Positions 1 through 64,000 of a stretch of DNA of 64,000 bases are shown here, piece by piece. The position numbers and the translations under genes are program-made. This DNA comes from Thermococcus chitonophagus (GTDB lineage Archaea > Methanobacteriota_B > Thermococci > Thermococcales > Thermococcaceae). The stretch is from positions 1,778,978 through 1,842,977 of the forward strand of contig NZ_CP015193.1 in NCBI RefSeq assembly GCF_002214605.1. Reading direction: 5' to 3'. Position 1 is the first letter of the stretch. Each line of letters opens with the position of its first letter. The notes below the pieces were generated by a model. That model saw only the letters and a list, made by a program, of their open reading frames with translations. It was not told the origin of the DNA and ran no database searches.

Positions 1-53
1 TTTCCGAATGATCTGAGTACCCTAACGGGAATTAAGGCTTTTCCTGTCAGCAT
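1..53 (-). CDS. Partial CDS, N-terminus only (unidentified)
   Basis: On the minus strand an ATG at 53-51 is preceded by a strong ribosome binding site (GGTGGAGG, 65-58, four bases from the start). The frame stays open to the window edge, giving about 17 residues that begin MLTGKALIPV. It lies 49 bases downstream of the GPN GTPase gene on the same strand, so it may be the next gene of that transcript. The fragment is too short to name a family. The call rests on the ribosome binding site and the open frame. Confidence 0.5.
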   Translation of the reverse strand, partial: MLTGKALIPVRVLRSFG

Positions 54-102
54 TAATCCTCCACCCAGCGCACTCAAACTTCCCCTTTTGGTCTTAAAGC
101 CC

Positions 103-849
103 TTACGTCAGGTCTCCACATGTACAGTAGTGTTCATATGCGAGCGTTTCAAGCTCATCAAAGCCCTCCCCAGTTTTTGCCGAGAGGTATATCACCCTAA
201 CGGGAGGTGAAACCTCTGGGAGCATTGAGCACATTTTATAGGCCAACAATCCCTGGGTTGAGGGGTCAAGCTTGAGCCTCGCTGTTAGGTACTCTATGTC
301 CTCAAACATCCTCTTGTGCCTTTCCAGCTCTTCCCTACCTAGGAGATCAACCTTATTGAGGGCTGGAATTGTTGTCGCCCCAAGTCTTAGGTCTATCAGA
401 AGGGCGAAAAACCTTACAAAGCAGTAATCGTGGGGCTTCTTCAATATCTCGGGATCGGAGAGATAAACCACCAAGGGATAGGGTAGGTTCTCCATTAGCT
501 TAACGCCGAACTCGTGGAATAGGAAGGTTTCCATTTGACCTGGGGTGTCTATTAAAACGTAGTCGTTCTTCTCCTCAAGCTCCAGTATCGAGTTTAAGTA
601 ATGGTCAAATTCATCCATTAGTCTGTCATAGCTCTCCACTATTGCGCCGTTTGGCCCGTATCCCTCCTTCATTATCTCCTCTACGGTAACAGACTTTCTA
701 ACGTCAAGATCCGGTTTGTATGGAAGTGTCCTTACTCCTGTGTCTAAGTTAACGTAGGCGACCTTGTGGTTCTCTTCGAGGTACTTGCCGAAAGCACCTG
801 TTAGCGCAGTTTTTCCGCTTCCCGCCGTTCCCACAAACGCTATTATCAT
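103..849 (-). CDS. GPN-loop GTPase (PAB0955-like)
   Basis: A 248-residue GTPase of the GPN/XAB1 family. Visible motifs are a P-loop at residues 7-14 (GTAGSGKT), the family-defining Gly-Pro-Asn at 65-67, G3 DTPGQ at 101-105, G4 NKVD at 165-168 and a G5-like SAK at 223-225. It ends with a Cys-rich tail, CTCGDLT. Length and sequence closely match the P. abyssi protein PAB0955, a homodimeric GTPase whose eukaryotic relatives (Gpn1-3) assist RNA polymerase II assembly. The archaeal role is not settled. The start is supported by the AGGAGG-type site just upstream. It is co-directional with the MinD-like gene, 43 bases away. Confidence 0.93.
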   Translation of the reverse strand: MIIAFVGTAGSGKTALTGAFGKYLEENHKVAYVNLDTGVRTLPYKPDLDVRKSVTVEEIMKEGYGPNGAIVESYDRLMDEFDHYLNSILELEEKNDYVLIDTPGQMETFLFHEFGVKLMENLPYPLVVYLSDPEILKKPHDYCFVRFFALLIDLRLGATTIPALNKVDLLGREELERHKRMFEDIEYLTARLKLDPSTQGLLAYKMCSMLPEVSPPVRVIYLSAKTGEGFDELETLAYEHYCTCGDLT

Positions 850-872
850 GGCTCCTCCCAGGCTAGTTAAAA

Positions 873-886
873 TTAGGTGAACCTAA
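873..886. promoter_or_regulatory. Short palindrome between the minD-like and GPN GTPase genes
   Basis: TTAGGT-GA-ACCTAA forms 6-bp inverted arms around a two-base centre, in the 43-base gap between the minD-like stop codon and the GPN GTPase start. It could be an operator or a minor hairpin. No known regulator is assigned to it. Confidence 0.3.
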
Positions 887-892
887 AAAGTT

Positions 893-1633
893 TTAGTACA
901 TTATCTTGGCCTTTATTCCAGCCAGCTTGTCAACTTCCTCTGCGAGCTTAACGAATGCTTTAGCTCCCTCACTTTCGGGTTTGTACTTCACAGCTGGAAT
1001 TCCTTCCAGGGTTCCCTCCCTAATGGCAGGATCTTCCGGAATAACGGCCAGCAGAGGAACCTCCATAACTTCTTCCGCGGCCTCTGGAGGGATATCTTTC
1101 TCAGTCCTCCCGTACCTGTTAAGAACGAACCCCAAGATTGCAAGCCCGGCTTTTTTCAGTACTATCCCAACTTTCATCGTGTCGGTAAGGCATGATATCT
1201 CAGGATTCGTGACGAGCAACGCCTCTTCACCGCTCAGCATTGCGCTCATTGCATCCAACTGTAGCCCAGCAGGGCAGTCTATTAGGATAAAATCGTACTG
1301 CCCCTTAAGGGATTTTATTACATCTGGCAACTTTCTTGGATCTGCTTTTATCACATGCTCCCAGTCAACGGCCCCAGGAAGAACGTAGACATTTTCAAAT
1401 TGCGTCATGTAAATTGCATCCTCTATCTTTGCCTCTCCCGCCAATACATCATGGAGCGTAACGTCGGCATCGTCAACACCCAGAACTAAGCTGAGATTTG
1501 CCATCGTTAAGTCACCATCCACAGCTAGAACTTTCTTTCCTCTCTCACCAAGGGCAACTGAAAGATTGGCAGTTACAGTTGTCTTCCCAGTTCCCCCTTT
1601 GCCCGAAACTATTGAGATTATTCTCGTCGTCAT
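893..1633 (-). CDS. minD: MinD/ParA-family P-loop ATPase
   Basis: A 246-residue deviant Walker-A ATPase. The KGGTGKTT motif near residues 12-19 carries the signature N-terminal lysine, followed by switch I DGDLTMANL and switch II IDCPAG. Archaeal MinD homologues are membrane-associated ATPases, and structures are known for Pyrococcus members. No minE or minC partner is visible, as is usual in archaea, so a role in division-site placement is not implied. A minus-strand TATA-like element (AATTATAAG, about 1667-1676) precedes it in the divergent gap shared with the DMT transporter gene. Confidence 0.88.
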   Translation of the reverse strand: MTTRIISIVSGKGGTGKTTVTANLSVALGERGKKVLAVDGDLTMANLSLVLGVDDADVTLHDVLAGEAKIEDAIYMTQFENVYVLPGAVDWEHVIKADPRKLPDVIKSLKGQYDFILIDCPAGLQLDAMSAMLSGEEALLVTNPEISCLTDTMKVGIVLKKAGLAILGFVLNRYGRTEKDIPPEAAEEVMEVPLLAVIPEDPAIREGTLEGIPAVKYKPESEGAKAFVKLAEEVDKLAGIKAKIMY

Positions 1634-1738
1634 ATCAAAAACCCCTGTAATCTCTACTTTCAGAAACTTATAATTTTTCTCTCGTTGAAGTTTTTATCGA
1701 AACGCTAAATTTTTAAGCTAATCGAGCAAGTGGCAACC

Positions 1739-2596
1739 ATGATAGTTGGAGTGGCTTTTGCGTTAATTTCCGCCATTTGCTGGGGAACCTCATCTGTCTT
1801 AATAAAAGTTGGGCTTAAAAACAGATCTCCTTTAATAGCAAATCTAGTTAGGCTTATTTTCTCATCACTAATGTATGCCACAATTTTCCTAATTGGAGGG
1901 AACTTCAACGAGATATTTAGAATGTCCCTAGAATACCACATTATAGCATTCGTATCAGCACAATTTGGCTTCGTCATCGGTGATTACCTATATTTTTCGG
2001 CCCTCAAATCTCTCGGAGTTTCAAGAACAGTCCCAATAACATCTACGTATCCACTTTGGACCCTTGTCTGGGCTTATTTATTCTTAGGCAGAGAAATAAC
2101 GATAAGAATAGCTATTGGAGCTTTAATGATAGTTCTTGGGATAATTGTAGTTAGGCAGGTTGAAGTTGAGGAACACGTAAACCCAAAAGGACTCTTATAC
2201 GCATTTCTAACACCAATATCCTGGAGCATGGCAATAATTCTAATGGACTGGCTTTCAAACAAAATATCCCCTTTAACACTTGCAGGCCTGAGGATAATGT
2301 ACGCTACGGTGGGGATTACAATAAGCTCCTTGAAAGTTGTACCTGAATTGAAACACATAACCAAGAGAGAAGTAATGGTTATAGCAACTGCAGGGATGCT
2401 GGGCCTTGTAGTTGCCCAGTACACCTTTGTTTCCTCAGTGTCAATGCTTGGCTCTCAGATTGCCACACCAATTACCGCAATAAACCCGATAATTTCAACT
2501 TTACTTGCAATAACCTTCCTTAAGGAGCCTCCAAACTGGAAGATATGGGTGAGTCTTGGCCTGGTGGTTTCGGGAATATGGCTACTCACGTCCTAA
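1739..2596 (+). CDS. EamA/DMT-family transporter
   Basis: About 285 residues with ten predicted hydrophobic segments in two EamA repeats. The first repeat begins near residue 5 (FALISAICWGTS) and the second near residue 147 (FLTPISWSMA). This is the drug/metabolite exporter fold; the substrate cannot be read from sequence. The ATG at 1739 is preferred to the GTG at 1730 because a TATA-like AAATTTTTAA (1707-1716) lies about 27 bases upstream and there is no ribosome binding site. This fits a leaderless transcript. The 3' end overlaps the convergent regulator gene by four bases. Confidence 0.85.
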   Translation: MIVGVAFALISAICWGTSSVLIKVGLKNRSPLIANLVRLIFSSLMYATIFLIGGNFNEIFRMSLEYHIIAFVSAQFGFVIGDYLYFSALKSLGVSRTVPITSTYPLWTLVWAYLFLGREITIRIAIGALMIVLGIIVVRQVEVEEHVNPKGLLYAFLTPISWSMAIILMDWLSNKISPLTLAGLRIMYATVGITISSLKVVPELKHITKREVMVIATAGMLGLVVAQYTFVSSVSMLGSQIATPITAINPIISTLLAITFLKEPPNWKIWVSLGLVVSGIWLLTS

Positions 2597-3591
2597 TCAA
2601 GTTTTATCTTTTTCACGACTTTAACAAGGAAGGTTTTCCCGCTTTTTTCCCTAACTACGAGGCCTTTCTTCTCTAGGTTCTGAATTGCCCTGCTTATTGT
2701 TGGTCTCGAATAACCAACTATTTCCGGAAGTTCTTCCTGCTTTATTTCTCCACCATTCTCTATTATTGCTTTCAAAACTGCTACTTCTTTTTCGTTTAAT
2801 TGGTCAAGTATTTCCTGCCTCTTTTCTGATCTTTTTTTGCTTAGATACACTAAGAGGGGACTCATGACCAAAAACGCGACGATCATTCCAAGTAGAAATG
2901 AGAGCTTTGAGCTCTTAGTGGAAGGTGGAACCGCCGTTGTTGTATTGGTCTCGATTGGAGGGGGCTCAATATCTCTCCCTATCCAGTAGGTTTCATACCC
3001 CATCTTTTCCAGGGTTTTCTCGATTGTTTCATTAAGCCCTAGTCCAACTAAGATCACCATTGTTGGATGCAATGCTTTTATTCCTTCTAAGGCCGCAGGT
3101 GAAAGCTGGTTTTCCCACGTGAGGAGGAGAGGATATTTGTATTCCATTGCAAATTTTGCTGCAGCTAGAGTTGACCCGTAGTCCCAGGCACTTGCCAGAA
3201 CAACGACCCTACTCCCATTAGGATAAAAATGAAGAGCAAGTTTTTCTGCAGTTTCAGTCCTGTCAGCTCCCCCAATCCTTGTGACGCTGAAACCCATCTC
3301 CTTAAGCTCATTTTCAACTTCCAAACTTATCGCATTTGCACTGCCGACTATAAGAACCCTGTTTCGTCCAAGCTGAATGTAAGAGTATAGCTGAGCCTTT
3401 GTCACTTTATCCAATTTTTTTGGATTTACTGGCAGTATGGGGACATTTATAAGGTGAGAGTAAGGGAGAGCTATTAGGTAGTCAATTATATCATCATTCC
3501 TCACAATTATGAGATCATACTGAGGATATGAAGCATAAACGGAAGTAATGAAGAGTGATAGGAATACTAGCGAAATCAAAACTTTCTTCAT
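2593..3591 (-). CDS. Membrane-anchored winged-helix regulator with extracytoplasmic cell-wall-binding-2-like domain
   Basis: A 332-residue protein. An N-terminal signal peptide or anchor (MKKVLISLVFLSLF) is followed by an extracytoplasmic region of about 200 residues with CWB2-like features (RIGGADRTETAEKLA near 105-119). A Thr/Pro-rich linker, one transmembrane helix (about 231-250) and a C-terminal MarR-like winged helix (about 265-330, with RPTISRAIQNLEKKGLV) follow. The order implies a one-component sensor linking an outside ligand or the S-layer to transcription. Domain calls are by eye. The start follows GGGGGTTTAA, and the gene diverges from S6e. Confidence 0.78.
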   Translation of the reverse strand: MKKVLISLVFLSLFITSVYASYPQYDLIIVRNDDIIDYLIALPYSHLINVPILPVNPKKLDKVTKAQLYSYIQLGRNRVLIVGSANAISLEVENELKEMGFSVTRIGGADRTETAEKLALHFYPNGSRVVVLASAWDYGSTLAAAKFAMEYKYPLLLTWENQLSPAALEGIKALHPTMVILVGLGLNETIEKTLEKMGYETYWIGRDIEPPPIETNTTTAVPPSTKSSKLSFLLGMIVAFLVMSPLLVYLSKKRSEKRQEILDQLNEKEVAVLKAIIENGGEIKQEELPEIVGYSRPTISRAIQNLEKKGLVVREKSGKTFLVKVVKKIKLD

Positions 3592-3616
3592 TTAAACCCC
3601 CTCCTCTCTAACCCCA

Positions 3617-3635
3617 AGGTTTTTAAACTATTTAA
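3617..3635 (+). promoter_or_regulatory. TATA-rich region of the divergent S6e / regulator promoters
   Basis: The AT-rich stretch GGTTTTTAAACTATTTAAA contains TATA-like hexamers on both strands, between two divergent start codons at 3591 (minus) and 3702 (plus). Archaeal TATA boxes lie about 26 bases before transcription starts. This places the S6e start near 3655 and gives an untranslated leader of roughly 45-50 bases. Confidence 0.5.
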
Positions 3636-3644
3636 ATTTTCATG

Positions 3645-3669
3645 CATCGGGCTAAGGGGGAACCCGATG
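3645..3669 (+). promoter_or_regulatory. Hairpin in the S6e leader
   Basis: CATCGGG (3645-3651) pairs with CCCGATG (3663-3669) around an 11-base purine-rich loop, giving a perfect 7-bp stem with five G-C pairs. It lies between the predicted transcription start and the ribosome binding site GGAGGTGGGAGG of S6e. A role in autoregulation is possible but untested. Confidence 0.35.
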
Positions 3670-3701
3670 AATCCCGCTGATGAAAGTGGAGGTGGGAGGA
3701 A

Positions 3702-4079
3702 ATGGCAACGTTCAAGCTTGTAATTTCCGATCCAAAGAGCGGAATAGCAAAGCAGATCGAGATTACTGGAGACGCCGCAGAGAAGCTCATTGGAAAGAAG
3801 ATAGGAGACCAAATACCAGTAAAGGAGCTTGGGATAGATCTAAACGCACTGTTTGGCAAGGAGTTTCCAGAGGACGTTAAGATAGAGATCAGGGGTGGAA
3901 CAGATAAGGATGGTTTCCCAATGAGACCAGATGTCCATGGACCAAGGAGAGTTAGGATCCTCCTATCCAAGGGACCGGGATTCAGACCCAGGGAGAAGGG
4001 AGAGAGGAGAAAGAAGACTGTAAGGGGTAACACAATAAGTCCCGAAATCGTTCAGGTTAACGTCAAGCTTGTGTACTAA
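3702..4079 (+). CDS. rps6e: 30S ribosomal protein S6e
   Basis: A 125-residue protein matching archaeal S6e along its full length. It has the N-terminal [11 protein letters not shown] strand and the conserved core around residues 65-85 ([15 protein letters not shown], then [10 protein letters not shown]). It lacks the C-terminal phosphorylated tail of eukaryotic S6. It is a small-subunit ribosomal protein. An excellent ribosome binding site, GGAGGTGGGAGG, sits just before the ATG. A GC-rich RNA candidate follows about 30 bases after the stop codon. Confidence 0.96.
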
Positions 4080-4110
4080 AATTTTTAACCTTTCATTTCT
4101 CATTATCTCT

Positions 4111-4168
4111 TGCGCGGCTCAGACCGGCTGGGGCCGAAGCGATGGGGCCGCGCTGGACCGGGCTACAT
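4111..4168 (+). ncRNA. GC-rich structured small RNA candidate, possibly H/ACA-like
   Basis: About 58 bases of more than 70% G+C in AT-rich surroundings. GCGCGGC (4112-4118) can pair perfectly with GCCGCGC (4147-4153). Alternatively GGCC/GGCC can close a GAAGCGAT loop reminiscent of an archaeal K-loop. An ACA trinucleotide lies at 4165-4167 near the 3' end. A TATA-like AATTTTTAACC (4080-4088) sits about 26 bases before the predicted 5' end, so it could have its own promoter. High-GC islands in Pyrococcus often mark structured RNAs, including H/ACA guides. I could not resolve one unambiguous H/ACA fold. Confidence 0.5.
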
Positions 4169-4181
4169 CGAGGTGTTGCTT

Positions 4182-4943
4182 TTGATATCACTGGCAACTC
4201 TAATACTGGTTTTAGCCCCGCTATTGCTTATCCTGATTGCATGGGAGTCAAAGGAGAGCCAATACCTAATTATAGCCTCCCTCCTATACGTCCTTTTAGC
4301 TCCTCAAAAGTACTTTCCAATGATACTCCTTATCCCCACGATATTCGGCCTAGCACCTAAGTTTGCAAGAGAGCTAGGATTTCTAATTCTTGGAATGTTC
4401 CTTATTGATCCAAATGTGAGGGCAGACCTCACACCCATGAAAACACTTTCCCTAAGTGCATTTACCCTATTGCTTTCTGTTATAATTTCTCCCCTTCCCA
4501 GAGGAAAAGCCAAGAGAATTTTTTATATAACAGTATTAGGGATACTATCAGGTCTACTAGGGATAATGATAAAGCCTTTTCCGCTTATAGCAATCTCTTA
4601 CCTATTGGCTTTTCCAATAACGTTGACAAGCTATGCGTATGCATTTGTTACAATTGCTGTTTCACTCTTATTGCACGAAGTGGGTCTTTATTCTTTTCCC
4701 TCCCCAGGAACACCGAATTCCAACGTACTTCCAGCAATAATACTTCCAGCCATTCTGATAGGGTATTCTATTTATATTGAAAGGAAGAATATAATGATGA
4801 AAAGACAAACAATAATGCTCCTGATATTTGCACTTCTATTAATTCCTTTTCTAAATTTAGCAAAGTTAGAGTTTGTTCTTTTAATGTCAGCTGTTAGTAT
4901 CAGGTTAATTACTTCTCTTCCCCATCCTGAGGAAACTTTATAG
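4182..4943 (+). CDS. Polytopic membrane protein of unknown function
   Basis: About 253 residues, nearly all hydrophobic, with roughly eight membrane segments. No family was recognised. The frame is open upstream from 4110, but that stretch is the GC-rich RNA candidate and translates to an atypical Arg/Gly-rich leader. GAGGTG at 4170-4175 fits a ribosome binding site for the TTG at 4182, giving an N-terminus of ISLATLILVLAP. The 3' end overlaps the convergent DUF2110 gene by 35 bases. Start confidence is moderate. Confidence 0.68.
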   Translation: MISLATLILVLAPLLLILIAWESKESQYLIIASLLYVLLAPQKYFPMILLIPTIFGLAPKFARELGFLILGMFLIDPNVRADLTPMKTLSLSAFTLLLSVIISPLPRGKAKRIFYITVLGILSGLLGIMIKPFPLIAISYLLAFPITLTSYAYAFVTIAVSLLLHEVGLYSFPSPGTPNSNVLPAIILPAILIGYSIYIERKNIMMKRQTIMLLIFALLLIPFLNLAKLEFVLLMSAVSIRLITSLPHPEETL

Positions 4944-5655
4944 CACCAATTTTAGCAGGCTTTATGTATGGACCGATTTCCTTTATTATACCTGGGGCGT
5001 GAGTACCTTTCTTCAGGATTAGCATTGTTTCCATAAGCCCTAGCTCCTCTATCCTCCTTACATCCCTACTATGCCCTGTCTCGACCAAAGCCCTTTCCAC
5101 ATTTTCGCTTATCGTGCCAACTATGAAAAGCTTATCGTACTTATCACTTGTCCATCCCTTTATCTTCCTTACCCAGCGGTCAGTAAGGTAGGCCTCTATT
5201 TCCTGGGCCAACTTTTCAACTCTCTCTATCCTTATTTCAACTGGTAGATAGTCAACCCACCCAAATTCCCTTCTCATCTGCCTTACCGGTTTTTCTCCAA
5301 AAGTCCGTTTGAGCCAGTAGAGAGGAACTAAAGCATCCTTTGGCCGCGGTTTCAGAATCCCAATGTCGACGTAAACACCGTAGCCTACTTTCCCAAGGTC
5401 AACAAGCCTCCCTAAGAGTACATCGCCCTCATTTACACTTGCCAGAGAATAAGGAATTTCACCCCATTCTTCCCTAATGAGGTTTGCAGATATCTCACTA
5501 TCTTCGCCCTCAAGCGTTATTTTAACCCACTGCCTTATTGTTATTGAAACTCTCCACTTTACATCAAGGTCTCCAATTAAGGATTTCAACTTCTTGTTGA
5601 TCTTACTAAAACCACTCCTATCCCCATAAATCTTCTGAGGTATTATAACTTCCAT
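4909..5655 (-). CDS. DUF2110 family protein
   Basis: A 248-residue protein resembling the archaeal DUF2110 family. It has an N-terminal alpha/beta region, a central S1/OB-like stretch (about 78-98, DVLLGRLVDLGKVGYGVYV) and a C-terminal region ending in KIGAIKFPQDGEEK. Biochemical function is unknown. It lies six bases downstream of tfe on the same strand, so the two are probably co-transcribed. This suggests a link to transcription or RNA metabolism, which is inference only. Confidence 0.8.
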   Translation of the reverse strand: MEVIIPQKIYGDRSGFSKINKKLKSLIGDLDVKWRVSITIRQWVKITLEGEDSEISANLIREEWGEIPYSLASVNEGDVLLGRLVDLGKVGYGVYVDIGILKPRPKDALVPLYWLKRTFGEKPVRQMRREFGWVDYLPVEIRIERVEKLAQEIEAYLTDRWVRKIKGWTSDKYDKLFIVGTISENVERALVETGHSRDVRRIEELGLMETMLILKKGTHAPGIIKEIGPYIKPAKIGAIKFPQDGEEK

Positions 5656-5661
5656 AGGGCG

Positions 5662-6210
5662 TCACTTTCTCCTGCTTTTCTTTGACTTGGATTTTGGAGC
5701 TTTTCTCAGGCCCAGCTCTATTTCAAGCTCCTCAATTCTCTTTTTTAATTCTTCTATAATAGCCGAGTTATCGTATTCATGGAGTATTTCACCACATATA
5801 GGACATGTAAAGCCATACTCAAAGGCTTCATCAAAAGTCAGTTTTGGATGCCCTGGGGTGCCACAGTGGTAATACACTTCATTTGTTTCCTCTTGGAGCA
5901 TTTTCTTCAACTTTTCGAGCTCTTGCATTTTTCTTGCCTTAATGATTTCAGGTAACCTCTTGGTCTCAATATGCCAGTAATAATAATACCATCCCGTCTC
6001 GTCATCCCTTATTCTTTTAAAATCGGCTAACTTTGCATCATAGAGAGCGTAAAGAATCTTCCTAACGGTATTAACTCTAATCCCCGTGATTTCAGCTAAC
6101 TCTTCATCTGTGGCTTCTCCTTTCTTTTCAAGAGCCTTTATTACTTCTACAGCTTCATCTCCCCCTATGTCCCTTGCTATCTCAAGAAGGGCCTTGTTCC
6201 TTCTGGCCAT
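5662..6210 (-). CDS. tfe: Transcription initiation factor TFE (TFIIE-alpha homologue)
   Basis: A 182-residue protein. The N-terminal winged helix (about 15-85) carries [24 protein letters not shown] helical linker leads to a C-terminal zinc ribbon (about 112-142) with YHCG and CPICGEI as visible cysteines; one of the four canonical ligand positions appears to be His. The tail is Lys/Ser-rich. TFE stabilises the open promoter complex with RNA polymerase, TBP and TFB. The start is set by GGGAGG shortly before the ATG. Confidence 0.95.
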
Positions 6211-6267
6211 TCTCTTAACCTCCCAATTTTAACCACTTTCCCCAATGAATTAATATGGACATAACCC

Positions 6268-6283
6268 TATATATACTTTAAGG
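6268..6283 (-). promoter_or_regulatory. Promoter of the tfe-DUF2110 operon
   Basis: The plus-strand text CCTATATATACTTTAA reads on the minus strand as a purine-rich BRE-like stretch followed by TATATATAGG. The predicted start is near 6245, about 35 bases before the tfe start codon. Confidence 0.6.
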
Positions 6284-6310
6284 AAGATATTCAAGAAGGG
6301 CGGGAAAACG

Positions 6311-6592
6311 TTATTTAGTTAAGTACTCATCGACAAGCTCTTTAGCGGAGGGTTTATATATCTCAAGAACCTCAATGTCCTCTATTACATTCCCCTCTCT
6401 TAGCTTCAATTTAACTTTACCACCATAGACTTGGAGATCTAAAAGACCATAGACAACGTCCTCTGCTTCTATTGGACTCTTGAACTTCATTATATACTCT
6501 CCATCTTCAGTAATAAGCTTCACCCACCATTCATTCTTCCTCTTAAACGGCCTGGTAACCTTTGGCTTGAACTTCTCGATGATTACTTCCAA
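6311..6592 (-). CDS. Small conserved-looking hypothetical protein
   Basis: A 93-residue alpha/beta protein with a basic N-terminal half (KPKVTRPFKRKNEWWVKL) and an acidic C-terminal half. It has no membrane segment or signal, and I do not recognise the family. The start is a TTG at 6592-6590. The strong site GGGGGTGA lies six bases upstream, and no ATG in frame fits. It faces tRNA-Lys across about 100 bases. Confidence 0.72.
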   Translation of the reverse strand: MEVIIEKFKPKVTRPFKRKNEWWVKLITEDGEYIMKFKSPIEAEDVVYGLLDLQVYGGKVKLKLREGNVIEDIEVLEIYKPSAKELVDEYLTK

Positions 6593-6667
6593 CTATGTCA
6601 CCCCCACATCTCTGAAGTTGCTGGCCCCTTTGGGATTTATCAACCTAACTGTCCACAAAAAAGCTTA

Positions 6668-6676
6668 TAAAACTTC
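6668..6676 (+). promoter_or_regulatory. TATA box of tRNA-Lys
   Basis: AAAGCTTATAAAACTT is centred about 25 bases before the first base of the mature tRNA at 6697. This is the standard archaeal distance for a transcription start at or near the tRNA 5' end. Confidence 0.65.
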
Positions 6677-6696
6677 TGCCGAGTTAGTCATCGGGT

Positions 6697-6774
6697 GGGC
6701 CGGTAGCTCAGCCTGGTTAGAGCACCGGGCTTTTAACCCGGTGGTCGCGGGTTCAAATCCCGCCCGGCCCGCCA
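6697..6774 (+). tRNA. tRNA-Lys (anticodon TTT)
   Basis: The cloverleaf is complete. The acceptor stem GGGCCGG pairs with CCGGCCC, followed by discriminator G and an encoded CCA (6772-6774). The anticodon stem-loop is CCGGG-CTTTTAA-CCCGG, giving anticodon UUU. The T arm carries GGTTCAAATCC. No intron is present. A T-rich stretch follows (from about 6781). Confidence 0.97.
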
Positions 6775-6841
6775 AACCTATCCTTATTTATTTTAGGCGT
6801 CCTCCTATTGACACCATAGTTCCTTCTGCTAAGAAACCTAA

Positions 6842-6873
6842 AACACATTTTCTGCCCCAGCAGGCTATGTGTT
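6842..6873 (+). other. Hairpin in the tRNA-Lys / DUF460 gap
   Basis: AACACAT (6842-6848) pairs with ATGTGTT (6867-6873). After a 3x3 internal loop, CTGC (6852-6855) pairs with GCAG (6860-6863) around a CCCA loop. It sits upstream of a TATA-like ATTTTATAAC that probably drives the DUF460-topA operon. It could be a regulatory element or a small RNA end; nothing more can be said from sequence. Confidence 0.35.
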
Positions 6874-7085
6874 GATTTTATAACCCCTCAAGATCATTTA
6901 GATAATAAAATATCAAGATCAAGAGGTGATGAGTTATCCTAATTATAGGGATTGATATAATCAGCGAAAATCCAAAAAGATTTGCCGTCGTAACTTGGTT
7001 TAATGGTAAGATTGAGAGGAAAGGTGAGTTTAACCTATATAGACTTATCAGATATATCAGGGCAAAAAGACCCGATATAATTGCA

Positions 7086-8918
7086 ATGGATAGTGTTACC
7101 GAGCTTGGAGAAGACTTAAGGAAGTTTCTTCGAGCACTTCCAGAAGGAACTAAATTAGTACAAGTAACCGGGAGACCAGGGGAGCAGAAATCCCTTTGGA
7201 GTCTTGCTAAGGAGCATGGAATCAGGATTACGGATAAATTTGATCCTTACGAGGAAGCAAAAGTCGCAGCACTTCTCGCCTCCAAAGGCGTCGGCTATGA
7301 AGTCTTGGCGTTTGAAGATGAAGTTCTAATCACAGTAACAAGGGGGAGAAGTCAAGGAAAGGGGGGATGGAGTCAAGACAGGTACAGGAGAAGAGTTCAC
7401 AGCCTAGTCCAAGCGAAGGTCAGGCAGATTGAGGAGGCCCTTAGAAGGGCCGATATACCCTTTGATTTGGAGATAGAAGAAAGGGATTACGGTGTCTCAA
7501 GGGGAGAGTTTAAGGTTTATGCCAGTAGAGAGGAGCTTGCCGGGTTAGTAAAACCAATGCGAGGCGGAGACGTTGAAATTAGGATAAAACCGGTTGAAAG
7601 GAAAGTCCTTGAGTTCGTCCCCCTAAAGGCGGAAACTGCGATAGAAGAAAGGAAGAGCATAATAGTAGGACTGGATCCTGGGATAACTGTGGGAATTGCC
7701 GCGATTGATTTAGACGGCAAGATACTTGCTATATACAGCGAGAAGAACATGGCACTAAGCGAGATAGTTCGCTTTATAAGCGAGATTGGACATCCTGTAA
7801 TAGTTGCAACAGACGTTAATCCTGCCCCAGGATTAGTTGAAAAGATAGCAAGATCGTTTAAAGCACAACTCTTCGTCCCCAGGGAAAGTCTCAAGGTAGA
7901 GGAAAAGAACGAGTTGCTCAGGAACCTAGGAATATCAGTGGAAGATGACCACCAGAGAGATGCTCTGGCTGCTGCCTACAAAGCATACCTAAGGTACAAG
8001 CCAAAGTTTGAGCATATTGAAGCAAGATTAAGGGAAGTTGGCCTGTGGAAGAAGAGAAACGAGATAAAGGCCCTTGTTTTGACTGGATATAGCCTTGGAG
8101 AAGCCATAATGAAGGTCAAGCTTGCTGAAAGACCAAAGGAGGAACACCACGAAGAGGTCAAGCCAGAAGTAGATGTGGCATCTTATATTGAAAAAATAAA
8201 GGCTCTCGAGAAGGCAATAGCAGAACTCGAAAGGGAAAACGCAGAACTTAGAGCTATAATCGAAGAACAGAGGAAGATAATTGAAAGGCTGGAGAGAAAG
8301 CTCGCGGAATTTGATGAAGGAGTCAGATTTAAAGTACTTAAGGAGAGAGAAATAAGGGCGAGAGATGAGAGAATAGCTATTCTGGAGAAGAAGTTAAAGA
8401 AGGAAAAAGAAAAAGTTGAAATCTTAGCAAGAAAGCTTGCTCAAACCAGGAAGATGCACAGACTCGAGCTCAGCGGGAAGGTATACCCAATGAAGGTTCT
8501 TGAGAACTTAACTTGGAAGGACTTAGAGGAACTCGAGAAAGATATTGGGATAAAGAGGGGAGATATAGTATACGTTATTAATCCAGCTGGAGCGGGAAGG
8601 AAGATAGCAGAACACCTTGCAAAGAAAAAAATAAAAGCTATAGTTTCTCAAAAGGAGTTGCCAGTAGCAGTTTATGAAGTATTCAGAGAAGAGAGAATCC
8701 CGGTCTTGCTTGAGGGGGAGGATATCAAGGTAATAAGACTCGACGACTTTGCCGTTGTCAAAAGGGAGGAGCTTGAAGATATAATTAGAAAGAAAATTAA
8801 GGAGTGGGATGAAGAAGAAAAGAGGGAAGAACTAGAGAGCGTCCTTAGGGTGATAGAGGAGTACAGGATAGAGAGGGTTAAGGAACTCATCAGGAAGGCT
8901 GAGGAGGAAAGGCAATGA
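7086..8918 (+). CDS. DUF460 predicted RNase H-like nuclease (COG2433)
   Basis: At least 610 residues. The core RNase H/RuvC-like domain has acidic positions at [14 protein letters not shown] (about 195-208), VATDVNPAP (about 238-246) and [11 protein letters not shown] (about 283-293). A long coiled coil (about 370-470) and a further alpha/beta domain follow. A nuclease role is inferred from the fold. The ATG at 7086 is the first canonical start. However, the frame is open back to 6933 and encodes a plausible N-terminal strand and domain (IGIDIISENPKRFAVVTWF), with GAGGTGAT at 6923-6930. The true start is therefore probably upstream. The 3' end overlaps topA by four bases. Confidence 0.85.
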
Positions 8919-10960
8919 TACTAGTCATTGCCGAAAAGCCCAATGTAGCGAGGAAAATAGCGGGAGCCTTAGCCGAAGGAAGACCAGCAAAGAAGAGTCT
9001 CTTTGGGGTTCCATATTATGAGCTCTTCAGAGATGGTAAAAAGCTGATCGTTGCTCCCGCCGTGGGGCATCTCTACGGTCTAGCTCCTAGGCAGGATTTC
9101 TTTGGCTATCCTATATTCGACATAGAGTGGGTTCCGGTGTACGTCGCGGAGAAAGGAAAAGAGTACGCAAAGGACTACATTAAGCTTCTTTCCGTTCTTG
9201 CCAAGAGGGTAAAGGAATTCGTGGTTGCATGTGACTATGATACTGAAGGTGAGGTTATAGGGTATACTGCACTAAAGTATGCCTGTGGTGTGGATCCTGG
9301 GGTAGCTAAGAGAATGAAGTTTTCCGCGCTAACCAAGAGGGATCTAGTAAAAGCATGGTATAATCTTGAGCCAACGATAAATTTCGGAATGGCAAACGCG
9401 GGAATCGCGAGGCATGTACTTGACTGGTACTGGGGAGTAAACTTATCCAGAGCACTAACCCATGCCATAAAGAGGGCTAGTGGAAAGTGGATAGTTCTGA
9501 GCACAGGTAGGGTTCAAGGCCCTACCTTGAAGTTCCTCGTTGAAAGAGAAAGAGAGATTCAAAACTTTGTTCCAAAGCCCTACTGGGTTATAAAGCTTAT
9601 TTTTGAGAAGAACGGACAAAAATTCGTCGCTAATTATGAGAAAGACAAAGTCTGGGATGAAAAGGAGGCAAAGAAGATAGTCCTCGAGGCAAAGAAAGGA
9701 CCCGTAAGGGTAGCAGGGGTAGATGTGAAGAGACAGAAGAGAAATCCACCTGTTCCCTTTGACCTTGGAACCCTGCAGAGAGAAGCTTATTCTTCCTTCG
9801 GTTTCAGTCCCAAGAAAACCTTAGATTTGGCTCAGAGTCTATATGAGAAAGGATTCTCCTCTTATCCCAGGACTGAAAGTCAAAAGTTGCCAAAGAACTT
9901 GAACTTTAGGTACATAATTCAAAGCCTGGCAAAGATGCCCCAGTACAGGCCCTACGCTCACATCCTCCTAGGCATGCCAGAACTTAAGCCAGTGGAAGGC
10001 AAAAAGGAAGATCCAGCACATCCGGCAATATATCCGACTGGAGAAGTCCCCAAGCCCGGCGACCTAACGAAGGATGAGGAGAAGCTTTACGACATGATAG
10101 TTAGGAGGTTCCTCGCGTTATTCATGGAGCCGGCCGTGAGGGAGAGTGTAAAGGTTACTATTAAAGCTGGCCCGCATAAGTTCATTCTTTCTGGAGGCAG
10201 GACAGTCAAGGAAGGATGGCTCGCCGTTTACGGAAAGTACGTTAAGTTCGAGGAGGTAACCCTCCCAACGTTCTTGGTTGGGGAGAAGATCAGAGTTCTG
10301 CAGATAAAGAGAGAGAAAAAGAAGACAAAGCCTCCTGCAAGATACTCTCCTGCAGCAGTAATAAAGAAGATGGAGGACTTGGGGTTAGGAACAAAGGCAA
10401 CGAGAGCTCAAATACTCGAAACCCTATATCAGAGGGGCTACATAGAAGGGAAAAAGAGCATAAAGGTAACTCCCCTGGGGATGAAAGTAATTGAAACCCT
10501 CGAGAAGTACGTTCCCGAGATAATTAGCGTCGAGCTAACGAGAGAGTTCGAGAAGAAGATGGAGCTAATAATGCAAGGAAAACTCACAAAGGAAGAGGTC
10601 ATTGAAGAAGCAAAGCAGAAACTAATCAAGATACTTGAGGAGTTCAAAAAGAAGGAACTTGAAATCGGCCTTGAGTTAGCTAAGATAGTCGTTGGGGAGG
10701 ATAATGTGGAAAAGCCCCTCGTCGTTGGAAAGTGCCCAAAGTGTGGGGGAGACCTAATCGTCAAGTACAACAAGAAGACTGGTAAGAGGTTCATCGGTTG
10801 CTCAAACTGGCCTAAATGTGACGTTACTTACCCGATTCTTCAGAGAGGAGAGATAATCCCCACAGGGAGAACGTGCTGCAACGGAGCGCCCGTGGTCATA
10901 GTTAAGGATGGGAAGGAAAAGAGGGTAATCTGTCTCGATATGAACTGCAAGAAGTGGTAA
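8915..10960 (+). CDS. topA: DNA topoisomerase I (type IA)
   Basis: A 681-residue type IA topoisomerase. The Toprim domain starts at the N-terminus ([14 protein letters not shown]) and carries the acidic triad DYDTEGE at 107-113. The catalytic tyrosine is Y317 in SSYPRTES. The C-terminus holds a zinc ribbon (CPKCGG...CSNWPKC, about 608-635) and a second Cys-rich end (CCNG...CLDMNC). It relaxes negatively supercoiled DNA by single-strand passage. ATGA overlap with the DUF460 gene indicates translational coupling, and reverse gyrase lies 1.4 kb downstream. Confidence 0.97.
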
Positions 10961-10992
10961 GGTATTTAAAATAATTCGCATTTATTAAACTC

Positions 10993-11787
10993 ATGTCACT
11001 TGAGGAACTATACAAGTATCTAAGATGGAGGATGGATCCTAAAGATGAGGGAGCAAGAAAGCGATTCCAGAGGATAGTTGAGGTAGCAAAAAAGCTTGCT
11101 CTCCCAGAAAATGAGAGAATTTTAGATATATGTGCTGGAACGGGAATAGCGGGCGTTGCCTTTGCTTTAGCTACCAACGCATCAAAGCTTACAGTTCTTG
11201 ACGCAAGAGGGGATGATTTGGAGAAGGTCAACGAGTGGATTAAAATTTCGGGGAGAGATGTCCCAGTAGATAAAGTCGTTGGAGACGCTAGGAGTGTTCA
11301 CGAGCTCGTTGGAGAACATGATATTGCGGTGCTTTGGGGATTAACGATGCCCCACTTCGACGCATTCGATGCTGTAAAGCTGTTCGCCTCAGTTGCCCTA
11401 ACCCTTTCAAAGGAGGGGTACTTCATAATCGAAGAGACCGACAGAGTTTATGGAATAATGTACATGGTGGGTTACAAGGACTTCCTCGTTGAGAGCGAGG
11501 GTGAAGGCTATCAGCTGGCCTCAGTGCATTCAGGCTACGATAAAGGGAGAGGGGCGTTTAAGAGGACTTATTATAAGCTCCCAGGATTCGAGAAGGTCAC
11601 TGAAGAGTACCACAGGCTCTGGGATCTAGCCTCTCAACTTGCAATTGGGTCGATATTCTTCAGAGAGTACAAGCTTTTTGAGAGGTTCCAGCACGGAGTG
11701 CAGGGGGTTTCCGATGTTATAGTGTTCAGAAAACCAAGGAAAAATGTTGCAGAGGAAATGGTTCACTCTCCATCTTCTACCTTTTGA
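10993..11787 (+). CDS. Class I SAM-dependent methyltransferase
   Basis: A 264-residue protein. It has a Rossmann methyltransferase motif I, ILDICAGTGIAGVAFA (about 43-58), a motif II-like acidic strand ending VLDARG (about 67-73), and VVGDARS (about 97-103) as an adenine-contact motif. The substrate is unknown. A TATA-like ATTTAAAATA (about 10963-10972) lies about 26 bases before the ATG with no ribosome binding site, which fits leaderless transcription. The 3' end overlaps the convergent HEPN gene by 25 bases. Confidence 0.85.
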   Translation: MSLEELYKYLRWRMDPKDEGARKRFQRIVEVAKKLALPENERILDICAGTGIAGVAFALATNASKLTVLDARGDDLEKVNEWIKISGRDVPVDKVVGDARSVHELVGEHDIAVLWGLTMPHFDAFDAVKLFASVALTLSKEGYFIIEETDRVYGIMYMVGYKDFLVESEGEGYQLASVHSGYDKGRGAFKRTYYKLPGFEKVTEEYHRLWDLASQLAIGSIFFREYKLFERFQHGVQGVSDVIVFRKPRKNVAEEMVHSPSSTF

Positions 11788-12182
11788 ATTGCTATTCTTT
11801 TTGCAAACTCTACCAGTTCTTTTGCATAGTTTATCAGCTTCCTAGCTATATCCTCAGAGTAGTACTCGTAAGGGGAACCCTCAGAGTACGCTAGTGGATA
11901 CCTTGATGTTATGTAGTTCCTATCAAGCTCCATTGCCATATTATACATTTCATCTGGTACTTTAACTCCATGCTCTTCTAAAGCCTTTAGAAGTTTTGTT
12001 ATGGAATGCCCAGGAAGTGTGATTCCTAAAGCCCTTGTTATTGCTTTCATTGCTAATTCTGCCGCCTGCTGAGCCTTAAAGCTCGCCCACTCATAGTCCT
12101 TGTACTCCAAATCCCTCTCCGCAGACCTTAATGTTCTCTCAGCCTGCTTTATCCACCTCTCATACTCGCTACCTTCAAACAT
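11763..12182 (-). CDS. HEPN domain protein (orphan)
   Basis: A 139-residue, almost wholly helical protein of the HEPN family. Recognisable parts are the N-terminal helix (WIKQAERTLRSAERDL), the AQQAAELAMKAITRAL helix and the Ser-Arg-Tyr-Pro loop (about 92-95). HEPN proteins are commonly ribonucleases paired with an MNT nucleotidyltransferase antitoxin. No MNT gene is adjacent, so the toxin-antitoxin reading is uncertain. The canonical R-x4-6-H motif is not clear, so it may be a non-catalytic member. Inverted repeats overlap its promoter. Confidence 0.85.
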   Translation of the reverse strand: MFEGSEYERWIKQAERTLRSAERDLEYKDYEWASFKAQQAAELAMKAITRALGITLPGHSITKLLKALEEHGVKVPDEMYNMAMELDRNYITSRYPLAYSEGSPYEYYSEDIARKLINYAKELVEFAKRIAIQKVEDGE

Positions 12183-12196
12183 CGTTCATCCCTTGG

Positions 12197-12239
12197 ATAG
12201 TTATCTAAAGAGAGATATAACTATTTCTGAATTAGATAA
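12197..12239. promoter_or_regulatory. Inverted repeats in the divergent HEPN / reverse gyrase promoter region
   Basis: ATAGTTAT (12197-12204) and ATAACTAT (12217-12224) form perfect 8-bp inverted arms over the minus-strand TATA-like element of the HEPN gene. A second pair, TTATCTAA (12201-12208) and TTAGATAA (12232-12239), is interleaved. The layout suits a dimeric repressor. The plus-strand TATA (CCTTTTTAAGAAA) for reverse gyrase lies further right, about 12270-12285. Confidence 0.45.
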
Positions 12240-12317
12240 GATTAATTTTTTGATTTGAGCCCTTAGAAAACCTTTTTAAGAAAAAACAGCTCGAAGTAAA
12301 AGTAAGAGGGAGAAGTT

Positions 12318-15300
12318 ATGAAGGCAATCTATAGGGAGATGTGCCCAAACTGTAACGGTGCCATAACCGACAATAGACTTGCAAACAAGAACCCATGTGA
12401 TGCATGCCTTGATGAACCCGAAGTTCATGAGGACTACTTTGAGCTCATAACTGCCATTAGGAATGCACTAAAGCTGAGAGGAACGCTAAAAGAGTGGGAG
12501 AAAATATACAGGTTAAATAAAGAGGTAAAGGACGTTGAAGAGTTCTTTAAGAAAGCTACAGGTTTCACGTTTTGGAGCGCCCAGAGAACATGGGTCAAAA
12601 GGATAATTAAAGGGAAAAGTTTTTCCATAATAGCTCCCACGGGAATGGGTAAGAGTACATTTGGTGCATTTATCTCAATATACTTCGCAATTAAGGGGAA
12701 GAAAAGCTACATTGTGGTCCCTACAACACCCCTAGTGATCCAAACGGTCAAGAAGATTAAGGGGATGATTGAAAAAGCTGGTGTTTCTGTAAACCTTGTC
12801 TATTATCACGGCAATTTAAAGAAGAAGGAGAAAGAAGAGGCATTAGAAAAGATAAAATCAGGAGATTTTGATATCCTTGTAACATCAAGCCAATTCTTAG
12901 CTACTAGGTTCGATGAGCTTTTAAAGGACAAGCACTTTGACTTGATATTCGTCGATGATGTTGATGCGTTTCTTAAGGCCAGCAAGAACATAGATAGGTC
13001 ACTCTTAATGCTCGGCTTTAATAATGAAATTATAGGAAAGGCCTGGGAAATAATAAAGTTAAAGAAGCAACTGGCAAAACTCCTCTCAAAAGAGAATTCT
13101 AGCGAGGAAGTAGAAAAGCTAAACAAGGAAATAGAGAGACTTGAAAGGGGAATAGAGAGATATAAGAGGGAGCATGAAATAGGAATTCTAATAGTTGCAT
13201 CCGCTACAGGAAGTGCAAAGGGTGATAGAATTAAGCTCTACCGTGAGCTTTTGGGCTTTGAGGTTGGAAGTGGAAGGAGCGTTCTCAGGAACATAGTCGA
13301 TACTTATATACTTCCAGAGAAAGGCATGGAAGAGCACGTTGTGGAGCTACTAGAAAAGCTTGGTAAAGGGGGCCTAATTTTCGTTCCAATAGATAAGGGG
13401 ATAGAGTACGCTGAACAGTTAACGAACTATCTGAAGGAGAGAGGCTTTAAAGTTGAGCTTGTATCTGCTAAGAACAAGAAGGGCTTAGAGCTCTTTGAGC
13501 AGGAGAAAGTGGACTACCTAGTGGGGGTTGCAACTTATTATGGAACCATAGTTAGGGGATTAGATCTGCCCCACCTCATAAGATTCGCAATTTTCACGGG
13601 AGTTCCCAAATTTAGGTTTTCCCTTGACCTTGAACAACCGACTATCTATAGAGTTCTAGGCTTAATGAGTGAAATCCTAGAGTTCTTGCCCGAGGAGAAA
13701 AGGAGTGAAGGAGAAAAATTATATGCAAGGCTTAGAAGGCTCATTAGGAACATTCCCCAATTCGAGCTTATGAAGATAGAGGAAGCCCTAGCGGAAGGCC
13801 TAGAGCTTGAAGGATTTCACAGTCACGTTCTTGAGGTATTTAGGCAGGCCGTTGAATTCCTGAGGTCTGCTCTCAAGGATAAGGAAGTTCTGAATAAAAT
13901 TGCCGAGAATCCCTTCCTGAGCCTAAAGAAAGAAGGAGAAAAATGGTACATTGAAATTCCAGATGTGAGAACCTATATTCAGGCAAGTGGAAGAACGTCA
14001 AGACTTTTTGCAGGTGGAATTACGAAGGGACTTAGCGTTATCATCGTCGATGATCAGAAGGTATTCAACGGTTTAGTGAGGCAGATGCGCTGGCGCTTTG
14101 TGGAGTTCGAGATAAAGAGGTTTGACGAGATCAACCTTGAGGAGATACTCAAGGAGATCGATAGGGATAGAGAAAAGGTAAGATTAGTTATTGAGGGCAA
14201 GATAAGCGAGCAGGTAAAGGATCTCGTAAAATCTGCCTTAATGATTGTTGAAAGCCCAAACAAAGCAAGGACAATAGCGAACTTCTTTGGTCAGCCAAGC
14301 AAGAGGAGAATTGGAGACCTCGTAGCTTACGAAGTCAGCATTGGAGATAAGATGCTCACGATATTAGCTAGTGGAGGCCATATGTTCGACCTCGTTACCA
14401 CGGAAGGCTATCATGGAGTTCTAATGCTTGAGAGGGAGGGGAAGAGGTACTTTGTTCCCGTCTACGATACAATTAAGAGGTGCAGGGACTGTGGTCATCA
14501 GTTTGTGGACTGGGAGCAGAAAGGAGTTTGCCCCAAGTGTGGAAGCAGGAACGTTCATGATGCCCTTGAAAACGTCAAGGCAATGAGAGATCTTGCCCAG
14601 GAAGTTGATGAGATACTAATCGGTACAGACCCAGATACCGAGGGAGAAAAGATAGCGTGGGACATAAGGAACGTTCTCTCGCCGTACGCTCCAAACATAA
14701 AGAGGATAGAGTTCCACGAGGTAACGAGGCCGGCAATTCTCAAGGCGATAAAGGAGGCAAGGGACATAAACGAAGATAGGGTAAATGCCCAGCTCGTCAG
14801 GAGGATAGAGGATAGATGGATAGGATTCGAGCTGAGCCAAAAACTGTGGCAGGTCTTCGAGAATAGGAACCTCTCCGCGGGGAGGGTTCAAACTCCAGTC
14901 CTGGGGTGGATAGTGCAGAGGTACAAGGAGTTCACTGAGAGTGAAACGGACTTCCTGGGGATAACCCTTGAAAACGGCATAAACGTGACCCTCGAGGGCG
15001 TTAAGGGGGAGGTTGAAGAGGTCACGGTCAAGGAGGTAACGATAGAGGAGAGGGAAATCAATCCACTCCCACCGTACACTACCGATGCAATGCTTCAGGA
15101 TGCTTCAAGGTTCCTGGGCTTTTCTGCCACGAAGACCATGCAACTGGCCCAGGATCTTTTCGAGTTGGGTTTAACAAGTTATCACAGAACTGACTCAACT
15201 CACGTGAGCAATACTGGAATAGAGATCGCCAAGGAGTACATAACCCAGGAGATTGGAGAGGAATACTTCGCCCCCAGGAAGTGGGGAGAGGAGGGGGCCC

Positions 15301-15965
15301 ATGAAGCGATAAGACCAACGAGGCCAATTGACACTGGGAGGCTTATTCAGCTAATCAGAGATGGGATAATAACTTTACCAAGGAACCTAACTAGGGATCA
15401 CTTCAGGCTCTATGACATGATATTCAGAAGGTTCATAGCTAGTCAGATGAAACCAGCTAAAGTTCTCTACGAAAAGGCAGTTCTTGAGACACCGTTTGGA
15501 GAAGTTGAAGTTGAGGGCTACATCGAGGTACTATACGATGGGTGGTCCAAGATAAAGCCACTACCCCTAAAGCAGATACCCAAGCTCGAGAAGGGTCAGA
15601 AACTTAAAGTTAAGGAAGTAAAGCACTGGAGAGCCCCAAAAGTCTCCCTGTACACCCAAGGTGACGTTATTGCATTAATGAAGGAGAGGGGAATAGGTAG
15701 GCCCTCCACCTATGCAAAAATAGTCCAGACGCTGTTACAGAGAGGGTACGTAATAGAGACAAAAGGTAAAAAGAAGTTAGTTCCCACAGATAAGGGAATA
15801 AAGGTCTATCATTATTTAGTAAGCAAATATAGAGACTTAGTAAGCGAGGAAAGGACAAGGCAGTTGGAGAAGATTATGGACGAAATTGAAGAAGCAAAGG
15901 TCAATTATCAGGACGTTCTCAACGAGCTTTATGAAGAAATAAAGAGGTACGTTGCCTCCTCTTGA
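12318..15965 (+). CDS. rgy: Reverse gyrase
   Basis: A 1215-residue fusion of an SF2-like helicase and a type IA topoisomerase that adds positive supercoils, a hallmark of hyperthermophiles. The N-terminal zinc finger is CPNC...CDAC (residues 9-31). Walker [10 protein letters not shown] lies near 105-113, and the Walker B equivalent is FVDDVD. The Toprim region has a second zinc finger (CRDCG...CPKCG) and DPDTEGE; the catalytic tyrosine is Y955 in TSYHRTDS. No intein is present, although an intein is known in some Pyrococcus reverse gyrases. The ribosome binding site is GAGGGAGAA. Confidence 0.98.
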
Positions 15966-16065
15966 TACTCTTTTTCTTTGTTGAGTTAGTGTTCCGTATT
16001 TGGAACAATTAATCTGGATTTGATTATTATGGTATCATCAAAAATCTTATTAGGTAGAAATCATA

Positions 16066-16105
16066 TGCATGAACATGCAATCCTCCTATAAGTATCATAA
16101 GTATT
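16066..16105. promoter_or_regulatory. Palindrome and tandem repeat upstream of trmBL2
   Basis: TGCATG-AA-CATGCA (16066-16079) is a perfect 6-bp inverted repeat. It is followed by a tandem direct repeat, ATAAGTATC / ATAAGTATT (16088-16105). Both lie between the reverse gyrase stop codon and the trmBL2 TATA box. They do not match the TrmB-type TATCAC-N5-GTGATA sugar operator. Confidence 0.35.
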
Positions 16106-16153
16106 TACCTCTTCGATGGTGTAAAGTTAAAGCTTTATCATAATATGGGAAAA

Positions 16154-16166
16154 CTTTTATATAACA
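16154..16166 (+). promoter_or_regulatory. trmBL2 promoter
   Basis: ACTTTTATATAAC is a strong archaeal TATA box. The predicted start near 16187 leaves a leader of about 23 bases with GGTGGT before the ATG at 16210. Confidence 0.6.
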
Positions 16167-16209
16167 GTTAAGTCCCAAAAATATTGACAAGTTTGTGGTG
16201 GTGGTAAGA

Positions 16210-17004
16210 ATGAGCAAGGATAGGATGGTAGAGCTATTACAAGAACATTTTGAGCTAAACTTATACGAAGCTAGAGCTTACGTTGCCTTAGTAGCGTTTG
16301 GAGTTCTTACACCTGCAGAGTTGGCAAGTGTTTCTGAAGTTCCTGCACCAAGGACTTACGATGTCCTGAGAAGCCTCGAGAAAAAGGGCTTTGCCATGAA
16401 TCAACCAGGTAAGACAAACAAGTACAGACCAGTACACCCAGCTAACATACTCGAGAAGTTCATTCAGGACTGGCAGGAGAGAGTGAAAGAAGAACTCGAA
16501 GCTAAGAAGAAGGCTAAGGAGGAGCTACTTGAGCTCATGGCTCCCCTCATAGAGACAGAAGTTCCAAAGTACGGTGTTGAGAGAGTATGGGTCGTTAGAG
16601 GAATCAAAAACTCAACATTAAAGACCAAAGAGATGCTCGAAGAAGTTCAGAACGAACTCTTCCTTGCAGATGATGGCTTCATTGCGATTAACCTTGAGGA
16701 CGATATAATCAAGGCCGTTGACAGAGGAGTTAAGGCCAAGATAATCTTGACCAAGAACCTCCTACCCAGGATCAAAGGTTCAAAGCTAGTTCAGTATGCA
16801 AACGATGGAAAGATCGAGCTTAAGGTTCTCGAGAAGTTTGACCTGCCAATGCTTATCTGTGACGAGGAAGTGTTCTTTGCTCTCGAAGACCTCGCAGCAA
16901 GGTACTTCAACTACGAGACCCAAGTTTGGATAAAGGATCACAGGGTCGTTGACCTCTTCAGGAAGAAGTTTGAGGAGTACTGGGAGAAGGCAGAGAGCGC
17001 CTAA
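16210..17004 (+). CDS. trmBL2: TrmBL2-type chromatin protein / global regulator
   Basis: 264 residues. An N-terminal winged helix (about 5-70, with LTPAELASVSEVPAPRTYDVLRSL) is followed by a basic coiled segment and a C-terminal domain lacking an evident sugar-binding TrmB domain. TrmBL2 of Thermococcales is an abundant DNA-coating protein that forms thick filaments and represses many genes. The ATG at 16210 is preferred to the GTG at 16195 because GGTGGT precedes it and it gives the family's usual length. It overlaps the convergent small HTH gene by four bases. Pairing with reverse gyrase suggests a DNA-topology and chromatin neighbourhood. Confidence 0.92.
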   Translation: MSKDRMVELLQEHFELNLYEARAYVALVAFGVLTPAELASVSEVPAPRTYDVLRSLEKKGFAMNQPGKTNKYRPVHPANILEKFIQDWQERVKEELEAKKKAKEELLELMAPLIETEVPKYGVERVWVVRGIKNSTLKTKEMLEEVQNELFLADDGFIAINLEDDIIKAVDRGVKAKIILTKNLLPRIKGSKLVQYANDGKIELKVLEKFDLPMLICDEEVFFALEDLAARYFNYETQVWIKDHRVVDLFRKKFEEYWEKAESA

Positions 17005-17213
17005 AGGTACTTAAACTCTTCCTCTTCTGGCTTTTTCTCCCTTATCTTCCAGAATATCTTACCGTCCTTTTGAAAGCTCTCAACTTTTCCCTGCTCCGCG
17101 AGCCTAAGGAGAAACCTTCTTGTTTCAAGCCTCGAAAGCCCCGTCTCTCTTGATATTTCCTCTTCACTCTTCTCCCCAGCCTCAAGGGCTTTTAGGATTT
17201 TCAGATGCTTCAT
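17001..17213 (-). CDS. Small winged-helix protein
   Basis: A 70-residue protein that is essentially one winged helix. The helices carry EEEISRETGLSRLETRRFLLRL and a beta wing follows (KVESFQKDGKIFWKI). It has a charged tail (KKPEEEEFKYL). It is likely a DNA- or RNA-binding helper. The ribosome binding site is GGGAGGAAA. Its start overlaps the UPF0148 stop by four bases, so it is the last gene of the minus-strand operon. Confidence 0.75.
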   Translation of the reverse strand: MKHLKILKALEAGEKSEEEISRETGLSRLETRRFLLRLAEQGKVESFQKDGKIFWKIREKKPEEEEFKYL

Positions 17214-17527
17214 TTTCCTCCCTCCAGCTTTTTATACCTCTCGATTATTGTAAGTAGCTTTTCCATGACCTCAAGATGAACCCTAAGCTTTTCAACTTCC
17301 GTAGGCATTGAATTCGCTAGCTCTTTAAACTTTTCCATTAAAACTTCCTCTACGCCTTTAAGCTCCCGCTCCCTCTTCTTTTCCCTGTACTCACAAACGG
17401 GACAAAAGACCCTCCCGTCTTTTTCAAAGAGAGGGGAGCCACATTTAGGACAGTGCTTGTCAAGCATTTTTGCACCTGAGAGAAGGAGAGGGGCTATTAC
17501 CTTTCTGATTTCTTCGTCGGTTATCAT
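17210..17527 (-). CDS. UPF0148 / Sjogren syndrome autoantigen-1-like zinc protein
   Basis: A 105-residue protein with the archaeal UPF0148 arrangement. An N-terminal helix (ITDEEIRKVIAPLLLSGAKML) leads to a compact zinc ribbon (CPKCGSPLFEKDGRVFCPVC, about 26-45) and a C-terminal coiled coil. The family is of unknown function. Start ATG is supported by GAGGTGGTCTC, and it overlaps the arginase-fold gene by four bases. Confidence 0.85.
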   Translation of the reverse strand: MITDEEIRKVIAPLLLSGAKMLDKHCPKCGSPLFEKDGRVFCPVCEYREKKRERELKGVEEVLMEKFKELANSMPTEVEKLRVHLEVMEKLLTIIERYKKLEGGK

Positions 17528-18228
17528 GAGACCACCTCCCTGATAAGGGAGAACACTTCTATTACTGCTCTTCTACCGAGCTTTGACCTTGCAACCCTGT
17601 CGCTGACTTCAGCAATGTCAACTGCAACTATAGTGAAGTCCCTCAAAATCTTCTCAAGAATCTCAAGCAGATCCTTGAGAGTTAACTCTCCATGCTGGAA
17701 TCTGGCTATCCTGTATTCAGGCCTCAACACATCCAAATCTATTGTAAGGTAGATCTCATCCCCCAGGAATCTTCTAGCCTCGTCTATAACTTTAAGTCCG
17801 TGTTGCTCTAGGTTCATGTACCTCCTCCACCTACCCCTAACTCTTCTAGTCCTAGGTAAGGCGGGGAATATTCTAACGTTCCTCGTCCACAGCTTCGTCC
17901 TTTCGGTAGTGGGTATCATCAGGACAGCCCCTATGACGCTTGCCCTCTCAACTATCCTATCCTTAAGCGCGTAGGCAAGCCAAGAGGCGTGATCGAAGTA
18001 ATCCTGCATTAGGTCAGTATGAGCATCTACGCTCAAGACGGCAGGAGGTTTTAGGGCCCGGAGGATACTATAAGTTCCGGAGTGATCCCCAATAACGTAA
18101 ATTTTGTCCTCCCTGGGTTTCTCCGTTATCGTATAGTCGTCAACTAAGCCCTCCCTTTTAAGGAGCTTTGCCACGTACACTACTCCATCCCTGTTGGGCT
18201 TCTCGCCTACGGCCAAGAACGTCACCAT
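17524..18228 (-). CDS. Arginase/agmatinase-fold (ureohydrolase) protein
   Basis: About 234 residues with the metal-binding signatures of the ureohydrolase fold: GDHS, SVDAHTD, IDLDVLRP and a late VDIAEVSD. These match the His/Asp ligands of the binuclear Mn site. It is shorter than typical agmatinases (about 290-300), so substrate specificity is uncertain. The ATG at 18228 follows GAGGTGG at good distance and is preferred to the GTG nine bases upstream. It is co-directional with taw2 upstream and UPF0148 downstream. Confidence 0.85.
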   Translation of the reverse strand: MVTFLAVGEKPNRDGVVYVAKLLKREGLVDDYTITEKPREDKIYVIGDHSGTYSILRALKPPAVLSVDAHTDLMQDYFDHASWLAYALKDRIVERASVIGAVLMIPTTERTKLWTRNVRIFPALPRTRRVRGRWRRYMNLEQHGLKVIDEARRFLGDEIYLTIDLDVLRPEYRIARFQHGELTLKDLLEILEKILRDFTIVAVDIAEVSDRVARSKLGRRAVIEVFSLIREVVS

Positions 18229-18238
18229 GCTAACCACC

Positions 18239-19075
18239 TCAGGTCTTGTACACCCTCAGATCCAAGACGACGTGCCAAACCCCTGGGGCATACCTCTTTA
18301 TTTTGAGCTCGTTCAGCTTTTCAACCTCATATCCGTGCTCCCTAGCAATCTTTTTGAAGGTTTCAAGGGGTTCCCTCGGCATTAACTTTTCGGGAACTGT
18401 GTTGTGGTAATGGATTATAGCTTCATTCTTGGCTATCTCGAGGGCTTTAGGGATGAATTCATGGGTTTTAACGACGTAGCCCATGAGTATTCTATCGGCT
18501 ATGTCCTTCCCAGGGAAGTCCCTATTGTCCATATTGTATGCCGTCATCCTGTCTTGGACTTTGTTTAGATGAATATTCTCTACCAAGAATTTGAAGGTGT
18601 AGGGATCTTTCTCTATCGCTATCACCCTAGCTTTACAGTGAACGGCTATTGGGAGGCTTAAGTGCCCTACCCCAGCGAACATGTCAACGACGAGCTCATC
18701 GGGCCTAGCAATGCTCGCCATCCTAACCCTCTCTTTGACGTTCGCGGGGGAGAACATTATCTTGGCAACGTCAAGCTTGTACTTAATCCCGTTTTCAACA
18801 TGAATCGTTACAGTATCCTTTCCGTAAAGCAATTCATAATCAGGCTTCCTCGTTTCCCCGTGTATGTGGCCCTTCCTCAAGACGGCCTTTGCACCAATGA
18901 CCTCAGCGTACACTTGGGCTATTCTGTGCTTGTAGGGCTCAAGCTCTGGCCGGAGGGGAAGCAACAAAACATCTCCTATCTTAACCCATCTCTTCGGGAG
19001 CAAGCTCACTAACTCGGGGGGAAGCTCCTTAGAGAGAATTTCCCTAATCTTTGGCTTTATCACCTGGGTTCTCAT
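18239..19075 (-). CDS. taw2: tRNA wybutosine-synthesis aminocarboxypropyltransferase Taw2 (TYW2)
   Basis: A 278-residue Trm5/TYW2-family enzyme. An N-terminal RNA-binding region (about 1-100) precedes a class I SAM-binding domain with [14 protein letters not shown] (about 128-141), [10 protein letters not shown] and a later HYHNTVPE motif. In Pyrococcus this family transfers the aminocarboxypropyl group of SAM to the modified base at tRNA-Phe position 37. Length and sequence agree with the characterised P. horikoshii TYW2. Its start lies inside the end of the THEP1 gene (32-base overlap), indicating tight coupling. Confidence 0.92.
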
Positions 19076-19586
19076 TTTTCAGTCCCCTCTTAACCTTCCC
19101 CAGGATCTCCGCGAAAACTTCGTTCCTGTTCTCTGGAGTCAGCCAATAGTACTCTCCCAAAGGCCTGTACCTCTCAACTAGTTTCCTGTGAACGGTAGCT
19201 AGGAGGGGCTTTTCACTCTTGAGAACTAGGCCGAGAGCCTTTAAGAATTCGTTGCTCTTGAACTCCATTGGCCCTATCTCATCTATTATTATCAGGTCAG
19301 CTTCCCTGAGGGCCCTTGATATCGCTGGAATTGCGACCCTCTCAAAACCCTCAATATCTATAACATACTTTCCCAGCCTAGGTTGCCCGTAGCCAACGTA
19401 AGCCAACCTGCCAATTTCACCCGTGTCGATCGCTATCACCCTAAAGCCAACCCTCTTCGGGCCGCTCCTTATCTCTTGAGTTATTATCCCTCCGACCTTG
19501 TAGCCCTCTCGTCTTATTTCATCCGCTATCCTCTTGGCTAATGTTGTCTTCCCAACTCCGGGCATTCCGCTCACGAAGAACCTCAT
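19044..19586 (-). CDS. THEP1-family nucleoside-triphosphatase
   Basis: A 180-residue P-loop NTPase. It has Walker [10 protein letters not shown] (7-15), Walker [13 protein letters not shown] (about 97-108) and ATVHRK sensor-like residues, the pattern of the THEP1/NTPase_1 family. Members hydrolyse NTPs slowly; the physiological role is unclear. The start ATG is at 19586. It shares 32 bases with the downstream taw2 gene. Confidence 0.9.
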
Positions 19587-19616
19587 GGGTAGAAGTAGTC
19601 GTGAGGCTTAATAACG

Positions 19617-20333
19617 TTAAGGTATCACTGCCTTCATTCCGTTGGCCCTGATGACCTTGGGCACTACATTGTAGCTCTCCCATATCACCTTTTCTGAGAT
19701 GTCCTCAGGAGTCCCACGCCAGAGAACCCTACCGTATTTGAGAACAAGGATTTCATCCGCGTAGTTGAGGGCTATATTAAGATCGTGGAGAACAGCCACT
19801 ATGACCTTTTCTTCCTTGAGCTTGAGTAGGAGGTCGACAACTTCTTTTGCGTGGTTTATGTCAAGGTGACTAGTTGGCTCATCCAGTAACATTACATCAC
19901 TTCCCTGGGCTAGAGCCCTCGCTATTAAGGCCAGCTGATACTCGCCACCGCTCAGGTTGGTTATCAGCTCATTTTTCTTTTCCAAAAGTCCAACGCTTCT
20001 CAAGGCCTCTTCAACATCTCCACCACTTGCGTACGTTCCAAGCTCAACGAACTCTTCAACCGTAAAGGCGAACTCAGGGAAAGAGCTCTGAGGAACGTAG
20101 GAAACTATCTTCGCTCTTTCCTTAGGTCTTAGACCAATCAAGTTTATGTCCCCGTACTTTATCTCACCCTCCGGCCTTAGTATCCCAGCTATGCACTTAA
20201 GTAGGGTGGATTTCCCGGATCCATTGGGCCCTATTATCGCCAGCAACTTGCCCTTTTTAGCGGTAAAAGAAACGTTATCTAAGATTTTTCTTTTTCCGTA
20301 CGAAAATGATATGTGAACGTTAAGATCAGGCAT
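19617..20333 (-). CDS. ABC transporter ATPase (iron/cobalamin type)
   Basis: About 238 residues. It has Walker A GPNGSGKSTLL, Q-loop YVPQSS, ABC signature LSGGEYQLALIARAL, Walker B VMLLDEPTSHLD and the switch His in VLHDLN. The sequence type is FecE/BtuD, which energises uptake of siderophore, haem or cobalamin. The ATG at 20333 is chosen over the upstream GTG because GAGGTGA lies at proper distance before it. It overlaps the permease gene, so the two are co-translated. No substrate-binding protein gene is adjacent. Confidence 0.92.
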   Translation of the reverse strand: MPDLNVHISFSYGKRKILDNVSFTAKKGKLLAIIGPNGSGKSTLLKCIAGILRPEGEIKYGDINLIGLRPKERAKIVSYVPQSSFPEFAFTVEEFVELGTYASGGDVEEALRSVGLLEKKNELITNLSGGEYQLALIARALAQGSDVMLLDEPTSHLDINHAKEVVDLLLKLKEEKVIVAVLHDLNIALNYADEILVLKYGRVLWRGTPEDISEKVIWESYNVVPKVIRANGMKAVIP

Positions 20334-21321
20334 ACAGCTCACCTCTCTTCTTCCTCATCAGGAGGTATGCAAAGAACGGTGCCCCGAAAAGAGCAGTGAC
20401 TATCCCTATTGGAATCTCAACGGGCGGTGTTGCAGTCCTGGATATTAGGTCAGAGAGAACCATCAATATCCCTCCGAACATTGCAGCAGTAGGAAGTAGC
20501 CTCTTGTGATTCGGCCCGACTATAAGCCTCATTACGTGCGGGCTTACAAGCCCCACAAAGCCAATTATACCACTCTCAGCAACGGCAACGCCCGTCATTA
20601 TGGAAACTGCAAATATTATCATCTTCCGGTACAGGTTAACATCCAAGCCCAGGGCTATGCTCTCTTCCCCCAACAAGAGGAGGTTTAGCTCCCTCCAGCT
20701 TAGGAACAGCAGAACTGCACCTAATACAGAAACCCCAAGCATTATCCCTACTTTCCTCCATGTCGCGAGGGCAAAAGTTCCAAAAAGCCACAGCAAACCC
20801 TGATGAACTTTATCCTTGTTCATATAAAGAATGTACGAAGTTACGGCATGAGAGAAGAATCCCACAGCTATTCCAGCCAGTAGGAGAATGTCAACAGGAA
20901 TGTGCCCGTTGACCTTGGATATTGAATACACCAAGTAAACAGCAAGGATGGCCCCAAGGAAAGCCGCAACTTCAATATACCTGGTGTTGTAAACTAGAGC
21001 CAAGGCCGCCCCTATAGAGGCTCCCCCACTTATGCCCAGTATATAGGGATCAGCGAGGGGATTCTTGAAGAGGGCCTGAGTTGCCGTTCCTGAGAGAGCT
21101 AATGAGAAACCAACGAGATATGCTAACAAGATTCTCGGCAACCTGATCCCCAGGATTATGAATTCCATGCCCGACAAGTTCCCGCTCCTATAAAGAGAAA
21201 TCGTTGAAGGGTTAAGAGATGAAAAAACCTCTCTAAGCGGAATCTTAACTGAACCAAAGGACAGAGCTATTAGTATGGAGGCAATTGAAAGTAGAGAGAG
21301 GGTAAGACTTACCTTCCTCAC
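20326..21321 (-). CDS. FecCD/BtuC-family ABC permease
   Basis: A 331-residue integral membrane permease with about ten helices. Family features include GxxLALSGTATQALFKNPLA (about 78-97), DPYILGISGGA (about 98-108), and the C-terminal GLVSPHVMRLIVGPNHKRLLP coupling loop. It is the membrane half of an iron or cobalamin importer with the ATPase gene downstream. The start codon is GTG (MRKVSLTL...). Confidence 0.92.
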   Translation of the reverse strand: MRKVSLTLSLLSIASILIALSFGSVKIPLREVFSSLNPSTISLYRSGNLSGMEFIILGIRLPRILLAYLVGFSLALSGTATQALFKNPLADPYILGISGGASIGAALALVYNTRYIEVAAFLGAILAVYLVYSISKVNGHIPVDILLLAGIAVGFFSHAVTSYILYMNKDKVHQGLLWLFGTFALATWRKVGIMLGVSVLGAVLLFLSWRELNLLLLGEESIALGLDVNLYRKMIIFAVSIMTGVAVAESGIIGFVGLVSPHVMRLIVGPNHKRLLPTAAMFGGILMVLSDLISRTATPPVEIPIGIVTALFGAPFFAYLLMRKKRGELYA

Positions 21322-21340
21322 GATTTGGATAAATATTCCA

Positions 21341-23791
21341 TCAGCTTATATCGTTTTCCTCCTTGATCATGTGCTTATAATAATACCACAATCCCCTAAT
21401 TATGTCCCTGAGCTCTATCATGGTGTATAGCTCAGTCCTGTTTATCAGCTTGGCAGTCTCCTTCCAATCGTGGGCTTGGAGAACCCTGTGGATCAGAAGT
21501 ACTATCTGCCTCTCATCGAGGTAAGGCCTCATCCAGCCGTCGAGGAAGTACAGCTTTACTAAGGGCTTGACGGCATCTACCACGGTGTCGTACGTTAGAA
21601 CTCTCTTTATGAACATTTCGAGCCTCCTCTTTTGGGTCTTAGTGAGGTATATTGGGTAGCTAACAGCCTCACCGAACGGGGTCTCGAAAAGCCACCTCGC
21701 TATTTCGGGCTCAAGATCCCTATGGGTGTCACCTAACCATTCCGTTAGCCTTAACCTGAACTCATCATTGGCTTTCTTCACGATCTCCTTAGCCCTCTCG
21801 CTTATCGGCTTTATGACTATTGCAGTATACTCACCGCTCACGGGATTCCTCGTTGGACTTAGGTGAACCACGGCGAAGCCATTCCTCACCCAGAACCTTA
21901 TTAGCTCGGGGCTCGCACCGAAACCTGAACCAACCCAGTCAAGGCCCTTCTCCTCGGCTTCCTTAACGAGTAACTCGAGAGCCTTGCTTCCCAAGCCCAG
22001 ATCCATCGCATCCGGGTGCGTTGCTATTCTCACAACCCTATAGCCCCTCAGCTTTGCGAACTCCTTAGCGTAGTGGTGCTTAACCATCATATCCGGGATT
22101 ATATTGCCGGGAGGCTTGTATCCCTTGGCCATCTTATCTATTACCGCCTTTGGAATTCCTCCCTCCTTAGCTATCTGGATTGCAGTTACAATTTTCCCGT
22201 TCTTGAGCCTTAGAACCCTGGCTTCATGGTGAGGAGCATCGGCCAGTAAAGCTACATCGCTTGGCCTGTTTCTGTAGTGGGCTAAAACGTAGATCCCAAC
22301 GAAGTGTCTCAGGTCTTCCCTGTCGTTCTCGAACCAGTCATCTAAGTCAGGCTCCTCTAGATAAACTTCCATCTTCCTTATTAACTCATAATCCTCCTCG
22401 GTTAGCTCAACTGGCTCAGCATCTAAGAGGAGAACATCGAATAGCCACTTCTCTATTGGGTCTCCCTCCGCATACCTTATTGGAACTGAGAGGTGGACTT
22501 CCTTATACTCCCTCTTCTCCTTAGCCTTCTTGAGGAACTTAACCGAGAACCCCCTTCCAGCTCCCTCGTAACCATGTATTGTTGAGGAGAATACAACCCT
22601 TTCTTTCTCGAGGTACCTGTGCAGAATTGGAACGTGAATCCCTGCTGCTTCATCGACTATGTAGAGGTCAGCTTTCTGCCTATAACCCTTAGTTGGTGGG
22701 TAATACCTTAGGGCAATTCCTTTGGCGTATAGCTCTTTTATTAGGCCATTTTCTTTAACGGTCTTCGTCTTGTAACCCAGAACTTCTAAGCTCCTCTTCG
22801 CGAACCTGAACAGACTTTGCACGTTCTCTATCTCTGGGGCCGTAACAACTATCCTAAACCTTTTCTTCTTGCTTGTGACGGCCAGACCTACAGCAGCTAT
22901 TCCCACGGAAACGCTCTTACCCCTCCCCCTATCAGCCGTTAGGACTATCATTCCCTCGTTTTCTATTAAGCTCTCAAGGGCCCTCAGAACTTCAACTTGA
23001 CCCCTAGTTAGGCACAGTTCGTACAACTCCCTGGGAAACCTCGTATCCTTTGGGATCTCAACTTTTTCCCTCTCAGGGAGCTTTGCTTGACTCTTGTACT
23101 TCCTGGGCTTCCTTTCAGCCTTTTTCTTGTCGGCGTTTATTATGTATATTCCCTTATGCTCCGTGAACTTTCTGATTAACCTCCTATTGAACCTCTTCTT
23201 CACGTCCTCTATGGTGTATGGTGGTGTAACTAGACTCTTGTGGAATCCCGTCCACATGTCCTTCCACTTCTCAAACGGATTTGTGAGGACGAATATTATC
23301 CCTCCACCCCTTACGGTTTCAATGATCCTTCCAAGATCGTTCGGAGAGTAGTCGTAGCTTAGATCAATTATCAGGACATCAAAAGTCCTCCCCAGGATGT
23401 CCCTGCTATACTTGAAAGTTACAGATGTTAAATCGGCATTCGGGGCAAGAACGGAGAAGTGCTTCCTGAATTCCTCAAATCTCCTTCTTCCATACGTTTC
23501 TTCCCCCAGTGCGTCTGTAGCATACAGAACCTCTACCCCCTCGGTGTCCCTAAGCTTTCTATCGAGAAATTCGGGGATGTACTCGGAGATAACCCGAGCA
23601 ACGCCTCCAGCTAGAATTCCAGCGAGTTTGGCCTTCTCTAGGGTTTCACCTTGAAGAACTATCATTCTTCTGTGAAAGTTTTCAATAGCCTGTGCTAAAG
23701 CCGTCTCAGTGAGCTTGATAAGTGATTCTTTAACCTTCTCATTTCTCGCGTACTCACGGATATCCTTTGGAAATCTAACTTTAAGCGTCAT
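21341..23791 (-). CDS. tmcA: tRNA(Met) cytidine acetyltransferase TmcA
   Basis: An 816-residue enzyme. The order is an N-terminal DUF1726-like domain, an RNA-helicase-like ATPase with Walker A TADRGRGKSVS (about 284-294) and IVDEAAGI Walker B, a GNAT acetyltransferase region around DLGLGSKALELL (about 609-620), and a C-terminal tRNA-binding tail. It makes N4-acetylcytidine using acetyl-CoA and ATP. In Thermococcales, ac4C is widespread in rRNA and tRNA and aids growth at high temperature. It sits 19 bases upstream of the FecCD gene on the same strand. Confidence 0.95.
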   Translation of the reverse strand: MTLKVRFPKDIREYARNEKVKESLIKLTETALAQAIENFHRRMIVLQGETLEKAKLAGILAGGVARVISEYIPEFLDRKLRDTEGVEVLYATDALGEETYGRRRFEEFRKHFSVLAPNADLTSVTFKYSRDILGRTFDVLIIDLSYDYSPNDLGRIIETVRGGGIIFVLTNPFEKWKDMWTGFHKSLVTPPYTIEDVKKRFNRRLIRKFTEHKGIYIINADKKKAERKPRKYKSQAKLPEREKVEIPKDTRFPRELYELCLTRGQVEVLRALESLIENEGMIVLTADRGRGKSVSVGIAAVGLAVTSKKKRFRIVVTAPEIENVQSLFRFAKRSLEVLGYKTKTVKENGLIKELYAKGIALRYYPPTKGYRQKADLYIVDEAAGIHVPILHRYLEKERVVFSSTIHGYEGAGRGFSVKFLKKAKEKREYKEVHLSVPIRYAEGDPIEKWLFDVLLLDAEPVELTEEDYELIRKMEVYLEEPDLDDWFENDREDLRHFVGIYVLAHYRNRPSDVALLADAPHHEARVLRLKNGKIVTAIQIAKEGGIPKAVIDKMAKGYKPPGNIIPDMMVKHHYAKEFAKLRGYRVVRIATHPDAMDLGLGSKALELLVKEAEEKGLDWVGSGFGASPELIRFWVRNGFAVVHLSPTRNPVSGEYTAIVIKPISERAKEIVKKANDEFRLRLTEWLGDTHRDLEPEIARWLFETPFGEAVSYPIYLTKTQKRRLEMFIKRVLTYDTVVDAVKPLVKLYFLDGWMRPYLDERQIVLLIHRVLQAHDWKETAKLINRTELYTMIELRDIIRGLWYYYKHMIKEENDIS

Positions 23792-23832
23792 CTTTCATCC
23801 CAGTAAAAGAAGATTGTGGGAACTTAAAAACT

Positions 23833-24381
23833 TCAACTTTCTTGACCCTTCAGTATTTGCTGGATGTCATTGTAAATTGTATCCCTAGAAACGCCAAACA
23901 TTCTGGCCAGCTCGGAGATGTTCAATGCCTTAGGATTAAAGTTTACTAGCTCGAGTAGCTTTGCCAATATTTTCCTCCTACTTTGGAGCTTTAATTCTTC
24001 AAAACTTGTTTTAACGGGCTTATTATATAAGATCACTGCAACCGCATAGGTTCTTCTAGTTACTGGAGTAGTGTATGTTTCCAAGGAGAAGTCTTGAATT
24101 TCTATGTCAGGTGTTATTTTGGAGTTCAGTTTCTCCTGAAGCTCCTCTATTGCTCGATCCTTGCTCCCGGAGACGGCATAATCAACTATTATGCCAGGCT
24201 TGTATGGCTCTCCAAGGTCAAAAGATGCCATTATTGAGATCGATAAAAATGCACCCATTGTTATCTTTATTTTCGATGTTGTGACTTTTCCACGCGGTGG
24301 GAACTTTCTTTGAGCTAGATTGTTCAAATTTTTGATGCATTCCCTTACGTTAGCCCCTTCTGAGTGCAATATAGCAAGCAT
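23833..24381 (-). CDS. HTH-domain protein divergent from pilin-like genes
   Basis: A 182-residue protein. Its N-terminal 130 residues are alpha/beta and of unrecognised family. The C-terminal 45 residues form a helix-turn-helix (ISELARMFGVSRDTIYNDIQQIL). It may be a transcriptional regulator of the divergent class III signal-peptide genes, by position only. The minus-strand element GATATAAATC (about 24402-24411) is its likely TATA box. Confidence 0.72.
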   Translation of the reverse strand: MLAILHSEGANVRECIKNLNNLAQRKFPPRGKVTTSKIKITMGAFLSISIMASFDLGEPYKPGIIVDYAVSGSKDRAIEELQEKLNSKITPDIEIQDFSLETYTTPVTRRTYAVAVILYNKPVKTSFEELKLQSRRKILAKLLELVNFNPKALNISELARMFGVSRDTIYNDIQQILKGQES

Positions 24382-24432
24382 ATTTCAACACCTACAAAAA
24401 TGATTTATATCACAAGCAGAATTGGGGGTTAA

Positions 24433-24443
24433 TGTATATATAG
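24433..24443 (+). promoter_or_regulatory. Promoter of the pilin-like genes
   Basis: TGTATATATAGG is a near-consensus archaeal TATA box. The predicted transcription start is near 24462, followed by GGAGGTG just before the ATG at 24491. Confidence 0.6.
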
Positions 24444-24490
24444 GCTTCGATAGAAGATATTATAGAGTATCAAACGCGGAGGTGTAGGAA

Positions 24491-24682
24491 ATGAGAAAGG
24501 CTCAAGGAGCAATTGAATACCTTTTCATGATTGCTGCAGCCTTGATAATAATAGCGGTAGTAATAAGGTACCTGAGGGGTACAGGTGAAACGGCAGGACA
24601 GCAAGCTAACCAGACGGTAAGCCAGGCAGGACAGCTCATTCAGAGTGCTATAAGTCAAGCCATCAGCAACGCAACCAAGTGA
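24491..24682 (+). CDS. Class III signal-peptide (pilin-like) protein 1
   Basis: A 63-residue protein. A short basic start (MRKA) is followed by QGAIEYL with Gln at +1 and Glu at +5. That is the class III (type IV pilin-like) motif cleaved by EppA/PibD-type peptidases. A hydrophobic helix comes next, then a Gln/Ser/Asn-rich tail. The mature peptide would be about 59 residues. It is probably a structural subunit of a surface filament or a pseudopilin. The ribosome binding site is GGAGGTG. Confidence 0.85.
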   Translation: MRKAQGAIEYLFMIAAALIIIAVVIRYLRGTGETAGQQANQTVSQAGQLIQSAISQAISNATK

Positions 24683-24738
24683 ATATACCTCTTTTTAATT
24701 CTCTGACTTTTAAAATATTTTTACCAAGGTGAATTCTA

Positions 24739-24933
24739 GTGAAGAGGTCACAAGGTTCTATCGAGTACCTCATACTCTTGGGGATCACTATAGTAATAAT
24801 ATTCATAGTTGTTGGCTATGTAGCAACTTATACCCACAGTGAGGCTTCTACAGCCAATAGAACAGCAGGTAATGTTATATCCAATGTAAAGGAAGGAATC
24901 CTCAACATAACAAGTGAAGAGGCTAATAGATAG
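24739..24933 (+). CDS. Class III signal-peptide (pilin-like) protein 2
   Basis: A 64-residue paralogue of the preceding gene with the same processing motif (MKRS then QGSIEYLIL), a hydrophobic helix and a Thr/Ser/Asn-rich tail. The start is GTG, with AAGGTGA seven bases upstream. Its last 11 bases overlap the 3' end of the convergent glycosyltransferase gene. It is probably co-transcribed with protein 1. Confidence 0.82.
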   Translation: MKRSQGSIEYLILLGITIVIIFIVVGYVATYTHSEASTANRTAGNVISNVKEGILNITSEEANR

Positions 24934-26884
24934 TATCCACCTTTATTACTATTTTCCCCCCTTGCCCTCCAAGTTTAATATACCCTTTTCTGACATCTAT
25001 CTTCCCCTTGATTATTATTTTATATTTTCCAAAAAACATGGTGTTGTTAAGGATCGTAAAGTTCCCTGGAACTTTCAATATAACCTCCTTGGCATAAATG
25101 ACAAGAGTAGAACCCACTAAACTAATTCTTGCCGAAGTGTTATCCTGGACTACTGCATAATCGTTGCCACTTGCCACCACCTTTAGTGAAATTGGGCTCT
25201 CATGAAAGCTCAGCCCTAAGATTTTATCCCCATTGTGAAAAAGCACCAGAGAACCTCTCTCTGTTCCTATATTCAATGGTTTAGCGCTACCCTTTTTATA
25301 AACTTCAACAACTTCACCGTCCGAGTAAGAGTGGGCATACGTGAGGGTATAATTAGTGTGAAGAACATTTAGAATTTCCTTGTACTTTTCTCCTAACCCA
25401 GGTTTTTTGAGCATCGAATAGAACCATGTATCAACTATTATTGTTGACGTATTCCCAAGCCCCTTCATGAACTCCCCTGGATCAAGCTTTCTCAAGTACA
25501 GGAGACCAAAGTTATCAATATAGTAAGGGGGTTCTGAAATGCCGTGAATGAAAGCTATCATTGGATTAAAGGAATAAGCAGACCCTTCAACTTCTGGCTC
25601 CCAAAGAATTTCTTCATGCTCAAGGAATGCTATTGGAAGCTTTCCCTGGGGCAGTGTGGCCGAAAATATCAAAGATATTACCAAGAAGGGGGCAACTTTT
25701 TTTGGATCCCTTAGCGAAGTAGAAAGCGCTATCATGGCCAAGAGGATTAAGGGATATAGAAAGCGAGGGGCCCCAGGCATTGGAGCTAGAGCATAAAATA
25801 AGGCACCAAAAAACAGTAACTTAACTAAATCCTCCCTCATTTTCTCCCCCACGGTTACGTAAAGGAACAATAGGAAGAGTAGGAGGGTGTAGGGATACAG
25901 CATTTCAAAATTTGATCCTCTTATATTCGAGATAACACTAGCTAGCGCTGAGGGTAAGCCCATAAAAAGGATCCCTCTACCTTTATTTGCTAAGTAGACA
26001 TCTTCTATATATTCATTCCCACATAGGAGGAAAAATGGTAGTTCAACTATTGCCTTTCCAATTATAGCATATGAGAGCAGGGAAAATGCTCTGTATAGGT
26101 CAAAAGAAGCATTAAATTCCACAGCCTTCTCCTTAAGCGCGAAATACGTTAACAGGAGCAAAAAAGTGAGTAATCCATACTTCGCTCCCATAATCTCAAT
26201 TGATGAGAACCCAGGAACTGGAAATATACCCTTAGTCAATTTATGAGGGTATAAGATTGTCACTGGCGTGATAATAAGGATGTACGCTAGATACGCCTCT
26301 ACCAATGCTTTGAAGATGCTTCTTTTGACTCTTACGTTCACAATAATGCTCATCAGTATTGCAACCGCAAAAGGTAAGAACGTGTGCTTGATTGAGGTCC
26401 CCATCCCGAGAACAAAAGCAGAGAGCTTTGGTCTTCCCTTAATGTAAAGATATACACTCAAGAAAACGAAAAGCTCGAGAAGAGTCTCGTGTAATGCCAG
26501 GGAGTTAAGGAATATTGTCTGAAGGTCTAAGGTTGGAATTAACGCTATAAGAATTCCCCTTCCCCCCAAGGCCTCACCAAGTTTATAGGCTAATATAACC
26601 GAAACAAGGCCGAGGAACAGGGACAGACCTCTACCCCAAACGTACGTTGCGGGGAATATCTTAAACCACAACGCTAACAGGATGTAATAAAGGGGAGGAT
26701 GAACAGTGAATATATCCTTATACGGTATAGTTCCCCTGGCAAATTCTTTTCCTATCATCAGGTAAGTTCCCTCATCGTAGTCAAAAGACCCATAGAAATG
26801 AAAGAGAAGCGGCGCCCTTAGGATGACATATACTGCAATCACGGAGAGAAGGAGTATTTCTTTTCTCATTTCAACCACCCTCAA
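24923..26884 (-). CDS. Membrane glycosyltransferase-like protein (GT-C, GT39/ArnT-like)
   Basis: A 653-residue protein. About 11-12 membrane helices occupy the first 420 residues and a soluble C-terminal domain of about 230 residues faces outward. The first extracytoplasmic loop contains DYDEGTYL (about 36-43), the acidic motif used by dolichyl-phosphate-dependent GT-C enzymes, then a VHPPLYY segment. It may glycosylate surface proteins; the adjoining convergent pilin-like genes are candidate substrates. The N-terminal MRVVE/MRKE start is ambiguous by five codons. It overlaps the upstream gene by 14 bases. Confidence 0.75.
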   Translation of the reverse strand: MRVVEMRKEILLLSVIAVYVILRAPLLFHFYGSFDYDEGTYLMIGKEFARGTIPYKDIFTVHPPLYYILLALWFKIFPATYVWGRGLSLFLGLVSVILAYKLGEALGGRGILIALIPTLDLQTIFLNSLALHETLLELFVFLSVYLYIKGRPKLSAFVLGMGTSIKHTFLPFAVAILMSIIVNVRVKRSIFKALVEAYLAYILIITPVTILYPHKLTKGIFPVPGFSSIEIMGAKYGLLTFLLLLTYFALKEKAVEFNASFDLYRAFSLLSYAIIGKAIVELPFFLLCGNEYIEDVYLANKGRGILFMGLPSALASVISNIRGSNFEMLYPYTLLLFLLFLYVTVGEKMREDLVKLLFFGALFYALAPMPGAPRFLYPLILLAMIALSTSLRDPKKVAPFLVISLIFSATLPQGKLPIAFLEHEEILWEPEVEGSAYSFNPMIAFIHGISEPPYYIDNFGLLYLRKLDPGEFMKGLGNTSTIIVDTWFYSMLKKPGLGEKYKEILNVLHTNYTLTYAHSYSDGEVVEVYKKGSAKPLNIGTERGSLVLFHNGDKILGLSFHESPISLKVVASGNDYAVVQDNTSARISLVGSTLVIYAKEVILKVPGNFTILNNTMFFGKYKIIIKGKIDVRKGYIKLGGQGGKIVIKVDTIY

Positions 26885-28958
26885 ACCTCACATATTCAAC
26901 CCCCAGGGGGTTTAGGTATGAGCAATTGCATAGTATCCTTATATCGTGAAGGCCTGGAGCTAGATTTACTGGAATTCTTAGTACCTTTGGTTTTTCTGAA
27001 AGTTCAGTTGTCAGAGCTAGCCTATCGTCAACGTAAATATTTGCTTTTTCACGTCCTTTTCCTACTGCAATTTTAATTTCCAACATTTTAATGTACTCCT
27101 TTGTACAGAACAGTATCGTTGAATTCTTTGATACCGAGACGGCGTAAGGATATCCCATAAGCCTTAGCTTTTGAGTGGCATAGTTCTTTATTATGAAGCC
27201 ATGGACAAAGTACTTCGTTGAGTTCAGCCAACTTATCTCCCCCGATGCTAGGTAATACGAGCACACCTTCTCAATAGCTCTGCTAGAGGTCTTATTTACC
27301 CGGGACAACAACCAGAGGCCATTATAAAACTCAAGTATTCCATATTTAGAATAGAGCTGGGTAACATCTAGTGGATACGCCCTAAGCTCCCCAGCTCCCC
27401 TGCTGTCAACGTAGATGTAGGTTGCATTATCAACTCCCCCTCCATAGCATTTTATTGGAGTATCGGTTAGTATCGGTATCCATCTTCCCGAATCAAACTC
27501 ACATGCCGTCAATACTTCATGATCTCCGACAATTTTGTGAACTTTAAGAATGAAATCCACAGTTTCATCGTCTAGCAAGTAAGAGGACTCACTTGCGAGG
27601 TGCTCTATTCTTACATATGGGAAAGCGAGTGCAATACCCGCGATTAAGAGAAACACCCCCAAGGATCTCCAGCGCCTTATTATCAAGTAGAGCCCCTGGG
27701 CACTTATTATGGGTATCAGAGGTGTGGCAAGCATAAATGCTCTCTCCGAGTTCCATATGGCAGATACTACTGGAACATGAACCCTGAAGAATATTTTGTT
27801 AAGGATTATAAGCAGAATAACAAAAAAAGTTCCCGAGATTGGCCTGTAGACAAATAGACCAAGCAAAAATGCAAGACCAAAGATAATTTGACCATTCGAC
27901 ACAAAGGTATATTTTAGCATGTGTTTAAGGAACTCAGGGTTGTCCTTATTTGGGTAGTAGCTGTTGACCTTAACTGTTCCTTCAGCATATTTCTGAGGAA
28001 GGGGCATGAAAATTATCATCAATATTAGGCTCGTGGCTAATTGATATGAGAACTTCCTAAGATCTCTCAAGACGAGAAGTGCCATTATCTGGAAAACTAT
28101 ATACTGGTAGGGGTGAACAATCCCCATAGTCCCGCCAAAAATCCCAAGTATTGCTGGGCTGGACCTCTCCTCCCTGACTTCAAATAGGACAAACGCGGAA
28201 AACAGAAAGAGAAGATAATTGAAAAAGGCCGGTAATAGGGCATATTGCACAAAGTAGAAATAGAGAGCAGAAACAGAGGTAATGGGAGCTGCTATTAACC
28301 CAATTTCTCGCTTTATCTTCTTACCAACCAAATATGTAGCAACCGGAAGGTACGCTATTTCAAAAAGTCTCAGGGCATTCATAGCATATATGATCTCCCC
28401 ACTAACCCCGCCAGTATAGAAAGCAACTAAGACATGATAACCTGGGGGGTAGTTCGAAATAGTCTTGCTGAAGTATTCAGGAACGAGTGAGGGGGAAAAG
28501 TATGGGGTATTAGAAAGCAATATCATTTTGACTTTTGAGCCATGAAACCACGTATCAGCGGCCCTATAGTCTGGAAGGAGGAAGTAAAAGCTCCTGACCA
28601 AAAACGAGAGGAAGATTGATGCTAGAAGGACTGCACCGTCAAAATTTTCAATTTTAATCCTTATACTCGTCTTTAGACTTAAAACAACCGAAAAAACAGC
28701 CATAGTGGGCCAGATAACAGAAAAAGGGATCCCTATTCTACCAAAAAATAGCCCAACAAGAATCACTACAATGAAGCCAATACCGGGGCTCAAAAGCAGA
28801 ACTTCCCAAGGATCAGAGTTCTTAAATAATCTGCTTCCAGTTAGAAAACCAAGTATAGATGTAGCTAGGATCAGAGAAAAGGGATGTCTAGAGAGGAAAA
28901 GGAATGCCAGTATTAATCCTCCGGACACTCGCAGGGCTTTTTTCCACAATACGGACAC
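26871..28958 (-). CDS. Large polytopic membrane protein, probable GT-C-type glycosyltransferase
   Basis: A 695-residue protein with about 13 helices and a C-terminal beta-rich domain of about 230 residues. A loop motif RAADTWFHGSKVK near residue 130 and the SNYPPGYHV loop resemble dolichol-phosphate-sugar transferases, but the match is by eye. It is a translationally coupled partner of the downstream GT39-like gene. The start is uncertain: the GTG at 28958 lies inside the MazG-like gene (46-base overlap), so a later start is possible. Confidence 0.68.
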   Translation of the reverse strand: MSVLWKKALRVSGGLILAFLFLSRHPFSLILATSILGFLTGSRLFKNSDPWEVLLLSPGIGFIVVILVGLFFGRIGIPFSVIWPTMAVFSVVLSLKTSIRIKIENFDGAVLLASIFLSFLVRSFYFLLPDYRAADTWFHGSKVKMILLSNTPYFSPSLVPEYFSKTISNYPPGYHVLVAFYTGGVSGEIIYAMNALRLFEIAYLPVATYLVGKKIKREIGLIAAPITSVSALYFYFVQYALLPAFFNYLLFLFSAFVLFEVREERSSPAILGIFGGTMGIVHPYQYIVFQIMALLVLRDLRKFSYQLATSLILMIIFMPLPQKYAEGTVKVNSYYPNKDNPEFLKHMLKYTFVSNGQIIFGLAFLLGLFVYRPISGTFFVILLIILNKIFFRVHVPVVSAIWNSERAFMLATPLIPIISAQGLYLIIRRWRSLGVFLLIAGIALAFPYVRIEHLASESSYLLDDETVDFILKVHKIVGDHEVLTACEFDSGRWIPILTDTPIKCYGGGVDNATYIYVDSRGAGELRAYPLDVTQLYSKYGILEFYNGLWLLSRVNKTSSRAIEKVCSYYLASGEISWLNSTKYFVHGFIIKNYATQKLRLMGYPYAVSVSKNSTILFCTKEYIKMLEIKIAVGKGREKANIYVDDRLALTTELSEKPKVLRIPVNLAPGLHDIRILCNCSYLNPLGVEYVRFEGG

Positions 28959-29203
28959 ACCCCAGGATACTTCTTCTTTGCCGCCTCCTCCAAATCAATA
29001 CCCACAAGATTTGCTAAACTCGCGAGCCAAGCCAAAACATCGGCAAACTCCTCTTCTAGGGCATCTTTATTGTTCTTTCTCAAAGCCTCGGCTAGTTCAC
29101 CAACCTCCTCAACAAACCAGAAAAACGTCCTCTCAACTCCTCTCTTCTTATCCTTGTGATAGTAAATCTCTCTGATCATCTCTTGGAACTCGCTAATCTT
29201 CAT
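28913..29203 (-). CDS. MazG-like nucleotide pyrophosphohydrolase
   Basis: A 96-residue all-helical NTP pyrophosphohydrolase. Metal-binding acidic clusters are EEVGELAEAL (about 32-41) and EEEFADVLAWLA (about 50-61). The C-terminus carries a small Cys cluster (CPYCGKKPCEC) that may bind zinc. It would hydrolyse NTPs to NMPs, as house-cleaning. The ribosome binding site is GGGGGTGA, and the start overlaps the glycosylase stop by four bases. Confidence 0.88.
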   Translation of the reverse strand: MKISEFQEMIREIYYHKDKKRGVERTFFWFVEEVGELAEALRKNNKDALEEEFADVLAWLASLANLVGIDLEEAAKKKYPGVCPYCGKKPCECPED

Positions 29204-30012
29204 TTTCTCACCCCCTGGGTTTTTCTATCATAGCACAGGATGTAGAAAGCTAGTAGGGACTTCCACTTACCGTAAGGTTCTATGACCTCTCTAACGTCCT
29301 TCTCCCTAACGTCCTTCACCTTCAGCCCAAATATCTTGGCTATCCCCCTCCTCAACCCTAAATCTCCAGCCGGATAAACGTTCTTTCGAAGTCCGTACAT
29401 TAGGAACAACTCTGCACTCCACTTCCCGATGCCCTTGAACTTCGTGAGGTACCTTATCGCTTCCTCTTCACTAAACTCCCACAGATCAAGCCTCAAATTT
29501 CCTTTAATGAACTCCTGGGTTACGGAAAGTATGTAGTTGGCTCTATATCCAAGCTTCGCTTCTCTGATTTTATCCCCTAAGGAGAGGATATCCTGGGGTT
29601 CTGGAAACAGGTATAGATCACCCGCTTTTCTCCCAGCTAGCCTCACTAGGTTGTGTATCGCCTTCTGTGCGAACTCAAAACTTATCTGCTGCTGAGCTAT
29701 AACCTCAACTATCGCCTGATACAAGCTTGGAGCCCCAGGAATAGTCAAGCCATAAAATTCCTCGATCAAAAACGCAAACTTTGAATCGCTTATCTCGGAG
29801 TAAAAGGATTCTAGATCCGTATCAAGCCCCAGGACAAACCTTATCTTCTCTATAGCCTCCTTCTTCTCTCCCCGCGAGAGATTCTCGGGAACTATGAAGT
29901 CTCCATCGTAGCCCACTACACCCTGGGGTAAAGCTTGCCAGAACACTCCCCTTTCGTACTTCCACGTCCCGTTCTTTATCATCTCATGCGTCGTTTTCTT
30001 CAGGTCGATCAT
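29200..30012 (-). CDS. DNA-3-methyladenine glycosylase (AlkA-like, HhH-GPD)
   Basis: About 270 residues. The helix-hairpin-helix is KFKGIGKWSAELFLM and the catalytic aspartate lies in PAGDLGLRRG. An N-terminal region is followed by the AQQQISFEFAQKAI helix typical of AlkA/OGG enzymes. It would excise alkylated or otherwise damaged bases. The ATG at 30012 is preferred to a TTG at 30030, giving the N-terminus MIDLKKTTHEM. It is coupled to the downstream MazG gene, so both serve nucleotide/DNA hygiene. Confidence 0.88.
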   Translation of the reverse strand: MIDLKKTTHEMIKNGTWKYERGVFWQALPQGVVGYDGDFIVPENLSRGEKKEAIEKIRFVLGLDTDLESFYSEISDSKFAFLIEEFYGLTIPGAPSLYQAIVEVIAQQQISFEFAQKAIHNLVRLAGRKAGDLYLFPEPQDILSLGDKIREAKLGYRANYILSVTQEFIKGNLRLDLWEFSEEEAIRYLTKFKGIGKWSAELFLMYGLRKNVYPAGDLGLRRGIAKIFGLKVKDVREKDVREVIEPYGKWKSLLAFYILCYDRKTQGVRK

Positions 30013-30124
30013 TTTAACCACGCTCAGCAAGGCCCTATCATCACTTTTCAGTGCAGTTCGCTCTCATCATCGCCAGCCACTATGTTTTTTAATGCCCAAC
30101 TTAAAAGGCTTAGTGGGGAAAGTT

Positions 30125-30646
30125 ATGGCCAAGGCTAAGCCAAGGTACTGCGAGCTTTGTGGAAGGGAGATAAGGGGGCAGGGGCACGTTATAAGGATTG
30201 AAGGTGCCGAACTTTTGGTCTGTGACGAGTGCTACAGAAAGTACGGGAGGAAGCCCGGAACCTTCAGCATAATGCCCAGGAGAGAGCCAACGAGAAGAGC
30301 ATCAACTCCAAGGCCCAGGCCCCAGGTGAGAAGGGAGAGGCCGTTAATAACCGAGGACATCGTTGAGGACTACGCGGAGAGGGTCATGGAGGCAATAAGG
30401 AGGAGCGGGCTGAGTTATGAGGAGCTCTCCCATAAAGTGGGTCTCTCCGTTAACGTTCTGAGGAGGATAGCTCACGGAGAGTACACGCCGACAATTGAAG
30501 AGGCCAGGAAGCTTGAAAGATTCTTTAAGATAAAGCTCATTGAGAAAGTTGAGGCTGACTTCGAGCAAAAGCCCTTAATCCCCAAGGACTACGAGCCAAC
30601 TCTGGGGGATATAGCGAGAATAAAAATTAGAAAGAGGAAGAAGTAG
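30125..30646 (+). CDS. mbf1: Multiprotein bridging factor 1 (aMBF1)
   Basis: About 173 residues. The N-terminal zinc ribbon has CELCG and CDEC. A basic Pro/Arg-rich linker (about 55-80) and a Cro/C1-type HTH (YEELSHKVGLSVNVLRRIAHGEYTPTIEEARKLERF) follow. Archaeal MBF1 is linked to translation/ribosome binding and stress. The ATG at 30125 is chosen because the preceding stretch is promoter-like (GTTTTTTAATGC, about 30084-30095) and the family begins MAKxxPRYCE. Confidence 0.9.
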   Translation: MAKAKPRYCELCGREIRGQGHVIRIEGAELLVCDECYRKYGRKPGTFSIMPRREPTRRASTPRPRPQVRRERPLITEDIVEDYAERVMEAIRRSGLSYEELSHKVGLSVNVLRRIAHGEYTPTIEEARKLERFFKIKLIEKVEADFEQKPLIPKDYEPTLGDIARIKIRKRKK

Positions 30647-32020
30647 CTAGTGCCACGTTGTTACTTTCCTCTCAACTTTTCCAGCCATGGCATCTTTGAT
30701 CGCTTGCTCAATTATCTCCAAGGCCTTCTCCGCGACCTCTTGGGTTAGAACAAGTGGCGGGGTTATCCTTATCACGTTCCCAAACATTCCATAGCTCGGG
30801 AGGATTAGGCCAAGCTCGAATGCCCTCCAGCAGATCTTCCCTGTCATCTCCGGATCTGGCTTATCCCCTTCTTTAACTATCTCCACTCCGATCATTAGTC
30901 CTTTTCCTCTGACATCACCTATTATCTCGTACCTCTCCTGCATTTCCCTTAGCCTCTTCCTTATGAACTCTCCAACCCTCAGGGCATTCTCCAATAGTTT
31001 TTCCTCTTCTATTATCTCTAGCGTAGCCTCAGCTGCTGCAGATATTACCGGATTTGCGGCTGGCGTAAGAAGGGCAGAGCCGCTCGTCACTTCCATAGGC
31101 TCTTCCTTTCCGATGACCCCACTGAGGCCCATTCCGCTTGCAACACCTTTGCCAAAGATCATCAAGTCAGGCTCAACGTCGAACCACTCGCTACCCCACC
31201 ACTTTCCAGTCCTTCCTATTCCGGTCTGAACTTCATCCATAACCAAAAGGATTCCATGCTCCTCGAGGATTGGCTTTAGTTCCTTGAAGAAGTTCTCCGG
31301 AGGAACAACTATTCCCGCATCACCCTGAATTGGTTCAGCAAAGAGGGCGGCAACTTCATCCGGGGGAACAACGTGGGCAAATACGTAGTTCTCAAGGTAG
31401 TCAAGGAACCTGTTTATGAGCTCGTCGGGCTCCTCGTAACCGTTAATTCCCCATACGTTCCTGTAGGGATTCGGGTATGGAAGCCAGAACACCTGGGGCA
31501 TTAGCGGAGAGTAACCCCTCTTCTGGGAGACTTGGAAGGATGCTATGGAAGTTGCCCCAAACGTCTGCCCGTGATATGCCCCTATAAAGGCCAGAATCCA
31601 CGGCCTTCTAGTTGAAAACTTTGAGACCTTAATCGCCATATCTACGGCATCGCTTCCGCTTAGCCCGAATATTATCTTGGGGTTCTTTATTATCGAGATC
31701 TTTGCCAGTTTTTCAGCGACCCGTATCGCCCTTTCATTGTGAGTGTAGCCAATCATCGAGTGTTGAATTAACTCTACTTGCTCCTGAACTGCCTTCACCA
31801 GTTTGGGATGAGCGTAGCCCGTGGATGCAGCTGCAGCTCCCGCCAAGAAGTCTATAAATATATTGCCATCGACATCTTCTATAAGCGGGCCAAACCCTCT
31901 TTTAGGAACTAAGGGAAACAGCTTTACTCCGATTCCCGTTGATAGTACCTTTCTTTCCCTCTCTACAAGCTCCTTTGCTTTTGGTCCTGGGGGCTTAACA
32001 ACTATTCGAGGATACTCCAT
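30647..32020 (-). CDS. Class III PLP aminotransferase / amino-acid racemase family enzyme
   Basis: 457 residues of fold type I. PLP-contact elements are SGSDAVDMAIK (about 121-131), the AYHGQTFGA loop, MDEVQTGIGRTG (about 261-272) and the Schiff-base lysine K291 in IFGKGVASG. In Thermococcales this group includes ornithine/4-aminobutyrate aminotransferases and broad-specificity amino-acid racemases, so the reaction cannot be fixed. It has its own TATA-like element (about 32050-32062, minus strand) and GAGATGATG before the ATG. An AGCS amino-acid symporter gene lies upstream. Confidence 0.88.
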   Translation of the reverse strand: MEYPRIVVKPPGPKAKELVERERKVLSTGIGVKLFPLVPKRGFGPLIEDVDGNIFIDFLAGAAAASTGYAHPKLVKAVQEQVELIQHSMIGYTHNERAIRVAEKLAKISIIKNPKIIFGLSGSDAVDMAIKVSKFSTRRPWILAFIGAYHGQTFGATSIASFQVSQKRGYSPLMPQVFWLPYPNPYRNVWGINGYEEPDELINRFLDYLENYVFAHVVPPDEVAALFAEPIQGDAGIVVPPENFFKELKPILEEHGILLVMDEVQTGIGRTGKWWGSEWFDVEPDLMIFGKGVASGMGLSGVIGKEEPMEVTSGSALLTPAANPVISAAAEATLEIIEEEKLLENALRVGEFIRKRLREMQERYEIIGDVRGKGLMIGVEIVKEGDKPDPEMTGKICWRAFELGLILPSYGMFGNVIRITPPLVLTQEVAEKALEIIEQAIKDAMAGKVERKVTTWH

Positions 32021-32096
32021 AATGCATCATCTCAAAGAAATATTATGTGAACAAAAAATATAAGTTAAGCGAAAAAAGTTGGAAGAATGACAAACG

Positions 32097-33638
32097 TTAT
32101 GGGTTCTTGGATATGAACTCCTCGGTGTACTGCTTGATTATTGGGTATAGCACTATCAGTCCGATGAGGTTTGGAATGGCCATCAGCCCGTTCATCATAT
32201 CCGAGAAGTTCCAGACGTCCTCAAGTGGCTTGACTGCACCGATGTAGATGAAGATCACGAAGAGTAGGTTGTAAACGAGGTGGAGCTTTGGATAGAGGTT
32301 GGCGAACTTGTTTGGATCCTGGGTGATCCACTTAGCTAAGTACATGACGTTCTGCCTTCCGTAGAATGACCACGCCAGAATCGTGGAATATGCGAAGAGC
32401 ACTATTCCTATTGCCACCATTATCTTTCCTATCTGCCCGAACGCTTCAGCAAATGCTGCCTGAGTGAGCGGTGCACCGTTTAAATCTGGGTACTTTGCAT
32501 AAGCTCCGGTAACTACTATGCTTATTCCAGTAAGTGAGCAGATTATCAGTGTGTCAATGAATGGACCGAGCATAGCAACGTGAGCCTGTCTAGAGGGATG
32601 ATCAGTTTTAGCGGCAGCGTGGGCGAGGGTTGCCGTTCCAAGGCCTGCCTCATTGGAGAAGAGACCTCTCTTGACACCCCAGATTATAACCTGGCCTATG
32701 GCACCACCGGCAACTGCCTTTCCTGTGAACGCATCCTTGATTATTGTCGCAATTGCACTTGGTATCTGGCCTGCAAACTTGATCCAGACTCCGACCGCGA
32801 AGAGGAAGTAGATTATTGCCATGAAGGGAACGAGCATCTCGGCAACTTCACCGATCCTCTTAATTCCACCAATGACTACTATGAACGTTAGAACAGCCAG
32901 CGCAAGTCCAGTAACCCATACTGGAATACTGAATGCTTCCTTTATTGCCGCAGCCACTGAATTTGACTGTGTCATGTTACCAATGCCAAAAGCTGCTATT
33001 GCCGCGAACAGGGCGAATAATACTGCCAGTATTTTTCCAATGCTCGGTAAAAACTCCTCCTTCAGAAGTGCCAATCCAAGGATCGCAAAGAGAACTGCAA
33101 TGATAAACGCCAAGATCTTGAGTCCTCCGCTGAGACCAAGCCCATCCTTTGCAATAAAGATTGCAAAGAGTATCGTCATTATCGAGGCTATGACCCTGCT
33201 AATTCCAGTCCCCTTAACTTCTGAAAAGCCCCTCTCGAGGAAATTAAATGTTCCTCCGATCATTGTTCCATCTGGGAGTTTGCTTCTGAAGGCAACGCCC
33301 AAGAGGCCCTCTGAATATCTGGTTGCCATTCCAACAAGTGCCGTAACCCACATCCAGAAGAGTGCCCCAGGACCGCCAAAGTGAATTGCCGTAGCGACTC
33401 CAGCAATGTTACCGATTCCTACAGTTCCTGAGATCGTTGCCATTAAAGCTTGAAACGGCGTAATATCTCCTTCGCCAGTCTTTTTCCTACCTTCAAAGAG
33501 CGTATATCGAATCGACCATCCAAGTCTCCTGAACTGTATTCCTTTGAGCACTATTGTAAGTAGCAATCCTGTACCCAACAAAAGGACTATCATTGGCGGT
33601 CCCCAAACTTCACCATCCAACCAATTGACAAAGTCCAT
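32097..33638 (-). CDS. Sodium/alanine (AGCS) symporter family protein
   Basis: About 513 residues with roughly 11 helices. It matches the alanine/glycine:cation symporter family: the TPFQALMATISGTVGIGNIAGVA region (about 74-96) and the later RGLFSNEAGLGTATLAHAA loop. It imports small neutral amino acids with Na+. The ATG at 33638 follows GGGTGG at the right distance, and a TATA-like ATATAC lies about 25 bases upstream. An in-frame ATG at 33683 is less likely. It may supply substrate to the adjacent PLP enzyme. Confidence 0.9.
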   Translation of the reverse strand: MDFVNWLDGEVWGPPMIVLLLGTGLLLTIVLKGIQFRRLGWSIRYTLFEGRKKTGEGDITPFQALMATISGTVGIGNIAGVATAIHFGGPGALFWMWVTALVGMATRYSEGLLGVAFRSKLPDGTMIGGTFNFLERGFSEVKGTGISRVIASIMTILFAIFIAKDGLGLSGGLKILAFIIAVLFAILGLALLKEEFLPSIGKILAVLFALFAAIAAFGIGNMTQSNSVAAAIKEAFSIPVWVTGLALAVLTFIVVIGGIKRIGEVAEMLVPFMAIIYFLFAVGVWIKFAGQIPSAIATIIKDAFTGKAVAGGAIGQVIIWGVKRGLFSNEAGLGTATLAHAAAKTDHPSRQAHVAMLGPFIDTLIICSLTGISIVVTGAYAKYPDLNGAPLTQAAFAEAFGQIGKIMVAIGIVLFAYSTILAWSFYGRQNVMYLAKWITQDPNKFANLYPKLHLVYNLLFVIFIYIGAVKPLEDVWNFSDMMNGLMAIPNLIGLIVLYPIIKQYTEEFISKNP

Positions 33639-33791
33639 AATTCCACCCATTAATGCACCCCCAAGTATATTGTCGAATTTCATTATTGCATAATGGAATA
33701 TTTAAGACTTGCTTGCTCCTAATTTAACATACATGAAATTCTTTGCACTATATAGAAAAGTTTAAACATTAGGACTCCCAAGCATGTATCA

Positions 33792-34598
33792 ATGAGAGCA
33801 AGGATCGTGCTACTATTTATCGTAATACTTGCAATGATTGGTTTAATCAGGGGAACAGCCCATAGCGAGTGGGGAAGTTTAAGTGCCGACGTAATTCTTG
33901 AGGCAATAGTCTTCATCTATATTTTTGCGGCAATAGTTGCGTTTATATTCCTAATTCTGATAAGGGAAAAGGACATAGAGAGGGAAGATATGTATAATTG
34001 GAAGTTCTCCCTTAAAGAGCTTATCCTTTATGGCCTCTCATTTGTAATGGTTATGGTATACTTCTTCATCATCACCAAAGGACTCAAACTTCTTGCAAAA
34101 TCACCAAAAAACGAAACAAGTACGAGAGTCGCCGTAGGAGGCACCTCCCCAACGCTCTTCAGACCTCCAGTCATGAGCAAGCCCGTTCCCACTCTGATAA
34201 GTTACATCCCGATAATCCTGCTACTGACAATAACAGTTTTCCTGGGACTTGAAGTCATTCGAGGGGTAAGAACCATTACAAAGAAGAGACAAGTAAAGAG
34301 AACACTCACGGACTTTGATATAAAGCTCCAAGAAAAGGGCCTGGATCTGTTTTCAAACCCCAGGGAAGCAGTTATAGAGCTGTACAAAAAAGCCGTATTA
34401 TGGCTCGAAGTGTTAGGGATACCATATAAAGAAAGCTGGACGCATTGGGAACACGCTGAAAAGGTGGCTTATAAGAGGAGAGCGTATGTAGAGTTAGCAA
34501 GACTCTTTGAAAAAGCCAAATACGCACCAGACAAAGTCACGTATGAAGATGCAGAAAAGGCATACAAGCTGTATCAGGTGATAAAGGGTGAAAGTTAA
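33792..34598 (+). CDS. DUF4129-type membrane protein
   Basis: A 268-residue protein with three to four membrane helices. A C-terminal cytoplasmic segment (about 185-265, NPREAVIELYKKAVLWLEVLGIPYKESWTHWE) is typical of DUF4129 proteins. It is the first gene of a five-gene MoxR/DUF58 operon. TATA-like AGTTTAAACA (about 33760-33769) sits about 27 bases before the ATG, consistent with a leaderless transcript. The function of such operons in archaea is unknown; protein-maturation roles are proposed elsewhere. Confidence 0.82.
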   Translation: MRARIVLLFIVILAMIGLIRGTAHSEWGSLSADVILEAIVFIYIFAAIVAFIFLILIREKDIEREDMYNWKFSLKELILYGLSFVMVMVYFFIITKGLKLLAKSPKNETSTRVAVGGTSPTLFRPPVMSKPVPTLISYIPIILLLTITVFLGLEVIRGVRTITKKRQVKRTLTDFDIKLQEKGLDLFSNPREAVIELYKKAVLWLEVLGIPYKESWTHWEHAEKVAYKRRAYVELARLFEKAKYAPDKVTYEDAEKAYKLYQVIKGES

Positions 34599-34986
34599 GT
34601 ACATAATACCTCTTATTCCGGCAATGGTTGCATTCACTTATGGCTCCTATCTAGTTAGGTGGATATTTGCGATAATAACCGCAGCCATCCTATTCGTATA
34701 TTCTCTAGAAGACGTCGAAATACCGGCAAAATTTAGATTTAAACCGGAAGTCAACATGGATGATGAAATTAGACGTCTATCAAATATAGTTAAGAGAACA
34801 GAGAGAAGTAACACAGCCAGGAGGATAGTAGTTGATCATATCTTAGAGGCATATCACAATATGGGTTACGAATATTCAGACTTAAGGAAGAACCCGCCTG
34901 AAGCTTTAAGGTTACTTAAAGATGAAAGCAATTTCCTCGAAAGATTAGAAAGATCACTGGAAATATTAGAGGAGGAGGTAAAATGA
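34588..34986 (+). CDS. Small membrane protein in the MoxR-DUF58 operon
   Basis: A 132-residue protein with two N-terminal membrane helices (about 5-40) and a helical, charged C-terminal domain. No family was recognised. It overlaps DUF4129 by 11 bases and moxR by four bases, so it is translated as part of the operon. Confidence 0.8.
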
Positions 34987-35927
34987 ACATAGAAAAGAAA
35001 GCTAAGATGATATTAGATGAAGTTAAAAAAGCCATAGTTGGGAAGGATGGTGTTCTGAAGTTGATTCTCGCTTCAATACTAGCGGATGGCCATATTCTCA
35101 TTGAAGACCTCCCTGGACTTGCAAAAACCTTAATGGCTAAGAGCTTCGCAAAGGCGCTTGGCCTTCAATTTAAGAGAGTTCAGTTTACACCTGACTTATT
35201 GCCAAGCGACATCCTGGGTATTAATGTATTTAATCAGAAAACACTAGAGTTTGAATTTAGAAAAGGACCGGTATTTACCAACATTCTCCTAGCCGATGAA
35301 ATAAACAGATCACCTCCCAAGACCCAATCAGCCCTTCTTGAGGCTATGCAAGAAAGACAGGTAACAATAGATGGGAAGACGTATCCCCTTCCCAAACCAT
35401 TTATCGTAATAGCAACTCAGAATCCAATAGAGCAGGAGGGAACGTATCCCCTCCCAGAAGCCCAGCTAGACAGGTTTTTAGTTAGACTTAGAGTTGGATA
35501 CCCAAATCGTGAAGATGAAAAAGAGATTCTGAGGAGGAGAATAGAGAGAAAGCAGGAAGAAGTCGATATTAAACCTGTGGTGAGTCCAGAAGACGTTCTA
35601 AAAATGCAGAAGGAGATCGAAGACGTGTATGTGAGCGATGCAATAATTGAATATATAGTGTCGATAGTATGGGCCACTAGGGAGGATAAGAGGGATATCG
35701 AAGTTGGTGTATCTCCAAGGGGAAGCTTGGCCCTTCTCAAGTTGGCAAGAGCTTACGCAGCCATTAATGGGAGAGATTATGTAATTCCAGACGATGTGAA
35801 GGCGATCGCTGTTCCAGCTTTGAGCCATAGAATTATATTGAAAAGGGAACTATGGTATACAAAAGTCAGTCAAGAAGCCATAATAGAGAAGATACTCGAC
35901 AAAGTCCCAGTTCCAAAATTTGAGTGA
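34983..35927 (+). CDS. moxR: MoxR-family AAA+ ATPase
   Basis: 314 residues. It has a Walker A-like [16 protein letters not shown] (about 40-55), Walker [23 protein letters not shown] (about 101-122), sensor [23 protein letters not shown] and a C-terminal lid with [16 protein letters not shown]. MoxR proteins act as chaperone-like ATPases with DUF58 and VWA partners. The ribosome binding site is GAGGAGGTAAA. DUF58 follows after six bases. Confidence 0.94.
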
Positions 35928-35933
35928 GGAGCT

Positions 35934-37154
35934 ATGAAAGCAACTGGAAGGGCTTATTCGTTAATGACGGTCGCATGGGTTATTGTCATAATGTCTTATC
36001 TCCTAGTCCGATGGGAGGGGATAGCCCTCACACTTCCTATTTTGACTATTTTTCTGCTTTCTTCTCTGCTCTTCAAACCAACAATCGATATTGAAGTGTC
36101 TAGGGAAATCTCATCATCACGGGTTATTGAAGGCCAAAAAGTCACGGTAAAGCTACGAATAAAAGCGAAATCCAAAGTGATATCGCTCTACATTCAGGAT
36201 TTAACCCCAAATTCTGTTGAGATCATTGGTAGGAACTTTGCCGTTTTCTCGTTTAACAGTGGGGATGAACGTGAGATTAAGTATGAAATTAAAGTCCCAC
36301 GGGGTTACCATAAGTTCGAAGGAGTTAGGGTCGTATACCGTGACCCATTGGGCCTGTTTGAGGAAGATAAGGTTATAGATCTCTACGATGAGGTAATTGG
36401 AGTTCCCCAAATAGAGGATATTATAACACCATATACAACAAAAGGCACTAAGATTACGATTGGACATCTCCCTTCTCCCAGACTCGGTGAAGGGTTAGAA
36501 TTCCATGCCATTAGAGAGTACCAACCGGGTGATCCAATCAAGATAATAAACTGGAAGGCCACCGCTAAGCTTGGCAAGATAATGGTAAATGAGTTTGAGA
36601 GTGAAAGGAAAGTAGATGTGGTTGTTATAATTGACGCAACGTACAAGGGACAAAGCGTTTTTGACTACATGATGCGTGCAGCTTCTTCAGTATTGCTGGA
36701 TGCCTTAGAGAACGGAATGAGCTTTGGTATCTTAATCTCTGAAGCGGTTCCACTAATGATAAATGTCGATTATGGAAAGAGACACTTTTTCAGATGCATT
36801 GATGCCCTGAGCATGGCTAAGCCAGACAAAAACAACCTTATCTTTTACCAAGTGGAGCATCTCTCAAAAACGAAGATACCACCAAGAGCCCAAATTGTAT
36901 TTATCTCACCCTTCTTGACTAAGGAAAGTGAGGAGGCACTAATTGCCCTCTATACGCGGGGATACAGAGTAGTTGCAATAAGTCCCGATCCATACTCAAC
37001 ATACACTCCACAAACAAAAGAGGAGAATCTTGCAATAAAGTTGTTGTCATTAAAAAGAAAAGCTAGGCTCAAAAAAATGAGGAAATACGCCGTTATTATT
37101 GACTGGAATCTCAAGAAATCGTTGAGATCAGCCATTATGGAGGTTATAAAATGA
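35934..37154 (+). CDS. DUF58 domain protein
   Basis: A 406-residue protein. Two N-terminal helices anchor it, an Ig-like region follows (about 60-160), and the DUF58 core is RLGEGLEFHAIREYQPGDPIKIINWKATAKLG (about 183-214). A VWA-like domain beginning VDVVVIIDAT (about 226-235) comes next. DUF58 proteins partner MoxR ATPases. It overlaps the next gene by four bases. Confidence 0.9.
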   Translation: MKATGRAYSLMTVAWVIVIMSYLLVRWEGIALTLPILTIFLLSSLLFKPTIDIEVSREISSSRVIEGQKVTVKLRIKAKSKVISLYIQDLTPNSVEIIGRNFAVFSFNSGDEREIKYEIKVPRGYHKFEGVRVVYRDPLGLFEEDKVIDLYDEVIGVPQIEDIITPYTTKGTKITIGHLPSPRLGEGLEFHAIREYQPGDPIKIINWKATAKLGKIMVNEFESERKVDVVVIIDATYKGQSVFDYMMRAASSVLLDALENGMSFGILISEAVPLMINVDYGKRHFFRCIDALSMAKPDKNNLIFYQVEHLSKTKIPPRAQIVFISPFLTKESEEALIALYTRGYRVVAISPDPYSTYTPQTKEENLAIKLLSLKRKARLKKMRKYAVIIDWNLKKSLRSAIMEVIK

Positions 37155-37561
37155 AGATGAGGATATTAACGATATTTATCCTTGCAGTATTCCTTCTTCA
37201 ATTTTCCCATGGTGTTATTCTCATTCCACTTTCACTTCTCAGCATCTTTTCCTTTTCCCTTGGAGCGGTGTTCCTAGCGATATTGGGGGCGTACCTAATA
37301 GCCACTGGAGCAACAGGAATTCTCGGGGTAATGACAATGGCCCTAGCCCTACTCGCGGTAGAGGTGGGAGAATTGGAAAGAATAAAGGCACCAGCAAGCC
37401 ATTACCTTATTGCCACGCTTAGTGTGGGCTTGGCAATCCCACTCTACCTGATTACCTTAGGACTGTCGACCCTTAAATTCCCCCTTGACGTTACTTGGAT
37501 TGCCGTAGTGTTTGCCTTCGCTCTATACATCTTTATAAGGCAGTCACTCTTCAACGGGTAG
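37151..37561 (+). CDS. Small polytopic membrane protein, end of MoxR operon
   Basis: A 136-residue protein with four membrane helices and short loops. No family was recognised. ATGA overlap with DUF58 marks it as the last operon gene. Its 3' end overlaps the convergent MFS gene by 18 bases. Confidence 0.78.
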   Translation: MKMRILTIFILAVFLLQFSHGVILIPLSLLSIFSFSLGAVFLAILGAYLIATGATGILGVMTMALALLAVEVGELERIKAPASHYLIATLSVGLAIPLYLITLGLSTLKFPLDVTWIAVVFAFALYIFIRQSLFNG

Positions 37562-38731
37562 CCTCATCCTCCTAACGATCAGCAACGTCAGTATTCCGAT
37601 GAGGGGCATTATCGTCAGCTCAGCCAGTGCCAAGGTCTCGCTGTGCTTCGCCAACAAATCGGTCACGGTAGGTGCAACAGCGTTAGCAGAGTTTGATATC
37701 AGACCAAGTGCAAAGTTAGCCCTAGGAACGACTTCCTGGGGGTATGTGGCTGGAGCGCTAGTCCAAAACGCGGGGCCCGTACCCTGCAGTGCCCCTACAA
37801 GGACAACACTTGCTAGGGCCAAGCTATAGTTCCCAGCCAGCATGGCTTTTGAGTAGACGACAAGTCCCAGGAACGCAACGGCATATGCTATTATCATGAC
37901 TCTAACTATGGCATTGAACAAGCCCCTGGGGTCAGTATTCTTCTTTGAGAGCTGGTAACCGAGGTAACCAAACCCTATGCTCCAAAGAGCCTTAGAGATG
38001 CTAAGAGTCGTGGAGAGCGTTGCAACGTGGCTCTTGGTCCATCCCATCTTGTATCCGAGGCTACTTGAAAATCCTATTATGGTGAATATTACCCACAGGG
38101 CGGGGAAGAACGTGAAGCCAAGAACCCAAGTAAAGGGGAGTTTCCAGACATTTACCTTCGCTTCCCCTCCCCGTGGATGCCTTATCTCAAAGTCCTCCGT
38201 AAAGGCGTACCACAGAGCGTAAACAACGTATATGACCAAGCCCGTTAAAATGAACCCCATCTTCCAAGAGACGTAGCCCAGGAGATACCTCGCGCTTATA
38301 CTCCCAAAGACGCCTCCCCAGAATATTCCGGAAAGTATTATGCCCTTTGCAAAGGGCCTTTCAGCGACGAAGTATCTCGCTATTTGCGTACTGAACAATG
38401 GAACTAGCCCAACAACGAAACCCTGAATGAATCTAAGGAAGACAACAGCATTCCAATTGCCAACAAAGGGTATCAGCATTTGGGGAATTGCAGCCCAAGA
38501 GACAACAATTCCGACGCTTCTCTTAAACGACCCCTCATACAGCCTCGTATGGCCTATCAGGAATGCGACGAATAAACCAAAAACATAGGCTATGTGTTGA
38601 AGCTCATAAGCTGAATCGGGAATTCCAAAGTGCTTTATTATGTCCGGCCTCGCAACACCCATGAACGTTAGGGTTCCAAAGCCCGCGGTCATCAATAACG
38701 TGTCAAGTATCACGGACTTCCACCTTCCCAT
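37544..38731 (-). CDS. Major facilitator superfamily transporter
   Basis: A 395-residue protein with 12 predicted helices in two halves. It has an MFS-like inter-helix segment and a central loop rich in charged residues (FEIRHPRGGEAKVNV). Substrate unknown. The ribosome binding site GGAGGTGG precedes the ATG. It is co-directional with the GDT1-like and aminotransferase genes upstream, with gaps of a few bases, so these three form one transcript. Confidence 0.85.
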   Translation of the reverse strand: MGRWKSVILDTLLMTAGFGTLTFMGVARPDIIKHFGIPDSAYELQHIAYVFGLFVAFLIGHTRLYEGSFKRSVGIVVSWAAIPQMLIPFVGNWNAVVFLRFIQGFVVGLVPLFSTQIARYFVAERPFAKGIILSGIFWGGVFGSISARYLLGYVSWKMGFILTGLVIYVVYALWYAFTEDFEIRHPRGGEAKVNVWKLPFTWVLGFTFFPALWVIFTIIGFSSSLGYKMGWTKSHVATLSTTLSISKALWSIGFGYLGYQLSKKNTDPRGLFNAIVRVMIIAYAVAFLGLVVYSKAMLAGNYSLALASVVLVGALQGTGPAFWTSAPATYPQEVVPRANFALGLISNSANAVAPTVTDLLAKHSETLALAELTIMPLIGILTLLIVRRMRLPVEE

Positions 38732-38743
38732 TGTACCACCTCC

Positions 38744-39007
38744 TCAAAGCTTTCCAAGCAACATCAACACGCCAAACGCAATGAATAGGACTCCAGCAGC
38801 TTTGTGAACGATATCTAAAGGCAAAGAGTCCTTAATTTTCTCACCTATCAGGGCCCCAATTAAGTTGACCAATGCCAATCCCAATATCGCCCCTATAAAA
38901 GCTTTCCACCATCCATATTTCGATGCGAAAGCTATCGTAGCGAGTTGAGTTTTATCTCCAAGTTCGGCCAAAAAAATAGCTAGAAAGATCTGAAATATCT
39001 CTTTCAT
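38744..39007 (-). CDS. TMEM165/GDT1 (UPF0016) family membrane protein
   Basis: An 87-residue protein, half-length for the family, with one copy of the defining motif EXGDKTQL (ELGDKTQLATIAFA, about 15-28) and three helices. Single-repeat members are thought to assemble as dimers. Homologues move Mn2+ or Ca2+. It overlaps the aminotransferase gene by four bases. Confidence 0.88.
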   Translation of the reverse strand: MKEIFQIFLAIFLAELGDKTQLATIAFASKYGWWKAFIGAILGLALVNLIGALIGEKIKDSLPLDIVHKAAGVLFIAFGVLMLLGKL

Positions 39008-40182
39008 CCTTTCACCTCGCTCAATGCTCCCTCTATCCTGTCCATAGCCTCTATAAGCTTCTCTTTACTTGTTGCATAGCTTATTCTTATGTACCCTTCT
39101 CCATTCTTTCCAAATGCCGTTCCTGGGATTACAACAACCCTAGCTTTTTCAAGTAGCCACTCGCTGAACTCCTCGCTACTCATTTCAGTTTCACTTATGT
39201 TCGGGAATATGTAGAAGGCACCTTTTGGCTCTCTGACGTTTATGTAGGGCATCTTCTTCAACCTGTCAAGCACGAGCTTTCTCCTCTCTGCATACTCTCT
39301 CCTCATCTCCTCGACGGCTTTCCAGCTCTCCTCACTCCTCAGTGCCTCAACCCCCGCCACCTGCACGAAGGAAGTGACGTTCCCTATTACATAAGCGTGA
39401 AGCTTAACCATGTCCTTTATTATTTGACTTGGAGCTATTGCAAACCCTAACCTCCATCCGGTCATTGCAAACGTTTTCGAGAATGAGTTGACGAGTATTG
39501 TGTTCTCGGGAGCGAACTTTATCATTGGATAGTGCTTTGCATCGTCATAGAGGAAGTGCTCATATGGCTCATCGCTTAATATGTATATGTTGTAATCCTG
39601 AGCTATCTCAGCTATCGCCTTTGCAACTTTCTTATCGAGAACTGCCCCCGTTGGGTTGTTTGGATAATTGACAACTATCATCCTGGTCCTCTTCGTCACG
39701 AGCTCAAGTAACTCATCCGGATCAATCATGAAGTCATTTTCCTCTCTAAGTGGTATCCTTATTGGCTTAGCCTCAGCAAGCTTAGCATCCTCTACATAGC
39801 TAACGAAGGCAGGATCTGGAATTATTACTTCATCCCCCTGCTCGAGCAGGGTCTCGAAGGCTATGTAAGTTGCCTCGTAGGCACCCGCAGTCACTATAAC
39901 GTTGTCAACCTCAACGTCAACGTCGTAAAACTTCTTGTAGTACTCGACTATTGCCTCTCTAAGCTCCTGAATTCCAGCGTTTGGTGTGTAGTGGGTCCAA
40001 CCTTCGTCCAAGGCCCTCTTAGCAGCTTCCTTAACATTAGCGGGAGTGTCAAAATCGGGCTCTCCGATTCCAAGTGAAATAACGTTCTCCATTTTTGACG
40101 CTCTCTCGAAGAGCTCCCTTATCTTCGACCTCTGAATAAGACCCATCCTAGCGGCGATGAAGTACTTCTTCTTCTGCCTCAT
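39004..40182 (-). CDS. Class I/II aminotransferase (aromatic/aspartate type)
   Basis: A 392-residue PLP enzyme of fold type I. Elements are GIGEPDFDTP (38-47), NYPNNPTGA (172-180), SDEPYEHF, Schiff-base lysine K236 in NSFSKTFAMTGWRLGF, and a C-terminal YIRISYA with the substrate-binding Arg. It belongs to the archaeal aspartate/aromatic aminotransferase group. Amino-donor specificity is not deducible, though the nearby indolepyruvate oxidoreductase would use aromatic 2-oxo acids. The start may be internal (MGLIQRSKI). Confidence 0.9.
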   Translation of the reverse strand: MRQKKKYFIAARMGLIQRSKIRELFERASKMENVISLGIGEPDFDTPANVKEAAKRALDEGWTHYTPNAGIQELREAIVEYYKKFYDVDVEVDNVIVTAGAYEATYIAFETLLEQGDEVIIPDPAFVSYVEDAKLAEAKPIRIPLREENDFMIDPDELLELVTKRTRMIVVNYPNNPTGAVLDKKVAKAIAEIAQDYNIYILSDEPYEHFLYDDAKHYPMIKFAPENTILVNSFSKTFAMTGWRLGFAIAPSQIIKDMVKLHAYVIGNVTSFVQVAGVEALRSEESWKAVEEMRREYAERRKLVLDRLKKMPYINVREPKGAFYIFPNISETEMSSEEFSEWLLEKARVVVIPGTAFGKNGEGYIRISYATSKEKLIEAMDRIEGALSEVKG

Positions 40183-40288
40183 AACTACTCCCCCCGCGTT
40201 TCAAGGGTTGTAAATATCTTATTAAAATTTCACGGATGCTTTGCTCAAAGACTTTCTAGAAAACTCAGTATTTAAAACAAAAGAAACC

Positions 40289-40708
40289 CTAGAGGGCCTC
40301 GATAATTGCAATTTTTTCAAAACCCTTTAAGACTTCCTCAAACTTACACTCTTCTAAAGGTAACTCTTTCAGCCCAAACTTTCTAATAGTATCGGTTACC
40401 GAATCGGAACCAAAAGAGATGAGTATATTCTCGCCTTCTCTAGCACCTACTTTTTCTATAGCCTCCCTTATCTGCCTGTTTTGAGCTAATCTTATTAGAA
40501 TCTCCCCTTTAACGGTTTTCGCAACGTTTCTTCCTTCCTTGAAGGCCTTCAAGGATATTATTGTTGCAAATAACACAACTTCCCAACATTTAACTGAAAC
40601 TACCTGGCAATTTTCTGGACAGCTGTTGATTATACTCTCAAGGAGGGAGCCCGGGATAAAGATCTTCGCAATGTAAATATCTCCCATCCTTGTAGGAATT
40701 TTCAGCAT
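40289..40708 (-). CDS. cgi121: KEOPS complex subunit Cgi121
   Basis: About 139 residues matching archaeal Cgi121. A central helix KCWEVVLFATIISLKAFKEG leads to the conserved GEILIRLAQNRQIREAIEKVGA segment, then ISFG. KEOPS makes t6A37 on tRNAs; Cgi121 binds the Bud32 kinase and the tRNA CCA end. The ATG at 40708, with GGGGG shortly upstream, is preferred. The longer open frame to 40870 encodes a basic leader absent from the family and runs through promoter-like AT-rich DNA. Confidence 0.82.
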   Translation of the reverse strand: MLKIPTRMGDIYIAKIFIPGSLLESIINSCPENCQVVSVKCWEVVLFATIISLKAFKEGRNVAKTVKGEILIRLAQNRQIREAIEKVGAREGENILISFGSDSVTDTIRKFGLKELPLEECKFEEVLKGFEKIAIIEAL

Positions 40709-40919
40709 TTTAACCCCCATAACTAAGAGAAGCTTTGAAGTTTTAACATTATTGTTATCTCCAACTTTCCCTGTCTCCAAAGAGGTTCTTTTTAAATTTA
40801 TCTGCTGTCTGTAAGGATATGAGACAGTGTGCACTACTCCCTTTTGTACTAATGCAACAATGGAGGTCATCTGATGAGCAAATTACTTTTTCCGGGGAGT
40901 TGTTTTTCATAATTTTTAA

Positions 40920-40986
40920 TTTTTGGCGGTTGATTTTATTAATTTTTTAAGATTTATATTATCCTAATAATAAAACACGCCAAAAA
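40920..40986. promoter_or_regulatory. E2F-like inverted repeat bracketing the RHH-ftsZ promoter
   Basis: TTTTTGGCG (40920-40928) and CGCCAAAAA (40978-40986) form a perfect 9-bp inverted repeat separated by 49 very AT-rich bases. The right arm directly abuts the TATA-like TATTTAAC used by the RHH-ftsZ operon, so a protein bound there would affect initiation. It could be an operator for the RHH protein itself or for a chromatin protein. Confidence 0.5.
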
Positions 40987-41045
40987 GTATTTAACTAATT
41001 AAAGCGCAGGCTTAGAATAGGAAACCCCATAAGGGTGTTGCAGAG

Positions 41046-41234
41046 ATGGCCAAGATGAAAATAATTAGCGTCCAACTGCCCCAGAGCATGATACACGGCC
41101 TTGATGCTCTTGTTAAGAGGGGTGTTTTTCCTAATAGGAGCGAGGCCATTCGAGTAGCAATCAGGGAACTTCTGAAAAAAGAACTCTACAAGGAGGAGCT
41201 TCAGGAGGAGCTCCCTGAGTACCTTGTTAGATAA
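41046..41234 (+). CDS. Ribbon-helix-helix regulator (CdrS-like) upstream of ftsZ
   Basis: A 62-residue RHH (CopG/MetJ fold) protein. The DNA-contacting strand is IISVQLPQ, followed by helices [13 protein letters not shown] and [16 protein letters not shown]. It overlaps the open frame leading into ftsZ, whose actual start lies 20 bases downstream, so the two are co-transcribed. The arrangement is like the cdrS-ftsZ2 pair of haloarchaea, where CdrS regulates division genes. Equivalence here is inferred. Confidence 0.88.
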
Positions 41235-41253
41235 CTTGGGGGAGGAGGGGAGA

Positions 41254-42498
41254 ATGGTATTTAAAAAATTGTTAGAGCAGGCCGGAATTGACTTGGATTT
41301 CGATGGAGAGAAACTTGAGACTTCCGAGTTTTTTGGAGATGGTGAAGATCTTATAAAAATCGCAGTCATCGGTGTTGGTGGTTCGGGAAATAACACGATA
41401 AGTAGGCTTTATGATTTGGGAGTACAAGGAGCAGATTTAATAGCAATGAACACTGATGCCCAGCACCTACATCAAATTAAAGCCCACAAGAAACTCCTTT
41501 TGGGAAGGTCAATAACCCAGGGAAAAGGATCAGGAGGAGATCCGAGAATTGGATATAGGGCTGCAGAAGCTAGTGCTAATGAGATAGCAAAGATAGTCAA
41601 AGACTATGATCTTGTCTTCATAACTGCCGGAATGGGTAATGGAACTGGAACTGGAGCAGCTCCAGTAGTTGCAAGGATAATAAAGGAAACTGCGAGGAAC
41701 AATGCAAGGTTACAAGAGCCTTTAGTCATCAGCGTTGTTACGTTCCCCTTCAAGATGGAGGGATGGGTTAGAATCGAGAAAGCTAAGGCTGGAATAAAGA
41801 TGCTTCTTGAGCACTCAGATACCGTAATCATAATTCAGAATGACAAGCTGATAGATTTAGTTCCAAACCTTCCAATACAAACAGCTTTCAGGTTCGCTGA
41901 TGAGATAATAGCGAGAATGGTGAAGGGAATTATAGAAACTATAAAGCTACCTTCAATGGTCAACATCGATTACGCTGATATATACAGCGTTATGAAGGGT
42001 GGAGGTCCCGCTCTTATAGGAATTGGAGAGAGCGATTCAAACAACAGGGCAGTAGATGCCGTAATGGAAGCTTTGAACAACAAGATGCTGGAAGTTGAGT
42101 TTGGATCAGGAGATAAAGCCCTAGTGCACTTCACTGTAGGGCCAGACGTCAGTCTAAAGGAAATAACGAGTGCAATGGAGATAGTGTATGAAAAGCTTGG
42201 TGAGAAGAGCGAAATAAAGTGGGGAGCAATGGTAGACCCAGATATGGGCAAGACCGTAAGAGCAATGGTCATAATGACAGGCGTTAAGAGTCCCCAGATA
42301 CTTGGTTACAAGGAAGGAGTTGAAGTCCATGCACTTACTGATTCAAACCCAATAATATCCCCTAAGGACATAATGGCTGTGGACAGCAAAGTTGATGAAA
42401 TATTTGCAGAAATAGACCCAAGAGGGAGAAGATTTAGCAAGGACAAAAAACCCTCTTACGATAGAATATTTAAGGATCTTGGCTTCTACGAGCTTTAG
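41254..42498 (+). CDS. ftsZ: Cell division protein FtsZ
   Basis: About 414 residues. The GTP-binding domain has [13 protein letters not shown] (about 37-49), NTDAQHL, the tubulin signature [15 protein letters not shown] and the T7 loop [11 protein letters not shown]. The C-terminal FtsZ domain and tail ([10 protein letters not shown]) follow. It polymerises into the division ring. The ATG at 41254 is chosen for its strong site GGAGGAGGGGAG. A TTG at 41224 would read through that site. Confidence 0.96.
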
Positions 42499-42547
42499 CC
42501 TTTAACTTTTTAACTTCCAATTCTTACACAGTTTCTAGGTGGCTTTA

Positions 42548-43315
42548 ATGGGGGCAGTCATCAGTATAGCCAATCAAAAAGGAGGAGTAGGAAAAACAAC
42601 TCTTGCCTTAAACCTTGGACATGCCCTCGCTAAACTTGATAGAAAGGTTCTTCTCGTTGACATTGATCCACAGTTCAACCTGACATTCGCCCTGATTGGG
42701 ATGGACGTAGTTAACTATGAAGACAAAAATGTTGGAACCTTAATGACCAAGGAGAGCCAAATAGACGAAGTGATAATTAACGTGAAGGAAAACCTCGACC
42801 TAATTCCAAGCCACCTAACCCTTTCAGCGAAGGAAATAGAGATCTTAAACTCCTACAATAGGGAGAGAAGACTAGAGAAAGCTCTAAAGCCAGTGTTTCC
42901 TGATTATGACTATATCATAATTGACAACCCTCCAAGCATGGGAATATTCTTAGTTAACTCTCTTACTACTTCAGATTACGTTCTGATTCCGCTCGAGCTC
43001 AGCTACTTTGGTGTAATAGGAATGCAACTGATGTTCAACTTAATGGCAATGATAAAGGAAGAAACAAACGACAGCCTAAGGCTACTCGGCATAGTCCCGA
43101 ACAAATTTACCAGACAGACAAAAGTCCCTCAAATGAGACTAAAGGAACTCAAGGAGCTCTACCCAGATGCTCCAATACTCCCCACGATCCCCAAGGCGAT
43201 AGCAATAGAGAAGGCCCAAGCAGAAGGGAAAAGTATATTTGAGTACGAGCCTGATGGTAAGGCAAGCAAAGCATTTGAAAAGCTTGCTAAAGAGGTGATC
43301 TCAATTGTCGAATGA
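42548..43315 (+). CDS. parA: ParA/Soj-family chromosome-partitioning ATPase
   Basis: About 255 residues. The deviant Walker [11 protein letters not shown] (about 8-17), [12 protein letters not shown] and IIDNPPSMG define ParA. The ATG at 42548 is preferred to the GTG nine bases upstream because AGGTGG is then correctly spaced. The downstream RHH gene overlaps by 11 bases and probably encodes the DNA-binding partner. Its location next to ftsZ suggests coordinated segregation and division. Confidence 0.93.
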
Positions 43316-43634
43316 AAAAGGAAAGATACCGAAGCTCTTCTCAGGTTCCCTTGATGACCTAACAAAACCTGGGAAGAAAAAGAAAGAGGAGAAAGATCTC
43401 AAAAAGGAGAAAAAGCAGAAAACCCTTTACATATCTCTTGACACGAACAGAAAGCTAATAGAGCTCTACGCTGAAGAGGGAAGAAGGCAGAGCAAAATAG
43501 TTGAGGATGCTGTTGACCTATACTATTACCTAAAGAAAGCCTTGGGTGAAAGGAAGTTTGATGAGCTAATGGAAGTCGTTAAAAGGGAGGACCCAGAACT
43601 TCTAAGGGACTATTTGGAGAGGTTTAAAGCTTGA
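43305..43634 (+). CDS. RHH protein, likely ParA partner (centromere-binding)
   Basis: A 109-residue protein. A lysine-rich N-terminal arm (about 22-39) precedes a ribbon-helix-helix domain ([19 protein letters not shown], then [20 protein letters not shown]). Small RHH proteins often bind parS-like repeats and stimulate ParA. The start is TTG at 43305, inside the parA end, with GAGGTGATC correctly spaced. No clear tandem parS repeat was found beside it. Confidence 0.82.
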
Positions 43635-43684
43635 ACTTTTCTTCATAAACATCTTTAAAAACTTTCATATGAAGGTTTTGATCG

Positions 43685-44032
43685 ATGACGGATGAGCTAG
43701 AATTCATTAGAAGAAAAAAGATGCTCGAGCTGATGAAAAAGGCAGGGATCATAGAGGTAGTACCAAAGAAGAAAGTGCTAATAGAGGTCATTACCTCACC
43801 AACCTGTCCCTATTGCCCAATAGCAATGCAGATGGCAAGAGAAATTGCAAGGAAATATAAAGGTGTAGAAGTCAGAGAGCTAAGCATAGCAACGCCAGAG
43901 GGCAGGAAGAAAGCAATAGAACATAACATAATGGGGACTCCAACGATACTCATAAATGGTAAGGTGGAGTTTATAGGATTGCCAAGCTTTCCCGCGTTCG
44001 AAAAGAGGGTTAGGGAGCTCTTATCTTCCTAA
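43685..44032 (+). CDS. Thioredoxin/glutaredoxin-like protein
   Basis: A 115-residue protein with a thioredoxin fold. The active site is SPTCPYCPIAMQMA (about 38-51), a CPYC motif, and the cis-Pro lies in MGTPTILI (about 86-93). The helical N-terminal extension (DELEFIRRKKMLELMKKAG) is unusual for a minimal redoxin. It has its own TATA-like TCTTTAAAAACT (about 43651-43662). It converges on cbiO with a 23-base overlap. Confidence 0.88.
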   Translation: MTDELEFIRRKKMLELMKKAGIIEVVPKKKVLIEVITSPTCPYCPIAMQMAREIARKYKGVEVRELSIATPEGRKKAIEHNIMGTPTILINGKVEFIGLPSFPAFEKRVRELLSS

Positions 44033-44804
44033 GGATAAGATCCATTGCCTCGTCTAAATTCTTTGGTATCCCAAGATTGAGATCATAAAAGAGTTCTATT
44101 AAAGGCGGAACGTCGAGATCATTCTCCCTTAACAGCTCGGGAATTAAAACATCCTGAGGAGGCCCAACTTTTACAAGCCTACCTTCAGATATCAAGGCAA
44201 TTCTATCACAATTTAATAAGTATTCAGGCTCATGAGAAGCCAAAATTACGGTCCTTCCCTGGGTTCGGAGCCTTCTGATAATGTTTTCTACAAGCTTCTT
44301 TCCCCTAAAATCCAGATTTGCGAATGGCTCATCAAAAACTATAACCTCGGGGTCCATAGCCAATACCGTAGCTATCGCAATCCTCTTCTTTTCTCCAAAG
44401 CTAAGCTCTTTGGTTTCCCTGTCAATGTACCCTTCCATGCCAACGAGCCTAAGGCTCTCAATGACCTTCTCTTTAAGCTCTTCTCCCCTGAGTCCCAGGT
44501 TATATGGCCCAAAGGCAACATCTTCAAAAACAGTCGGCATGAAGAGCTGATCATTTGGATCTTGAAATACAATTCCCACTATCCTCCTAACCTTCTTAGG
44601 TTCCTTAACAGGGTTTATTCCTTTAATCTTAATTTCTCCTCTTTTAGGTTTCAGAATGCCATTTAAATGAAGGATAAGTGTGGATTTCCCGGCACCATTT
44701 GGACCGAGCAAGCCGAAAACTTCTCCCTGCTTGATTTCAAGTGTTATTCCTCTGAGAACTTCCCTATCATCATAGGAGAAATATACATCCTTAACCTCTA
44801 TCAT
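44010..44804 (-). CDS. cbiO: Cobalt/nickel ECF transporter ATPase CbiO
   Basis: A 264-residue ABC ATPase of ECF type. It has Walker A GPNGAGKST, Q-loop IVFQDPNDQLF (the ECF Asn-Asp-Gln), signature LSFGEKKRIAIA, and Walker B VIVFDEPFANLD. It is the last gene of cbiMNQO, overlapping cbiQ by four bases. Confidence 0.93.
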   Translation of the reverse strand: MIEVKDVYFSYDDREVLRGITLEIKQGEVFGLLGPNGAGKSTLILHLNGILKPKRGEIKIKGINPVKEPKKVRRIVGIVFQDPNDQLFMPTVFEDVAFGPYNLGLRGEELKEKVIESLRLVGMEGYIDRETKELSFGEKKRIAIATVLAMDPEVIVFDEPFANLDFRGKKLVENIIRRLRTQGRTVILASHEPEYLLNCDRIALISEGRLVKVGPPQDVLIPELLRENDLDVPPLIELFYDLNLGIPKNLDEAMDLILRKIRAP

Positions 44805-45457
44805 ACCAAGAACCCTCCCAAAGCCAATACTGTAAGTGGAACTACTACTTTACTGCTCCCGCAACTCAGGTCAGGGAAAGTTTCAAAGTTCCTCGAGAGC
44901 ATTGCCCAGTAAATCCTAACGCTCCTGTAGTACGCCCTCACTAGCAACTCTCCTATGAGGGAGCCAAGCATCTTATAGTACTCAAGCCTGCCAACGCTTA
45001 TACATCTCGAGTCGAGAGCTTTTTTCATCCTCTCTGCCTCCTCTATCAGGAGGTCTATATACCTGTAAGTGAACATCAAGGTTAAGGTAAGAATCCTGGG
45101 GATCCTAAGCTTCTCCATCTCAGCTATTATCGTCGGGAAACCAATCGATGACACTATTACCACCACGGTAGAAGAGGAGAGATAAGCCTTGCCCAGGAGA
45201 AGGAAGAATCTGTAGACTCCCTCTCTGGTTATTAGCCCCAATGGAGTGTTGAGTATAGGAGTGCCCGGCCAGAAGAGCGCCGTCAAGAATATTAGGCTTT
45301 CAAAGCTAAATAAAACCCCGAGGAACTTTATTACTCTTCTTTTCGGTCTAAGCGCTACCACGATTACCAAGAACAGGCCCAAGAAATATACAAGATCATC
45401 AAGCCTTTTCCTAGTTGCTACTGCAAATGCATAAATGAAAATTAGGAAGAGGTACAT
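44801..45457 (-). CDS. cbiQ: Cobalt/nickel ECF transporter transmembrane subunit CbiQ
   Basis: About 218 residues with five to six helices. The coupling region has MFTYRYIDLLIEEAERMKKALDSR (about 145-168), which contains the conserved A-R-type signature that docks on the ATPases. The ATG at 45457 with GGGTG six bases upstream is preferred to a GTG nine bases earlier. Confidence 0.92.
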   Translation of the reverse strand: MYLFLIFIYAFAVATRKRLDDLVYFLGLFLVIVVALRPKRRVIKFLGVLFSFESLIFLTALFWPGTPILNTPLGLITREGVYRFFLLLGKAYLSSSTVVVIVSSIGFPTIIAEMEKLRIPRILTLTLMFTYRYIDLLIEEAERMKKALDSRCISVGRLEYYKMLGSLIGELLVRAYYRSVRIYWAMLSRNFETFPDLSCGSSKVVVPLTVLALGGFLV

Positions 45458-45458
45458 C

Positions 45459-45707
45459 TCAAGCACCCTTTGCTAGCTTGGCCATTCCATATCCAATGAC
45501 GAAAGCAAGGGTTATTCCAATTATTCCAGCTATCATCCCCTGTCCCCAAGTTTCTCCATAGTCAAGGGGAGCATGATATATTGGCTTCTCCTCAAGCCCG
45601 ACTTTTTCCATTGTGGCCTCAAGTCCATCAGGATTGCTCGAGGCTAGGGGCAGGACGATCGCCAGTATCGCGAGTATTATCAAAATCCCCTTCACCACGT
45701 TCCTCAT
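45459..45707 (-). CDS. cbiN: CbiN-type (PDGLE domain) component
   Basis: An 82-residue protein. A signal/TM helix is followed by the extracytoplasmic motif SSNPDGLEATMEKVGLEE (about 24-41) and a second helix. PDGLE proteins are the small partner of CbiM that stimulates metal loading. It overlaps cbiM by four bases. Confidence 0.92.
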   Translation of the reverse strand: MRNVVKGILIILAILAIVLPLASSNPDGLEATMEKVGLEEKPIYHAPLDYGETWGQGMIAGIIGITLAFVIGYGMAKLAKGA

Positions 45708-46318
45708 GCCGGCACCCCCTGAAGCTCAGGAAGCTTTGTCCTAACCGCGTTAACAACTGCCAGCGTGATTATGGCCTCCCCAATGCCTATCACCGCGTGG
45801 TAGCCAACCATTAGGCTCAACACTTTCATAAAGGGTAGGCTCTTGCTTACTCCAATCTCCACGGCAACCAACGCTGCTCCGGTGACAACTGAAGTCCAGG
45901 AAGCTACAGCTATCGCAAGCTGTTCATTAATAGCCTTAAGCCTTGAGTACAGGTAGTACCCCAGGAAGGCACCAATGATACCCATGTTGAGTATATTCGC
46001 GCCTATAGCCGTTACTCCCCCATCGCCGAACAGCAGGGTTTGAATCAGCAGAACTGCAGTGATCACTATTACCGCGGCATAGGGTCCAAGAAGTATCGCA
46101 ACTAGCGTTGCCCCAAGCAGGTGACCGCTGACTCCTCCAATGATTGGAAAGTTGACCATTTGGGCCGCAAATATTCCCGCGGCAAATAAGCCGAGTAATG
46201 GAATTTTATCCTCTGGAAGGTTCTTTAGCTTCCTAAGGGAGTAGCCGACGACTCCTATTGTTACAGCGTACGTTACAATGATAACTGGGAGGCTTAGCAA
46301 ACCGTCGGGAATGTGCAT
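45704..46318 (-). CDS. cbiM: Cobalt/nickel transport substrate-binding subunit CbiM
   Basis: About 204 residues with seven helices. The N-terminus MHIPDGLLS supplies the metal ligand His2. This decides the start at 46318 rather than the TTG six bases upstream; AAGGAGGG is correctly spaced. GGVSGHLLGATLVA includes a further conserved His. It is the first gene of cbiMNQO; the metal feeds cobalamin or Ni-hydrogenase. Confidence 0.94.
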   Translation of the reverse strand: MHIPDGLLSLPVIIVTYAVTIGVVGYSLRKLKNLPEDKIPLLGLFAAGIFAAQMVNFPIIGGVSGHLLGATLVAILLGPYAAVIVITAVLLIQTLLFGDGGVTAIGANILNMGIIGAFLGYYLYSRLKAINEQLAIAVASWTSVVTGAALVAVEIGVSKSLPFMKVLSLMVGYHAVIGIGEAIITLAVVNAVRTKLPELQGVPA

Positions 46319-46447
46319 TCTCAACCCTCCTTTTGTGTTATCATTTGCAGAATTAGTAGCACGAAATTAAAACGTTTTTAAAACTGCATGTTACCAACTA
46401 AAGGTTTGCTCATCGTTGCATTTCTACGTCCATTGAAGCCTAAGAAA

Positions 46448-46457
46448 CCTTATAAGG
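46448..46457 (+). promoter_or_regulatory. Promoter of acdA-iorAB
   Basis: CCTTATAAGG is a palindromic TATA box. The predicted start near 46478 leaves a very short leader with GGTGGGG before the ATG at 46490. Confidence 0.55.
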
Positions 46458-46489
46458 TCGTTTTACAAGCATGAAAATGGTGGGGCTTA

Positions 46490-47863
46490 ATGCTCGATTA
46501 CTTCTTCAATCCTAAGGGAATAGCTGTTATTGGCGCTTCTAATGATCCAAAGAAGCTCGGTTATGAAGTTTTCAAGAATCTAAAGGAGTACAAGGGCGGA
46601 AAAGTTTATCCAGTGAACGTCAAGGAAGAGGAAGTTCAAGGTGTCAAGGCCTACAAGAGTGTCAAGGACATCCCAGGGGAAGTTGACCTCGCAATAATAG
46701 TCGTCCCCAAGAAGTTCGTCAAAGACACCTTAATCCAGTGCGGAGAGAAGGGGGTAAAGGGAGTCATAATCATAACGGCAGGCTTCGGAGAGACGGGCGA
46801 GGAAGGAAAGAGAGAGGAGAGAGAGCTAGTTGAGATAGCCCACAAGTACGGAATGAGGATAATAGGACCGAACTGCGTTGGAATAATGAACACCCACGCG
46901 AACCTAAACGCAACTTTCATCACCGTTGCAAAGAAAGGAAGTGTTGCCTTCATAAGCCAGAGCGGAGCGTTGGGAGCTGGAATAGTGTACAAGACGATAA
47001 AGGAGGATATAGGGTTTTCGAAGTTCATAAGCGTCGGAAACATGGCAGATTTGGACTTCGCTGAGATAATGGAGTACTTAGCAGATACTGAGGAGGACAA
47101 AGCAATAGCTCTGTACATAGAGGGAATAAGGAATGGTAGAAGGTTCATAGAGGTTGCAAAGAGGGTAACGAAGAAGAAGCCCGTAATTGCGTTAAAGGCA
47201 GGAAAAAGCGAGAGCGGGGCTAGGGCGGCTTCATCTCATACTGGTTCACTCGCTGGAAGCTGGAAGATTTATGAAGCAGCATTTAAGCAGAGCGGGGTTT
47301 TAGTGGCGAATACTATCGATGAGATGCTGAGCATGGCAAGGGCATTTACGCAACCGCTACCAAGAGGAAATAGAGTTGCAATAATGACGAACGCTGGAGG
47401 TCCTGGGGTCCTTACGGCGGATGAGATAGACAAGAGAGGATTAAAGCTGGCTAACTTGGAAGAGAAAACGATAGAGGAGCTTAGATCATTCCTACCACCG
47501 ATGGCTGCTGTGAAGAACCCAGTGGACATGATAGCCTCCGCGAGGGGAGAGGACTATTACAGGACTGCAAAGCTTCTCCTGCAAGATCCAAACGTTGATC
47601 TCCTAATAGCGATCTGCGTAGTTCCAACTTTCGCCGGAATGACTCCTACTGAGCACGCTGAGGGCGTTATAAGGGCCATGAAGGAGGTAAACAATGGAAA
47701 GCCAGTTCTCGCAATGTTCATGGCAGGTTACGTTAGCGAGAAAGCTAAGGAGTTGTTGGAAAAGAACGGAATTCCAACATATGAGAGGCCTGAAGATGTA
47801 GCTTCTGCCGCCTATGCTTTAGTTCAGCAGGCCAGAAATGTTGGAAAGTTGGAGGTGGAGTGA
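46490..47863 (+). CDS. acdA: Acetate/acyl-CoA ligase (ADP-forming) alpha subunit
   Basis: A 457-residue alpha subunit of ADP-forming acyl-CoA synthetase. A CoA-binding Rossmann domain begins IAVIGASNDPKKLG (11-24), followed by succinyl-CoA-synthetase-like domains. The phosphorylated His is H250 in SSHTGSLAGS. It conserves energy by making ATP from acyl-CoA. Its position immediately before iorAB (one base gap) indicates the aryl-acyl-CoA products of aromatic amino-acid fermentation as substrates (type II enzyme). The beta subunit is encoded elsewhere. Confidence 0.95.
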   Translation: MLDYFFNPKGIAVIGASNDPKKLGYEVFKNLKEYKGGKVYPVNVKEEEVQGVKAYKSVKDIPGEVDLAIIVVPKKFVKDTLIQCGEKGVKGVIIITAGFGETGEEGKREERELVEIAHKYGMRIIGPNCVGIMNTHANLNATFITVAKKGSVAFISQSGALGAGIVYKTIKEDIGFSKFISVGNMADLDFAEIMEYLADTEEDKAIALYIEGIRNGRRFIEVAKRVTKKKPVIALKAGKSESGARAASSHTGSLAGSWKIYEAAFKQSGVLVANTIDEMLSMARAFTQPLPRGNRVAIMTNAGGPGVLTADEIDKRGLKLANLEEKTIEELRSFLPPMAAVKNPVDMIASARGEDYYRTAKLLLQDPNVDLLIAICVVPTFAGMTPTEHAEGVIRAMKEVNNGKPVLAMFMAGYVSEKAKELLEKNGIPTYERPEDVASAAYALVQQARNVGKLEVE

Positions 47864-49804
47864 ATGGTTAAGGTTACCGATATAGTTTTGTGGGATAAGC
47901 CCGGAGAAAGAGTCCTCCTCTTAGGAAACCAAGCAATAGTTAGAGGTGCACTCGAGGGCAACATTGCGGTATTTGCAGCCTACCCGGGAACCCCCAGCTC
48001 TGAAGTCACTGATACGATGGCCGCAGTTGCCAAGAGGGCAGGAGTTTACATGGAGTACTCGACCAACGAGAAGGTTGCGTTTGAAACGGCATTAAGCGCT
48101 TCCTGGGCTGGGCTCAGGGCAATGACGGCGATGAAGCACGTTGGTTTGAACGTTGCAATGGACTCATTCATGACCGTCAGCTACATGGGAGTTAATGGCG
48201 GTCTAATAGTCATGGTCGCTGACGATCCCAGCATGTGGTCTTCACAGAACGAGCAGGACACCAGGGCGATAGCCAAGTTCGCCAACATCCCAGTCCTTGA
48301 GCCCTCAAGCGTTCAAGAAGCGAAGGACATGGTTAAGTATGGCTTTGAGATAAGCGAGAAGTACGGGCAGATGGTAATCCTAAGGACCACGACAAGATCC
48401 TCTCACATGAGAGGAGACGTGGTTCTGGGAGAGCTTCCGGAGGAGATAAAGCAGGCAAAGAGGAAGTTTGGAGAGTTTAAGAAGAACCCAGAGAGGTACG
48501 TTGACATTCCCGCGTTCCAGAGGCCCAAGCATGCATGGTTGCTCGAAACGATAGAGAAGTACAGGAAGGAGTTCGAGAACTCCTCGTTCAACTGGATTGA
48601 AGGCGATGGAAAAGTCGGAATTATAGCCCCAGGATTGAGCTACGCATACGTAAAGGAAGCTCTGGCTTGGCTTGGCGTTGAGGACATCAAGATACTCAAG
48701 CTCGGAACGCCGTTCCCAGTGCCCTATGGATTACTTGAGAAGTTCTTCGACGGCTTAGAGAAAGTCCTCATAGTTGAGGAGCTCGAGCCAGTCGTTGAGG
48801 AGCAGGTTAAGCTGTGGGCCTACGAGAACAAGGTCGACGTTCCAATTCACGGCAAGGATCTCGTTCCCAGGATATTTGAGATGACAACAAGGAGAGCAGT
48901 AGAGGCTATAGCAAAGTTCCTGGGGCTCGATCTGCCGGTGAACTTCCAGGAGATAGATGAGAAGTACAAGAAAGTCCAAGAGATAGTCCCACCGAGGCCG
49001 CCATCGCTCTGTCCGGCCTGTCCACACAGGAACACGTTCTTCGCGATCAGGAAGGCAGCATCTCCAAAGGCAATATTCCCGAGCGACATAGGCTGTTACA
49101 CCCTAGGCGTTCTCCCACCGCTCAAGACCGTCGATACCACGATAGCCATGGGTGGCTCAATTGGGGTTGCCCACGGATTGAGCATTGCGCTTAATGGTTC
49201 AGTGGCCGAAGAGCAGAAGAAGACCGGCAAGGAGAAGAAGATAATAGTGGCAACTATAGGTGACTCAACGTTCTTCCACACTGGGCTTCCAGCTTTAGCT
49301 AACGCAATTTACAACCGCTCAAACGTTCTAATCGTTGTAATGGACAACCTAGTTACTGCGATGACTGGAGATCAACCTAACCCAGGAACAGGAGAAACAC
49401 CGCATGGCGAAGGAAGAAGAATTCCAATAGAGGAAGTTGCCGCGGCCATGGGTGCAGACTTCGTTGCCGTAGTTGATCCATACGACATAAAGGCTACCTA
49501 CGAGACAATAAAGAAAGCCTTAGAGGTCGAGGGAGTCAGCGTTGTAGTTGCTAGAAGAGTATGTGCACTCTACAGGATCGGCCAACTCAGGAGGGAAGGG
49601 AAGCAATGGCCAATCTATCAGGTCAACGAGGACAAGTGTACCGGATGTAAAATCTGTATCAATGCTTACGGCTGTCCAGCGATCTACTGGGATCCGGAGA
49701 AGAAGAAAGCCAAGGTCGACCCGCTCATGTGCTGGGGCTGTGGAGGTTGCGCCCAGGTGTGTCCGTTCGATGCATTTGAGAAAGTTAGGGAGGGTGAGCT
49801 ATGA
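47864..49804 (+). CDS. iorA: Indolepyruvate ferredoxin oxidoreductase, alpha subunit
   Basis: 646 residues. Pyrimidine-binding domain N-terminal ([13 protein letters not shown]). A TPP domain carries [16 protein letters not shown] and the preceding CYTLGVLPP. The C-terminal ferredoxin domain has [13 protein letters not shown] and [11 protein letters not shown] for two [4Fe-4S] clusters. It oxidatively decarboxylates aryl pyruvates to aryl-acyl-CoA and reduces ferredoxin. It overlaps iorB by four bases. Confidence 0.96.
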
Positions 49805-50415
49805 GCGTGAAAGAATACAACATCGTGATCACCGGTGTTGGCGGTCAGGGAATACTCACCGCAGCGAATTTGCTCGGATGGGCTGCGCTTAAAGCCGGTT
49901 ATAAGGTGAGGGTTGGTGAAGTTCACGGAATGAGTCAGAGGTTTGGCTCGGTCATTGCTTACGTTAGATTCGGCGAGGACGTTTATGGAGCAATGGTTCC
50001 AGAAGGCAAGGCTGACGTAATCTTGAGCTTCGAGCCCGTTGAAGCTTTGAGATATATCAACTATCTAAAGAAAGGCGGCCTAGTATTCACGAATGCTAGG
50101 CCAATTCCCCCAGTTCAAGTCTCAATGGGATTGGCTAAGTACCCAAACATGGAAGAGATAAAGAGGATCGTTGAAGAGGAGTTCGGTGGGAAATTCTTGG
50201 CCTTCGATGCCGAAAAACTTGCCATTGAGGCAGGGCACGTGATAACGACCAATGTCGTTCTAATCGGAGCACTAACCCAGACCCCAGGATTCCCACTTTC
50301 AGCAGAGCATGTTAAAGAGGTAATAAGGTTAAGTGTTCCTCCCAAAGCCGTCGAGGTTAACATGAAGGCCTTCGACCTTGGTGTAAAGGCAGCTAAAGAA
50401 ATGCTTAGACTTTAG
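49801..50415 (+). CDS. iorB: Indolepyruvate ferredoxin oxidoreductase, beta subunit
   Basis: 204 residues of the gamma-type POR domain. It has [22 protein letters not shown] (12-33), [18 protein letters not shown] and the [18 protein letters not shown] region. Its alpha partner is upstream with ATGA overlap. The product acyl-CoA goes to AcdA. A pyrimidine-rich run (GTTTTTCCCTC...) follows the stop as probable terminator. Confidence 0.95.
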
Positions 50416-50423
50416 CTAATTTT

Positions 50424-50447
50424 GTTTTTCCCTCTTATTTCTTTCTT
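50424..50447 (+). terminator. T-rich terminator after acdA-iorAB
   Basis: The stretch directly after the iorB stop holds TTTGTTTTTCCC and TTATTTCTTTC, the oligo-T runs typical of intrinsic archaeal termination. No stem is needed. Confidence 0.4.
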
Positions 50448-50513
50448 GTAATATCCACACAATTGGAAATCTGGAAAATGTCACTCCTCCATGGTCGATA
50501 GCTTGATTCATTT

Positions 50514-50534
50514 ACTTTTTAATTCTACGGAAGC
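50514..50534 (-). repeat. Decayed CRISPR repeat remnant, separate from the array
   Basis: These 21 bases match the last 21 bases of the CRISPR repeat (plus-strand orientation) at 18 positions (ACTTTTTAATTCTACGGAAGC). They lie about 0.46 kb left of the first array repeat and beyond a small gene. They suggest the array once extended here or was split. Confidence 0.5.
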
Positions 50535-50609
50535 CGGGAATATCCGTCAACACCATACCGTCTCATCGGACAGTAAGTATGTTGATCAGTTATAAGAACA
50601 TTTTTTTCA

Positions 50610-50870
50610 CTATATTCCATGCTTCTTTTCACGTTCCTTCTCTATGTCCTCATGCATATCGCCTGGTAGACTTGCGTGGAAGATTCTGTTAACCAGGTTA
50701 TAACTTTTCGAGACGAACCCGAACAGTGCGACTGCTGAGAACACCAACAGCACGACGATAATACCCCAAACTCCTCCACCAACGTATGCAATTATTACTG
50801 GCCCGGCGAACACTATCTCAATTAGTGTGACCGCAGCGACAAGCAGCGACAAGGAGTATCTTGTACCCAT
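50610..50870 (-). CDS. Small two-helix membrane protein at the CRISPR trailer end
   Basis: About 86 residues with two hydrophobic helices (residues about 6-25 and 30-52) and a charged, Lys/Glu-rich C-terminus (MHEDIEKEREKKHGI). No family was recognised. It is co-directional with, and downstream of, the leftward CRISPR transcript. The start is the ATG at 50870 with GGAGAAG close by; the longer frame adds seven unlikely residues. Confidence 0.6.
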   Translation of the reverse strand: MGTRYSLSLLVAAVTLIEIVFAGPVIIAYVGGGVWGIIVVLLVFSAVALFGFVSKSYNLVNRIFHASLPGDMHEDIEKEREKKHGI

Positions 50871-50902
50871 ACTTCTCCATAAACAGTACAAAGTCCATAC
50901 TG

Positions 50903-50931
50903 GTCACCACACTATTCTATTACCCCTTGAT
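50903..50931 (-). repeat. Half-decayed CRISPR repeat
   Basis: The segment contains an exact CCACACTATT (50907-50916) in the correct register. The rest has drifted (about 15 of 29 positions match). The distance to the first scorable repeat at 50976 is 44 bases, a normal spacer length, so this is probably the oldest, eroded repeat. Confidence 0.5.
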
Positions 50932-50975
50932 ATTTATTATTTCTTTTGTAGTGGGTATTTCCGACAGCGATGTGA

Positions 50976-53038
50976 CTTTCCAGACTGTTTAGTTCTACGG
51001 AAACATAATATGGGCATGGAATACAAAGAAAAAGCTCTGTACTTTCCACACTATTGAGTTCTACGGAAACGAGGGGCGACGGTAAGCCTGAAGCCGGGCA
51101 GGAGCGCAGTCAAGATACCGGCTTTCCACACTATTTAGTTCTACGGAAACGGAAACGAGGTGGCACGAAGGGGACGAAACAGCAATAGACGAGTTCCTCT
51201 TTCCACACTATTTAGTTCTACGGAAACGGAAACAAACAGTTGATCGCGGAGGCGCTGAGGAGCGGTTGGAAGGTCTTTCCACACTATTTAGTTCTACGGA
51301 AACCGGCTTATGCCTACTCTCCCCCAAGTCCCCTTTGCCCTTTCCACACTATTTAGTTCTACGGAAACGGCCATCGAGGCGAAGATAAAGGCCAAGCAGG
51401 AGGCCTTTCCACACTATTTAGTTCTACGGAAACGAGAACGAGATATGGAATTGCGGTGTTATGGGCGGCAATCCCGACAAAAGACTTTCCACACTATTTA
51501 GTTCTACGGAAACAGGTAGTTCTCGACAGTCTTCTCTGCACCCACGAGCTCTTTCCACACTATTTAGTTCTACGGAAACCAGGGTGTTGCAATACTCCCG
51601 AGGGTCGTTGTTCCAGTGTCCTTTCCACACTATTTAGTTCTACGGAAACACACGCCAACATTTGCTAGGATACTGCAGGAGGGGTTCTTGGTCTTTCCAC
51701 ACTATTTAGTTCTACGGAAACCTGAGACTGTGGGGTCTGCATACGCTTCCACGTCCACTTTCCACACTATTTAGTTCTACGGAAACCCTTTAATTCCGCC
51801 ACCTCATCTTTACTTGCAAACTTGCTTTCCACACTATTTAGTTCTACGGAAACGAAACTGGCAAACCTATTCGGATTACTTATTACTACGATTCTTTCCA
51901 CACTATTTAGTTCTACGGAAACATAATCTTCAAAGACGGCGACTACGTGATTGCAAAGAACGGCCTTTCCACACTATTTAGTTCTACGGAAACGTGAACA
52001 AGGAGTGGTACTAGAGTTCTGGACAAACATCTTTCCACACTATTTAGTTCTACGGAAACGAGGTTCGCAAATGGGTCAACAGACGTAACATTCGCTTTCC
52101 ACACTATTTAGTTCTACGGAAACTAGTCACCAAATCACATACAAGATATATGAGGACGGGGTAGAACTTTCCACACTATTTAGTTCTACGGAAACCAGAA
52201 CTGCACGACTGGGCCGACAAAACCTTCATCGAGAACTTTCCACACTATTTAGTTCTACGGAAACCTACGGAAACGAAATAGAGAAGACTTAGAAACAACA
52301 AAGACAGTAGGGATGGCTTTCCACACTATTTAGTTCTACGGAAACTTGCTCTCGCTCTTGTATGTCTCTGGGTCGATGTTGACTTTCCACACTATTTAGT
52401 TCTACGGAAACAGTTTACGGCCGCAAGTGTTGAGGCGAGGAGGGAAGCTTTCCACACTATTTAGTTCTACGGAAACAAACTGGCAAAAACAACAATGAGA
52501 TCAAGAGGCTAATCTTTCCACACTATTTAGTTCTACGGAAACACGATAGGAGCTTAGGCTTAGCAACCTACCTTTACGGCCTAAGATCTTTCCACACTAT
52601 TTAGTTCTACGGAAACGTGAGCGATTTAGAGGCTGAGCTACACAAGTACGAACTGCTTTCCACACTATTTAGTTCTACGGAAACACAGTTAGCTGAGTCC
52701 CAACATCTGCAATTTTTCCAAACCCTCTTTCCACACTATTTAGTTCTACGGAAACATGGGTGTGGAGGACGTGCTTAGTTATTTGGAGAAGAGAAAGGAA
52801 GACTTTCCACACTATTTAGTTCTACGGAAACATGGTGGAAACGTGAGCGCTAAAATCCTATCTCGCCAGCTTTCCACACTATTTAGTTCTACGGAAACAA
52901 ACGGCGCACCCCCAAAGAAAAGGGAAAGGGCTAAAAAGGCTTTCCACACTATTTAGTTCTACGGAAACGTCGCTCTCAGATACTCAATTGACCTTACTAG
53001 GGACTCACTCTTTCCACACTATTTAGTTCTACGGAAAC
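50976..53038 (-). CRISPR. CRISPR array, 30 repeats / 29 spacers
   Basis: The 29-nt repeat starts CTTTCCACAC and ends TTCTACGGAAAC on the plus strand. Read on the minus strand it starts GTTTCCGTAGAAC and ends GTGTGGAAAG. Repeat starts: 50976, 51042, 51122, 51199, 51275, 51340, 51405, 51485, 51551, 51621, 51693, 51758, 51825, 51894, 51965, 52031, 52095, 52167, 52236, 52317, 52383, 52448, 52514, 52588, 52656, 52727, 52803, 52870, 52940, 53010. The first has two mismatches and the second one; the others are identical. Spacers are mostly 35-47 nt (extremes 51-52). Decay at the left end and the AT-rich right flank place the leader on the right, so transcription is leftward. No cas genes lie in the window, so it depends on distant effectors. 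Confidence 0.98.
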
Positions 53039-53578
53039 TGTGAGGTTTTTGGCTTTGTTCGACTAATACTCTCTTCTAAGAGCTTAAATAATTTATCCTT
53101 TTGGGAAACCCGTAGCACTATCATTCCTTTATAAACCTACCCTGAAAATAATGGGGCCAGAAAATGACAATAATCCATTAACTCACTCCTACAAACCCGT
53201 AAAATTAACTTTCAAACAATCGAAATTGAATAAGCCAGAAAAAAGTTCGAGGCACTGAATTAATTCAAAAACGTGAGTTAATTAGAACTCCTAGACCATC
53301 CGATTTAAGGGTCTCAGGACTTTAAATCAAGAATAAGGCTAGGAGAAGTTATAACCATCCAGTTAGCTAAAACGTCCAGCAAATTACCACTGATAAGATA
53401 CTCCAAAAGCAGAAGTTTATAATATCGAATTAAACTAAGTATTCTTTCCTCTAAACTATTAATCAGGAATTCTAGACCCGAGCAGGCCTTCAATAGGATA
53501 AAACAACACCAACAAACCCAAAACCAACACATGAAAAACCCAACATAACAAAAAATAACACGTTAAACTAATACCATG
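53039..53578 (-). promoter_or_regulatory. CRISPR leader and intergenic AT-rich region
   Basis: 540 bases without a convincing gene. Adjacent to the leader-proximal repeat, the minus strand reads GGATAAATTATTTAAGCTC (about 53076-53094). Its TATA box would start pre-crRNA about 25-30 bases before the first repeat. The remainder is AT-rich with long A/C-rich runs near 53500-53560. A 72-codon open frame at 53314-53532 lacks codon character and a ribosome binding site. Pyrococcus leaders are known to extend several hundred bases. Confidence 0.65.
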
Positions 53579-54901
53579 CTACTTTTTCTTCTTCTTTTTT
53601 TCCATTTCTTTTCTCTTTATCCTCTCTTCGACTGTCTCTCCAACACCCAGCTTATCTTTTAGTATTGGTAGCCAGAGGGTTTCCAAAATTACCGATGCCA
53701 GAACCGTAACAACGACAACGGCCATTATTATCTCTCCCCAGTAGACGCTTATCCCTTCATGATACTTCAATGCCAGGCTTAGTGGTAGAGATGCCAAGGC
53801 AGATGGCACTACTCCCCTAGGCCCTTCAAGGGCTATGAATAAGTACTCCCTGGGGCTCCACCATTTGAGGATTGGAAGCGTGGCTAAGGGCCTTGCAACC
53901 AGCATAACGCCGAGGGCCACTAAAAGGCCCTTCCCCAAGTTGCTGGCTATAACCTGAAGGTTCATCTCTGCCCCGAGAACCACGAATATGAATATCGTTG
54001 CCAGTGCAGCTAAGGTATCATTGAAGTGAACTTCTTTCTCTATTGCCCGCTGTATCCTCTTAAGAACTCTAACATCCTCCCTGGGCTTGAGAACCTTGTA
54101 GTTCCCCAGGATTATCCCTGTCACTGTTGCAACTAGGTATCCTGAAGCCTCAAGCCTCTCTCCTATGAAGAATCCAAGGAATGCAAGAGAGAGTGAAAAG
54201 GCTTCTATTTCAGGAAAGTCGTAGATCTTAGTCGCTTTTATGAACTTATATCCAGCAACTCCCAACAGTATCCCTATTCCAATTGAAACAGCTACATTGT
54301 AGAGGAAGTAGATAATCCCAGCCCCATAAACTCCAACTCTAGCTGAAAGCTCTGAGAAAAGCCCACCACTCGCCCCAGGAATGAGCATTGAGACTGCTAT
54401 TAGCGTCAGAACTATCCCAAGAGGATCATTGAATATAGATTCAGTGACTATTACCGTTTCGATGTCCTGTCTAACTCTGTACTGTCTGAAGAGAGGAATT
54501 AAAGTTGCCGGATCAGTTGCCCCAATTATAGCCCCAAAGAGGAAGCCTAATAGGAATGAGGAGTGAAATACTGCTTCAAAAATAAATCCGGCGATTATAG
54601 CGGTAATAAGAAGGCCTACCGTGTCGAGGGTTGCTATCGTGCCAAAGTTCTTCCTCAAAATCTTCCAACTTAAGTTGTGCCCCTCTGTGAAGAGGATTAT
54701 TACAAGACCAAAAACCCTAACGAAGTCAAATATTGAGTGTGCGAGGCTCCTTGGGATAAGGTTTAGAACTGGACCAATTAACATACCAGCTAGTATGAAA
54801 ATTGGGATATATGATATGCCAGTCCTCCTACTTATTATCATCGAGAGCACTCCTATGAAGAGGACGAGAAAGATAGACTCCGCAAATGTTAATTCAATCA
54901 T
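53579..54901 (-). CDS. Cation:proton antiporter (CPA1/NhaP type)
   Basis: A 440-residue protein with about 12 helices. The conserved ATDPATLIPLF motif (about 129-139) and the following ESIFNDPLGIVLTL (ND ion-binding pair, about 154-167) identify CPA1 Na+/H+ exchangers. The basic Lys-rich C-terminus (KRKEMEKKKKKK) is cytoplasmic. It probably maintains Na+/pH balance. It is one base from the upstream Tfx gene stop, so probably in the same transcript. Confidence 0.92.
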   Translation of the reverse strand: MIELTFAESIFLVLFIGVLSMIISRRTGISYIPIFILAGMLIGPVLNLIPRSLAHSIFDFVRVFGLVIILFTEGHNLSWKILRKNFGTIATLDTVGLLITAIIAGFIFEAVFHSSFLLGFLFGAIIGATDPATLIPLFRQYRVRQDIETVIVTESIFNDPLGIVLTLIAVSMLIPGASGGLFSELSARVGVYGAGIIYFLYNVAVSIGIGILLGVAGYKFIKATKIYDFPEIEAFSLSLAFLGFFIGERLEASGYLVATVTGIILGNYKVLKPREDVRVLKRIQRAIEKEVHFNDTLAALATIFIFVVLGAEMNLQVIASNLGKGLLVALGVMLVARPLATLPILKWWSPREYLFIALEGPRGVVPSALASLPLSLALKYHEGISVYWGEIIMAVVVVTVLASVILETLWLPILKDKLGVGETVEERIKRKEMEKKKKKK

Positions 54902-54902
54902 T

Positions 54903-55322
54903 TTAGATCCCTTCTTCTAATATGCATTCACTGACTCTCAGCCTGTTTTTTGAGTCTAGGAACAACGTAAAGTCCCTTTTTGCAAGTCTATCTTCAACGG
55001 GAGCATGCTCGACTAGGAAAGCTATTATTTCAGCTGTGCTATATGGGACTTTCACTCCTGCTTCATCAGCTTCCTTAAAAAGTTTTTCAGGTATGTTGAA
55101 TATATCTTCCCCAGCTCTGACTTCCACTCGAACTTTTGAATTTATTTGTTCCCATAATAGAATAGTGTTTCTGGCTTTTTCTATTTTTTCAAGGGCTCTT
55201 TTCTCCAAAATGCTTACGTTGGCCCTGCTTGTTCCCAGGATCTCCGCTATTTCACTCTGCTTCAATCCCTTTGCCCTTAGCATAAGAACCTTTATCTGTT
55301 GATCGGTAAGAAAGGTCTTCAT
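54903..55322 (-). CDS. Tfx-family DNA-binding protein
   Basis: A 139-residue regulator. The N-terminal HTH (TDQQIKVLMLRAKGLKQSEIAEIL, then SRANVSILEKRALEKIEKARNT) and the basic/acidic C-terminal domain fit the Tfx family first described in methanogens. Target unknown; possibly its own operon with the antiporter. A minus-strand CTTATATAGG (55345-55354) is about 27 bases before the ATG, fitting a leaderless transcript. Confidence 0.9.
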   Translation of the reverse strand: MKTFLTDQQIKVLMLRAKGLKQSEIAEILGTSRANVSILEKRALEKIEKARNTILLWEQINSKVRVEVRAGEDIFNIPEKLFKEADEAGVKVPYSTAEIIAFLVEHAPVEDRLAKRDFTLFLDSKNRLRVSECILEEGI

Positions 55323-55504
55323 TATTAAGCACCATTGCTTACCTATATAAGATAGTTAAAATATTTTGCTCAGCCATCGCAGATATCATCACCAACTCAG
55401 AGACGCCACCCTTCTTCATCGCGTTTTAATGTACCATGTCTGAATTAAAAAGGATTTCTACAAGAAGTGTTTAAGATTTCAAAGCCAAGAAAAAAGGTAT
55501 TTTC

Positions 55505-55582
55505 TGGCGGACCGGCGGGGATTTGAACCCCGGACCTGCGGCTTAGGAGGCCGCCGCCCTATCCTGGCTAGGCTACCGGTCC
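55505..55582 (-). tRNA. tRNA-Arg (anticodon CCT)
   Basis: On the minus strand the acceptor GGACCGG pairs with CCGGTCC, followed by G and CCA (55505-55507 is the CCA complement). The anticodon stem-loop is GCGGC-CTCCTAA-GCCGC, giving anticodon CCU for AGG codons. The T arm is GGTTCAAATCC. A TATA-like CTTTAAATAATTAATC (about 55606-55620) lies 26-38 bases upstream, and a T-run follows. Confidence 0.96.
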
Positions 55583-55637
55583 ACTGCCCGCTAGTTCATC
55601 AATGAGATTAATTATTTAAAGTTTACGGTCAGGAAAC

Positions 55638-55671
55638 GTTTAAACTATTCTCACCCCATCCCAGAGGGGTG
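55638..55671 (+). promoter_or_regulatory. thyX promoter and ribosome binding site
   Basis: TATA-like GTTTAAACTA (55638-55647) precedes GAGGGGTGG (55663-55671), which is five bases before the thyX ATG at 55677. Confidence 0.5.
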
Positions 55672-55676
55672 GTCAA

Positions 55677-57305
55677 ATGATCAAAGTCAAGCTCGTAAAC
55701 TACACTCCAAAACCACTCGAAACCATAACCTGGGCCGCCCTCATAAGCTATTGGGAGGAGTGGACAACTGAGTCTTTTGAGAAAATAGGAATGAATGACG
55801 TCGAGAGGCACCTCCCAAGGGTTTTGGGGTATGGTCACGAAAGCATTTTGGAGCACGCAACTTTCACCTTTGCGATAGAAGGATGCTCGAGAGTCTGTAC
55901 CCATCAGCTGGTCAGGCATAGGATTGCAAGCTACACCCAACAGAGCCAGAGGTATCAATTCGTTTCTTCCGTGAAGCTAAAGGAGTACAAGCTCCCCAAA
56001 CCCTCAGGAGAGAAGAGGAATCCGCACTGTAAGCTCAGCATAAATCAAGAGAAGGAGATCGTTAGATGGTACCTTGAGGACGGTCTCTCATTATGGCAGA
56101 TAGCAAAGATAACTGGACTCCACCCTGCTTCTGTTCTCTCGATACTTCGGGCGTATGGTGTTACCCCCCAAAAAGCAGCGGAAGTGTACAATGGTAAAAT
56201 CGTGAATGAGAATTTCTTTAAAGATATAAATGACCCAGACAAGGCTTACCTCCTCGGTTTCATAATGGCAGCTGGCGACATCGATGAAGCAAAGAACGCC
56301 CTCATACTTGACAAGAAAAACTTTGAAAATACTCTCTTAATGGAGATAGCAGAACGCATTGGACGTGGGGCAAAGATAAGGGCTCAAAAGGACAAAAATA
56401 TCGTTTGGATTTGGGTTGGAAACAGAAAGCTGATTGAAGACCTCAAAAAGTGGGGGGTTTCTGAAAAGGATAAAAGAACCCTAAATAAGGTTATTAGGGA
56501 AATCACTAAGGATCTCTGGCCACACTTTCTTAGGGGTTACTTAGACGGGAATGGGTATATCAGGGTTATTTTCAAAGATGGAACTTTTCAAGGAGTGGAG
56601 GTAACGTTCATTAGCCCGAGCAAAAAAGTCCTTGAAGACCTCGCGCTCATGCTCTCTGAACTGGGGCTTCCGGAAGGTGAACTAAAATACCATGAAACTC
56701 AAGGAAACTGGTACCTCCGCTACACCAAGAGCAGTAGTTCCGAAGACCTATTGAGACTTCTGTACAAGAGCGTTGATCCTCTCCTTACGAGGAGAAGCAA
56801 CATACTGAAGGCCCTAACAGTTGTTCCAGAGCTCAGGGAGAGAATAAAAGCCTCTATACTCAGAAGACTTGAAGAGTATGAATTCACGATCCCCGAAAGC
56901 GTTTTAGAAGATCCATTTTTAGCATACAAGTGGTATGATCTTATGAGAGATGCCAGGGAGCTCTACATTGAGTCCGTTCAGGCAGGAACTCCAAAGGAAG
57001 ACGCGCGTTTCATTCTCCCTCAGGCCGTTAAAACCAAAATCGTGGTCACGATGAACTTAAGGGAGCTCAAGCATTTCTTCGGGTTGAGACTCTGTGAGAG
57101 GGCCCAGTGGGAAATTAGGGAAGTGGCGTGGAAGATGCTGGAAGAGCTCGCAAAGAGGGAGGACATAAGGCCAATAATAAAGTGGGCAAAACTCGGGCCA
57201 AGATGCATCCAGCTCGGCTACTGTCCGGAGAGAGAGTTAATGCCCCTAGGTTGCTTCCAGAGGACAAAGGAGAAGTGGAACAAACTTTTAGATCTTACTA
57301 AATAA
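55677..57305 (+). CDS. thyX: Flavin-dependent thymidylate synthase ThyX with an internal LAGLIDADG domain
   Basis: 542 residues, against about 220-250 for usual ThyX. Residues 1-93 are the N-terminal part through the signature [17 protein letters not shown] (77-93). Residues from about 401 onward (YEFTIPES...DARFILPQ...[16 protein letters not shown]) are the C-terminal part, so the ThyX portion totals about 235 residues and looks complete. Residues about 94-400 form an in-frame insertion with an HTH and a two-motif LAGLIDADG domain. ThyX makes dTMP from dUMP with FAD and methylene-THF. How the enzyme works with the insertion is unknown. There is no frameshift or stop. Confidence 0.93.
55956..56876 (+). 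mobile_element. In-frame LAGLIDADG homing-endonuclease-like insertion in thyX
   Basis: Codons 94-400. An N-terminal segment is followed by an HTH (about 132-162, [21 protein letters not shown]). LAGLIDADG motif 1 is [11 protein letters not shown] (191-201) and motif 2 is [11 protein letters not shown] (284-294), then a basic region. The canonical catalytic acidic positions are Ala199 and Asn292, so nuclease activity is doubtful. There is no Cys/Ser/Thr at the left junction, no TxxH block B and no His-Asn+Cys/Ser/Thr at the right, so standard intein splicing is not expected. TATCAATTC (55953-55961) and TATGAATTC (56877-56885) flank it. Confidence 0.8.
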
Positions 57306-57446
57306 AGTATAAAACATTCGGATTGTTACTTTTTTGTTACCTTTATCAGTCATTCATTTTCAAGAATCTTTTAAGTTATGTCTATCTGACTAACTTATGT
57401 GGAAAAAGCTTTTATTCATTATATTCCATTAAGAAGTGGTGACATT

Positions 57447-58046
57447 ATGGAGGATCTCAGCGATATCAGTAAGCCATCAAGAGATAACTATAAGGATCAA
57501 AATGATCCTCTCGATCCAGTTATCTCAAGATGGCATGAAATTATGGAAACAACGAACCCAAGGTTAGTGGGGAGTTTAGACCTAGAAAATGGAAGAATCG
57601 AGTATTTTGAAGTAATTGAAGATGCAACAGCAGAGAACATCATTCTCCATGAAAGTTCAACGATATACTTTTCAATAAAGATTAAGCCTCCTCAGGTTCC
57701 AGAAGACGTAATTATCCAGCTTCTAGACGTGGCTCTTGAAAACCCAATAAAGCATTTCCGAGATCCAAAGAGAGTTCTCGAATTTATAGTGGCAGGTAAC
57801 GATTTTTCTACGATATTTGACGTGTATTTTACCCTAAAGGGAGCATATCCCCTGTACTCAGGTAACATCTCAGATATCGGAAACCTGCTCCTAATGATAT
57901 CCCAGCTATCTGGAGAGTACTACATCTCAGGGATTTCATTTGATGGAACAAGCTACTTTAGGGTAGTATTGAACTCGGGCATGATAAGAGCCTATAGGGC
58001 TAGGGGGAAGGAAACGCTACTTTTTGTGAAGATATGGAAGCTTTAA
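57447..58046 (+). CDS. Hypothetical protein downstream of thyX
   Basis: 199 residues, acidic N-terminus (MEDLSDISKPSRDN), mixed alpha/beta, no membrane segment or known motif. The ATG at 57447 follows GTGGTGA and is preferred to one at 57399 because a TATA-like AGCTTTTATTC (about 57405-57415) lies between. No function is proposed. Confidence 0.72.
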   Translation: MEDLSDISKPSRDNYKDQNDPLDPVISRWHEIMETTNPRLVGSLDLENGRIEYFEVIEDATAENIILHESSTIYFSIKIKPPQVPEDVIIQLLDVALENPIKHFRDPKRVLEFIVAGNDFSTIFDVYFTLKGAYPLYSGNISDIGNLLLMISQLSGEYYISGISFDGTSYFRVVLNSGMIRAYRARGKETLLFVKIWKL

Positions 58047-58087
58047 GTTTTTAAATTCAGGGGCTTCTCACGAGCTTAGGTGGTTCA

Positions 58088-58690
58088 ATGGAAGAGCTGA
58101 AGTCGTTCATACTAATGTACGCAGGTCTGTTTGCAATAACTAATCCCATAGGAGCAGTTCCAGTTTTTATGGGCGTTGTAAGCCACCTTCCAATAGAAAA
58201 GAGACATGAAGTTGCCAGGAAGGTTTCAATAACAGTACTAATAACGCTTATAACCTTCGCCTTAATAGGCCAGTGGATATTCAAGTTCTTTGGCTCAAGC
58301 GTTGATGCCTTCGCAATTGCCGGTGGAATTCTGCTGTTCAGAATGGGAATGGAGATGCTCTCCGGAAAGCTCTCCTCAGTGAAGATAGACGAAGAGGAAG
58401 TAACATTAGAAGAGGTAGCTGTAATCCCTTTAGCAATTCCGCTGATCTCCGGTCCTGGAGCCATAACCACGGTTATGCTATACATGACTAAGGAGAATCC
58501 AGCCATTGTCATTTTGACAATAATCACCGTAAGTGTTACGGTCTATCTTATCCTATCGTCAGGTAATAAGATAATTGAGAATATGGGTCGAGTGGGAATT
58601 AAAGTAACGACGAGAATGATGGGACTAATCCTTACCTCAATGGCAGTTCAAATGATAATAAATGGGATAAAAGGAGCATTCAACTTGTGA
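58088..58690 (+). CDS. MarC-family (NAAT) membrane protein
   Basis: A 200-residue protein with six helices. It has the family's AITNPIGAVPVFMGVV (16-31) near helix 1 and the PLAIPLISGPGAITTVMLY repeat-like segment near residue 120. MarC/SnatA proteins are proposed neutral amino-acid exporters or transporters. The ribosome binding site is AGGTGG. It converges directly on the FBP gene with no gap. Confidence 0.88.
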   Translation: MEELKSFILMYAGLFAITNPIGAVPVFMGVVSHLPIEKRHEVARKVSITVLITLITFALIGQWIFKFFGSSVDAFAIAGGILLFRMGMEMLSGKLSSVKIDEEEVTLEEVAVIPLAIPLISGPGAITTVMLYMTKENPAIVILTIITVSVTVYLILSSGNKIIENMGRVGIKVTTRMMGLILTSMAVQMIINGIKGAFNL

Positions 58691-59818
58691 TCACTCTACA
58701 GGCTCAAACCTGTCCTTTAACTTTTCTAGAACCCCTGGGAGCGTAGTGTACTCCATCTCCTCAAGAGGTAGCCTGTGAGGCTCGAATGGTCCGTGCCTCC
58801 TCATGTAATCCGTAATCTCCATTGCCTTCTGCCTGGCCCACTCAAAGGCTGGATCATCAAACAAGTCAACTGGGCCGATAAGCTTTCCTTCTGGGCTTAT
58901 CTGCCATCCTAAAGCTACCGCCCTTGGTGGTCCGTCGAACCTAGTTGGCGTTGCATACTTGAGCGGGACTGGCATTAGAGGCCCGTTGTGCGAACCCCTC
59001 ATCCACCCGCTGACCAAGTGCGGGAAGGCAAATGGCTCGAGAACCTCTCCAAGAGCTGGAAGGCCGCTCTGAGCCCTAACTATTGCAACTGGGTCGTCCT
59101 TACCAACGTATTCTCCAGCCACTTCGTAGAGCTTTTCAGTTGAGACCACCGCAACGGGCTCATCCTCTGGTATTGGGTGACCCTTCTTTGGATAGACCCT
59201 CTTAATTACGTACCTGCCCTTCGCACCTATTAGCGCGAGGATATCATACATCTCCTCGGGTGAGCTCATAATAACCTTCTTATGGTCGTAGATGTCCCAG
59301 ATCTCAAACCTGAACCCCATGTGCATCTTTGGATCGATTACTAGACCGGCGGTGTTGAAGGGATCAGCGAACATCCTAAATATAGGCAAGTTGAAAGCTC
59401 CAGGCTCGGTCTTGTCAAGGTGGAACGTAACTATGGGCTCGCTCTTCCTTAGCGTAATCTCCATCTCAGCAACACTTGGGCCTAATCCCCTAACATTCCC
59501 GCTGAATGCATCTTTTAAGAGATCCTGGCCTGCACCGTATAACCCTAATTCTTTAGCGACTTCGGTGGCCTTCTTAAATGCCTCCCATGCAAGGCCGTGG
59601 ATCTCTGAACTGTCAACGCCCTTCTTGTGTGTCATTATCAACTGTAAATCATCTCCAGCGTACGTGACGTAGAAGTCTATTATAGTTCCTTCCTTCTGGG
59701 CCTCGCTTAGAACTTCCTTTGCCCTCTCTATCAGGGCAGGGTGAACTCTCGAGTGTCCAGGCCAGCCGCCAACGTCAGCCTTAATCACGCTTATAGTGAT
59801 CTTCTCTCCCACTGCCAT
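58691..59818 (-). CDS. fbp: Bifunctional fructose-1,6-bisphosphate aldolase/phosphatase
   Basis: About 375 residues of archaeal type V FBPase. Features are DVGGWPGHSRVHPAL (N-terminal catalytic/metal region), YAGDDLQLIMTH, the HLDKTEPGAFNLPIFRMFADPFNTAGLVIDP stretch in two halves and the late EPFAFPHLVSGWMRGSHNGPLMPV. It drives irreversible gluconeogenesis from triose phosphates to fructose-6-phosphate. The ATG at 59818 follows GGAGGTGGTGACG; the GTG nine bases upstream lies in the ribosome binding site. Confidence 0.96.
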   Translation of the reverse strand: MAVGEKITISVIKADVGGWPGHSRVHPALIERAKEVLSEAQKEGTIIDFYVTYAGDDLQLIMTHKKGVDSSEIHGLAWEAFKKATEVAKELGLYGAGQDLLKDAFSGNVRGLGPSVAEMEITLRKSEPIVTFHLDKTEPGAFNLPIFRMFADPFNTAGLVIDPKMHMGFRFEIWDIYDHKKVIMSSPEEMYDILALIGAKGRYVIKRVYPKKGHPIPEDEPVAVVSTEKLYEVAGEYVGKDDPVAIVRAQSGLPALGEVLEPFAFPHLVSGWMRGSHNGPLMPVPLKYATPTRFDGPPRAVALGWQISPEGKLIGPVDLFDDPAFEWARQKAMEITDYMRRHGPFEPHRLPLEEMEYTTLPGVLEKLKDRFEPVE

Positions 59819-60034
59819 CGTCACCACCTCCGGTGAACAAATCCGCTTAACACTAGAATTACCTATTCTTAAAAAATTTTGCCTTTGTTAACCTTCACCA
59901 CCGAAAATGACAAGTATTCACCCCAAGTTAAGCTTTATGTTTGTAAATATTTTGTTCTTTAATAGTCATTAAATTTCACGTAATTCCGGGGGAAAGTTAA
60001 AATTAGGAACCCCAAATATTTTACGGTGGTAAAA

Positions 60035-60820
60035 ATGCTGGTTGGGATGGCCATAATGCCCCACGGAAATGAGGCAGTTTATCCGCCAGATGAGGAAACA
60101 AGGAAACTCCACGAAAACCTGAAAAAAATTGGGAGAGAGCTGAGGAATGCAGAAACCTACGTATTGATAACCCCACATAACGTAAGGATAAGTTGGGCTC
60201 TCGGAGTTATAATGGCCGAACACCTAATCCCGTGGTTGCCGTTCAACGATGTTGACGTGCCTGTAGATGATGAGTATGAGACCGACAGAGAACTAGCCCA
60301 GGAAATATTCCTGGGGGCTAGAGCCGAGTTTCCAGTCGTTGATATAAACTTCGCGACTTACAGTGGAAGGTACTCAAGGTTTCCGCTGACATGGGGGGAA
60401 ATAATTCCCCTTTATTTCCTCGAGAAGAATCCACTCGTCCTAATAACCCCAGCAAAGCTCGAAAGAGATAAGCTCATAGAGTTTGGAAGATTCTTAGCAA
60501 ATCTTCTCGAGAAGGCAGGTAAGAAAGTTGCGGTTATCGTGAGCGCAGACCATGGCCATGCCCACAGTGAAAAAGGCCCCTACGGCTACGCAAAAGAGTC
60601 AAAAGAGTACGACAGGAGAATAGTTGAGATGCTAAAATCCGGAAATCTCGAAGGCCTCCTGGAGTTCACCGACGATTTCATAACCAAAGCAAAGCCAGAT
60701 AGCTACTGGTCCCTTCTCATGGCCCTTGGGATTTTAAGGGAGATACCTATGAAGCCCGATCTCGTGTCTTACGCTTGTCCAACATACTACGGGATGGCCT
60801 CAGCGTTATTCAGAAGGTAG
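60035..60820 (+). CDS. Class III extradiol dioxygenase (LigB/MEMO)-like protein
   Basis: About 261 residues. Possible metal ligands are His in AIMPHGNE (about 7-14), LITPHNVRISW (about 46-56) and the SADHGHAHSEKGPYGY loop (about 169-184). It resembles the LigB/DODA/MEMO superfamily. Biochemical reaction in Pyrococcus unknown. The ATG at 60035 is preceded by GGTGG, preferable to GTG at 60026. A TATA-like AAAGTTAAAATTAGG lies about 59993-60007. Confidence 0.85.
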   Translation: MLVGMAIMPHGNEAVYPPDEETRKLHENLKKIGRELRNAETYVLITPHNVRISWALGVIMAEHLIPWLPFNDVDVPVDDEYETDRELAQEIFLGARAEFPVVDINFATYSGRYSRFPLTWGEIIPLYFLEKNPLVLITPAKLERDKLIEFGRFLANLLEKAGKKVAVIVSADHGHAHSEKGPYGYAKESKEYDRRIVEMLKSGNLEGLLEFTDDFITKAKPDSYWSLLMALGILREIPMKPDLVSYACPTYYGMASALFRR

Positions 60821-61946
60821 GGATCTTTTCCTCCTCCGGGAACTTCCATCTTTCCGTTATCCTTCTAACTCTCTTCAGAATTTCCCTGTTTTTAGTTTCC
60901 TCAAGCCTTGTTAAGAATTCTATTAGATCGTCATAGATTCCCTTCTCAATCCTGAAGGGCACTCTATCCTTACCCCCAACGGCATAAGCGAACTTAAACG
61001 GATCAATTGGATGAGTAACAGGATCCCTCCAGCTTGGCTTAACATCATATATTAGCTCAGCAACTAAGGCTAAAGCCCTCAAAGTCCCTGGGCCAAGACC
61101 CCTAATTAAGAGGAAGCTCTCGTAATCTTCAACTGCAAGTTCCCTAGCGAATTCCAAAGCTTTAACGTTGAGTTCAATCTTCCCAAGGCTTTCATATCTT
61201 TTAATGACCCCTGCAACATCAACATCCCTGGGCTTGTAGAACACCATGTAGCCCTTTTTCATGGCCTTAATTGTCTCGACTTCCCTCGCAACCTTTTTCC
61301 CTTCCTGGGCTATCTCGATTATTGTCTTCTGTATTTCCTTGGAGTCTATATCTACGGTGTTCAGGGCGAAGTCCCTCTTAACTCCAGCCACTCCTTTATG
61401 GGGGTTTAGCAACTCTTCAGCGTTGAACCAGTGGTACCTCCTCGCCAACTTCTCCTCGGGATTCATCCCCTGCTGTACAACAGCCCAGTTTCCCTCTTCA
61501 TCGAGAAAGAAGGTGTGATGATAAAGCTGGTAACCAGTTTGAAGAGCGACGGAATCTACCTTAGCGACCAGCCTAGACATCTTAACGTACTCCTCCCAGG
61601 GAAGATCGAACTTCTCCGCTATAACTTTCAGCTCATCAGGCGTCTTCCTGCTAGCCTTTCCCTTTCCCCCAGCAACCTTTATTCCTAGATCAAGCTCGTT
61701 CAGTGCCTCTTTGACTATCCCGGTGGTTACGGTCGTTGATCCTGAAGAGTCCCAGTCCATTCCGATGAGGTTATTGAAGGCCTGGAACCAAACGGGATCG
61801 GCGAACCTCTCAAGGGCACCCTTCGTCCCGTATTCATCAACCAATATCTTGAGAACAATCCTAGCTAACCTCTCCATCCTCGAAGCGAGCCAAGGGGGAA
61901 CGTGGCCGGTGTGGAGTGGAAGCTCGGCTATGCCAGATCTCATCAC
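60810..61946 (-). CDS. DUF763 domain protein
   Basis: A 378-residue protein of archaeal/thermophile family DUF763. The N-terminal SGIAELPLHTGHVPPWLASRM is diagnostic, followed by DWDSSGSTT. A helix-hairpin-helix-like LIRGLGPGTLRALALVAELI (about 283-302) suggests DNA binding. Function unknown. It diverges from the wHTH/zinc-ribbon gene at its right. It overlaps the dioxygenase-like gene by 11 bases at its 3' end. Confidence 0.88.
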   Translation of the reverse strand: MMRSGIAELPLHTGHVPPWLASRMERLARIVLKILVDEYGTKGALERFADPVWFQAFNNLIGMDWDSSGSTTVTTGIVKEALNELDLGIKVAGGKGKASRKTPDELKVIAEKFDLPWEEYVKMSRLVAKVDSVALQTGYQLYHHTFFLDEEGNWAVVQQGMNPEEKLARRYHWFNAEELLNPHKGVAGVKRDFALNTVDIDSKEIQKTIIEIAQEGKKVAREVETIKAMKKGYMVFYKPRDVDVAGVIKRYESLGKIELNVKALEFARELAVEDYESFLLIRGLGPGTLRALALVAELIYDVKPSWRDPVTHPIDPFKFAYAVGGKDRVPFRIEKGIYDDLIEFLTRLEETKNREILKRVRRITERWKFPEEEKIPTF

Positions 61947-61989
61947 AAAACGTTAAATCTTGAATCTTAAATTCATTTCGGGATTAAAA

Positions 61990-62280
61990 ATGGCCAGAAG
62001 GGAGAAGATAATTGAGCTACTCTTGGAGAGGGACTACAGCGTTAGCGAGCTTGCGAGAATTCTAGGACTTAGGGGAAAGGGATCAAAGAAGGCGATCATT
62101 GAAGACCTAAAGGTCATAGCAAAGATAGCGAAGAGGGAAGGCATGATCCTCCTGATAAAGCCCGCCCAATGCAGGAAGTGCGGCTTTACATTCAAGCCAG
62201 AAATAAACATCCCCTCAAGGTGTCCAAGGTGCAAGAGCGAGTGGATAGAAGAGCCGAGGTTCAAGCTCGAGAGGAGGTGA
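61990..62280 (+). CDS. Winged-helix protein with C-terminal zinc ribbon (PF0610-like)
   Basis: About 96 residues. A winged helix ([35 protein letters not shown]) and a rubredoxin-like zinc ribbon (CRKCGF...CPRCKS) follow. This is the layout of P. furiosus PF0610, an archaeal wHTH/zinc protein. The ATG at 61990 gives the usual start MARREKI. Its end overlaps the RNase III-like gene by 20 bases. Confidence 0.85.
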
Positions 62281-62632
62281 GCCTCTCGCTTATTACCTTG
62301 AGGAGAGGAGCCAAAGCCTTTCCTATGGCCTCCTTCTTCTTTGAAAAGTCTAGAACGTCCTCACTCAAGTTTGCCTTTATTATCTCAACAGCCTCCCTCT
62401 CCGTTATTAAGCCCTTAAGCCACGCCTCCGCAATTAAGGCTTCGGCATAATCCCCCTTCGCATGCTTGTCCATTCTCCTCAGCCCCTTTGAAAGCCCTGC
62501 TAAGTCTAAAGCAATAGCTAAGGACGCGTTAGGAACCCTGTCACCAGTTGGCTTCCCCAGGAACTCCGTTAGGGCAAGAGAATAAAGGAAGTTGATAAGA
62601 GAATCTCCAAACTTCGCCAATCCCTTGTCCAT
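62261..62632 (-). CDS. Ribonuclease III-family domain protein
   Basis: About 123 residues. The segment [21 protein letters not shown] followed by [13 protein letters not shown] resembles the RNase III signature helix. No double-stranded-RNA-binding domain is present, as in mini-RNase III. Acidic catalytic positions (Asp in FGD, Asp/Glu further on) are compatible but not proven. The ATG at 62632 follows GGGGAGTGAA. Archaea usually lack RNase III, so this is unusual. Confidence 0.7.
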
Positions 62633-62633
62633 T

Positions 62634-63764
62634 TCACTCCCCACGGAAGGCCTTCAGATAGATCTCTTTGATTTCATCTACCGTTGGCTCCACTGGGTTG
62701 AAGTTCACTAATGGATCTTCATACGCCTTTTTAGCCATCTCATCGAGCTTCTCCATGAACTCCTTTTCATCGACGATCTCGGAGAGCTTGGGAACTCCAA
62801 GCTTCTCGTTGAGCTCAATAACCTTGAAGTAAAGCTCCTCAACGTCCTTGAAGCCGAGTTCCTTCGCGAGGGAATCGTACCTTCCCGGAGCCCTCTTTAT
62901 GTTGTACTCCATAACGTAAGGTAATAGGATAGCGTTAACTAACCCGTGAGGCCCTATCCATGCCGCCTTGTGGCTCATTGCATGAACTAGGCCAAGCCTT
63001 CCATTGAGAAAAGCTATACCCGCCATGGTCGCGGCGTAGTGGATCTTTTCTCTGGCCTCCCTATCCCCACTGACGCTCCTCTCCAAGTACTCAAAGACCG
63101 TCTTTGCGGCCTTAATCGCGTAGGCATCACTGAAGGGGGTTGCGACCTTTGAAACGTACGCCTCGATTGCGTGAACCAGGACATCCAATCCAGAGTTTCT
63201 GGCAACTTCCCGGGGCATCTTCTCCGGCAACCTCGGATCAAGAATTGCATAGTCTGGACAGAGCTCAGGGCTCACGAGGGTATACTTTGTATCGCCCTTC
63301 TTTATGACGCTCGCGGCTGAAACTTCGCTTCCAGCCCCGCTCGTTGACGGGATAGCTATGAGCTTAGTCTTAAGCTTTGGAATTGGGTTTACCTTTTGAA
63401 ACCTGCTGAATATAGCCACATCGTCGAAGTTAAGGTCCGGAACATCATAGAAAACTTTAACGGCCTTCGCAACGTCTATAACGCTTCCACCACCGATTGC
63501 AATAAACGTTTCAGGCCCAAACTCTTTAACCTTTGGAAGTATCTCTTCCACAGCCTCTAGGGTTGGTTCAGCTGGAACGCCTATTATGGTCTCGTAAACT
63601 GCCCCGGCTTCTTCAAGGTACTTGGTAACTTCCCCCAGGAAGCCAAGCTTATCCATTGACCTTGATGAGAACACGAGAACCCTTTCGTTTTCATTCACAA
63701 TCTTTTCAACGTTCTTCAGTGAGCCCTCTCCAAGAAAGAGGGTAGTTTTAAGGAAGAATCTCAT
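62634..63764 (-). CDS. Iron-containing alcohol dehydrogenase
   Basis: 376 residues of group III ADH. The NAD(P)-binding region has [20 protein letters not shown] (88-107), and the [15 protein letters not shown] loop follows. Metal ligands are in [15 protein letters not shown] (Asp, His) and [20 protein letters not shown] (His, His). It interconverts aldehydes and alcohols, probably to dispose of reductant. It starts two bases after the zinc-finger gene stop and touches the RNase III-like gene. Confidence 0.94.
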
Positions 63765-63766
63765 GC

Positions 63767-64000
63767 TTACTCACCTTCAAAGCTGTCCTTTATAAAGTCC
63801 TGGGCCTCCTCGCTGAACTTGTCCATGGGAACTTCCTTTCCAAACTTATCGTAAACCTTCTTCTCGACGAAATTTATCTCGAGTACCTCATACTTCTCTT
63901 CACTCCACTCCTTCACATCCTCACCATGGTTTTTCATGTGCCTGGCAAGGCTGTCTATATCTACGTACTTTCCACAGTGCTTGCACTTGTAGAAGGGCCA
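63767..64000 (-). CDS. C2H2-type zinc-finger protein (partial, 5' end beyond window)
   Basis: 77 C-terminal codons are visible. They contain [20 protein letters not shown] with a following NH, a C-x2-C-x11-H-x3-H finger, then an acidic/Lys helical tail ending in [11 protein letters not shown]2H2 fingers are rare but present in Thermococcales. The stop at 63767-63769 lies two bases before the ADH start, so the two are co-transcribed. The N-terminus is cut by the window edge. Confidence 0.7.

Follow-up and report, generated by a model that had tools for sequence, protein, structure and literature searches.

A probably unspliced LAGLIDADG homing endonuclease domain inside the thymidylate synthase ThyX of Thermococcus chitonophagus

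The window analysed here (64,000 nt of the Thermococcus chitonophagus contig NZ_CP015193.1) contains at 55677–57305 on the plus strand a composite gene of 542 codons and a stop, in which the thymidylate synthase ThyX and a long insert are read as a single frame without internal stops. The Pfam family Thy1 matches the encoded protein in two stretches that flank the insert (E = 1.5e-61) and TIGR02170 is likewise divided in two; a LAGLIDADG_3 match (Pfam, E = 1.1e-8) lies between the Thy1 stretches, and a match to HTH_23 is weak. With both the Thy1 domain and the RHRxxSxxxxSxRY motif present, the host protein belongs to ThyX. A first-pass annotation of this DNA had proposed that the ThyX frame is interrupted directly after the SQRY motif and then resumes, and the two Thy1 stretches on either side of the insert bear this out: Tyr93 is the last residue shared with insert-free proteins before the break, and similarity to ThyX is found again from about residues 398–403. 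The insert occupies a variable loop located 3′ of the SQRY motif. The same annotation counted 308 extra codons; the insertion is indeed long, but about ten of these codons replace the native loop, and because insert-free homologues are mostly 241–248 aa in length (244 aa in the non-carrier genome G010), the net insertion is around 298 codons. On the opposite strand, a tRNA-Arg (CCT) gene (55505–55582) immediately precedes thyX.

Along the plus strand, the gene can be divided into an N-terminal ThyX part that ends in the substrate-binding motif (residues 1–93, 55677–55955), delimited by the fold and by alignment with insert-free homologues, and an N-linker without a conserved internal start codon (residues 94–121, 55956–56039). 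These are followed by a putative HTH DNA-binding segment (residues ~122–160, 56040–56156), assigned from three helices in the insert fold, the weak HTH_23 match and an alignment with phage HTH segments, and by a two-motif LAGLIDADG domain (residues ~180–372, 56214–56792), assigned from LAGLIDADG_3 and from comparison of the predicted fold with the PDB. Motif 1, LLGFIMAAG (56250–56276), has Ala199 and motif 2, LRGYLDGNG (56529–56555), has Asn292 in place of the catalytic Asp. A C-linker that is mainly helix and is largely missing in the phage relatives (residues 373–401, 56793–56879) leads to a ThyX segment of the carrier type (residues 402–440, 56880–56996), which genome comparisons described below mark as a co-conversion tract, and finally to the C-terminal ThyX part (residues 441–542, 56997–57302), defined by the Thy1 match and by alignment.

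What kind of protein is the insert? Endonucleases of Twort-like Staphylococcus phages, one of them flanked by pieces of a split recombinase gene, and endonucleases from many viral contigs align with its core (residues ~122–376) across the HTH and both LAGLIDADG motifs. The core also matches PHROG 4645 'endonuclease' with an E value of 3.6e-35. Structure predictions were made separately for the full protein and for the insert, because a combined ThyX and endonuclease alignment misaligned the endonucleases, and the carriers from the genome search were left out of them. With a mean pLDDT of 83.5, the insert is predicted to fold into an HTH and a LAGLIDADG domain containing both motifs. In the PDB this fold is matched best by I-Tsp061I, an archaeal intron-encoded endonuclease, and also by I-DmoI and others. 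Pfam, the phage alignment and the predicted fold thus agree with the HTH and two-motif LAGLIDADG domain recognised in the first-pass annotation. The full-length 542-residue model is confident for the ThyX parts only; these are mostly confident, with an average pLDDT of 80–95 in ten-residue blocks up to residue 90, and they match several ThyX structures, TM0449 among them. By alignment and predicted fold, phage endonucleases of the intron-encoded and free-standing kinds are homologues of the insert core. The Twort-like phage HTH-LAGLIDADG enzymes and I-Tsp061I have the LAGLIDADG fold in common with it, and the phage enzymes have the same domain order in an alignment that spans the entire core. 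Unlike the in-frame ThyX insert, however, these enzymes are free-standing or lie in introns, and identity is ~25% or less.

The insert is present at the identical ThyX site in 8 of the 94 genomes searched in the family (G000, which is the window genome, G006, G008, G021, G022, G041, G055 and G061). We regard a chance origin of the interrupted frame as excluded, because the same insert recurs in the same place in these genomes. A tree of the ThyX flanks, built without the insert and without the replaced downstream segment, needs 8 changes to account for the 8 carriers (shuffled labels average 7.2), and its starred branches by themselves force 4. Between G021 and G061 the dS of the insert is 0.19, compared with 1.36 and 1.07 in the ThyX flanks; this low value, together with the changes required by the flank tree, indicates that the insert is a homing element. 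Further evidence comes from carriers paired with non-carriers. G021 and its insert-free near neighbour G024 are 84–100% identical in windows of the N-terminal ThyX part and 91–100% identical in windows from residue 436 onward, and yet only 47–64% identical between SQRY and residue ~440. The same pattern is seen between G006 and the non-carrier G010, where the tract extends a few codons further. A divergent tract embedded in near-identical flanking DNA is what homing with co-conversion would leave, and these comparisons indicate that the insert and ~39 downstream ThyX codons have recently moved between species as one unit. Both horizontal spread into insert-free alleles and flank co-conversion are therefore seen for this element. 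A search of species genomes for relatives of the insert returned just two records, both from carriers already counted, one search of viral contigs gave no match, and a phylum search with the carrier-type downstream segment found no insert-free ThyX as close as those of the carriers.

The copies differ in the state of their endonuclease. Both catalytic acids are intact in G021, G061, G055, G041, G022 and the translated pieces of G006. In the window copy they are replaced by Ala199 and Asn292. Where motif 1 of the window copy has Ala199, nearly all phage relatives and six other carriers read ADG; Asn at the motif 2 position also occurs in two viral relatives. Because both catalytic acids are lost, the window endonuclease is probably a dead passenger domain. 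The copy in G008 (locus L007) is the most diverged insert: it has Arg and Ala in place of the two catalytic acids, eight whole-codon gaps and an open frame, and is possibly an old domesticated passenger. The window copy has one gap inside the insert, again of a whole codon, and its frame is also still open. In a neutral-stop simulation the frame would have stayed open by chance with a probability of 4–16% for the window copy and 10% for G008, which makes the open frames weak evidence.

How, then, is ThyX made from an interrupted gene? One possibility is an RNA intron of the bulge-helix-bulge (BHB) type, whose endonuclease frame would be continuous with both exons and which would be excised by EndA. 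The tRNA-splicing endonuclease EndA is present, the closest solved relative of the insert, I-Tsp061I, is intron-encoded, and archaeal rRNA introns often encode such endonucleases, with mRNA introns in cbf5 known as well (PMC2738675). A BHB-like junction pairing that would yield SQRYQFTIPESV is complete in 3 of the 8 carriers, in a scan run without a tRNA-intron positive control. In the other carriers, however, this pairing is incomplete, and strict and relaxed scans found no position that is strict in all carriers, the candidates being unconserved and at chance level: synonymous shuffles yield as many strict BHB sites in 17–23% of draws. The first-pass option of an RNA intron thus retains this partial pairing, which falls within the shuffles, and gains no positive support from the sequence. 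As for group I or group II introns, no Rfam intron family is matched over 55400–57500 at E values up to 1, and no conserved catalytic RNA core is found. The linkers vary at 24/24 (N-linker) and 26/28 (C-linker) third codon positions, compared with 8/24 and 15/28 second positions, which indicates constraint at the protein level. Moreover, excision would remove ~10 residues of a ThyX loop that is present in insert-free homologues, all eight copies read through into the 3′ exon although an intron endonuclease need not do so, and the known archaeal mRNA introns are crenarchaeal and depend on a relaxed heteromeric enzyme (PMC2738675). Taken together, the observations speak against an RNA intron, and we consider this explanation unlikely.

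A special case is the copy in G006 (L008). Here the insert has a 1-base deletion in a T run, which splits the gene into overlapping ORFs of 273 and 290 aa; ThyA and thymidine kinase were looked for in this genome and neither was found. This frameshift may be a sequencing error, reflect a two-piece enzyme or be a sign of RNA splicing, to which it would do no harm; if it is real and the enzyme is active, this genome would have to rely either on RNA splicing or on an enzyme of two pieces. More generally, the polypeptide might be cut in the linkers, or be made as two pieces as in G006, with the ThyX halves associating unligated. The split in G006 falls within the endonuclease, and there are precedents in the split gp43 of phage 25 and in the NrdA of phage Aeh1, which is split by an endonuclease insertion yet fully functional (PMC2988022). 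Against this, in 7 of the 8 carriers a single frame runs unbroken across the two junctions, and a conserved internal start is not evident. We would give a cleaved or two-piece enzyme only about one chance in nine as a general explanation. In G021 and G061, whose motifs are intact, no in-frame ATG, GTG or TTG occurs between residues 74 and 175, and for this reason the ThyX fusion is probably the sole form in which the endonuclease and its HTH are produced.

The conserved active-site position, the in-frame endonuclease and the patchy horizontal spread all resemble inteins, and ThyX inteins are known in Trichodesmium (PMC3620165) and in a mycobacteriophage (PMC5050341). Profile searches with Pfam and further libraries found no intein family in the window protein, and in the carriers tested the single exception was the G022 endonuclease, which matches endonuclease stretches of intein-containing models. 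The same profiles readily detect an archaeal-virus ThyX intein used as a positive control (Intein_splicing, E = 1.1e-13, together with intein_Nterm and intein_Cterm), in agreement with the earlier remark that blocks A, B, F and G could not be found here. Since ~30 residues remain on each side of the endonuclease core, there is no room for a Hint domain, and the junctions show no Cys or Ser at the start, no His-Asn at the end and no Cys, Ser or Thr after it. The structure prediction and the intein and LAGLIDADG profile searches proposed with the first-pass annotation revealed no Hint fold, the insert being accounted for by its HTH and LAGLIDADG domain. An intein that is diverged, as was then considered among the options, or non-canonical, and yet excises itself, has in consequence become very unlikely. 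The virus example (L053:1399-2883, ThyX of the Methanomassiliicoccales virus vir335), annotated merely as thymidylate synthase, contains an intein that shows both splicing blocks as well as an HNH-like match. Like the Trichodesmium and mycobacteriophage inteins it is a mobile ThyX insertion, and like the present insert it lies near the active-site motif, but its break is seven residues upstream of the Tyr93 position and, as in the other ThyX inteins, it has the splicing domains that the present insert lacks at detectable level.

Could the insert simply have inactivated ThyX, thymidylate being obtained in another way? The window ThyX is the only one in a single-contig genome of 1.96 Mb, ThyA was found neither in this genome nor in any other carrier genome, and thymidine kinase has no match in the carriers of the window's genus, the window genome included. 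The composite ThyX is thus the only recognised thymidylate source of the window genome. Thymidine kinase is present in the carriers of genus g3 and absent from four tested genomes of the window's genus (g1). The g3 kinase is what inactivation has in its favour; the lack of ThyA and thymidine kinase matches in the window genome, and the strong constraint that persists among carriers on both conserved ThyX parts, whose active-site motifs are intact, leave it highly improbable.

We therefore favour, with a probability of about 0.68, a homing endonuclease that is not spliced out and stays in ThyX as an internal domain. Among the options considered in the first-pass annotation, an endonuclease tolerated inside the enzyme fits best with a continuous frame that bears no intein or known intron signature. 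An HTH and two-motif LAGLIDADG homing endonuclease would have entered the loop after SQRY in frame with ThyX; the composite would be translated as one polypeptide from which the insert is not removed. ThyX would fold from its N- and C-terminal parts round the insert, and the endonuclease would form a domain of its own, tethered by the two short linkers. The sequence itself shows the continuous frame, the movement between species, the co-conversion tract and the sole ThyX; that splicing is absent and that the long ThyX is active is inferred. Copies with intact acids would presumably cut thyX alleles that lack the insert. With the carrier allele as the template for repair, the insert and ~40 downstream ThyX codons would be copied in, which would make the new allele resistant. 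In the window genome, the frame of the passenger domain would stay open since the downstream ThyX part is needed. More tentatively, at somewhat less than even odds, the element could represent a class of homing elements that do not need splicing: they would persist in an essential cellular enzyme as a folded internal domain, take a resistant stretch of host gene along as they spread between species, and be able to decay to a dead retained domain or, perhaps in G006, to a two-piece enzyme joined by endonuclease halves.

Why would such an arrangement matter? The survival of mobile endonucleases in essential genes is attributed to the introns or inteins in which they ride and which remove themselves. 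If our reading is true, a mobile in-frame copy kept beside the ThyX active site implies that splicing is not required for persistence, ThyX would be naturally bifunctional and offer a ready test of domain insertion, and decay after homing would be visible in active-looking, dead and split copies. The ThyX insert appears unspliced, unlike the known self-splicing intruders in this gene. In the literature searched, which included few subscription journals, we found no report of an unspliced carrier in archaeal ThyX, as the first-pass annotation had supposed, and none of a cellular thymidylate synthase with a LAGLIDADG homing domain within its reading frame.

Several known systems share part of these features. 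In fungal mitochondrial rps3 a LAGLIDADG coding sequence is also fused in frame to a host gene (PMC7902536), but this is an intron-encoded ribosomal protein gene, whereas in ThyX an enzyme is interrupted mid-sequence, next to the active site. The WHO elements at yeast FBA1 home without protein splicing and likewise replace the downstream host segment with a resistant version, although WHO genes adjoin their target instead of lying within its reading frame (PMC7282813). The closest concept is the ShiLan domain of actinobacteriophage DNA methylases, which is thought to remain in the protein (PMC11855218). Like the ThyX insert, it is in frame, free of stops and horizontally mobile and interrupts a conserved enzyme, and neither an intein nor an intron can be detected, splicing being judged for the ThyX insert from its sequence. 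The two differ in that the ShiLan endonuclease is of the HNH type and is encoded in another reading frame, the in-frame peptide having no recognisable endonuclease fold, whereas the LAGLIDADG endonuclease of the ThyX insert is in frame with its host, and in that the ShiLan host is a phage methylase whereas ThyX is an essential gene of a cellular organism.
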